A stretch of 34,652 nucleotides of DNA from Candidatus Gastranaerophilales bacterium (GTDB lineage: Bacteria > Cyanobacteriota > Vampirovibrionia > Gastranaerophilales > Gastranaerophilaceae). A program made the translations under genes and the position numbers. This document shows, piece by piece, positions 1 through 34,652 of this stretch (its first letter is position 1; each line of letters opens with the position of its first letter). The DNA lies in contig CALURK010000017.1 in NCBI GenBank assembly GCA_944323165.1, positions 1 to 34,652 of the forward strand. Reading direction: 5' to 3'. The notes beneath the pieces were generated by a model. The model was not told the DNA's origin, searched no databases, and worked only from the letters and a program-made list of their open reading frames with translations.

Positions 1-48
1 AACTTGGTTCAGGATCCAATGAAGGAGAAGTCCTTCGGTGAGAAGCAG

Positions 49-77
49 AAAGATTCCGAAATAAATTCGGAATGACA
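49..77 (+). repeat. Interspersed hairpin repeat, copy 1
   Basis: This 29-base element has a perfect 8-bp stem (ATTCCGAA paired with TTCGGAAT) and ends in TGACA. Four more copies lie at 7257-7285, 7334-7362, 7474-7502 and, inverted, 29087-29115. The bases before it (1-48) look like the rest of a longer repeat of the same type. A short frame reads through positions 1-75, but it only translates the repeat and is not called as a gene. Confidence 0.85.
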
Positions 78-88
78 AATGAAAAATG

Positions 89-288
89 CCAACCGACTAG
101 AAAGGGCAACCAGTCGGAAGCAAAAAACAGCAGAGGTTGGCAGGAAACGACAAAATCAAACAAGTAGGCAAGACCGTTGCCAACCGACTAGAAAGGGCAA
201 CCAGTCGGGAGCAAAAAACAGCAGAGGTTGGCAGGAAACGACAAAATCAAACAAGTAGGCAAGACCGTTGCCAACCGACTAGAAAGGG
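89..288 (+). repeat. 91-bp tandem repeat, 2.2 copies, in the fliQ leader
   Basis: Copies begin at 89, 180 and 271 (the last partial, ending at the fliQ ribosome binding site). Copies 1 and 2 differ by one base (A118 versus G209). Each full copy holds two nested inverted repeats: an outer stem TGCCAACC with GGTTGGCA, and an inner stem CCGACT with AGTCGG, with AGAAAGGG in the inner loop. The period is not a multiple of three, so the repeat is not maintained as a protein repeat. A 59-codon basic frame at 79-258 is probably incidental. The rest of 1-296 shows no gene. Confidence 0.9.
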
Positions 289-296
289 TTAAAAAC

Positions 297-785
297 ATGG
301 AAATGTTAACTGAATATTTAGCAAAAGGTTTTATGGTAATGTTATCGATATCGATGCCATGTGTACTTACTGCTGCCGCAATCGGTTTGGTTGTAGGTAT
401 TATTCAGGCAGTAACTCAGGTTCAGGAACAAACTATTGCTGCAGCACCAAAAATATTAGCTGTATTCTTGGTAATAGTTATTGGCGGAATAGGTTTTATA
501 AGACTTCTTACCAACCTGTTTTCAGAGGGAATGGCCCTTGCTTTTAACACCGTACCGAAAAATGACAGCTTTGTTTTGCCTGCTGACTATTACAAGTATA
601 CAACACCTTTTGAAGGTGAAATGAAGGATTCGTTTAAAAATCAGGATAATATTAATGACATAATGAAAAATCCCGGTAAAGTTCCTTATATAGACAAAAA
701 TCAAAAGATTAAATATAACACGGCGCCGAGAGCTCCGATGCCAAAGGGCAATTTTGTTGAAATTAATAAGATGTTAGGTAGATAA
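297..785 (+). CDS. fliQ: FliQ/SctS-family export apparatus protein with long C-terminal tail
   Basis: This is a small inner-membrane subunit of the flagellar or type III secretion export gate, which assembles with FliP and FliR. The 162-residue product has two hydrophobic helices (about 12-35 and 47-75) around the family signature IIQAVTQVQEQT and PKILAVF. FliQ is normally about 90 residues. Here a hydrophilic tail of about 75 residues follows, rich in Lys, Asn and Pro, which I do not recognise. The start chosen is ATG 297, eight bases after AGAAAGGG (281-288). A longer frame from TTG 228 runs through the tandem repeat and is unlikely. The stop overlaps the next start (TAATG). FliP would be expected upstream, outside the window. 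Whether it serves flagella or another secretion system cannot be told from here. Confidence 0.92.
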   Translation: MEMLTEYLAKGFMVMLSISMPCVLTAAAIGLVVGIIQAVTQVQEQTIAAAPKILAVFLVIVIGGIGFIRLLTNLFSEGMALAFNTVPKNDSFVLPADYYKYTTPFEGEMKDSFKNQDNINDIMKNPGKVPYIDKNQKIKYNTAPRAPMPKGNFVEINKMLGR

Positions 786-1162
786 TGAAAAAGTTTTTGT
801 TATTACTCAGTTTAATAATCCTTCCTGCGCAAGCTTTTCAGGACTGCGTAATAACTACTGACGGAAAACTTTCTGATATAAGTATAGAACATAATGATAT
901 TATAGATGTTTACCCTATGTTTACGATAATGAATGAAAAAAATACATTGTTTGTTCAACCATTAAAAGAAGGAAAAACGAGGCTTTGCGTATTGAAAAAC
1001 AACAAAAATATAGTAATGTTCGATGTGGAAGTAAAGCCTAATGAAACGATTATAAGTGATGAAGAGGGTTTTGAAATACTTAGCATTGATACTCCGCCGG
1101 AAATGGCAAATGATGAAGATTTTGAACTTGATTCACCTCCGACTTTAGAGGAGGTAAAATAA
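785..1162 (+). CDS. Small exported protein between fliQ and fliR, secretin N-domain-like
   Basis: The product has 125 residues and begins with a clear Sec signal peptide (MKK, a leucine/isoleucine core, then Ala-Gln-Ala-Phe, cleavage near residue 18). The mature part is acidic. Residues about 30-85 read as a compact beta-rich unit (IDVYPMFTIMNEKNTLFV, then GKTRLCVL and FDVEVKPN). Its G-K/T-T-x-L step and V-x-V ending recall the N-terminal domain of pilus/type II-III secretins (PF13629-like). The C-terminus is an acidic tail. It overlaps fliQ and fliR by one base each (TAATG), so it is almost certainly translated with the export gate. Its role is unknown. The domain resemblance is by eye and weak. 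The gene itself is well supported. Confidence 0.8.
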   Translation: MKKFLLLLSLIILPAQAFQDCVITTDGKLSDISIEHNDIIDVYPMFTIMNEKNTLFVQPLKEGKTRLCVLKNNKNIVMFDVEVKPNETIISDEEGFEILSIDTPPEMANDEDFELDSPPTLEEVK

Positions 1163-1941
1163 TGGACGAATTAATACGTCAAATGGGCTTGTTATTTCCT
1201 GAATTTGATAGATGGTTTTCGGCAGGATTTATAGTATTTGCAAGACTTTTAGGTTTTATCAGATTTGCTCCAATATTTAACCGAAAAGAAATTGCGGGAT
1301 TGGTTAAGCTGGCATTCGTTTTTATTTTGACCGTAATGCTCACTCCTATCTTGAAACCTGCCGTTCCTCCTGCAGGAATTTCACCACTATTGCTATTACT
1401 TTTGAATTTCGCAGTCGGTGCAATTATTGGATACATTGCCCAGCTTCTAATTCAGGCAATCGAAGCCGGCGGAGATATGATAAACACGCAAATGGGTTTG
1501 TCTTCAGCAATGGTAATGGATCCTACAACAAACAGTCAGACATCTATTTTAAGCCGTATAATTACCCTTTTAGGTTTGGTGATTTTTATGGAACTTGGCG
1601 GTTTTTATTGGCTTATAAACGCACTTGTAAGGAGCTTTGAAATATTTCCAATATATGCGGTTAGCATTCCTTTAGAACAGATAATTAATATGGATTATCT
1701 TATTAAGATGACCTCAAATGTTTTATATATGGGACTTCAAATTGCATCACCGGTACTTTTGGCAACATTAGGGCAAGACATTATCTTGGGTGTAATTTCT
1801 AAAACCGCACCACAAGTAAACGTCTTCCAATTGAGCTTCTTATTCAAGCCTGTTTTTGGCGCTGCAATTATGATTTGGATTTTGCCGATGCTTATTAACG
1901 TAATTTCTGATTTCTTTAATTCGTTTTCAAAGATATATTAG
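1162..1941 (+). CDS. fliR: FliR/SctT-family export apparatus protein
   Basis: This is an integral membrane component of the flagellar or type III export gate. The 259-residue product matches the normal FliR length, with several membrane helices: about 20-35, 45-65, 72-100 (PLLLLLLNFAVGAIIGYIAQ), 130-150, 180-205 and 225-250. The family region EAGGDMINTQMGLS follows the third or fourth helix, and ILGVISKTAPQVNVFQLSF is the typical C-terminal signature. GAGG just before ATG 1162 is the ribosome binding site. The gene ends the three-gene plus-strand run. Its stop overlaps the stop of metG on the other strand by four bases, so no intergenic terminator exists. FlhB does not follow, although it often does in other genomes. 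Confidence 0.95.
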   Translation: MDELIRQMGLLFPEFDRWFSAGFIVFARLLGFIRFAPIFNRKEIAGLVKLAFVFILTVMLTPILKPAVPPAGISPLLLLLLNFAVGAIIGYIAQLLIQAIEAGGDMINTQMGLSSAMVMDPTTNSQTSILSRIITLLGLVIFMELGGFYWLINALVRSFEIFPIYAVSIPLEQIINMDYLIKMTSNVLYMGLQIASPVLLATLGQDIILGVISKTAPQVNVFQLSFLFKPVFGAAIMIWILPMLINVISDFFNSFSKIY

Positions 1942-3494
1942 TTTTTCTTTTTATCGGCAAGCTCGCTATCTAATCTTAAAAATACAGGTTTGATGTTTTC
2001 TTTATCAATCAAATGACCTGCATTTAAGCTTTCGCAAGTAATATCATCAAGTTTAGTATTCAAATCATAAGATAATTGTTCAGCCATAGCTTTTGCAATA
2101 TTAGGACAATACGGGTAAATTAGAGAAGAAATTACAGTCATAACTTGCAATACGTTTGTTAAAACTTCTCCGCACTTATCCATTTGCCCTTCCTTAGCCA
2201 AAGTCCAAGGCGCATTATCAGTTACGTATTTGTTTGTAATATCAACAAGCTCGTTAATTTTCAGTGCAGCTTCTTGAATTTCTATATAATCAAAATGATG
2301 TTTAACAGCCTTAACAGTATCAAGAGCTTGTTCTTTTAAAGAATTTTTACCCAAAAATTCAGGTTTAATATCACCATCAAAGTATTTTACAAGCATAGAT
2401 AAAGTTCTGTTCAAAAGATTTCCCATAGAATTAGCCAAATGAGCGTTAACTTTTTCTTTAAAATCCTCGTCAGAATAATTACCGTCCTTGCCACAAGGTG
2501 CAGCTGAAGCCATATAATATCTGAAAGGATCAGGAATATCCAAATTAAACGCTTCCATAACACTTGTCGGAGAAATTACATTACCGAGAGATTTTGACAT
2601 CTTAGTCTGGTCAATCGTAATCCAGCCGTGAGCCAAGATATGTTCAGGAAGAGGAAGTTCAAGCGCCATAAGTATTGCAATCCAATAAATACTATGGAAT
2701 TTAAGAATATCCTTACCGATTACCTGAACAGTTGCAGGCCAGAATTGTTTAAATTTTTCAGAGGAACCCTCAGGATCGTACCCGAGAGCTGTAATATAAT
2801 TAGATAGAGCGTCTATCCAAACATAAATAACTTGTTCATCATCTCCAAGAACAGGTATACCCCAGTTTACGTTAGTTTTTGCACGAGAAACCGAAATATC
2901 TTCAATATTTTCAAGCTGATTTATTACTTCATTCGCCCTGAAAGACGGAATAATGAAATCTGGATTTGTTTTGATATGTTTAATTATCGCATCTTTGTAT
3001 TTAGTTAATTTAAAGAAGTAATTTTCTTCTTTAACAACTTCAGGTTTTTTCAAGTGGTCAGGACAAAGCCCGTCTTCTGTTAAATCTTTTTCACTCAAGA
3101 AAGCTTCGCAGCCTGAGCAATAAAGCCCTGTATATGCGTGTTTATAAATATCACCTTTATCAACAAGTTTTTTGAAAATCTTTTGTACAACTTTTTCGTG
3201 CTGCTCGTCTGTAGTTCTTATAAATTGAGAATAATCAATATCGAGCGCTTTCCACGCATCTTTAAATTTTTGAGCATTCATATCACAAAATTCTTTAGGC
3301 GAAACACCTTTTTCAGCAGATGTTTTTTGAATTTTAATTCCGTGCTCATCAGTTCCTGTTAAAAAATAGGTGTTATCGCATCTTTGTGTAAAATGTCTGT
3401 AAATAACATCAGTAAGAATTTTTTCATAAGCGTGTCCGATATGCGGAGCTCCGTTTACGTAATCAATTGCAGTTGTGATATAAAATTTTTCCAT
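1938..3494 (-). CDS. metG: Methionyl-tRNA synthetase
   Basis: This cytoplasmic class I enzyme charges tRNA-Met. The catalytic core has HIGH at residues 18-21 and KMSKS at 298-302. A zinc knuckle formed by C126, C129, C144 and H147 lies in the connective domain, and the alpha-helical anticodon-binding domain covers about 370-510. At 518 residues it is the short form without the C-terminal EMAP/tRNA-binding domain seen in E. coli and B. subtilis MetG. The ATG at 3494 has AAGGAA about nine bases upstream. comF lies upstream on the same strand with a 37-bp gap, so the two are probably one transcript. The 3' end overlaps fliR by four bases, stop over stop. Confidence 0.98.
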   Translation of the reverse strand: MEKFYITTAIDYVNGAPHIGHAYEKILTDVIYRHFTQRCDNTYFLTGTDEHGIKIQKTSAEKGVSPKEFCDMNAQKFKDAWKALDIDYSQFIRTTDEQHEKVVQKIFKKLVDKGDIYKHAYTGLYCSGCEAFLSEKDLTEDGLCPDHLKKPEVVKEENYFFKLTKYKDAIIKHIKTNPDFIIPSFRANEVINQLENIEDISVSRAKTNVNWGIPVLGDDEQVIYVWIDALSNYITALGYDPEGSSEKFKQFWPATVQVIGKDILKFHSIYWIAILMALELPLPEHILAHGWITIDQTKMSKSLGNVISPTSVMEAFNLDIPDPFRYYMASAAPCGKDGNYSDEDFKEKVNAHLANSMGNLLNRTLSMLVKYFDGDIKPEFLGKNSLKEQALDTVKAVKHHFDYIEIQEAALKINELVDITNKYVTDNAPWTLAKEGQMDKCGEVLTNVLQVMTVISSLIYPYCPNIAKAMAEQLSYDLNTKLDDITCESLNAGHLIDKENIKPVFLRLDSELADKKKN

Positions 3495-3531
3495 AATCTC
3501 AATTCCTTTTCTTTTTATATCTCAGATTGTA

Positions 3532-4176
3532 TCACAAACACGGGCTTGATGAAGAGAGGCATACAATATCGTTTAAACCTTCAGATTTTAAAGTTTTTAT
3601 CATTTCTTCAAAAGTTGCCCCTGTTGTACAAATATCATCCAATATCAAAATTGATTTACCTAAATCCTTGGATTTATCGACCTCAAAAGCTTCTGATAAA
3701 TTCTCCAAACGCTCCTTTCTGGATAATTTATACTGAGGTTTTGTGTCCTTTACCCTTGTTATTAATTCTGTATTCAAACTGTATCCGCTTAATTTACAAA
3801 ATTCTTCCGCGACAAGTTCCATGTGGTTATATTTTCTCTTTTTAATACGATTTTTGTGCAAAGGAACGGGAACAACCTGAAAATCTCCAGAAATTTCTAA
3901 AGAGTTCCAATATTCGTACATAAATTTAGCAAGATAATACGCCAATTCTTTTTGCTTATGGTATTTTAGTCCTCTAATAAGTTTTTGGAGAGTCTTTTCA
4001 TAAATTCCGCAAGAAAAAATATTCACTCCTTCAATTATTCTTGAAGGGTTAGAAGTTCCAAAACAAAGTTCCTCATAACACTTTGGACACATTTTTAGAG
4101 AATATTTAGAAGAGGAGCAAAAATAACATTTTTTTCTGTAAATCAAGTCCAGAAGGGACAAAAAGAACTTTTTCAT
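3532..4176 (-). CDS. comF: ComF-family phosphoribosyltransferase-like protein
   Basis: The 214-residue product has an N-terminal zinc-ribbon (CYFC and CPKC near residues 17-36) and a C-terminal PRTase fold with the PRPP-binding loop ILILDDICTTGAT near 170-182. ComF proteins are cytoplasmic and needed for DNA uptake in naturally competent bacteria. The homologous GntX role is less clear. I chose ATG 4176, because a longer version begins at TTG 4182 without support. No Shine-Dalgarno is visible. Instead TGATATAAT ends six bases before the ATG, suggesting a leaderless message. It is divergent from the deaminase gene at 4236, so the two promoters nearly touch. Confidence 0.92.
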   Translation of the reverse strand: MKKFFLSLLDLIYRKKCYFCSSSKYSLKMCPKCYEELCFGTSNPSRIIEGVNIFSCGIYEKTLQKLIRGLKYHKQKELAYYLAKFMYEYWNSLEISGDFQVVPVPLHKNRIKKRKYNHMELVAEEFCKLSGYSLNTELITRVKDTKPQYKLSRKERLENLSEAFEVDKSKDLGKSILILDDICTTGATFEEMIKTLKSEGLNDIVCLSSSSPCL

Positions 4177-4182
4177 AAACAA

Positions 4183-4191
4183 ATTATATCA
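4183..4191 (-). promoter_or_regulatory. Extended -10 box of comF (predicted leaderless)
   Basis: On the minus strand the sequence is TG-A-TATAAT, followed by six bases (TTGTTT) and then the ATG at 4176. A start of transcription seven bases after the box would fall on the A of the ATG. No Shine-Dalgarno sequence lies between. Confidence 0.7.
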
Positions 4192-4207
4192 TACTGATTT
4201 TTTAAAG

Positions 4208-4213
4208 TATAAT
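4208..4213 (+). promoter_or_regulatory. -10 box of the deaminase gene
   Basis: TATAAT on the plus strand lies 22 bases before ATG 4236, leaving room for a leader of about 16 bases that contains GGAGG (4222-4226). It lies within 25 bases of the oppositely oriented comF -10 box, so the two polymerase footprints should overlap. No clear -35 is seen. Confidence 0.6.
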
Positions 4214-4235
4214 GAGAGTATGGAGGTATCAGGAT

Positions 4236-4715
4236 ATGGGTATCAAATCTTGGACAGATTATTTTTTGGATATGGCAAAAACTTGTTCATCACGCTCTAA
4301 TTGCCTGCGCGCACAAGTCGGAGCAGTAATTGTCGGACAAGATAAGAAAATTAAAGCAACAGGATATAACGGAACACCTTCAGGAGTAGAATCTTGTTAT
4401 GAAAGAGGCGAATGCTACAGAATAAAAAACAATATTCCTTCAGGCACTTGTTATGAAACCTGCCGTTCAATTCACGCTGAACAAAATGCGATTATTCAAG
4501 CAGGACAAGACAGATGTATGGGCGCTACAATGTACATTTACGGACATAATTTTATCTGTATTTTATGCAAAAGATTTATTGTTCAATCAGGTATTGTAGA
4601 TGTTTACTTGAAAAAAGACGATAATTCTCCGATACTTCACGTATCCGTTGAGGATATCAAAAGGGAATTAGAAAACCCTGAGAAAATTGAAATAACCCAA
4701 TTAATAAAACAATAG
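4236..4715 (+). CDS. Deoxycytidylate (dCMP) deaminase family protein
   Basis: This is a cytoplasmic zinc deaminase converting dCMP to dUMP for dTTP synthesis (ComEB-like family). The 159-residue product has the zinc site H80-A-E82 with C108-I-L-C111, plus the family's extra cysteine-rich insertion (C54, C60, C72, C76) that can hold a second zinc. The start is ATG 4236, because GGAGG at 4222-4226 is nine bases upstream. The in-frame ATG at 4212 overlaps the -10 box and would add eight spurious residues. coaBC follows seven bases later, so this gene heads a four-gene plus-strand run. Confidence 0.95.
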   Translation: MGIKSWTDYFLDMAKTCSSRSNCLRAQVGAVIVGQDKKIKATGYNGTPSGVESCYERGECYRIKNNIPSGTCYETCRSIHAEQNAIIQAGQDRCMGATMYIYGHNFICILCKRFIVQSGIVDVYLKKDDNSPILHVSVEDIKRELENPEKIEITQLIKQ

Positions 4716-4722
4716 AGGTTTT

Positions 4723-5970
4723 ATGTTAGAAAACAAAAATATCTTAATCGGAATAACCGGCGGAATTGCAGCTTACAAAATTTGTAATCTTATAAGACTT
4801 TACAAAAAATCAGGCGCAAATGTAAGAGTTGTTGTAACTCCAAATGCACTAAATTTCGTTACCAAATTAACCCTCCAAACCCTTTCAGGTAATGAGGTTT
4901 ATGTAGATAATTTTGAAATAGATGAGTATAAGCCTGAACATATAGCGCTAACTGAATCGGATATTTTTGTAATCGCACCGGCAAGTGCTAATACTATAGG
5001 AAAGCTCACAAACGGAATTTGTGATAACCTTCTGCTTTCAACAGCTTGCGCTTTTGCTAGACCGATTTTAATAGTTCCTGCAATGAATGAAAATATGTGG
5101 AACAACAAATTTGTCCAAGAAAACATGACTAAATTAAAAACGGCAGGATATGAAGTTTTAGAACCGGCATCCGGCTTCCTCGCCTGTGGAGTTAACGGTA
5201 TCGGAAGAATGAGAGAAGTTGAAGATATTTTTGAAAAAACCGTTGCAATGTTTTCACAAAAACAAATTCTCAAAGGCAAGAAAATTCTCATAACAGCAGG
5301 CGGAACAAGAGAAAAAATAGACCCTGTAAGGTATATTACCAATTCATCTTCAGGGAAAATGGGAATAGCTCTTGCAGATAATGCCTACAAAATGGGTGCT
5401 GATGTTACGTTGATTTCAACTTTTGGGGTTGAAAAACCTTACAGAAATATAGTTACACCGACAGCCTTAGAGATGGAAAAAGCAGTAAAAGAAAATCTCT
5501 CAGCTAAAGATTGCGTAATAATGTCGGCAGCAGTTTCGGACTATCGTGTCGAAAACGTTTCTGAACAAAAAATCAAAAAACAAGGCGGCGAACTTAACCT
5601 TAAGCTAGTCGAAAATCCTGACATTTTGAAGGAAATTTGCCAAGAAAGAATAAATTTGGCTTCTCATCAAGAAGCTGTTGCCCCCCTTGAGGGGGAAATG
5701 TCCAAAGGACAAAGGGGGGTAAATATTAAACCCTACGTAGTAGTAGGGTTTTGCGCGGAGAGCGAAAACCTCATTGAGAATGCCAAAGCGAAAATTCAGA
5801 AAAAAGGGTGTGATTACCTTATCGCAAACGATATCTCAAGAAAAGATATCGGATTTAACAGCAACGAAAACGAAGTTTACATAATTGACAAATCTCTAAA
5901 TATAAAACATATTGAAAAAGATACTAAAGAAAATATTGCCAAACGTATTTTGGAGGAAATTTTTGAATAA
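4723..5970 (+). CDS. coaBC: Bifunctional CoaBC, with a repeat inserted in frame
   Basis: This enzyme joins cysteine to 4'-phosphopantothenate and decarboxylates the product, two steps of coenzyme A synthesis. The N-terminal CoaC flavoprotein domain (about 1-185) shows GGIAAYK, the catalytic H73, the FMN-binding APASANTIGKL and PAMNENMW (119-126). The CoaB domain (about 187-415) shows TAGGTREKIDPVR, the SSSGKMG loop (208-214), KLVENPDIL and NDIS. Residues about 319-333 are encoded by a GC-rich palindrome (5680-5720) that falls just before the VGFCAES strand. The reading frame stays open, so the protein is probably functional with an extra loop. AGAGG overlaps the upstream stop codon and serves as ribosome binding site. 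Confidence 0.97.
   Translation: MLENKNILIGITGGIAAYKICNLIRLYKKSGANVRVVVTPNALNFVTKLTLQTLSGNEVYVDNFEIDEYKPEHIALTESDIFVIAPASANTIGKLTNGICDNLLLSTACAFARPILIVPAMNENMWNNKFVQENMTKLKTAGYEVLEPASGFLACGVNGIGRMREVEDIFEKTVAMFSQKQILKGKKILITAGGTREKIDPVRYITNSSSGKMGIALADNAYKMGADVTLISTFGVEKPYRNIVTPTALEMEKAVKENLSAKDCVIMSAAVSDYRVENVSEQKIKKQGGELNLKLVENPDILKEICQERINLASHQEAVAPLEGEMSKGQRGVNIKPYVVVGFCAESENLIENAKAKIQKKGCDYLIANDISRKDIGFNSNENEVYIIDKSLNIKHIEKDTKENIAKRILEEIFE
5680..5720 (+). repeat. Palindromic repeat inside coaBC
   Basis: A GC-rich element in AT-rich DNA. CCCCCCTT (5681-5688) pairs with AAGGGGGG (5712-5719), and an inner GTCC-AAA-GGAC hairpin lies between. It encodes A-P-L-E-G-E-M-S-K-G-Q-R-G in frame in coaBC. 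The composition contrast with flanking codons and the symmetry argue for insertion of a mobile REP/MITE-like element. Confidence 0.8.
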
Positions 5971-6628
5971 ATATGAACTTGTCCGTAAAATAGAAGAGTT
6001 TGCGCCGCTCGACACACAAGAAAGCTGGGATTCAAGCGGCTGGGGAGTGGATTTAGAAGGAGAAGAAGTTAATAAAATTCTCTTTGCACTCACTATAACT
6101 GATGATGTTGTAAGACAGGCAAAAGAAAAAAATTGCAATATGATTATTTCTCATCATCCGCTGTTTTTTGTTCCGTTTGAGTATAAGGATATTAATATCT
6201 ATTCTGCCCATACAAATTTAGACAGAGCAGAAGGGGGAACTAGTGATTTAATAATTGAAAAATTAGGTTTTACAAAAACAAGAAATAATGATTTTGTAAG
6301 AATTGTAGAGCTTGAAGAAGAAATTACTGTGGAGGAACTTAAAAACAGGTTAATGGAGATTTCTCCAAAATTAAGGTATGTAAATAATCAAGGCACAAAA
6401 ACCGTAAGGACAATCGGTTTTTGCGCCGGATCAGGTTCAGAATTTATCGGACAAACCGATGCTTTTGTGACAGGAGATGTTAAATTCCACACTGCGCTTG
6501 ATGCTAAGAAAGTTGTTTTTGATATCGGGCATTTTGAGAGTGAAATTTTTGCACCTGAGCTTTTGAAAAAGATTACAAATGTAGGAGATAACGGGGTTAT
6601 TGCGGATGAAAAAAGCCCTTTTATTTAG
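5963..6628 (+). CDS. Nif3-like dinuclear metal-centre protein
   Basis: A Nif3/YbgI/YqfO (DUF34) family protein. These form ring-shaped hexamers with two metals per subunit and are linked to GTP cyclohydrolase-type chemistry, but the reaction remains unsettled. The 221-residue product is the short form without the middle PII-like domain. Visible motifs are SWDSSGWGVD, the metal-binding SHHPLFF, AHTNLDRAEGG, and the C-terminal DIGHFESE supplying His and Glu. I chose TTG 5963: GGAGG at 5952-5956 is six bases upstream and the next residues fit the usual start of the family. The frame is open from TTG 5912, but those residues do not fit. It overlaps coaBC by eight bases and the next gene by 23. 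Confidence 0.93.
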   Translation: MNKYELVRKIEEFAPLDTQESWDSSGWGVDLEGEEVNKILFALTITDDVVRQAKEKNCNMIISHHPLFFVPFEYKDINIYSAHTNLDRAEGGTSDLIIEKLGFTKTRNNDFVRIVELEEEITVEELKNRLMEISPKLRYVNNQGTKTVRTIGFCAGSGSEFIGQTDAFVTGDVKFHTALDAKKVVFDIGHFESEIFAPELLKKITNVGDNGVIADEKSPFI

Positions 6629-7154
6629 TATAATTTTTGGTTTACTGATTTTACCGGCTCTTGCCTACGAAACTATTATAATAAAGTTTCCGGACAAGGA
6701 GCTTTGGCTTAAAGGATATTACAAAAAAGTTGGTAATGAAGCGATTTTACAATACGTACCAAAAGGACAAAGTTCGAATGATTGGCGACGCTCTATTGTA
6801 GTGCATTCTTATAAGCATTCTAACTATCCGATAAATGTTTTTCTTAATAACAGTTCTGCAAGACTTATGAAAATTAATCCTACAGCACCTTATAAAACAC
6901 TTCGCCTTACTCCTAATGACGCAATTATTGGGCGCTGCACTCACAGTTACAAAAACGTTGAGGCTCAATGTGAATTTTTAAGAATTACAAGGGGATATGA
7001 GGGAATTGTTACCATTCATTATATGAACAAAGACAGGGAAGATTTTATGGCGAATTATAATCAGTGGTACAACATAGTTAAGCGTGCCAAGCTATATAAC
7101 AGTTATTATCGAGATGAGAGGATACTTGATAAAGCAGAATATTTTGAGCTTTGA
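6606..7154 (+). CDS. Exported protein of unknown function
   Basis: The 182-residue product starts with a signal peptide (MKKALLF, a hydrophobic core of about 14 residues, then ALA-Y). The mature protein is basic and Tyr/Asn-rich, with only two cysteines (in GRCTHSY and AQCEFL) that could form a disulphide outside the membrane. No further membrane helix is seen and I do not recognise a domain. ATG 6606 lies inside the end of the Nif3 gene (23-base overlap), so translation is probably coupled. The TTG at 6600 is an alternative. It is the last gene of the run before the repeat array. Confidence 0.8.
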   Translation: MKKALLFSIIFGLLILPALAYETIIIKFPDKELWLKGYYKKVGNEAILQYVPKGQSSNDWRRSIVVHSYKHSNYPINVFLNNSSARLMKINPTAPYKTLRLTPNDAIIGRCTHSYKNVEAQCEFLRITRGYEGIVTIHYMNKDREDFMANYNQWYNIVKRAKLYNSYYRDERILDKAEYFEL

Positions 7155-7256
7155 TAATAATTCCCCCGCCTATTATAACAATAGATTTTTTAATATTACC
7201 TCCAAAGTAAATTTCCCCCCGCCCCGTGAGGGAGGGGGGGTAGGGGGTGGGGTAGA

Positions 7257-7285
7257 AAAGATTCCGAAATAAATTCAAAATGACA
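7257..7285 (+). repeat. Interspersed hairpin repeat, copy 2
   Basis: Same 29-base element as at 49-77, but the right arm reads TTCAAAAT, so two of the eight stem pairs are broken. It directly follows a G-rich module. Confidence 0.8.
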
Positions 7286-7333
7286 CAAGATTTCCCCCGC
7301 CCCGTGAGGGAGGGGGGTAGGGGGTGGGGTGGA

Positions 7334-7362
7334 AAAGATTCCGAAACAAGTTCGGAATGACA
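7334..7362 (+). repeat. Interspersed hairpin repeat, copy 3
   Basis: Intact stem ATTCCGAA/TTCGGAAT with loop ACAAG, followed by TGACA. It follows the second G-rich module. Confidence 0.85.
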
Positions 7363-7473
7363 CAAGATTTCCACCGCCTACTATAACAATAGATTTTGTA
7401 GTGTTACCTCCAAACTAAAATACATTTACCCCCCCCCGCCCCGTGAGGGAGGGGGGTAGGGGGTGGGGTAGAT

Positions 7474-7502
7474 AAAGATTCCGAAACAAGTTCGGAATGA
7501 CA
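7474..7502 (+). repeat. Interspersed hairpin repeat, copy 4
   Basis: Identical in stem and loop to the copy at 7334. It follows the third G-rich module, giving the same composite order. Confidence 0.85.
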
Positions 7503-7564
7503 ATATCTCATTCCCTCCCTTTGTAGGGGAGGGGTGGGGTGGGGTTTCTTACAGGACAAAAGTT

Positions 7565-9439
7565 TTAAGCTTCGCTCTCAGCCGGAAGTTGATTCTTTGG
7601 AATATATTCTTCCTCTTCTTCCGGAGGCAAATTAATCGGTAATCTAAAACCGAAAGTAGAACCTTCACCCTCTTTAGAATCAACAAAAACTTGTCCGTGG
7701 TGATGTTTTTCTACCGTAACTTTTACAAGATGAAGCCCAAGTCCAGTGCCTTTAACAGTATGGGTAGCATTTTCGCATCTATAAAATCTGTCAAATACTT
7801 TTTTCTGATCCTTTTCAGAGATTCCCGGACCTTGATCTTCAACGCTTACTTCTATATACTCACCGTCACGTGAGCGCTCTACACGAACTTTAATACGCTT
7901 TCCGTCAGGAGAATATTTGATTGCATTAGACAAAATATTCATAAACGCGCGTGAAATACTTTCGATATTCACGTAAATTTGCGGTAAATCCGGCTCCTTC
8001 ATAATAGATATAGTCAAATCGTGTTCCTTAGCAAGTACTTGAACCTGATTTACGGCATCTTCAATAATCTCGATAATATCAGTTTTCGTCTTTTCCATGT
8101 GAACGTTTTGCGCTTCATAACGGGAGAAATCAAGAATATCATTAACCATTCTGTTAAGTCTAATAATCTCCTGATTCATAACCCCTATAAATTCTCTTTG
8201 AGTATTGAAATCAAAATCATTACCATAGCTGTATAAAGTATCAATATAGCTTCTCAGAACAGTAACCGGCGTTCTGAGCTCATGAGAAACATTAGAAATG
8301 AAGTTAGAACGAAGCTGATCCATCTCAACATCTTTCGTAACATCTATAAGGACAATAATATATCCGACATAAGAATTTGAGCGGGTAAACATCGGAGAAA
8401 TCAAGCATTTAAGAATTCTCGTGTCGATTTGTATATTGAAAGGAACAGGCGCTCCGTCATCATCAAGAGGGGTGTCCTTAAATTGTGTAATTTTATCCGC
8501 AAAACAAAATTCACCGCTAGAATCGCAGAATTGTTGAATTTGAGTGTTAATAATATCTTTTTCTTCCACTTCAAGAAGCTTTTGCGCGTAATTATTAACC
8601 ATAATAACCTTGTCATGGTTATCGCAAACAACAACCCCGTTAACAATACTCATAAGTACAGATTCGAGTTTGTTACGCTCAAAAGTCAAACTCTCAATAG
8701 TCTGTTCATTATAACGGCTAAGTTTTTCTGACATATCGTTGAATGCGCCGTAAAGCTCTTTAACTTCGCTATCCACTTCCTTGTCATCAAGCATATAGCC
8801 AAATTCGCCTGATGAAATCTTTTTAACGCCCTGATAAAGCTTTCTAAGCTCTCTTGTAATTATAGAAGAGTTCATATAAATAATTCCGACAATCACAAGC
8901 CAAGCAAGAATAAACACAAGAGCAATAGAAGCTTTTGAAGTTGCAGAAACTCTATCAATAATACTTCCGCTAAGCCCAACCTCAACAGAACCGACATTTT
9001 GAGAAGAGGCGAGATTCTTTAAAACCATAGGCGAACTAACAGTAATTCTGGCCTTTTCAGCCTGTTCAGGGTAATCATCCTTACTTGAATAAATAATTTT
9101 CGAGTTATTATCCTTAAACACAATAAAAGCAATGTCATCGTTACTGTTAAGTACGGAAACTGAATTGGATCTAAGCGCGTCATATTTAGCCAAATCAGGA
9201 ATAGATTTAGTCACTTCCACCCCTTCGATAGCAAGGGTTTTGGAAAGCACAAGAGCAAAATTTTTATAAGCACTGTTCATATTCTGGGTAATGCTGTAAG
9301 TTGCAAAACCTGCCGCCAAGAGAATAAAAGCCGTACTAACTCCCAAACCTGCAAGAATTAATCTGGTTTGAGCAGTCATTCCCTTTTTTTTAGCCTTCTC
9401 TTTACTCTCCGATTTCTTAAACTCAGCGCTTGTTTCCAT
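7565..9439 (-). CDS. Membrane sensor histidine kinase (WalK/PhoR-like), orphan
   Basis: The 624-residue product has a basic N-terminal tail, membrane helix 1 (about 25-48), an extracytoplasmic sensor region (about 50-168), membrane helix 2 (about 169-189), HAMP, and a PAS domain (about 255-370). The HisKA domain carries SHELRTP with phospho-acceptor H386. The HATPase domain has NILSNAIKYS (N box), DQGPGIS (G1), FDRFYR (F box) and GTGLGLHLV (G2). It ends in an acidic tail. This is the layout of WalK, PhoR and cyanobacterial NblS-type kinases. The signal is unknown and no response regulator is adjacent. I start at ATG 9439; the frame extends 22 codons upstream but passes through the promoter. 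No Shine-Dalgarno is seen. Confidence 0.95.
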   Translation of the reverse strand: METSAEFKKSESKEKAKKKGMTAQTRLILAGLGVSTAFILLAAGFATYSITQNMNSAYKNFALVLSKTLAIEGVEVTKSIPDLAKYDALRSNSVSVLNSNDDIAFIVFKDNNSKIIYSSKDDYPEQAEKARITVSSPMVLKNLASSQNVGSVEVGLSGSIIDRVSATSKASIALVFILAWLVIVGIIYMNSSIITRELRKLYQGVKKISSGEFGYMLDDKEVDSEVKELYGAFNDMSEKLSRYNEQTIESLTFERNKLESVLMSIVNGVVVCDNHDKVIMVNNYAQKLLEVEEKDIINTQIQQFCDSSGEFCFADKITQFKDTPLDDDGAPVPFNIQIDTRILKCLISPMFTRSNSYVGYIIVLIDVTKDVEMDQLRSNFISNVSHELRTPVTVLRSYIDTLYSYGNDFDFNTQREFIGVMNQEIIRLNRMVNDILDFSRYEAQNVHMEKTKTDIIEIIEDAVNQVQVLAKEHDLTISIMKEPDLPQIYVNIESISRAFMNILSNAIKYSPDGKRIKVRVERSRDGEYIEVSVEDQGPGISEKDQKKVFDRFYRCENATHTVKGTGLGLHLVKVTVEKHHHGQVFVDSKEGEGSTFGFRLPINLPPEEEEEYIPKNQLPAESEA

Positions 9440-9445
9440 AGTGAA

Positions 9446-9474
9446 ATTATAGCATGTAAAGTTTTTTGTAGCAA
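9446..9474 (-). promoter_or_regulatory. Kinase promoter TTGCTA-17-TATAAT (predicted leaderless)
   Basis: On the minus strand the -35 TTGCTA (9469-9474) and -10 TATAAT (9446-9451) are 17 bases apart. The -10 box ends six bases before ATG 9439, so transcription should start at the start codon. No ribosome binding site is present. Confidence 0.75.
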
Positions 9475-9537
9475 TAAAGATTGTGTTTTGCTCCGCTAAA
9501 ACCAATCTCCCTCAAACACTATAATATTTTTTTTACG

Positions 9538-9566
9538 TTTACCCCGCCTAATGAATGTGATATATT
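9538..9566 (+). promoter_or_regulatory. ribD promoter TTTACC-17-TATATT (predicted leaderless)
   Basis: The -35 TTTACC (9538-9543) and an extended -10 (TG at 9558-9559, TATATT 9561-9566) are separated by 17 bases. The box ends six bases before ATG 9573 and no Shine-Dalgarno sequence lies between. Confidence 0.72.
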
Positions 9567-9572
9567 TTAGTT

Positions 9573-10589
9573 ATGCCAAATCTTGACGAAAAATATATGA
9601 AAATGTGCTTTGAATTAGCTAAGCGCGGCAAAAACAATGTCACGCCGAACCCTATGGTTGGATGCGTTGTGTTGGATAAAAACGGAAAATTAGTATCAAA
9701 AGGTTACCACAAAAAATATGGTAAAAACCACGCAGAACGTGATGCTTTACTAAAACTTAAAAATAACGAGGCAGAAGGCGGAACTTTGTACGTAAACCTT
9801 GAACCTTGCTCGCATTACGGTAAAACTCCTCCCTGTGTCGACTTAGTTATTAAACACAAACCCAAAAGAGTCGTTATCGGAATGAAGGATGTTAACCCAA
9901 AAGTAGATGGGATTTCTAAGCTCAAGGCAGCCGGAATACAAGTTGATTTCATATTAGAAAAGGAAGCCGAATTTTTAAATCGCAGATTTATTAAAAACAT
10001 GACAATGAAACTTCCATACGTTGTACTCAAAACAGCAACAACAATGGATGGCAAAATATCCACCCAAACCGGCTCTTCCAAGTGGATTACATCAGAAAAA
10101 TCAAGAGAACTTGTATACAAAATGCGAAAAGATTTCGACTGCATTCTAACAAGCTCCAATACAGTAATAGCGGATAATCCCTTAATGAATCAAACCAAAT
10201 GGATATGTGCCTTGGATAAAAATCTTCGAACAGATAAAAATTCAAGAATTTATTCAAATCCCAATACCTACGTCGCTTCAATCCAAAATACACCCCTAAA
10301 GGATGACCGTTTGGATCTAAAAGCCGTTTTACAAGAACTTTTCAACAAAGGTATCTACTCCGTTTTCGTTGAATGTGGAGGAACTCTTGCAGGAGCACTG
10401 CTCAAAGAAGGGCTTATTGACGAAGTCTACCAATTTATTGCGCCAAAAATCCTGAACGACAACAGCGGAATAAGCTGTTTTAATGGGGACAATATCACAG
10501 AAATAAACGATGCAAAAGAACTTAACATCTACGAAGTTAAATACCTAAATCCAGATATTTTAATCAAAGCCAAGCTTAATTCATTTTAA
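9573..10589 (+). CDS. ribD: Bifunctional riboflavin biosynthesis protein RibD
   Basis: RibD deaminates the pyrimidine made from GTP and then reduces the ribose side chain, the second and third steps of riboflavin synthesis. The N-terminal deaminase domain (about 1-145) has the zinc motif HAERDAL and PCSHYGKTPPC. The C-terminal reductase domain (about 146-338) has TTMDGKIST...SSKWITS, ADNPLM and the late FVECGGTLAGALL. At 338 residues it is slightly short for the family (about 360) but both domains look complete. No other rib gene is adjacent. The start codon sits six bases after a TATATT box. The stop overlaps the convergent neighbour by 14 bases. Confidence 0.97.
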   Translation: MPNLDEKYMKMCFELAKRGKNNVTPNPMVGCVVLDKNGKLVSKGYHKKYGKNHAERDALLKLKNNEAEGGTLYVNLEPCSHYGKTPPCVDLVIKHKPKRVVIGMKDVNPKVDGISKLKAAGIQVDFILEKEAEFLNRRFIKNMTMKLPYVVLKTATTMDGKISTQTGSSKWITSEKSRELVYKMRKDFDCILTSSNTVIADNPLMNQTKWICALDKNLRTDKNSRIYSNPNTYVASIQNTPLKDDRLDLKAVLQELFNKGIYSVFVECGGTLAGALLKEGLIDEVYQFIAPKILNDNSGISCFNGDNITEINDAKELNIYEVKYLNPDILIKAKLNSF

Positions 10590-11172
10590 AATCTCTTGCG
10601 TATTCAGGGCGTTGGTTTGCATAATTGTTTGGCTGTTCTTCAGATTCAACCCTTCTTCTTTCAAGTTGCACCTGACCGTTTTTAACTATTTCTTGAAGTT
10701 GACCTAAATTCTGTTCCAAATTAGTCAAAACTTGTTCTGCATAAATATTTGCCCCGTCTTTAATACGAGTAGCTTCGTCGATTGCTTGAACTCTTATATT
10801 TTCAGCTTCATCTAAAGCTTTACGTTTAATATCCTCACAATCTGTTATAACCTGCTCTTTAATCTTTTCAGCTTCTCTTTGAACAGCTCTTAATAAATCT
10901 GATTCACTAAGAAGTCTATTTGCTTCAGCTTGAGCATCAGCAACAACTTTTTCTGCCTTTTGCTGAGCTTCATATTGCAACTCGTCTTTTCTTCTCAAAA
11001 GAGAACGAGCTTCTTTAATCTCATCCGGCAATGCAGCATAAAGCTTATCCAAAATGTTTGTTACGGCATCTTTTTTTACAACTGAAAATCCCAATAGCGG
11101 AAAGCCTTTGTTATCCAAAGCTTCTTCTAAATCATTCATTAAACCGTATATAACATCTTGTTGTGAATTCAT
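10576..11172 (-). CDS. DivIVA/ATP-synthase-b-like coiled-coil protein
   Basis: The 198-residue product has an N-terminal globular segment (about 1-55: LMNDLEEAL, GFSVVKKDAVTNILDKLY, LPDEIKEA). A long alanine/glutamate-rich coiled coil (about 55-170) follows, and then a polar tail. This architecture matches a family conserved in Cyanobacteria and some Firmicutes, often labelled DivIVA-domain or ATPase-b-like, with unknown function and a suspected cell-division or membrane-organising role. I chose ATG 11172 because GGAG is six bases upstream. The frame is open for 21 more codons. It follows a smaller gene whose product resembles its N-terminal part. Confidence 0.88.
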   Translation of the reverse strand: MNSQQDVIYGLMNDLEEALDNKGFPLLGFSVVKKDAVTNILDKLYAALPDEIKEARSLLRRKDELQYEAQQKAEKVVADAQAEANRLLSESDLLRAVQREAEKIKEQVITDCEDIKRKALDEAENIRVQAIDEATRIKDGANIYAEQVLTNLEQNLGQLQEIVKNGQVQLERRRVESEEQPNNYANQRPEYARDFKMN

Positions 11173-11244
11173 CTTGTGCTCCATTTTACTATGATAGTCA
11201 ACAAAATTGTACAACAAGTAGTAAACAAAAGTCAACGCATGCTT

Positions 11245-11613
11245 TTAGTTTTGTTCAGAAGATGCTTTTTCTATTGAATTAATATCATTTCCTATACACA
11301 TAATAACTGCTTGAATAAGATTATTAATTTCTTTGATACGCAAAACACAATATCTGTTATCAAGAAAAAATTTCTTAGACATGTGTTTAACCAATAGGTT
11401 GTAGCATAAAAGCGAATTATAATTCTTAATCATTTGTTGTGTTTTTAGAGCTCGCTTATACGAAGCAGGTAATTTTGCATATATACAGCATAAAATATCA
11501 TCAATTTTGTTTTTTTTATAAATTCCTATATCAAAAAATACGAAAGCTGCTTCAAAATTTATAACCTTTCGCAATTTCTTCAAATAATCTTTTATCGCAT
11601 CTATTTCAGCCAT
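11245..11613 (-). CDS. Hypothetical protein, truncated paralogue of the downstream coiled-coil protein
   Basis: The 122-residue product starts at ATG 11613, four bases after GAGGG, with TATAAT further upstream. The segment YKKNKIDDILCCIYAKLPAS...ALKTQQMIKNY lines up by eye with VKKDAVTNILDKLYAALPDE...ARSLLRRKDEL of the neighbour at 10576-11172. It therefore seems to share that N-terminal domain without the coiled coil. It is unusual in cysteines and aromatic residues and has no signal peptide. The function is unknown. The 72-base gap and same strand suggest co-transcription. Confidence 0.72.
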   Translation of the reverse strand: MAEIDAIKDYLKKLRKVINFEAAFVFFDIGIYKKNKIDDILCCIYAKLPASYKRALKTQQMIKNYNSLLCYNLLVKHMSKKFFLDNRYCVLRIKEINNLIQAVIMCIGNDINSIEKASSEQN

Positions 11614-11670
11614 ATAATTCCCTCTTGGGTTAATTATAAAATAAACTTCCGAAAATAACAATATATGTGA

Positions 11671-11676
11671 TAAAAT
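11671..11676 (+). promoter_or_regulatory. -10 box of rpe (predicted leaderless)
   Basis: TAAAAT with an upstream TG (11668-11669) forms an extended -10 that ends six bases before ATG 11683. Neither a Shine-Dalgarno sequence nor a convincing -35 is seen. Confidence 0.65.
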
Positions 11677-11682
11677 AAACGT

Positions 11683-12330
11683 ATGAAAGAATTAATGATT
11701 TCTCCATCAATACTATCGGCAGATTTTGCCAATTTAGAAAAAGAAGTTAGTGCCATAAAAGCCGCGGGTGCTAAATGGGTTCATATTGACGTTATGGACG
11801 GGCATTTTGTTCCGAATATTACAATAGGCATTCCTGTTGTAAAATCGTTAAGAAAAGTCACTGATTTAGTATTAGATACTCACTTAATGATAGACAACCC
11901 CGAAAAATATATCGAACCATTTGCCAAAGCAGGTTCTGACATTCTAACGTTTCATTTTGAAGCTTGTCGGGATATTAGCCATGCTTCTGATATCATATCT
12001 TTAATTCAATCTTTTAATATCAAAGCAGGAATATCAATAAAGCCGAATACAAAGCCGGAAGTTATCTTTCCTATATTGAACCAAGCGGATTTAGTCTTAA
12101 TTATGACTGTTGAACCCGGTTTTGGCGGACAAGAATTTATGCATGATTGCGCAATGAAAATTCCTGTAATAAAAGAAAATGCCCCTGAAAATATAATCAT
12201 ACAGGTGGATGGCGGAATAAACAATTTAACTTCTAAAATTTGCACCTCACTCGGAGCAAATTCACTTGTTGCAGGAAGTTATATTTTTTCTCACAATGAT
12301 TACAAAAAGGCTATACAGAGCCTCTATTAA
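11683..12330 (+). CDS. rpe: Ribulose-phosphate 3-epimerase
   Basis: This cytoplasmic TIM-barrel enzyme interconverts ribulose-5-phosphate and xylulose-5-phosphate in the pentose phosphate pathway. The 215-residue product has the full set of family motifs: SPSILSADFANL, HIDVMDGHFVPNIT, DTHLMI, VEPGFGGQ and the second-Asp strand VDGGIN. The metal ligands (two His, two Asp) appear to be in place. The gene stands alone between divergent and downstream neighbours and has its own predicted leaderless promoter. The next gene also seems to have its own promoter. Confidence 0.97.
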   Translation: MKELMISPSILSADFANLEKEVSAIKAAGAKWVHIDVMDGHFVPNITIGIPVVKSLRKVTDLVLDTHLMIDNPEKYIEPFAKAGSDILTFHFEACRDISHASDIISLIQSFNIKAGISIKPNTKPEVIFPILNQADLVLIMTVEPGFGGQEFMHDCAMKIPVIKENAPENIIIQVDGGINNLTSKICTSLGANSLVAGSYIFSHNDYKKAIQSLY

Positions 12331-12380
12331 ATATTTTGAAATCCTCTTGTTTACTTATTCCAATTTTAAGAAATACGTTT

Positions 12381-12386
12381 TAGAAT
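12381..12386 (+). promoter_or_regulatory. -10 box of the ABC ATPase gene (predicted leaderless)
   Basis: TAGAAT ends six bases before ATG 12393. There is no Shine-Dalgarno sequence in the interval, and the gap of 62 bases after rpe would allow a separate promoter. No good -35 is visible. Confidence 0.6.
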
Positions 12387-12392
12387 AATTCT

Positions 12393-13337
12393 ATGGAAAA
12401 TATATTAGAGATAAGAGATTTAGACCTTTTTTTCGATAAGTATCAAGCACTATATAATGTTAATTTGACATTAGGCAAAGGTAAACTTCACGCACTTGTA
12501 GGAGAGTCAGGCTGCGGAAAAAGTATGACTGCAATGTCTGTTATGCGTTTAATTCCCAAAACTGCAAAAATCAGAAACGGAAAAATATTATTTAAGGGTG
12601 AAAACCTACTTGAATACAAAGAAAAACAGATGCGCGAGCTTAGAGGAAACAGAATTGCACTTATTCCGCAAGATCCGATGACTTCTCTTAACCCTCTATA
12701 TACTATAGGAAACCAGCTTATAGAAGCAATAAGGGCTCATAATAACGTTTCTGAACGCCAAGCCTTAAGGAAAGCAAAAGAAGTCATGAACTTGGTAAGC
12801 ATTCCTGATATTGATAAGAAATTAAATTTCTATCCTCACGAATTCTCAGGCGGGATGAAACAAAGAATTATTATAGCAATGGCGCTTGCCTGTCAAGCTG
12901 AATTAATTATTGCGGATGAACCCACTACAGCATTAGATGTTACTATTCAAAAGCAGATTATGGACTTGTTGGATGAGATTAAAAAAGAATTCGGAACAAC
13001 AATATTACTTATCTCTCACGACTTGGCTCTCGTGAGTAATTATGCCGACAATATTTCGGTTATGTATGCAGGCCACATAGTAGAAGAAGCTACGGCAAAA
13101 GACTTTTTCCAAAAACCTCTCCATCCGTACTCAATCGCTTTAATAAACTCGCTTCCGACAAGAAATCCCGCACTGAAACTAAAAACAATAGAAGGTGCTC
13201 CGCCAAGCATTCAAGAAAACATCTCAGGATGCAAATTCCACCCAAGATGTGATTTCTGTAAAGATGTTTGCACCACAAAAGTTCCGGAACTTACCGAGAG
13301 AAGTTCCAACCACTTTTCTGCCTGCTGGGTTAAGTAA
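12393..13337 (+). CDS. Oligopeptide/dipeptide ABC transporter ATP-binding protein (OppD/DppD type), orphan
   Basis: This is a peripheral membrane ATPase for peptide (or nickel-type) uptake. The 314-residue product has Walker A GESGCGKS, Q-loop IPQDPMTSLNP, signature LSGGMKQR (here FSGGMKQR), Walker B LIIADEPTTALD and the H-loop ISHDLALV. The C-terminal oligopeptide-transporter extension carries a cysteine cluster (CKFHPRCDFCKDVC) as in DppD/OppD. No permease, binding protein or partner ATPase (DppF) is nearby, so it must work with genes elsewhere. The 3' end stops five bases from the convergent gene. Confidence 0.95.
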   Translation: MENILEIRDLDLFFDKYQALYNVNLTLGKGKLHALVGESGCGKSMTAMSVMRLIPKTAKIRNGKILFKGENLLEYKEKQMRELRGNRIALIPQDPMTSLNPLYTIGNQLIEAIRAHNNVSERQALRKAKEVMNLVSIPDIDKKLNFYPHEFSGGMKQRIIIAMALACQAELIIADEPTTALDVTIQKQIMDLLDEIKKEFGTTILLISHDLALVSNYADNISVMYAGHIVEEATAKDFFQKPLHPYSIALINSLPTRNPALKLKTIEGAPPSIQENISGCKFHPRCDFCKDVCTTKVPELTERSSNHFSACWVK

Positions 13338-13342
13338 TAAAT

Positions 13343-14173
13343 CTAGCCTAACATAGCAACGTTGGTTTTACCGAATTTTGCAGACATGTCATCAATATGA
13401 TGAATTAAATACACAAACGGTTCCAAATCTTTTTCATTCAAATCGATTATAGCACCCCAGTCCGCTCTGGCATGGTGAGCTGCAATCATTTTTGCAACAC
13501 GCTTAAAACCTGCCGTCATACATATTGAAAATCCGTATTGTGAATGAGAAATCCATTCTTTTCTAAAGTTTTCGTCATAATCAATTAAGCCGGATTCCGT
13601 ATCAACCGTATATTCAAAGATTTTACCGATATCGTGAAGCAAACAAGCTGCATAAACTTCATCGTGATTAACCCGCTGAAAGAAAATATTCATATTAGTT
13701 TCTGCATACCTTAAACACTCAAGAACGTGAACCATCAAACCGCCGATGTAATTGTGATGCATAAGCTTTGCAGCAGGCATTATCATAATTTTATCTTTAT
13801 ATTTCGTATAAATACCACTTACAAATTCTCTTAAACTTTCATCTTTTATTTTATCAATATATTCGCAAATAGAATTGTATTCCTGAACTCGCTCATTTTC
13901 ATCCAAGCCTGTTTTTGCTTCTTTTATAAGCTCTAAAGCTGAAACCAGACAATTATTATACTTTTCATTAAAAGAACCTGATACTATTCTGAGCAAATTT
14001 CCGCATCTGAACAACTTGGAATCCATTCTGTTCAAAGCTTCTTCCCACAAAATACAATTAAGAAATTCACCTGTCTTGGGATCTTTAAGCTGTAATTTTC
14101 CCATCTTACTTCCGGATTTGGTATCTCCTACCGAAAAAGTTACAACTTCGTATATAATATCAGTACTAAACAT
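13343..14173 (-). CDS. YhaM-like OB-fold/HD-domain phosphohydrolase
   Basis: The 276-residue product has an N-terminal OB-fold (about 10-85: VGDTKSGSKMGKLQLKDPKTG, ILW) and a C-terminal HD domain. Candidate metal ligands are H139/H140, H149, H180-D181 (HDIGK), H233/H234 and D261/D262. This is the arrangement of the 3'-5' exoribonuclease YhaM/CBF1 family, so a role in RNA turnover is likely but not proven. Start ATG 14173 has AGGAG seven bases upstream. The upstream gene on the same strand ends in a strong terminator, so this gene likely has its own promoter in 14174-14205. Confidence 0.9.
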   Translation of the reverse strand: MFSTDIIYEVVTFSVGDTKSGSKMGKLQLKDPKTGEFLNCILWEEALNRMDSKLFRCGNLLRIVSGSFNEKYNNCLVSALELIKEAKTGLDENERVQEYNSICEYIDKIKDESLREFVSGIYTKYKDKIMIMPAAKLMHHNYIGGLMVHVLECLRYAETNMNIFFQRVNHDEVYAACLLHDIGKIFEYTVDTESGLIDYDENFRKEWISHSQYGFSICMTAGFKRVAKMIAAHHARADWGAIIDLNEKDLEPFVYLIHHIDDMSAKFGKTNVAMLG

Positions 14174-14205
14174 TCTTATCTCCTAGTTTTTAGTCAATTA
14201 TTGCA

Positions 14206-14237
14206 CAAAAAAAGAATTGAATACAACTTCAATTCTT
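14206..14237 (-). terminator. Rho-independent terminator
   Basis: On the minus strand a perfect 10-bp stem (AAGAATTGAA with TTCAATTCTT, six-base loop) is followed directly by a run of T residues. It lies 27 bases after the stop of the gene at 14264-14587 and is the clearest intrinsic terminator in the window. Confidence 0.88.
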
Positions 14238-14263
14238 CCTTGCTTCTTTTAAAACCTAATGAA

Positions 14264-14587
14264 CTAGCCTTTTTTGTTCTCATCGTCGTTCTTTTGGTTT
14301 GTCTTGTCTATCAAATGCCCGAGAACCCCGCCAGCAACACCTGTAGTTCCGGCAAAAACACCATAGACAAGAGGAGCAGCTGCACCTCCACTCAAAATTG
14401 TTAGTGCACCGGCACCTAATAAAGCACAAATTCCAAAGCCTTTGGCTGCCCCGTGAGCCTTAAATGAAACTGTATCAGGCTTGGTTTCAGGAACAGGAGC
14501 CTCGGTTACTCTTTGAAGGTTACGACTTTTGTTCATTTTCGAGACAGCACGAGCCGGCTCATAATTTCGGATAGCAGAGATTTTCAT
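14264..14587 (-). CDS. Small glycine-rich membrane protein with MKI...VSFKA N-terminus
   Basis: The 107-residue product has a basic N-terminal third ending in DTVSFKAHG. Two glycine/alanine-rich hydrophobic segments follow (about 49-68 and 70-90, GICALLGAGALTILSGGAAAP and VYGVFAGTTGVAGGVLG), and it ends in a charged tail. It has no cleavable signal peptide of standard form. The segments resemble glycine-zipper membrane pairs. I do not recognise the family. The start ATG 14587 has GAGGG seven bases upstream, and a good promoter and terminator flank it, so it is a single-gene unit. Confidence 0.82.
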   Translation of the reverse strand: MKISAIRNYEPARAVSKMNKSRNLQRVTEAPVPETKPDTVSFKAHGAAKGFGICALLGAGALTILSGGAAAPLVYGVFAGTTGVAGGVLGHLIDKTNQKNDDENKKG

Positions 14588-14619
14588 AACTTAACCCTCG
14601 TTTTTTAACACACCCATGC

Positions 14620-14648
14620 ACATTACTACAAAAATAAGTTTTTGTCAA
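14620..14648 (-). promoter_or_regulatory. Sigma-70 promoter TTGACA-17-TAATGT
   Basis: A consensus -35 TTGACA (14643-14648) and -10 TAATGT (14620-14625) with a 17-base spacer precede the gene at 14264-14587. The predicted leader of about 26 bases includes GAGGG. It is a useful contrast with the leaderless heads in this window. Confidence 0.8.
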
Positions 14649-14737
14649 TCCTAAAGTTAGAAAAATTTACATTATCTTTTTGTATTATACACTTGGAGAA
14701 TACATTTTTCCTTGGGTAAATGTAACATATACTTGCT

Positions 14738-16309
14738 ATGAATTATAACTACAATGAAGATTATCAATATGACAGCTGCGTATCGGAAGGAATTTGTTCC
14801 GTTAATCCGAGAACTTCTTCCTTGCAAGAAGTGTTAATTTTATACCTTAAACTTGCAGCTTTTTACGCTCTTAAACTTTACGAAAACGGCATTCAAAATC
14901 AGGAAATTAGAAATCATATTTTAAACACTATCTCTATACTTGTTTCAAACTTCGAATTCTCAGAGAGAGATTTTAAAGTAATCACGCTCAATTTTAACAA
15001 AATTTTGCCATCTCTAATAAAAAAATATGAAGAAAATTGCAAAGATAGTAATGCTGTACCTGAATGCTTAAAATCTATTCTCAAATTTAAACAAAATACG
15101 GATATTATAAAATCAATTCAGTTTGGCGAAAAAGAGTTTTTAAAAAAAGCAAAGTCTTTATCTGATGAAGTTCGGGATTTATACAAAATTCTTTTAGTAC
15201 TTGCAAAAAGTATATGTATTAACATTCTCGACTTGGAGAGTTTTGGAATTGAAGATTCTGTCGGATACGTTTCAATATTAAAACTGCTCAATTCATTAAA
15301 TACAGACAGTCAAGATGTTGATATTCTTAAAAGTACTATAGAAGAAATTTCCGATGTAGATAATAAACTTATGAAAGCTCTTCAGACGGCTAAAGAAGAA
15401 AGATACGGAAGTCAAGAAATATGCGAAGTTTCTTATTCCACAACTCCCGGAAAAGCAGTTTTGGTTGTCGGTTCAAACATTAGAGAATTAGAAGATATTT
15501 TAGAAGCTTTTAAAGACAAGAATATCGATGTTTATACACACGACGATATGATTCTTGCCAATACTTTTCCGAAGTTTCACGAATACAAAAACTTGAAAGG
15601 ACAATACGGACAAGGAATAGAAAATTGTTTACTCGATTTTGCAACTTTTCCGGGGCCTATAATTCTTACAAGACACTCGCTTTATAATGTTAAACATTTA
15701 TATAGAGGGTTATTATACACAACAGATTTTGCTACATCTAAAGGAGTTATACCAATTGCTAATCAAGATTTTTCGCAAGTTATAACTGCTGCGGAGAATG
15801 CAAAAGGTTTCAAGACGGGAAGACAATGTGAAACTATTAGTATCGGGTACGATTACAATAAACTTATTAAAGAAGTAAAAAATCGTGCTGAAAAATATTC
15901 TAAAATTTTCATAATCGGATTGGGAGCTTACACACTGGAACAAAAAGCTTATTTTGAAAAGCTGCTTAGCAAAACTCCAGACAATGTTTTAATAATCTCA
16001 CTCTCATACTGCGTAAACAGGGATAATATAATATGTCTAAACGCATGTTTTGATACATTTGCACTGCCAAGAATTACAGAAGGACTTGCCGAAGCTTTAT
16101 CGCTACCTATTTCGGTATTTTTCCCTAAATGCGACAGACATACTCTCTCTCAAATAATCTACCTAAACCAAAAGCCTAATATTAATATTTACATGGGAAA
16201 ATGCACGCCAATTATGCTTAACCCGAATATGATGATTACATTAAAAAAATTATTTAATATTCACGGCTTAACTTCTGTCAAAAAGGACTTAAATGAAATT
16301 ATGAATTGA
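14738..16309 (+). CDS. Degenerate hybrid-cluster-protein (Hcp)-like protein
   Basis: The 523-residue product follows the Hcp/prismane family (hydroxylamine/NO-reductase fold) along its length. The matches include SCVSEGICSVNP (N-terminal cluster region), GKAVLVVGSNIRELEDILE, VYTHDDM, FATFPGPIILT, CFDTFALPRI and IYMGKCTPIMLNPN. Several metal ligands are changed. The first two N-terminal cysteines are gone, leaving C14 and C20. In the hybrid-cluster site the expected His, Cys and persulphide-Cys are S225, S314 and G396, while the acidic ligands appear as D270 and D466. C425 and C437 seem retained. It may have lost the cluster or bind a reduced one. There is no clear Shine-Dalgarno; TATACT lies four bases before ATG 14738. 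The 3' end overlaps murG by 11 bases. Confidence 0.85.
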   Translation: MNYNYNEDYQYDSCVSEGICSVNPRTSSLQEVLILYLKLAAFYALKLYENGIQNQEIRNHILNTISILVSNFEFSERDFKVITLNFNKILPSLIKKYEENCKDSNAVPECLKSILKFKQNTDIIKSIQFGEKEFLKKAKSLSDEVRDLYKILLVLAKSICINILDLESFGIEDSVGYVSILKLLNSLNTDSQDVDILKSTIEEISDVDNKLMKALQTAKEERYGSQEICEVSYSTTPGKAVLVVGSNIRELEDILEAFKDKNIDVYTHDDMILANTFPKFHEYKNLKGQYGQGIENCLLDFATFPGPIILTRHSLYNVKHLYRGLLYTTDFATSKGVIPIANQDFSQVITAAENAKGFKTGRQCETISIGYDYNKLIKEVKNRAEKYSKIFIIGLGAYTLEQKAYFEKLLSKTPDNVLIISLSYCVNRDNIICLNACFDTFALPRITEGLAEALSLPISVFFPKCDRHTLSQIIYLNQKPNINIYMGKCTPIMLNPNMMITLKKLFNIHGLTSVKKDLNEIMN

Positions 16310-17414
16310 TACTTCTAAGCAAGTCCGCAATATGAACCGTTGCATCCAATTTAGCCAGGTGAAGAGCATTTTGCTTAATATAATTCATCTTGACAGGGTT
16401 TTCAACCAAACTTACCACTGCGTCGCGCAACTTGTTAGGATCCAATTCTTTATCTTCTATATAAATACAAGCTCCCATCTCTAACAAATACTTAGCATTA
16501 ATCCTCTGATGATTTGCAGCCGCATAAGGATACGGAACTAAAATAGGTGCTGCTTCCGATGCGCAAATTTCCGAAATACTTAAGGAGCCCGCACGAGAAA
16601 CAACAATATCACTGGATTTTAGAACAGAAATCATATCCATAAAATAAGGTTTGATTATCAAATTGCTATCCTGCTCAAATGTCGGATAAATTTGCCTTAC
16701 ACGCTCCAAAACATCTTCGTAATTTTTCTTACCCGTCTGGAAAATTATCTGTAAATTTCTCTCCTGCGAAAATTCCTTCAAAAGCTCAATAGCAGTATTA
16801 TTAATAGATTTAGCCCCTTGAGAACCGCCCATTATACAAAGAGTCAATTTATTAGGGCTCAAATTCATTTTCTGAATAGCTTCACTCCTCGACATAGTTG
16901 CAAAACCCTCTCGTATAGGGTTTCCCGTAACTATTGCATGTTTATTCGGAATATATTTTTTTGCTTTTTCAAATGCCAAAGAAACAAATCTTGCTCTTCT
17001 TGAGAGTTTTTTTGTAACCAACCCCGGCATAGCGTCACAATCATGCATCATATAAGGAGTTTTGGTAATAATACAAGCAAAAATCATTGGTGCAGAAACA
17101 TATCCGCCCGTTGCAAAAACAGCTTTTGGTTTGTATTTTTTTATGTACCTTACAGAGCGAATAATTGCTTTAACAAGCTTAATTCCCCAAATAAAGAATT
17201 TTGGATTAAGTCCTCTCGGCATGCCCTTAATACTTACATGCAAGAATTTATATCCCTTCTTTGTTGCAAGTTCGAACTCCATATTACGCTTATTACCGAC
17301 ATAATAAACCTTAGAATCCTCACTAAGCTCATCTGCAACAGCAAGAGCCGGATAAATATGTCCGCCCGTACCGCCGCCTGTAACAAAATAAACGCTATTG
17401 TATATCTCTGACAT
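16299..17414 (-). CDS. murG: UDP-GlcNAc:lipid I GlcNAc transferase MurG
   Basis: MurG adds GlcNAc to lipid I at the inner face of the membrane to make lipid II. The 371-residue GT-B enzyme has the glycine-rich loops GGGTGGHIYPALAVA near the N-terminus and GGSQGAKSIN mid-chain. MHDCDAMPGL and the UDP-GlcNAc-binding SRAGSLSISEI...PYPYAAANHQ are also present. I chose ATG 17414, with AAGG eight bases upstream, rather than the in-frame TTG two codons earlier. It overlaps the end of ftsW by 20 bases, so the pair is translationally coupled. Order murD-ftsW-murG matches the classical division/cell wall cluster. Confidence 0.97.
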   Translation of the reverse strand: MSEIYNSVYFVTGGGTGGHIYPALAVADELSEDSKVYYVGNKRNMEFELATKKGYKFLHVSIKGMPRGLNPKFFIWGIKLVKAIIRSVRYIKKYKPKAVFATGGYVSAPMIFACIITKTPYMMHDCDAMPGLVTKKLSRRARFVSLAFEKAKKYIPNKHAIVTGNPIREGFATMSRSEAIQKMNLSPNKLTLCIMGGSQGAKSINNTAIELLKEFSQERNLQIIFQTGKKNYEDVLERVRQIYPTFEQDSNLIIKPYFMDMISVLKSSDIVVSRAGSLSISEICASEAAPILVPYPYAAANHQRINAKYLLEMGACIYIEDKELDPNKLRDAVVSLVENPVKMNYIKQNALHLAKLDATVHIADLLRSINS

Positions 17415-18543
17415 TACCAAACCTTACCCTTTTTACATTATCTTTTGAAATATTAAGAATAATTCCGACCATCCACAAAGAAACCATAACGGAAGAACCG
17501 CCGTAACTTATAAATGGCATAGGAACACCTGTTGCGGGAACAAAAGAACTTGCTACCCACATATTTAAAAAACCTTGGAAACATATAGAAAAAGTTAAAC
17601 CGAGAGCTAACAATTTTCCGTACATATCCTGGCACTTGCTTGCTATAATAAAGCCTCTTTGAAGAATAGTCCAGAATAAACAAATTATTAAAAGACATCC
17701 GATAAACCCGTGTTCTTCGCCGATTACTGCATAAATAAAGTCAGTATGCGCTTCAGGAAGCCAAGCAAGTTTTTGTTTAGAGCTTCCGTACCCAACCCCG
17801 TATAAACCGCCTGATGCAAAAGCTACAAGAGATTGAATAATATTATATCCTGCCCCCAAAGGATCTGATTCAGGGTGCAGCCAAGTTGTTATTCTTGAAG
17901 ATTGGTAACCTTTTAACCCCTTTAATAATAAAAGAGGTATAAATGCACACATTCCGTAAGTTATCAACTGTATGGAACCGCCTGCGCAGATATAAATTGC
18001 AACGGACGTTGCAAGAAGGAGCAGTACCATACTTAAATTCGGTTGAGTAAAAATTAAACCAACCATAATTAGTATAGGAATAAATGCCGTTACAATTTTA
18101 TTATTGTCAAAAATATTTGCATCTTTGTAGAAAACACCTGCCAAAAGCATGACAACAGCAGGTTTTGCAAATTCTGAAGGCTGCAAGCTCATAGGACCTA
18201 TATTAATCCATCTCTGTGCACCATTAACAGTCGTACCTGCTACTTTTACCATTATTAACATTATGATTACGAAAAACGCAAAAGGGAGAGTATAATTCAT
18301 AAGCTTTTTGTAATGGAAATTTGACAAAAATCTCATACCGAAAAGCCCTACTATAACACCAAAAATTTGTTGAACCAAAAATCTTGCAGGATTAAGCCCC
18401 ATATCAATACATTTTGGAGCACTTGCAGAAAATATTGCCATCAAACCGATTACAACAAGAAAAATTACAGCCAAAAAGAGCGGTCTGTCTGACTGCATAT
18501 TCTGCATACTTATTTTGTCAGGATCGTTATTTTGATAATACAT
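17395..18543 (-). CDS. ftsW: FtsW/RodA/SpoVE-family peptidoglycan polymerase
   Basis: This is a multi-pass membrane glycosyltransferase that polymerises lipid II, at the septum if truly FtsW. The 382-residue product has about ten hydrophobic helices and the SEDS motifs: RWINIGPMSLQPSEFAK early, then GAGYNIIQSLVA, LPEAHTDFIYAVIGEE with the catalytic Asp region, and PATGVPMPFISYGGSS near the end. Its place between murD and murG favours FtsW over RodA. I chose ATG 18543 with AAGGA just upstream. The longer frame from 18600 lies wholly within murD. It overlaps murD by 17 bases. Confidence 0.95.
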   Translation of the reverse strand: MYYQNNDPDKISMQNMQSDRPLFLAVIFLVVIGLMAIFSASAPKCIDMGLNPARFLVQQIFGVIVGLFGMRFLSNFHYKKLMNYTLPFAFFVIIMLIMVKVAGTTVNGAQRWINIGPMSLQPSEFAKPAVVMLLAGVFYKDANIFDNNKIVTAFIPILIMVGLIFTQPNLSMVLLLLATSVAIYICAGGSIQLITYGMCAFIPLLLLKGLKGYQSSRITTWLHPESDPLGAGYNIIQSLVAFASGGLYGVGYGSSKQKLAWLPEAHTDFIYAVIGEEHGFIGCLLIICLFWTILQRGFIIASKCQDMYGKLLALGLTFSICFQGFLNMWVASSFVPATGVPMPFISYGGSSVMVSLWMVGIILNISKDNVKRVRFGNVRDIQ

Positions 18544-19882
18544 AATCCTTGAAAACTTCCCCTCTATGTTCGTAGCTATTAAACATATCAAAACTTGCAC
18601 ATGCCGGTGAAAGAAGCACTACATCAGGTTTTAGACTTATTGCCTTATCTATTGCATCTTCCATGGTGTGTTCTTTTATTATATTACTAAAACCATTTTT
18701 TTTCAGATTTTGTTCAAATCTCTCTGTCGCCTCACCAATCAACAAAACTGTTGTAATGTGTTTGTTAATTGAATGACACATTTCTGTTAAATCAGTGTTT
18801 TTATCTCTTCCGCCAAGGATTAAAGCAACGTTTTGATTATTAAAAGAATCAATAGCAACAATAGAAGCTTCAGGATTTGTAGCTTTTGAATCGTTATAGA
18901 AAGTTATCCCGTTCATTTCCCGAACTTTTTCTAACCTGTGTTCAGGAGCTTTGAAACTCATTATTCTTTCTTTGATATCCTCATTTTTCATGCCGGCTAA
19001 TTTCGCAATAATTATTCCGCACATAATATTTTGATAATTGTGATGACCGACAAGCGGACACTCTTTCAATTTGATAATTTCCTCGTCATTATAATATATT
19101 GAATCACCTTTTATATTACATTCGGATACTACTCCTTCCCTTGAAGGGGAAGGTTGGGATGGGGTGATATTATCAAAAAATATTACGTTTTTGCATTTTT
19201 TAGAAAATTCAACCAATTTTTCATCCCTTGCGTTCAAAATTGCAAATTCAGGCTCTTGAGGCGGAAGAAATATTTTGGCTTTCGCATTAAAGTAATTTTC
19301 CAAACCTCCGTGCCAATCAATATGATCGGGAGTAAAATTCGTCCAGCAAGCGTATTTTGCTTTAAATTTTTCTGTCATCTGAGCTTGAAATGAACTTATT
19401 TCACATACAAGAAAATCATGTTTTTCATCAATTAATGATGTAGGCGGAACCCCGATATTTCCGCAAACAGGAGCTGAAAAATCCTTGCTCAAAATATGCG
19501 AAACAAGAGCTGTAGTTGTTGTTTTTCCGTTCGTTCCCGTTATCGCGATAAAAGGAATGTCTGTATTCAGATAGGCAAGCTCGATTTCTGAAATTATTTT
19601 TATATTTTTTTCGTTTAAACGTCTGAAGATTTCAGATTTAGGAGGGATGCCCGGACTTGTTACAGCAAATTTTGAATTTGATATAAATTCATCACTGTGT
19701 CCGCCGCATTCGATTTTTATACCCAAATTTTTAAGAGCATCAATTTGATTTTTGTACTCTTCGCGTAAATCTTCAACTTTTTTTGATTCTGTTATATAAA
19801 CATCGTAATCTTTTTTTACTAAAAATTTTGCAGCAGAAATTCCGCTTTTTGATAAACCTAGTATTAAAACTTTCTCTGACAT
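18527..19882 (-). CDS. murD: UDP-MurNAc-L-alanine:D-glutamate ligase MurD, with in-frame repeat
   Basis: MurD is the cytoplasmic ATP-dependent ligase that adds D-Glu to UDP-MurNAc-L-Ala. The 451-residue product has the Rossmann-like N-terminus (ILGLSKSGISAA), P-loop GTNGKTTTT (116-124), VCEISSFQ, NFTPDHIDWH and the C-terminal domain motifs APEHRLE, NDSKATNPEAS and LGGRDKN. Residues about 239-252 (ITPSQPSPSREGVV) come from a GC-rich palindromic repeat at 19131-19168, in a loop-like stretch of the central domain. The rest is intact, so the enzyme is probably active. GGAGAG lies nine bases before ATG 19882. It heads murD-ftsW-murG. Confidence 0.96.
   Translation of the reverse strand: MSEKVLILGLSKSGISAAKFLVKKDYDVYITESKKVEDLREEYKNQIDALKNLGIKIECGGHSDEFISNSKFAVTSPGIPPKSEIFRRLNEKNIKIISEIELAYLNTDIPFIAITGTNGKTTTTALVSHILSKDFSAPVCGNIGVPPTSLIDEKHDFLVCEISSFQAQMTEKFKAKYACWTNFTPDHIDWHGGLENYFNAKAKIFLPPQEPEFAILNARDEKLVEFSKKCKNVIFFDNITPSQPSPSREGVVSECNIKGDSIYYNDEEIIKLKECPLVGHHNYQNIMCGIIIAKLAGMKNEDIKERIMSFKAPEHRLEKVREMNGITFYNDSKATNPEASIVAIDSFNNQNVALILGGRDKNTDLTEMCHSINKHITTVLLIGEATERFEQNLKKNGFSNIIKEHTMEDAIDKAISLKPDVVLLSPACASFDMFNSYEHRGEVFKDYVLSK
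19131..19168 (-). repeat. Palindromic repeat inside murD
   Basis: On the plus strand CCTTCCC-TTGAA-GGGGAAGG forms a 7-bp stem, followed by TTGGGATGGGGTGAT. It resembles the divergent G-rich module at 7511-7545 and contrasts with the AT-rich codons on both sides. It is read in frame in murD. Confidence 0.8.
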
Positions 19883-19991
19883 AATCGTATACTCTCCGAT
19901 TTTAATTTTACACCAAAAAGAAAACTTATTTAATACTAAAATAAAGGTTAAATTTCCCTAAAGATTGAAGATAAATTTAAGATAAAGTTTC

Positions 19992-20201
19992 TTATGAATT
20001 ATCCGGAATATATTTGAATAAATCATTTGTATTACAGTCTAAGACATTGCAAAGTTTATTCAAAGTTTCAAACTCTATCCCCGCCGTCTTATCATGATAG
20101 AGAGAATAAACAGTATTGTAAGCTATACCAGCAAGTCTTGCGGTTTCGGCTATTGTCATTCTTCGCATTCCTATATATAAAGAAACATTGTTTTTTATCA
20201 T
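19992..20201 (-). CDS. Small Cro/C1-type helix-turn-helix regulator
   Basis: The 69-residue protein is a single HTH domain of the HTH_26/YozG kind: MTIAETARLAGIAYNTVYSLYH covers the first helices and recognition helix, and LNKLCNVLDCNTNDLFKYIP is the typical C-terminal helix pair. It has no ligand or oligomerisation domain. No Shine-Dalgarno precedes ATG 20201; TACAAT ends six bases upstream. Its target is unknown. The 122-base gap to the divergent phosphatase gene could hold an operator. Confidence 0.88.
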   Translation of the reverse strand: MIKNNVSLYIGMRRMTIAETARLAGIAYNTVYSLYHDKTAGIEFETLNKLCNVLDCNTNDLFKYIPDNS

Positions 20202-20207
20202 AAGAAT

Positions 20208-20213
20208 ATTGTA
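20208..20213 (-). promoter_or_regulatory. -10 box of the small HTH gene (predicted leaderless)
   Basis: TACAAT on the minus strand ends six bases (ATTCTT) before ATG 20201, with no Shine-Dalgarno sequence. A second TATAAT lies about 17 bases further upstream and could give a short leader instead. Confidence 0.55.
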
Positions 20214-20311
20214 AAAGGTTTTTATTATATAGTATACTTTGCAACAAAAATTTACAATGTCTTGTGTAGTATATATTTAATCAAGATTTTTAATTAAATT
20301 TCTGTTTATGC

Positions 20312-20317
20312 GATAAT
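20312..20317 (+). promoter_or_regulatory. -10 box of the phosphatase gene (predicted leaderless)
   Basis: GATAAT preceded by TG-C (extended -10) ends six bases before ATG 20324. There is no Shine-Dalgarno sequence. The first base departs from TANNNT. Confidence 0.55.
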
Positions 20318-20323
20318 TATGGA

Positions 20324-20950
20324 ATGAGATACATAGCAATAACCGACATCCACGGAGAACTAGCCAAGCTCGAAAATGTTCTTTCCAAAATAAATACCAG
20401 ACCTGATGATGTCTTTGTTTTTATGGGGGATTATATCGACAGAGGCCCTGATTCTAAAGGTGTCGTAAACAGAATTATTGAACAAAGCAACACCAACAAA
20501 TGTATTTATCTGATAGGCTCGCACGAATACGCACTTTTGCATTCGGACGAAGATTATTACAGATACCTCTTTGACAATTACGGCGGGCCTGCTACTGTTA
20601 GAAGTTACGGAAGCTTTCAAAATATTTTTAAAACTCACGGAGAATTTTTTAAAAGCCTAAAATTTTATTACCTTACAGACAAGTACCTTTTTGTACATGC
20701 GGGAATTAATCCCGATTATCCGCTTGAAGAGCAGCAAGAAGAGGATTTGGTTTATATAAGAGGAAAATTTATTTATTCAAAACATAAACTTCCGCAAAAA
20801 ATCATTTTCGGGCATACAGAATTTGACGAACCATACATAGATGAAGGAAAAATCTGTATCGATCTTGGCTGCGGCAAATACCCAAACGCACATCTTTGTG
20901 CGCTTATTCTTAACGAAGATGGCTCAGAAGAATTTGTTTATTCTGATTAA
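20324..20950 (+). CDS. PPP-family metallophosphoesterase (Ser/Thr phosphatase-like)
   Basis: The 208-residue cytoplasmic protein has the calcineurin-like order ITDIHGE, MGDYIDRGPDS, a third motif, FVHAGINP and FGHTEF, ending IDLGCG. This is the PPP/bacterial PrpA-like or diadenosine-tetraphosphatase-like set of metal ligands. The third motif, normally GNHE, reads GSHE (GGC TCG CAC GAA), so the Asn that usually contacts a metal and the phosphate is Ser. The rest of the site looks complete. Substrate unknown. It stops 15 bases from the convergent radical SAM gene. Confidence 0.9.
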   Translation: MRYIAITDIHGELAKLENVLSKINTRPDDVFVFMGDYIDRGPDSKGVVNRIIEQSNTNKCIYLIGSHEYALLHSDEDYYRYLFDNYGGPATVRSYGSFQNIFKTHGEFFKSLKFYYLTDKYLFVHAGINPDYPLEEQQEEDLVYIRGKFIYSKHKLPQKIIFGHTEFDEPYIDEGKICIDLGCGKYPNAHLCALILNEDGSEEFVYSD

Positions 20951-20965
20951 GATTGTATCGTTTGA

Positions 20966-22222
20966 CTACATTTTATCATATTCTTTCAGTGTCATACCTT
21001 CGTGCCACTTTATTTTTCCTGACGCCTGTCTTCCTGCAATATCTCGCGTTAGGGTATTAGCAGAATTTATGCCATTACATAATTTGCAAAATGTGTCATA
21101 ACCCAATTCTGAATAACCCAAAGCAAATTCCATCAATTCTTTTTTATTCACCAGATTTGGATTATTTAAATCATAATAATTTACCGGGTCATCCTGTATT
21201 ATTCCTGCAGTAACCGCAAAAGATGAAAAATTACAATAATATATCCTGCCATTTCTCAAATTTCGACACGGTTGTAATCCCCAACACTTATCTGCACGTG
21301 AGATTAAATCTTCTTCTGACCATAGTGAATAGTCTTCATTTGCCGGGAAAAATTTGAAAAATTTCTGACCACTTTCATAATTTCTATAATCTATGCCATT
21401 TTCATTTAAGTGCTTAATTAATTTATCTCGCGTTTGTTTTGTTCTAGGAACAGCATCCGTATAATTATCTAACAACAAAATAATTTTATGTCGCTTTAGT
21501 ACGTCTGTTAACTTCTCATTAGGAATTAACGTGCCGTTGGTAGCAAGAAGTATTTGACCTATCTGATTATTATAATTCTCTGCTAACCATTCTATGTATT
21601 CTGGCAATTCTTTATAAGATAAAGGCTCTCCGCCTGATATCTGGAAAAAACTTACTTTATCTATCGACTTAAAATATATAGAAGCTTCTTCTTTTAACTT
21701 ATCCAATGAAATAGCTGCAGGATTTTGAATAAATGGTGTAAAATTTAAACAATATTTACAGTTTAATGTACAAATCGTTGTTACAATTATACACGTATCA
21801 CGTAAGTATGTTTTATTCTGAGTATATGCAGAATACACTGATAAATACTTTTCAAAAAAATCGTTAGTATGATATATCAAACTTTGAGGTAAAAATCTTT
21901 TCAAATATTTTGTTAGTTTATTTATACAACATATTTCCGAATAATGACAATGTGGTATTATTACGGCTTTCTCATCTTTTAATTTATATTTTTTTATATA
22001 AAACAACAATAACAACTTTGTTACTAAACCTAAACGCATAAACTTTTTGGGAAACTTAATAAATTCAATATCTACATCCAAAAAATCTAATAATTTTTCT
22101 ATCGGTTTATTAACATAATAATGGGCTTGATCAAAATCTTCTCCAATAAAAATAAGTTTCGAAGATTCCTGAAATCTCTTACCTAATTCCTCAAATTCAA
22201 AACCCTTATTCTGCCACTTCAT
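20966..22222 (-). CDS. Radical SAM protein with SPASM-like C-terminus
   Basis: The 418-residue product has an N-terminal domain of about 140 residues without a recognised match. A radical SAM core follows, with C151-x3-C155-x2-C158 (CTLNCKYC) and GGEP at 197-200. A C-terminal cysteine set (C313, C319, C330, C379, C382) suggests at least one extra iron-sulphur cluster, as in SPASM or twitch domains. Such enzymes occur in surface-glycan loci and may modify a sugar or a peptide; the substrate here is unknown. AAGGAG seven bases before ATG 22222 is a strong ribosome binding site. It is the last gene of a three-gene minus-strand run. Confidence 0.93.
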   Translation of the reverse strand: MKWQNKGFEFEELGKRFQESSKLIFIGEDFDQAHYYVNKPIEKLLDFLDVDIEFIKFPKKFMRLGLVTKLLLLFYIKKYKLKDEKAVIIPHCHYSEICCINKLTKYLKRFLPQSLIYHTNDFFEKYLSVYSAYTQNKTYLRDTCIIVTTICTLNCKYCLNFTPFIQNPAAISLDKLKEEASIYFKSIDKVSFFQISGGEPLSYKELPEYIEWLAENYNNQIGQILLATNGTLIPNEKLTDVLKRHKIILLLDNYTDAVPRTKQTRDKLIKHLNENGIDYRNYESGQKFFKFFPANEDYSLWSEEDLISRADKCWGLQPCRNLRNGRIYYCNFSSFAVTAGIIQDDPVNYYDLNNPNLVNKKELMEFALGYSELGYDTFCKLCNGINSANTLTRDIAGRQASGKIKWHEGMTLKEYDKM

Positions 22223-22225
22223 ACT

Positions 22226-23701
22226 TTAACTCCTTTTTCGCTTAAATTTTATTTTTATACCCAATATATACAATATTTTTCTTTCTTCACTAATCCTTTG
22301 TATTGAAAAGATTTTACTAATAAAACTTTTTAGAAAATACAAATTTTTTATCAATATGCTTTTGCAAGATAAATTTTTATTGGTTATAGCAAAATTATTA
22401 AACAAATTATTCAACAAATATCCTTTTACGCAAAAAGGATATTCTTCATCCCTAGCATCATAATCAAAATTTATTCTAGTAATGTGTTCATTAACCTGTA
22501 TAACTTTTCGATATTGAAATTCTACTTCTCGTGAACTAAATAAATACAATATATTTACATCAACATTCCTGAATCTTTTTTTTAACAATTCATAGCCCGT
22601 AATTAAATCTTTATGAGTAATCTCCCTTCTTTCATTCGGAATTTCTATATAGACAAAAAGTATACTCCTACTGGCCTCTATTTGATTTATTAAACGTTTT
22701 ATTCTTCTTTCATACTTTTGTTTTACCCTTGAATAGCTATCCTCTAGAAGTTTGGATAAAGGAAAATCATGATTAAAAACAATTCCTGTTTTTTTATTTT
22801 TGTATATTTTACAAGGAATAGGATTTTCTCTCGTTCCTATAAGCTCCAAATCTTCATAATTCATCCAATCTTTAAAATCATTTGCTATAATTTTTATTCT
22901 GTCTATGAAGTCTGCACCAAATAACCAATCATAAGGATATGAATAATATTGAAGATGAGATTTTCGAAGTGCTTGAGTACAAGAACATCCTGCACCTAAA
23001 GAAATATAAAGATCGTGCTCATTTTTAACTTTACTTTGAATATTCTTGTCAAAATTAAATTTTTTATACTCTTGCATATCATTTTGCTTTATTTTATCGA
23101 AAACTGAAAGTTTACTCGTATTTGAATGTAAATGCTTAACTTCTATATCATAAATTTTGTAGTTGATATACCCATTTTCTACATTCATATTAAATAAATA
23201 ATCATCACCACACCATATTTTCATTTCTTCGGGAATAAAATAAAATTGACTTTTTCTACCAAAAATTGCTGAACCCCAACAATTTTCCCTTACATCTGTC
23301 TGGCATATTTTTATTTCTTGTTCTTTTGGATAATCTACTAATTCATTTTCTTCTGTTTTACGTATACTATCAAGACCTATTAAACCAATAGTATCATTAT
23401 TTTCAAGATTATCTAATATTTGTCCGAAGATATTTTTAGGTAATAAAATATCATCATTTAAAATCCCTATATATTCATATTTACTTTCTTTTACACCATA
23501 ATTCCAAGCAGGATTTACGTATAAATTTGTATTAGGATTTATTATTTTTAACTTAGAAACTTGCGATTTAAAACCACAACCTGTATTATCTATAAGAATT
23601 ATTTCTTCAATATAATCCGACTCAGAAAGTTCATTTAATAATAAATTTAAAATTCTTTTATTTTTTTGCAAAGTCGGTATTACAATAGAAAATTTTGCCA
23701 T
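22226..23701 (-). CDS. GT2 glycosyltransferase fused to DUF1796 papain-like domain
   Basis: The 491-residue product begins with a GT-A glycosyltransferase domain (about 1-200: FSIVIPTLQKN, IILIDNTG, NDD at 82-84 as the metal motif, WCGDDYLF). From about 229 it changes to a DUF1796-type putative papain-like cysteine peptidase domain: LYISLGAGCSC with C239/C241, YPYDWLF, and NHDF with H311 as likely partner. The C-terminus has a short KILYILGIKIKFKRK tail. DUF1796 has no proven activity. It may act on glycans rather than peptides. Start ATG 23701 overlaps the upstream stop (TAATG) with AGGTG as ribosome binding site. Confidence 0.9.
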   Translation of the reverse strand: MAKFSIVIPTLQKNKRILNLLLNELSESDYIEEIILIDNTGCGFKSQVSKLKIINPNTNLYVNPAWNYGVKESKYEYIGILNDDILLPKNIFGQILDNLENNDTIGLIGLDSIRKTEENELVDYPKEQEIKICQTDVRENCWGSAIFGRKSQFYFIPEEMKIWCGDDYLFNMNVENGYINYKIYDIEVKHLHSNTSKLSVFDKIKQNDMQEYKKFNFDKNIQSKVKNEHDLYISLGAGCSCTQALRKSHLQYYSYPYDWLFGADFIDRIKIIANDFKDWMNYEDLELIGTRENPIPCKIYKNKKTGIVFNHDFPLSKLLEDSYSRVKQKYERRIKRLINQIEASRSILFVYIEIPNERREITHKDLITGYELLKKRFRNVDVNILYLFSSREVEFQYRKVIQVNEHITRINFDYDARDEEYPFCVKGYLLNNLFNNFAITNKNLSCKSILIKNLYFLKSFISKIFSIQRISEERKILYILGIKIKFKRKRS

Positions 23702-24555
23702 TACAACACCTTCAAGATTATGAATAATATTAGTATAAATAGTTCTATAATTGCAATAATTAAAAATAAATTAAATAATTTTTTATATTTTCGCATGTTT
23801 TTCCGAACGCTAAATACACGACTATAAAATTTTTCATTATCTTTATATAAATTAAAGTGATTATGAAATATATTTTTTAGAATTTCTTTTTGAGAAAATT
23901 TTGCTATATCAGTCCTAGATGGGTCATTTGTTTTTCTATAATAAAAGAGTTCTTCTTCTATTTTGTAAACTTCAACCCCTTTTTCAATCAAAGAAAGCCA
24001 TAAGTCCCAATCTTCACAACCACAATTCATATTTTCTTTGTAACCACCGCAAGATACAAAGTCTTTTTTTCTAAACATTGCAGAATTGAATATACAATTT
24101 TGAAAAATTATATTGTCCTTATTAAATTCCGGTAGTTTCCATTTTTTATTTTTAACTCCAAAAATTCTTGCATCACAATAAACTATTCCAACCTCTGAAT
24201 TTTCTTCCATTATTTTAACAGCTTTTTCAACATAAGTTTTATCTATAATATCATCTGCATCCAAAGGTAAAATATATTCACCACTACAAGAATTTATAGC
24301 CGTATTTCTTGCAAAACAAACTCCCTTGTGGGTATCCAAGTGAATAAAAGTCATATTCTCAAATTTTTCTGCATAATGTTTCATAACATTTGCACTTTTA
24401 TCTGTAGAGCAATCATCTATACAAATTATTTCAACATTCTGATATGCTTGACCTAAGGCTGATTCTATTGCATCACTAACATATTCACACTGATTGTAAC
24501 AAGGAATTATTATAGAAACCCTCGGTAATACAACTTGATATTCTTGTTTATCCAT
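23701..24555 (-). CDS. GT2-family glycosyltransferase with C-terminal membrane helix
   Basis: The 284-residue product has a standard GT-A fold: VSIIIPCYNQ, ICIDDCSTD, the LDADD metal motif near 98, and CGCEDWDLWLSL. The last 25 residues are a hydrophobic helix that anchors it to the membrane. It likely transfers a sugar onto a surface polysaccharide or lipid-linked glycan; the sugar cannot be told. It heads the minus-strand run GT2, GT2-DUF1796, radical SAM. TATACT lies about 27 bases before ATG 24555, leaving a short leader with only a weak ribosome binding site. Confidence 0.93.
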   Translation of the reverse strand: MDKQEYQVVLPRVSIIIPCYNQCEYVSDAIESALGQAYQNVEIICIDDCSTDKSANVMKHYAEKFENMTFIHLDTHKGVCFARNTAINSCSGEYILPLDADDIIDKTYVEKAVKIMEENSEVGIVYCDARIFGVKNKKWKLPEFNKDNIIFQNCIFNSAMFRKKDFVSCGGYKENMNCGCEDWDLWLSLIEKGVEVYKIEEELFYYRKTNDPSRTDIAKFSQKEILKNIFHNHFNLYKDNEKFYSRVFSVRKNMRKYKKLFNLFLIIAIIELFILILFIILKVL

Positions 24556-24611
24556 AATTAAAATCTCTAATAGTATAAAATCCTATAAATATAATAAAAA
24601 TTTATAATAGC

Positions 24612-24668
24612 ACTATATATTTTATATAGTAATACTCTATTTGTCAATATTTTTTATAGTACAATACT
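24612..24668. promoter_or_regulatory. Candidate operators in the GT2/XRE divergent region
   Basis: The 153-base gap holds a perfect palindrome at 24612-24630 (ACTATATA, three-base loop, TATATAGT). Two related half-palindromic sites follow, AGTA-A-TACT (about 24627-24635) and AGTA-CAA-TACT (about 24658-24668), both inside the longer direct repeat ATAGTA...ATACT-x-TATTT about 31 bases apart. Their position between a regulator and its divergent neighbour suggests binding by the XRE protein. This is inference. Confidence 0.45.
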
Positions 24669-24708
24669 GTATTTATTTTTATTAAATATAAAAGATAATA
24701 TTATTATT

Positions 24709-25032
24709 GTGAAAGATAAAAGTACAATAAAAAAATTATTAGGTCAGAGAATACAAGCGCTTCGTAAATATAATAAATTTACACAAGAAGAACTTGCAGA
24801 AAAAATCGGCATTGGTACTCCTAATATTAGTTATTTTGAAACAGGAAAATTTGCACCATCTTTAGAAACGTTAGAAAAACTTGCAAAAGCACTTAACGTT
24901 GAAATGTATGAATTTTACATGTTCAAACCTTATAAATCTACTGAAGATATAAGAAAAGAATTAGTTGAAGTAATCAACTCCGATGAGAATATTCTAAGAT
25001 TGCTCTATAAATTTTATTTAGCTATTAAATAA
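24709..25032 (+). CDS. XRE-family helix-turn-helix regulator
   Basis: The 107-residue product is a Cro/C1-type HTH (GQRIQALRKYNKFTQEELAEKIGI, NISYFETGKFAPSLETLEKLAKAL) with a short helical C-terminal tail of about 40 residues. It starts at GTG 24709 without a Shine-Dalgarno sequence; TAATAT ends seven bases upstream. The gap to the divergent GT2 gene contains palindromes that could be its operator, so it may regulate the minus-strand glycan run and itself. It stops 11 bases from the convergent typA. Confidence 0.9.
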   Translation: MKDKSTIKKLLGQRIQALRKYNKFTQEELAEKIGIGTPNISYFETGKFAPSLETLEKLAKALNVEMYEFYMFKPYKSTEDIRKELVEVINSDENILRLLYKFYLAIK

Positions 25033-25043
25033 ATTCTTATAAC

Positions 25044-26837
25044 TTAAATGCTCTTAAATTTAACCAAATCTTGTTTTCTCATTCTGATATTTTGAGGAGT
25101 AATTTCTACTAACTCGTCGTCACCTATGTATTCCAGACAATCCTCAAGAGATAATTCCTTATGAGCCTGCAAAGTTACCATAACATCGGCAGTTGCGCTT
25201 CTCATATTGGTTAACTTTTTGGTCTTACAAATATTTACAACGATATCTTGAGGTCTGTTACCTTCACCGATTATCATTCCTCTATAAACTTTTGTTTTAG
25301 GAGTAACAAAGAATACGCCTCTATCTTCGAACTGAGCCAAAGCGTAAGGAATTGCTTCGCCTTGTTCGTGAGCCAAAATTGATCCGCTTCTCTGTTTTGG
25401 AATATCACCCGCATAAGGTTTGTATTCATCAAATGTATGATACATAATACCTTCACCGTGTGTCATACGGATAAATTCTGATCTGAAACCGATTAAGCCT
25501 CTTGCTGGAATAGAAAATTTCATACTTGTTCTAGTTCCGTTGTTTTGCATCTCAAGCATTGTTGCTTTTCTGCCAGAAAGTCTATCTATACAAGAGCCTG
25601 CAAATTCTTCAGGAACATCTACAAGAAGATTTTCAAACGGTTCATACTGCTCGCCGTTAATTTCTTTGTAAATAACTTCCGGCTTAGAAACCTGGAATTC
25701 ATAACCTTCTCTTCTCATCGTTTCGATTAAAATACCAAGGTGTAATTCACCTCTTCCGCTAACTTTGAAGCAATCAGTTGAGTCGGTATCTTCTACACGC
25801 AAGCTTACATTCTTTTCTAATTCATCATACAATCTTTTTCTTAACTGACGAGAAGTAACAAATTTACCCTCCTGACCTGCAAACGGGCTGTCATTAACAG
25901 AAAAATTCATCTGCAAAGTAGGTTCATCAACGTGAATTAGAGGAAGCGGATTTATATTGTTAGGATCACAAAGAGTTTCACCGATATGAATATCAGAAAA
26001 ACCTGCGATACCGACAATATCACCTGCTTCTGATTCTTCAATTTCTACTCTTCCCAAATCCTTAAAACCGAATAATTTTGTAATTTTGCCTCTTTCTACG
26101 CTTCCGTCTGCCTTAACCCAAGCTACTTGATCCTGAGAATGTACTCTTCCGTTTGCAATACGTCCGATTACTATTCTTCCTACGTATTCATTGTAATCAA
26201 GAGTTGTAGCTCTGAATTGGAAAGGTTTATCAGCATCACCAGTCGGCGGTTGAATGTTTTCTATGATACAATCCAAAAGCGGTATCATATCTTTCTTTTC
26301 ATCTTCCAAATGCTTGATTGCAAAACCGTGCAAACTGCTTGCATAAATGTATGGAAAATCTATTAAATCTTCTCTGTCCGTAAGTTCGGTAAACAAATCG
26401 AAAACCTTATCCAAAGTTCCGTCAGGATCTGCAGCAGGTTTATCAATTTTGTTTATTACAACAATAATCTTAATTCCTAATTCCAAAGCCTTTGATAAAA
26501 CAAATCTTGTTTGAGGCATAGGGCCTTCTGCCGCGTCTACAATAAGCAAAGCACCGTCTACCATACCCAAAACACGTTCTACTTCTCCGCCAAAATCCGC
26601 GTGACCTGGGGTGTCTACTACATTTATTTTTGTTCCCTTATAATTTATAGAAATGTTCTTTGATAAAATTGTAATTCCACGCTCACGTTCCAAATCATTA
26701 CTATCCAGAACTCGTTCTTGTACTTGTTGGTTTTCTCTGAATACACCACTTTGTTTTAACATACAATCTACCAAAGTTGTTTTACCGTGGTCAACGTGAG
26801 CTATTATCGCTATATTACGTATATTTTTATTTGTCAT
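25044..26837 (-). CDS. typA: GTP-binding protein TypA/BipA
   Basis: This ribosome-associated translational GTPase helps in ribosome assembly and in stress and surface-related regulation in other bacteria. The 597-residue length is standard. G motifs are IAHVDHGKT near 12-20, RERGITI, DTPGHADF and NKIDKP. The EF-G-like domains II, III and V follow, and the BipA-specific C-terminal domain includes ARGLIGFRSEF and HEQGEAIPYAL. The ATG at 26837 has AGGGAA upstream and a promoter further up. It is a housekeeping gene lying between two halves of the glycan region. Confidence 0.98.
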   Translation of the reverse strand: MTNKNIRNIAIIAHVDHGKTTLVDCMLKQSGVFRENQQVQERVLDSNDLERERGITILSKNISINYKGTKINVVDTPGHADFGGEVERVLGMVDGALLIVDAAEGPMPQTRFVLSKALELGIKIIVVINKIDKPAADPDGTLDKVFDLFTELTDREDLIDFPYIYASSLHGFAIKHLEDEKKDMIPLLDCIIENIQPPTGDADKPFQFRATTLDYNEYVGRIVIGRIANGRVHSQDQVAWVKADGSVERGKITKLFGFKDLGRVEIEESEAGDIVGIAGFSDIHIGETLCDPNNINPLPLIHVDEPTLQMNFSVNDSPFAGQEGKFVTSRQLRKRLYDELEKNVSLRVEDTDSTDCFKVSGRGELHLGILIETMRREGYEFQVSKPEVIYKEINGEQYEPFENLLVDVPEEFAGSCIDRLSGRKATMLEMQNNGTRTSMKFSIPARGLIGFRSEFIRMTHGEGIMYHTFDEYKPYAGDIPKQRSGSILAHEQGEAIPYALAQFEDRGVFFVTPKTKVYRGMIIGEGNRPQDIVVNICKTKKLTNMRSATADVMVTLQAHKELSLEDCLEYIGDDELVEITPQNIRMRKQDLVKFKSI

Positions 26838-26895
26838 ATTTCCATTCCCTATTGTTAGTTTCGTTAATTTCGTCTAGTGTTATTTTTACACTTAT

Positions 26896-26923
26896 ATTTT
26901 ATACAATCAAATTTTAATTTCAA
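26896..26923 (-). promoter_or_regulatory. typA promoter TTGAAA-16-TAAAAT
   Basis: On the minus strand the -35 TTGAAA (26918-26923) and -10 TAAAAT (26896-26901) are 16 bases apart. This gives a leader of about 50 bases that includes a short AGTGT/ACACT stem and the AGGGAA ribosome binding site. Confidence 0.6.
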
Positions 26924-26998
26924 TCATGTTCATATAGAAATATTGATTAATAACTTTTAATGTGTATCATATCTAAAGGAGTATTGAGAGGTTTTAAA

Positions 26999-28102
26999 TT
27001 GAAAAACATTTTTTTTGATTCTTTGATTAATTTTTTTTCCGAGCACTTTTCACGTTGTAAAAAACCTGAAATAAAACAAAATACTTTTATAGTCTGGGAA
27101 CCTTGTTCGCAATCACATTCCGAAGTTGTTCCTGGATTTACAAAATATTTACTCGATTTGGGGTATCACGTATCGGTTATTGTTAATCCGAAAAAATACA
27201 AAGAAGGTTTGTTCTCCAGGTTTGATAATGAAAATATTTCTTTTAATAAATTGTCCAGAAAACAAATCAAAAATTTCCTCAAAAAAGATTCATTAAAAGA
27301 TGTTTCAGGAATTTTGGTTACTACTGTAGGTAAAATTTGCGACAGCATACACTATGAACAATGCTATGATACTTTTAATCCTGATGTTGATAAGTCTAAA
27401 TTGTTCTTTGTCGAACACGAAACTAAATATGCCATTGATGAAGGTACTTGGAATGAAAATTTAATAACTCTGAGAAATATAAATTATAAGGGCGCAAAAT
27501 CTGTCGTTGTTAATCCGCATTATTTCGGAAATGTTAAAATTACTCCTAAAAATAAAGATATTACTAACTTTATTACAATAGGAGCTATTCAAGGTAAGAG
27601 AAAAAATAATGACTTGATTATAAATGCGGTAAAAGAATTACACGATAAAGGGTTTAGAAATTTTAAAGTTACAGTTATCGGAAAAGGACATTTAAAAAAA
27701 CTTCCTAAAGAAATTCAAAAATACTTTGATATCAAAGGCAGATTACCGTTTGATAAAATGTATGAAGAATTGGAAAAAGCTGATTTTATGCTTACTTCTT
27801 ACAATAAAAATAATCCGCAGCATCTTAGGTACAATACGACCGGTACAAGCGGTAATTTCCAATTAGTTTACGGTTTCTTGAAACCTTGTATTATTATAGA
27901 AGATTTTGCTTCTATAAACGGGTTTAATCAGGAAAATAGTATTCTTTATAAAGAAGATTCTGACTTTGCAAAAGCCCTGCAAAAAGGTATTGAAATGTCA
28001 CAAGAAGAATATTCTAATATGCAAAATAAACTTAAAGAATACGAGCAAAAACTTTATAATGACTCACTAAATAATTTAAAAGGACTTATTAATCATGACT
28101 AA
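26999..28102 (+). CDS. GT-B (GT4-like) glycosyltransferase
   Basis: The product (367 residues from this start) has an N-terminal domain with FIVWEPCSQSHSEVVPGFTK and a C-terminal Rossmann half. That half shows ITNFITIGAIQGKRKNNDLI, VIGKG and GRLPFDKMYEELEKADFML, followed by a sugar-binding stretch with GTSGNFQLVYGFLKP. This is the GT4-like pattern of polysaccharide-building enzymes. I chose TTG 26999 because GAGAGG is seven bases upstream and a promoter (TTGATT-16-TATCAT, ending 26970) fits. An in-frame ATG at 26960 would add 13 residues. It overlaps the GT8 gene by eight bases. Confidence 0.88.
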   Translation: MKNIFFDSLINFFSEHFSRCKKPEIKQNTFIVWEPCSQSHSEVVPGFTKYLLDLGYHVSVIVNPKKYKEGLFSRFDNENISFNKLSRKQIKNFLKKDSLKDVSGILVTTVGKICDSIHYEQCYDTFNPDVDKSKLFFVEHETKYAIDEGTWNENLITLRNINYKGAKSVVVNPHYFGNVKITPKNKDITNFITIGAIQGKRKNNDLIINAVKELHDKGFRNFKVTVIGKGHLKKLPKEIQKYFDIKGRLPFDKMYEELEKADFMLTSYNKNNPQHLRYNTTGTSGNFQLVYGFLKPCIIIEDFASINGFNQENSILYKEDSDFAKALQKGIEMSQEEYSNMQNKLKEYEQKLYNDSLNNLKGLINHD

Positions 28103-28988
28103 AATTCCTGTTGTTTTCACGTTTGACAAAAGAATAATTCTGGGCGGAGCAGTTACTATTAAAAGTTTAATTGATAATGCAAAACCTGAAACTTCTTATG
28201 ATATTTACGTTTATCACCCTGATATCTGTGAAAAAGATATAAAAGAATTTGAAAAAATGGTGGAAGGTACTAACCACTCAATTACTTTTGAATACATTTC
28301 TAAAGAAAGATTTAAAGATGCGCCGATTAATAAGGGCGGAAGCTGGACTGAAATTATTTATTATAGGCTTCTAATTCCTGAACTTCTTCCTCAGTATGAC
28401 AAAGTTATTTATGCAGACACTGACGTTTTGTTTAAAGGTGATCTGGAAGATGCTTTTAATATTGATATTTCTGAATACGAGTGCGCAGCTGTTGCTATGG
28501 AATTTAACAACGAAAATATGATATGTCATAAGTATTTTCCTGAAAACAAAAACGAATATACTTATATTTCAAGCTTTATTATCTTTAATTCTAAAAAGAT
28601 GAGAGAAGAAAATTTTGTACAAAGAGTTTTTGAAACTATTAAGAATTTTAACACCAGACTAAAATTCTTCGACTTGGATACTTTGAATATTACTTGTGAT
28701 AAAATTTATAACCTTCCTTATCGTTATGGTGTATTCCAAAGCTTATATTACAGCTCAGATTGGGAAAATTCTAATGAATATAAATTCTTGAAAAACGTTT
28801 ATACAGACGAAACTTTAAAACAGGAAGTTGAAAATGTCGTAATGCTTCATTATGCAGGAAAACCGGGAAAACCTTGGAGAAGAAGACATATTCCTTCTGA
28901 TTACAAAGAATGTATGGATAGCATTCCTAAAAAATTAAAAAGATTTACATTTAGAGATTTAAGAAAAAGATTTTTTAGCAAAGTGTAA
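28095..28988 (+). CDS. GT8-family glycosyltransferase
   Basis: The 297-residue product is a retaining GT-A enzyme of the LgtC/RfaJ/glycogenin type. VVFTFDKRIILGGAVTIKSL is the family's start, YADTDVLF carries the DxD metal motif (108-110), and HYAGKPGKPW near the C-terminus is the GT8 hallmark. A basic tail follows, likely for membrane contact. It probably adds glucose or galactose to a lipopolysaccharide-like or other surface glycan. Translation is likely coupled to the preceding glycosyltransferase through the eight-base overlap. Confidence 0.94.
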   Translation: MTKIPVVFTFDKRIILGGAVTIKSLIDNAKPETSYDIYVYHPDICEKDIKEFEKMVEGTNHSITFEYISKERFKDAPINKGGSWTEIIYYRLLIPELLPQYDKVIYADTDVLFKGDLEDAFNIDISEYECAAVAMEFNNENMICHKYFPENKNEYTYISSFIIFNSKKMREENFVQRVFETIKNFNTRLKFFDLDTLNITCDKIYNLPYRYGVFQSLYYSSDWENSNEYKFLKNVYTDETLKQEVENVVMLHYAGKPGKPWRRRHIPSDYKECMDSIPKKLKRFTFRDLRKRFFSKV

Positions 28989-29086
28989 GCGCTGGACTAA
29001 AGAGATTTTTAACTTATAAGCTTAAATTTTTGGTACAAATGCTAAAACAAGTTTTGTGCTTTGGAGTGAGAAATATTGTAAATATT

Positions 29087-29115
29087 TGTCATTTCGAATT
29101 TATTTCGAAATCTTT
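29087..29115 (-). repeat. Interspersed hairpin repeat, copy 5, with compensated stem
   Basis: This is the inverted copy of the 29-base element. Compared with copy 1, two bases differ and they lie opposite each other in the stem (ATTTCGAA pairing with TTCGAAAT), so pairing is kept. The rest of 28989-29175 shows no gene. Confidence 0.8.
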
Positions 29116-29175
29116 TGATCTTAAGATTAGATACTGAAACCTAATTTAGCATAACGTATAAAACTTGCCCAATTT

Positions 29176-29478
29176 CTACCTTGGAATAATATATCCCCAA
29201 ATAGGCGGCTTATCACAACTTTCTAACAGACATATATATGTAATTCTTATTTTCTTACATTTGGGTATTTTCAAATACCCAACTCCGTATACAATAGATG
29301 AAATAAGACTTTCACCGACCTTTTGTTCATATTTATCTACATGCTCGTCTTTTGAAACAATTTTGACCTTTGTATTGTATTCTTTAGAATACAAATCTTC
29401 AAGATATTCGCTATAACAAGTAGCATTTGCACTTAGGGTAGATAATAGGATTAATGTTAATAAAATAAGCTTTCTCAT
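29176..29478 (-). CDS. Small exported protein of unknown function
   Basis: The 100-residue product has a clear signal peptide (MRKLILL, hydrophobic core, then ANA-TCYS). The mature part has four cysteines (in TCYS, PKCKK, YICLL and ESCDK), which could form two disulphides. SLISSIVYGVGYL is a short hydrophobic stretch. No domain is recognised. It has no Shine-Dalgarno; TATTAT ends seven bases before ATG 29478. It lies alone between glycosyltransferase genes on the opposite strand, and its product may sit in the envelope. Confidence 0.75.
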   Translation of the reverse strand: MRKLILLTLILLSTLSANATCYSEYLEDLYSKEYNTKVKIVSKDEHVDKYEQKVGESLISSIVYGVGYLKIPKCKKIRITYICLLESCDKPPIWGYIIPR

Positions 29479-29485
29479 AGGACAA

Positions 29486-29491
29486 ATAATA
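29486..29491 (-). promoter_or_regulatory. -10-like box of the small exported protein gene (predicted leaderless)
   Basis: TATTAT on the minus strand ends seven bases before ATG 29478, with no Shine-Dalgarno sequence in the interval. Confidence 0.5.
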
Positions 29492-29702
29492 ACACAAATT
29501 ATTCAAAGATAGAATGTCCAATTGTTGAAATAGTTGGATATAAGATATTCACTCCATTTCAAAACCCTGTATTGATTTTACTCCGCACTCCACTTAAAAG
29601 GAGGAAAAATTTAGTAAAATATTCTTATATTTAAAAACTTGTTCAAAATAACAAATAAAAGTACAAAATCAGGCGATATCATGCTAAAATATTAAAGACT
29701 TT

Positions 29703-30755
29703 ATGAATTATTTAAAAATTAAAAACGATATCTTCAAAATATTAGTAGAGCTTTTTGTTTTTGACAGAAAAAAAAGAAGCATCATAAAAGCTCGCTGGGC
29801 TAAACGAAATTTGGAAAAGTATCTGGTAGTATCAGATACACAAGACAAGGTTGAAGCGGATGTTCAAAACAAGTCCATAGTCCAGCAGTTGTCAACCAAC
29901 AAGGAAAACTTGGAGGCTCATTTCGAGGTTGACCAAGAAGCTCAAAACAAGTCCGTAGTCCAGCAGTTGTCAACCAACAAGGAAAACTTGGAGGCTCATT
30001 TCGAGGTTGACCAAGAGGTTCAAAACAAGTCTGTAGTTCAATCCTTGTCAACCGACAATTTATCTACGTGCGTAGCACTTTGGCAATATTGGCATCAGGG
30101 AAAAGAAAATGCTCCTGATTTAATACAAAAATGCTTTGAAAGTGTTCAAAAGTATGAGAGTGACAAAGAAATTCATGTACTTTCTTTTGATACAATAAAA
30201 AATTACGTTGAAATACCTCAAAAATATTATGATTTATTGAACTCAGGTAAAATTCCTATAGCAATATTCAGCGATATTTTAAGACTTTATTTATTAGAAA
30301 AATACGGTGGATGCTGGGTAGATTCAACTATTTATCTTACGGATAAAATACCTCAAAGCGTTTGGGACTCAGATTTTTGTGTAGTACAAAAAAATCCGCT
30401 AACAGATTTGCAGGAAAATAAAATGTCCTGCTACTTTATCCGCGCAAAAAAAGACAGTGCAAATTTAAGAGCAATAAAACGAAGTATAGAAAATTATTGG
30501 GCAGAAAATGATTTTCTATTAAATTATTTTATGTTTGAACACATATCAACAATGCTTTCTTGCAAAACTCCAGAATTAAAATCTGAATGGGACAATATGC
30601 CTTATCTTGATGGAAATATTATTGGAACACTTCAAACAATGATGGAAAAAGATTTTAATAAAGAAGAATTTAATAATTTAAAAACAAAAACATTTATGCA
30701 TAAACTTACTTACAAAAAACATATATCTGAAACATTTCTGAACAATTTAACATAA
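29703..30755 (+). CDS. Capsular polysaccharide synthesis-type glycosyltransferase with 26-residue repeats
   Basis: The 350-residue product has a basic N-terminal part (1-50), a repeat region (55-119) and a glycosyltransferase domain. That domain carries ALWQYWHQG, SDILRLYLLEKYGGCWVDSTIYL (190-212) and a helical C-terminus. It is the Caps_synth/GT32-like pattern (PF05704). The repeat unit is 26 residues (QNKSVVQQLS...EVDQE), 2.5 copies, polar and likely extended or helical. No Shine-Dalgarno is present; TAAAAT with a TG extension (29682-29690) ends 12 bases before ATG 29703, giving a very short leader. The 3' end overlaps the convergent GT2 by nine bases. Confidence 0.92.
   Translation: MNYLKIKNDIFKILVELFVFDRKKRSIIKARWAKRNLEKYLVVSDTQDKVEADVQNKSIVQQLSTNKENLEAHFEVDQEAQNKSVVQQLSTNKENLEAHFEVDQEVQNKSVVQSLSTDNLSTCVALWQYWHQGKENAPDLIQKCFESVQKYESDKEIHVLSFDTIKNYVEIPQKYYDLLNSGKIPIAIFSDILRLYLLEKYGGCWVDSTIYLTDKIPQSVWDSDFCVVQKNPLTDLQENKMSCYFIRAKKDSANLRAIKRSIENYWAENDFLLNYFMFEHISTMLSCKTPELKSEWDNMPYLDGNIIGTLQTMMEKDFNKEEFNNLKTKTFMHKLTYKKHISETFLNNLT
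29865..30059 (+). repeat. 78-bp tandem repeat inside a glycosyltransferase gene
   Basis: Copies begin at 29865, 29943 and 30021 (partial). The unit of 78 bases is 26 codons, so copy-number change keeps the frame. Copies 1 and 2 are nearly identical, while copy 3 is shorter and more diverged. High DNA identity suggests recent duplication. Confidence 0.93.
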
Positions 30756-31595
30756 ATTTTTATTTTTATATATTGTTTTTCCAAAAATTACCAATTGTGC
30801 CTTTTTCCCGAATCTTATTCGCAAACATTTCTTTCTCAGACTTTTTAATATTTGCAATAAAATCAACAAATGAGCTTTCCAATTACTTTTATCATAAAAT
30901 TTCATCATCCCTTTATAAATTAGTTCAATTTTATCTGTTCCAGAACTATTTATAAAACTATCTGAATGTATTCTCCACATTGTTAACTTCTTATCTAAAT
31001 AATAAAAATTTGTTTTTTGCGCTATTTGAATCCAAAGCCACCAGTCAATAAGGGCAGGTATTGGGGTGTTAAAATCACAGCCAGAAAATAATTCTTTCTT
31101 CAACATCACTATTGAAAAAGTACAAATTACATTTTGTTCTATTAGATTTAAAGACAAATTTTGCTTTTTATATATCTCTTTAAATTTTTTATATAAATCG
31201 ATCTTATCAATGCCATCACCTTCAAATGACTCAAAATCTGAAAATATATATTTAACATCCGGATTACTATCTATCACTTTAATCTTTTCTTCAAGATAAT
31301 TTGGCATATATTTATCATCAGATTCCAAAAAAGATATCCACTCTCCTCCGGCTTTTGAAATCCCAAGTTTTAATGTTTCAGGAAGTCCCTTATTAACACC
31401 ATTTTCATGTTGATATAATTTTATCCTATTATCTTTTTGACAATATGATTTTATTATTTCTACAGAATTATCTGAAGAACCGTCGTCTACAATAATTAAT
31501 TCCCAATCCTTATATGTCTGATTAATTACACTTTCTATAGTTTCTCCAATATATCTAGCATAATTATAGCTGGCTGTTACTATTGATACTAACAT
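30747..31595 (-). CDS. GT2-family glycosyltransferase
   Basis: The product (282 residues) has a GT-A fold: LVSIVTASYN, LIIVDDGSSD, FLESDDKYMP as metal motif, and ALIDWWLWIQ near the acceptor site. It ends in a basic tail with LVIFGKTIYKNK. It probably adds a sugar to the surface glycan. I chose ATG 31595, with GAGGA five bases upstream. An in-frame ATG at 31619 would add eight residues and has TATATT ending six bases upstream, so the leaderless alternative cannot be excluded. Confidence 0.92.
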   Translation of the reverse strand: MLVSIVTASYNYARYIGETIESVINQTYKDWELIIVDDGSSDNSVEIIKSYCQKDNRIKLYQHENGVNKGLPETLKLGISKAGGEWISFLESDDKYMPNYLEEKIKVIDSNPDVKYIFSDFESFEGDGIDKIDLYKKFKEIYKKQNLSLNLIEQNVICTFSIVMLKKELFSGCDFNTPIPALIDWWLWIQIAQKTNFYYLDKKLTMWRIHSDSFINSSGTDKIELIYKGMMKFYDKSNWKAHLLILLQILKSLRKKCLRIRFGKKAQLVIFGKTIYKNKNLC

Positions 31596-31631
31596 TTCAT
31601 TCCTCTTAGTCTTGTACATTATATGAATATA

Positions 31632-32213
31632 TTAAGATAAAAATTCTTTGTGACAATTTATTTCTATCCATTTTTTATCCTTTACATTCTGGAAATCAAT
31701 AGATTTTCCGGCTTCATTAAGCTCATCATACAGTTTAATATCTCTGTGACCAATAATTACTGCAGGATTTCCTGCCACAACAGCACATCTTGGCACAGAT
31801 TTTGTTACTACACTTCCAGCTCCAATAACCGCACCATCTTCAATTTTTACGCCGGGACAAATTGTTACTCTTGCTCCTAACCAACAATTTTTTCCTATTA
31901 CGACTTTTTGTTTGTAATCATATTCATCATAAGGAAGCATTTCTTTGCTTTTATAATTATGGTTAGATGTAAGAATTAAAACATCTAATCCAATTTGAGT
32001 GTGAGAACCTATCTCAAGCCCACCCTCACAACATAGTCTGGAATTATCTCCTATAAATATGTTTTTTCCTAATTTTAAATTTTCTGATGTTCCTATATAA
32101 ACATTTTTTCCTATTATATTATAAGGATATGTTCCATATTTTAATTTTAAACTGTGACGAAGTTTTTTTATCGGAATTAGATTTATAAGGAAATCTTTAA
32201 CTCTTATTCGCAT
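31632..32213 (-). CDS. Hexapeptide-repeat (LbH) O-acetyltransferase
   Basis: The 193-residue product is a left-handed beta-helix acyltransferase of the maltose/WbbJ/galactoside type. Hexapeptide steps run through about 35-165 (IIGKNVYIG, LKLGKNIFIG, VVIGKNCWLG, VKIEDGAVIGAGSVV). TSNHNY carries the likely catalytic His and VAGNPAVIIG is the usual C-terminal turn. It likely O-acetylates a sugar of the surface polysaccharide. I chose ATG 32213: GGAGAG is five bases upstream, and the earlier ATG (32231) lacks support. Confidence 0.94.
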   Translation of the reverse strand: MRIRVKDFLINLIPIKKLRHSLKLKYGTYPYNIIGKNVYIGTSENLKLGKNIFIGDNSRLCCEGGLEIGSHTQIGLDVLILTSNHNYKSKEMLPYDEYDYKQKVVIGKNCWLGARVTICPGVKIEDGAVIGAGSVVTKSVPRCAVVAGNPAVIIGHRDIKLYDELNEAGKSIDFQNVKDKKWIEINCHKEFLS

Positions 32214-32317
32214 AAATTCTCTCCATAGCATTTATAAAAATGCAGAATTCATTTTTCTTGAGCCATTCTTATATTATTGCATAAAAAAATTTTATAAACT
32301 CAAAATATGTAAAGACA

Positions 32318-33235
32318 CTAAAATAATTTAAACATCTTCTTAAATTTATAAACATAATGAATAGACATCGCACGAAAAAAAGAAACTTGATTATTAAAAT
32401 TAATATTTGCCTTATACTTTTCAACATTATCTACAAAATACTTAGGAAAAACTTTAGAAATCTTTAAATTAGCAAAAATATCACCACGTTCTAAAATATC
32501 TTCGTTATTTCTAATTTTTTCAAGTAAAAGCGCATCATTATTTTTATCGACTGTATTTATCTGCTGTTCTACTATCGAATTCATTTTATATTTGATATTT
32601 TCTACATTTCCAATGTAACTGAAATGCCACCCGCCATTTTTAATTCTTCTTCCCTTAACAAATCTCAAATAAGTAGGTAATCCGTATTTTGAATATAAAC
32701 AGTACCTTTTATTTTTTTCACTAACCTCTTTTTTAGGATTAACTAACTCCTCGTATCTGCAAATTTTAGAACTTTTACAACAAGGAATTGTTATATACAA
32801 AGAATTATAACTAAATCCAAATCTTAGCTGAACTAAAGAGCATATACCTTTTTTATATTTTTTTATAGCTTCAGGATTTGGAATCTCATCACAATCGGAA
32901 ATTATTATCACATCATCCGGTTTGCAATTAGTTAAGCCCCTCATTATTGCATCTCTTTGGTAATTTTCATAAAGCCATTTATTACCGTCACAACTTGTTT
33001 TAGAATTCTCCAAATCAGGAAAATCGTCTACTTTTATGTACACAATTTTATCCAGAAACTTACTAAATCTATCCTTATTTTGCTCAAAAATATATTCCTT
33101 ATCTTTACCTGTATGAGTCTTATTTGCTTCCGTTATGACAAAATAATCAACGTAATTATATAAAATATTCAATCTCATTTCTAAAATATCTAATTCGTTA
33201 AAAAACGAGAAGCAATCGTATATCATAATCCTCAT
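32318..33235 (-). CDS. GT17-family glycosyltransferase
   Basis: The 305-residue product matches family GT17 (related to the beta-1,4-N-acetylglucosaminyltransferase family). The start IYDCFSFFNELDILEMRLNIL is the family hallmark, followed by FVITEANKTHTGK, RDAIMRGL and the metal motif SDCDEIPN (113-120). GGWHFSYIGNVE lies near the C-terminus. In bacteria these act in surface polysaccharide loci and the sugar is usually unknown. The start at 33235 is uncertain; TATATT lies 13 bases upstream, with no good Shine-Dalgarno. Confidence 0.93.
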   Translation of the reverse strand: MRIMIYDCFSFFNELDILEMRLNILYNYVDYFVITEANKTHTGKDKEYIFEQNKDRFSKFLDKIVYIKVDDFPDLENSKTSCDGNKWLYENYQRDAIMRGLTNCKPDDVIIISDCDEIPNPEAIKKYKKGICSLVQLRFGFSYNSLYITIPCCKSSKICRYEELVNPKKEVSEKNKRYCLYSKYGLPTYLRFVKGRRIKNGGWHFSYIGNVENIKYKMNSIVEQQINTVDKNNDALLLEKIRNNEDILERGDIFANLKISKVFPKYFVDNVEKYKANINFNNQVSFFRAMSIHYVYKFKKMFKLF

Positions 33236-33332
33236 TTACATTAAAAGTAATATACATATCTTATTTTATAGTACCACAAATACTTCCTTTTGTTAAAAAA
33301 AGTATTTTATTCATTTTAGCAATAAAGCAATA

Positions 33333-34226
33333 TTATATAAAATTTACTTTTTTTAAATATTCATAATTTACAAAAAACACATTTTCTTTATTTTTCAAAA
33401 AATAATTATAAACGGCAGAATTTTTACCATAACTATTATCTATCAAAAAAACTTTTTTATTTAATTTTGTTGCACATATAGCAACATGTAATCTGTCGGT
33501 CACAACAGTTTCAAACATGTCAATCGTATCAATAAAAATTTTTGACATAGCATAAGCCAGTTTTTTATTACTCCAATCTGCCGATTTACAGTTAGATAAA
33601 TCAAAATTATTAAAAGGCTTGTTTTCAATAGTTTTTTCAACATCATCCCTTAAAAAATAGCCGATTTTTAAATTATCATATTTTTTGAGAGCTTTTTTAA
33701 TTTTTTTATCTACTCTCAAATAAAACTTTCTATAAATCTTTAAATTTTCAAAAAGATTATTTGATACAAGATATATATTCTTAACCCCCTTCTGTAATTC
33801 AGAAATATCAGCATTTATAACCATATCGTCAGCTAAATAAATCTGAGATTTAATATTAGATTTTTTAAGATAATCAAAACTTTTTTCTTCACGTGCAAAT
33901 ACAATAAATCTTTCATCTAAAACATTAATTAAATCAGGACAATTATTAAAACTTGACGGTAATATAATACATTTTTTCAAATTTTTATCTTTAAAAATTT
34001 CTAAAGTTTTTTGATAACAATCTCTATAATCCCTAATCCAAACTCCCCCACCACTATATACTAAATTAAAAGGTTCATTTGGAACTTTATCAAAAATTTT
34101 ATAATTAAATTTTTCACTATCAAAAAATTGGTACGTAGACGCCGTGATAACACAATCACCAAGATTACCCGGATTTGACATATAATAAAAATCATTAAAA
34201 TTCTTTAAACAATCCAATAATATCAT
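33333..34226 (-). CDS. Polysaccharide pyruvyl transferase family protein
   Basis: The 297-residue product has the PF04230 pattern: SNPGNLGDCVITASTYQFF, VYSGGGVWIRDY, ILPSSFNN, FAREEKS and the C-terminal VTDRLHVAICATKLNKKVFLID. Members transfer a pyruvate ketal, or in some relatives act as sugar transferases, on exopolysaccharides and wall polymers. It follows the partial GT2 gene by five bases on the same strand, so they share a transcript. The region is very AT-rich. Confidence 0.93.
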   Translation of the reverse strand: MILLDCLKNFNDFYYMSNPGNLGDCVITASTYQFFDSEKFNYKIFDKVPNEPFNLVYSGGGVWIRDYRDCYQKTLEIFKDKNLKKCIILPSSFNNCPDLINVLDERFIVFAREEKSFDYLKKSNIKSQIYLADDMVINADISELQKGVKNIYLVSNNLFENLKIYRKFYLRVDKKIKKALKKYDNLKIGYFLRDDVEKTIENKPFNNFDLSNCKSADWSNKKLAYAMSKIFIDTIDMFETVVTDRLHVAICATKLNKKVFLIDNSYGKNSAVYNYFLKNKENVFFVNYEYLKKVNFI

Positions 34227-34231
34227 ATTAC

Positions 34232-34652
34232 TTATTTGTCCCTAACAGCACTTTTGTAATCCATTTTTAAATAGTCTTGAAATCTTTTGTATAAAAATTT
34301 TTCATTTTTATCTAAAAGTCCAGATTTTTTGTAATATTCAAAAATAATAGGAATCAAACCTATATATGTAAAAGTTTTTTTATCAGTAGCCACAATTGAA
34401 TTATTTCTTTGAAAATAATTGTAAAAAGGCTTGTCAATATAATAACCCGTATTAACCCAAGCAGAATACATCATCCAAAAAACATTATCTTCATAATTAT
34501 ATCCCTTAGGGAAAATACACTTCCTATCTTTTATTATAGAAGTTTTAAAAATTTTAGACCAAACAGTAACAGGAGTTTTTATAATAACTTTGTCATTCAA
34601 TTTTTTAAAACCTCTGAAAGGAAGTTTTTGTATTTCTATATTACCGTTTTCA
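34232..34652 (-). CDS. Glycosyltransferase (GT2-like), C-terminal part, cut by window edge
   Basis: The frame is open to the right edge, so the start lies outside the window. The visible 139 residues contain VTVWSKIFKTSIIKDRKCIFPKGYNYEDNVFW, the typical C-terminal part of GT2 enzymes in capsule loci (W-x-K, then E-D as the catalytic region). YNYFQRNNSI and a basic helical end follow. An internal TTG at 34600 is not the real start. The N-terminal nucleotide-sugar domain cannot be checked here. Confidence 0.85.
   Translation of the reverse strand, partial: ENGNIEIQKLPFRGFKKLNDKVIIKTPVTVWSKIFKTSIIKDRKCIFPKGYNYEDNVFWMMYSAWVNTGYYIDKPFYNYFQRNNSIVATDKKTFTYIGLIPIIFEYYKKSGLLDKNEKFLYKRFQDYLKMDYKSAVRDK

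Follow-up and report, generated by a model that had tools for sequence, protein, structure and literature searches.

The protein encoded at positions 14738-16309 (+) of the 34,652-nucleotide stretch of Candidatus Gastranaerophilales DNA analyzed here (contig CALURK010000017.1, hereafter the window) belongs to a vertically retained, clade-specific group of hybrid cluster protein (Hcp) paralogs that is under purifying selection, has the Hcp fold and conserves no set of hybrid-cluster ligands. Because cluster ligands have been lost, new conserved cysteines have appeared and a glutaredoxin gene frequently adjoins the gene, it seems that an old enzyme scaffold has been turned to another redox task.

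An intact reading frame with the fold of hybrid cluster proteins

The 523-amino acid reading frame is intact, and its product is the sole Hcp homolog found in the source genome (99.8% complete). It matches the Prismane/CODH superfamily model (Pfam accession PF03063) with an E-value of 2.4e-27 and 96.2 bits, above the Pfam gathering score of 27. The hydroxylamine reductase model TIGR01703 is matched over residues 11-521 at 215.8 bits, below its curated cut-off of 360.8, and the PRK05290 score of 212.3 bits similarly falls below a cut-off of 367. Most of the close relatives that appear in named records bear the title Candidatus Gastranaerophilales.

AlphaFold2 predicts a full-length Hcp fold for the protein (mean pLDDT 88.7, pTM 0.89), with residues 1-11 disordered and residues 11-20 weakly modeled (block mean pLDDT 60). 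Five solved Hcps match the protein over its full length. Foldseek gave an E-value of 4.1e-27 for the model, and the Hcp structure 1e1d aligns over 499 residues (Z 30.9, 3.6 Å); CO dehydrogenases score far lower than the solved Hcps (Z about 15-17). The model of a clade relative with 23% identity to the window protein retains the same fold (pLDDT 88.2, Z 29.3). Profile matches, solved structures and predicted fold thus bear out an earlier note on this DNA, which had described the protein as an Hcp homolog along its length. The protein combines this full-length fold with the absence of the seven-residue hybrid ligand set and of the complete N-terminal cysteine set. Since it lacks these ligand sets and scores below both curated cut-offs, it should not be filed as a hydroxylamine reductase.

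Loss of metal ligands

Ligand columns were set by the Hcps of E. coli and D. vulgaris together with 33 canonical Hcps found in the order to which the window belongs, and ligand positions are given in D. vulgaris numbering. His244, Glu268 and Cys459 are identified as ligands of a single Fe in PMC9311411. The window protein keeps three of the 11 ligands (Cys14, Cys20 and Cys437), has Asp for Glu at two more and has lost six; one of the seven hybrid-cluster ligands is identical. At the N-terminal [4Fe-4S] site, the first two of four cysteines are gone, in agreement with the earlier note, and the CxxC motif is absent. The remaining Cys14 and Cys20 (codons within 14777-14797, +) represent the canonical third and fourth cysteines and are Cys in 74/76 and 73/76 members, respectively, of the first set of clade sequences.

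The histidine ligand of the hybrid cluster (His244 in D. vulgaris, and His in 34/34 canonical Hcps) is replaced by Ser246 (15473-15475, +). The earlier note had mistakenly placed this loss at Ser225. The true ligand sits in a GHD motif and Ser225 in a YGH motif, which reads YGN in D. vulgaris and is variable in canonical Hcps; Ser225 thus does not occupy the ligand position. Asp270 (15545-15547, +) occupies the Glu268 position, where Glu, Asp, Asn and other residues are found across the clade. Ser314 (15677-15679, +) occupies the Cys312 position and is Ser in 41/41 sequences of the genus set, while Gly396 (15923-15925, +) occupies the position of the persulfide Cys406, which varies within the clade. 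Tyr424, followed by Cys425 (16007-16012, +), aligns with the Cys434 ligand. Cys437 (16046-16048, +), retained at the Cys459 position, is Cys in 35/41 genus members and in about a quarter of the clade. Asp466, preceded by Cys465 (16130-16135, +), falls at the Glu494 position. The assignments of Ser314, Gly396 and the two aspartates to a cysteine, the persulfide cysteine and the two glutamates had been made in the earlier note and stand; apart from Ser225, its account of the lost metal ligands is right in substance, though it overlooked the replacement of Cys434. We also considered whether seven hybrid ligands might be found elsewhere in the protein and rejected this idea, since the alignment has no room for a set of this kind and none is conserved in the clade.

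A single clade under purifying selection

Hcp homologs in the order form two main score groups, with canonical members mostly above 600 bits and divergent members mostly at 110-240 bits. A canonical Hcp scores above the cut-off in 45 of 117 genomes. Of 148 sequences placed on a tree, 130 are divergent and group as one clade (SH-aLRT 100); this clade is confined to one Gastranaerophilales family and is separate from the canonical Hcps that these genomes encode. The window protein falls within this clade and carries Cys14, Cys20, Cys465 and Cys489. An alignment of 152 divergent sequences shows conservation at none of the hybrid-ligand columns, as compared with full conservation in canonical Hcps (n=34), and the stretch bearing the Cys434 and Cys459 positions has been deleted in some lineages.

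Ligand loss alone would fit a decaying pseudogene or a disruption specific to one genome. This explanation is refuted, and we give it practically no credence, because a relative of the window protein is present in 64 of the 65 genomes of its genus with no stop codon inside and dN/dS is low. Among pairs for which dS could be estimated, several of them with unsaturated dS, most close pairs have a dN/dS of 0.03-0.09, and none exceeds 0.15. The comparison of orthologs that the earlier note had proposed thus yields a single clade whose members share these losses and evolve under strong purifying selection. This rules out both a pseudogene and a disruption confined to this locus and accords with that note's reading of the intact frame.

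Given that none of the seven hybrid ligands is conserved across the clade, a hybrid cluster is very unlikely in these proteins. The single clade, the purifying selection, the lack of a conserved ligand column and the fold kept in a distant relative together make this loss a clade-wide property, and we regard it as nearly certain that the hybrid cluster has been lost throughout the clade.

Other Hcp-like genes of the order exhibit losses of their own. Separate, partly degraded paralogs that have lost different ligands occur in two sister families, f7 (L113, L114 and L117) and f6 (L115 and L116). Like the divergent clade, these intermediate paralogs come from the same order and show partial ligand loss, and they join the tree below the clade; they differ in the ligands that they keep (L117, for example, retains all four N-terminal cysteines and the equivalents of Cys312 and Cys406) and in lacking the Cys465/Cys489 pair. 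One genome contains tandem Hcp-like duplicates (L072, positions 417-2090 and 2057-3685), and another contains a triplicate (L203, positions 4611-6224, 6209-7864 and 7860-9482) in which copies 1 and 2 lack a cysteine at position 14 and/or 20.

A conserved set of four cysteines

Three cysteines that are absent from canonical Hcps are near-invariant in the clade: Cys465 (95% of members), Cys489 (93%; codon at 16202-16204, +) and a fifth clade-conserved cysteine, Cys101 (90%; 15038-15040, +). Canonical Hcps have Tyr or Phe at position 465 and Thr or Ser at position 489, so that Cys489 takes the Thr/Ser place in the GPT loop. We counted cysteines over three short stretches (the N-terminus, residues 463-467 and residues 486-492) in 151 sequences and found exactly four in 134 of them, arranged as 2+1+1 in 111 and as 1+1+2 in 23.

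Two lineages account for the origin of the 1+1+2 arrangement. In one, g20, g25 and g35 have Phe or Leu in place of Cys20 and possess Cys490; in the other, g16 has Leu in place of Cys20 and possesses Cys488. One g16 member retains Cys20 as well as Cys488, which places the gain before the loss. The number of cysteines thus stays constant while their place moves, which is the pattern expected of a four-thiolate site. Cys465 and Cys489 have been lost together in several lineages, and Cys465 has never been lost alone. Both are gone in the sampled g26 and g53 genomes and in one g22 genome, and Trp489 is found in six genomes of the window's genus, three of which also lack Cys465. These six genomes (L034-L039) form a subclade with Cys, Ser or Ala at position 465, and one pair within it has a dN/dS of 0.145, above that seen elsewhere. 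Tree-aware sign tests of cysteine co-variation (loss of Cys20 with the extra cysteine, 465 with 489, and 425 with 433) gave a consistent direction, but the independent events (2 to 5) were too few for significance.

Very probably, Cys14, Cys20, Cys465 and Cys489 act as one functional set. The earlier note had suggested a structural or regulatory derivative or a protein that binds a different cluster; the pattern that the four cysteines form favors a different metal or redox site, and we consider the chances that the set binds an Fe-S cluster to be evenly balanced.

Work on the class III Hcp of M. marburgensis offers an indirect view of where these residues may lie. Replacement of Cys67, a ligand of the N-terminal cluster, with Tyr leaves the [4Fe-4S] domain disordered, and the loops bearing Glu434 and Trp461 shift by about 5.3-5.8 Å, which the authors read as filling the place of the [4Fe-4S] domain (PMC10502027). 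Glu434 aligns with Asp466, adjacent to Cys465, and Trp461 would fall about four residues past Cys489 by residue counting. This correspondence suggests that the loops packed against the former N-terminal cluster domain contain Cys465 and Cys489 or have them close by.

A second group of cysteines (364, 425, 433 and 437) is located by alignment within the former hybrid-cluster pocket in the window's genus, with codons at window positions 15827-15829 (Cys364) and 16010-16048 (Cys425, Cys433 and Cys437). Cys425 and Cys433 co-occur, with both present in 27 of 41 genus members and discordance in 2 of 41. Cys437 has been lost in one subclade, most members of which have gained Cys424. The old pocket may therefore house a second cysteine site specific to this genus.

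Glutaredoxin genes adjoin the Hcp-like gene in many genera

A glutaredoxin gene lies directly upstream of the Hcp-like gene on the same strand at 47 of 151 loci, spread over 16 genera, and in almost every case no more than 24 bases separate the two frames. Linked glutaredoxins are of two types: type A, which is Grx2/GST N-domain-like (23 loci in 12 genera), and type B, which is Grx3-like (24 loci in 4 genera). One genome has a linked type A gene and a type B gene elsewhere, which establishes that A and B are different genes. Glutaredoxin was found beside none of 33 canonical Hcp loci. That two different glutaredoxin types occupy the same place points to a functional link rather than chance gene order. 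Five linked glutaredoxins have CPYS for CPYC, and a second active-site cysteine is thus not always needed. An apparent natural fusion of glutaredoxin and Hcp (L031, 657 amino acids) was discarded, since its extra N-terminal part lacks a CxxC glutaredoxin motif and looks like mere open frame.

In the window and its genus no glutaredoxin gene lies upstream; the genus has an unlinked type A gene elsewhere in the genome, which in the source genome is on another contig, and the source genome also encodes a glutathione synthetase domain. The window gene stands alone between a small divergent gene on one side and convergent murG on the other, and scans for promoters and terminators yielded no excess over shuffled sequence. 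The absence of a neighboring redox partner, to which the earlier note had drawn attention, is accordingly a feature of the window and not of the family.

Several additional features of the genomic context were observed. The small divergent gene (window positions 14267-14587, -) encodes a glycine-rich protein of 107 amino acids that has a VSFKA motif and no Pfam match, and the closest relatives preserve its place beside the Hcp-like gene. Some members of the genus (L049, positions 7603-9612, and L050-L059) carry, after the Hcp-like gene and on its strand, a CpaE-like gene (response regulator plus ParA-type ATPase), a gene for a 273-amino acid protein with no Pfam match, or both. The SufB/SufD core domain was not found in the source genome at its 99.8% completeness (G000), while all 14 control genomes matched, which implies another route of Fe-S assembly.

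Proposed function and alternative explanations

The reading that we prefer, to which we assign an even chance, is that the protein is a non-catalytic derivative of Hcp, that ligands from domain 3 have served to rebuild its N-terminal metal site, and that it works with glutaredoxin. Cys14 and Cys20 from the old N-terminal site would meet the new Cys465 and Cys489 from domain 3 at or beside the former place of the N-terminal [4Fe-4S] cluster, with the domain 3 pair standing in for the two lost N-terminal cysteines. The four thiolates would bind a cluster there and so tie domain 1 to domain 3. The protein would have given up NO and hydroxylamine reduction. It could instead be an Fe-S protein that responds to redox state or to NO, or it could transfer electrons through its thiols; glutaredoxin may serve it as a reductant or cluster donor, or may itself be reduced by it.

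The glutaredoxin linkage is open to a different interpretation, in which the protein is metal-free and its cysteines form reversible disulfides or mixed disulfides with glutathione that the partner glutaredoxin reduces, making it a redox switch or a thiol oxidoreductase. Upstream genes of two types in 16 genera, the five CPYS glutaredoxins, which would suit a monothiol mechanism, and the glutathione synthetase domain of the source genome are all consistent with such a protein. However, half of the set consists of old Fe-S ligands that remain in their original motif, and sequences in which a cysteine has moved still have four, as a metal site requires; we consider a purely thiol-based protein unlikely, if a serious contender. 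The sequence itself suits an Fe-S, a zinc or a disulfide site alike. A four-thiolate set conserved in number could also bind zinc that merely stabilizes the N-terminus, with function residing elsewhere, for instance in the emptied cluster pocket, where Ser246, Ser314 and Asp466 are often kept. As a purely structural zinc leaves the glutaredoxin linkage unexplained, we view this arrangement as improbable.

The old pocket might instead still hold a hybrid-like or other cluster with changed ligands. The window protein has aspartates at both Glu ligand positions and keeps Cys437. The Cys364, Cys425, Cys433 and Cys437 residues common in its genus, with the co-occurrence of 425 and 433, could supply further ligands. 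Against this, none of the seven hybrid positions is conserved over the clade, and E. coli Hcp mutants, including Glu492 to Asp, are reported to show that this glutamate matters for function (PMC10502027). A cluster in the old pocket is thus quite improbable in our estimation. 

Returning to the rebuilt N-terminal site, its fullest form would be an Hcp dismantled into a redox protein, in which the hybrid cluster has been lost, the N-terminal Fe-S site has been rebuilt with half of its ligands drawn from another domain and glutaredoxin has become a dedicated partner. Across an entire family of gut bacteria, the majority of them without a true Hcp, the Hcp scaffold would then normally take this form. 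We advance this complete scenario tentatively, as something short of probable.

Comparison with known systems and implications

Class I/II Hcps (TIGR01703/PF03063; D. vulgaris 1e2u and E. coli 7de4) share with the window protein the full-length fold (Z about 31), the domain order, two of the four N-terminal cysteines and core motifs such as YTH. The window protein differs in lacking the hybrid ligand set and the CxxC motif and in having the new Cys465 and Cys489, and the gene neighbor of its clade in many genera is glutaredoxin rather than Hcr. Class III Hcp (M. marburgensis 7e0l) shares the C-terminal Hcp domain fold (Z 28.5 over 391 residues). It is shorter by about 100 residues in the middle, and its ligands are all intact, whereas the window protein has class I/II length and has lost ligands. 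CooS-V (CODH-V, 7b7q; Z 17) provides another example of a superfamily member that departed from the parent activity after ligand changes, but it keeps a 4Fe cluster in its pocket, where the pocket ligands of the Hcp-like clade are gone throughout.

Within the open-access literature on Hcp and hydroxylamine reductase, we found no paper on a Gastranaerophilales/Melainabacteria Hcp-like group, and the titles and abstracts listed for Hcp with glutaredoxin describe no link between the two. Clade proteins are at risk of annotation as hydroxylamine reductases; many gut genomes would then be assigned an enzyme of nitrosative-stress defense that they probably do not have. The clade also provides a natural sequence of steps in which ligands are lost and regained, useful for understanding how the Fe-S sites of a fold change place. 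It further suggests glutaredoxin as a partner of an Hcp-type scaffold.
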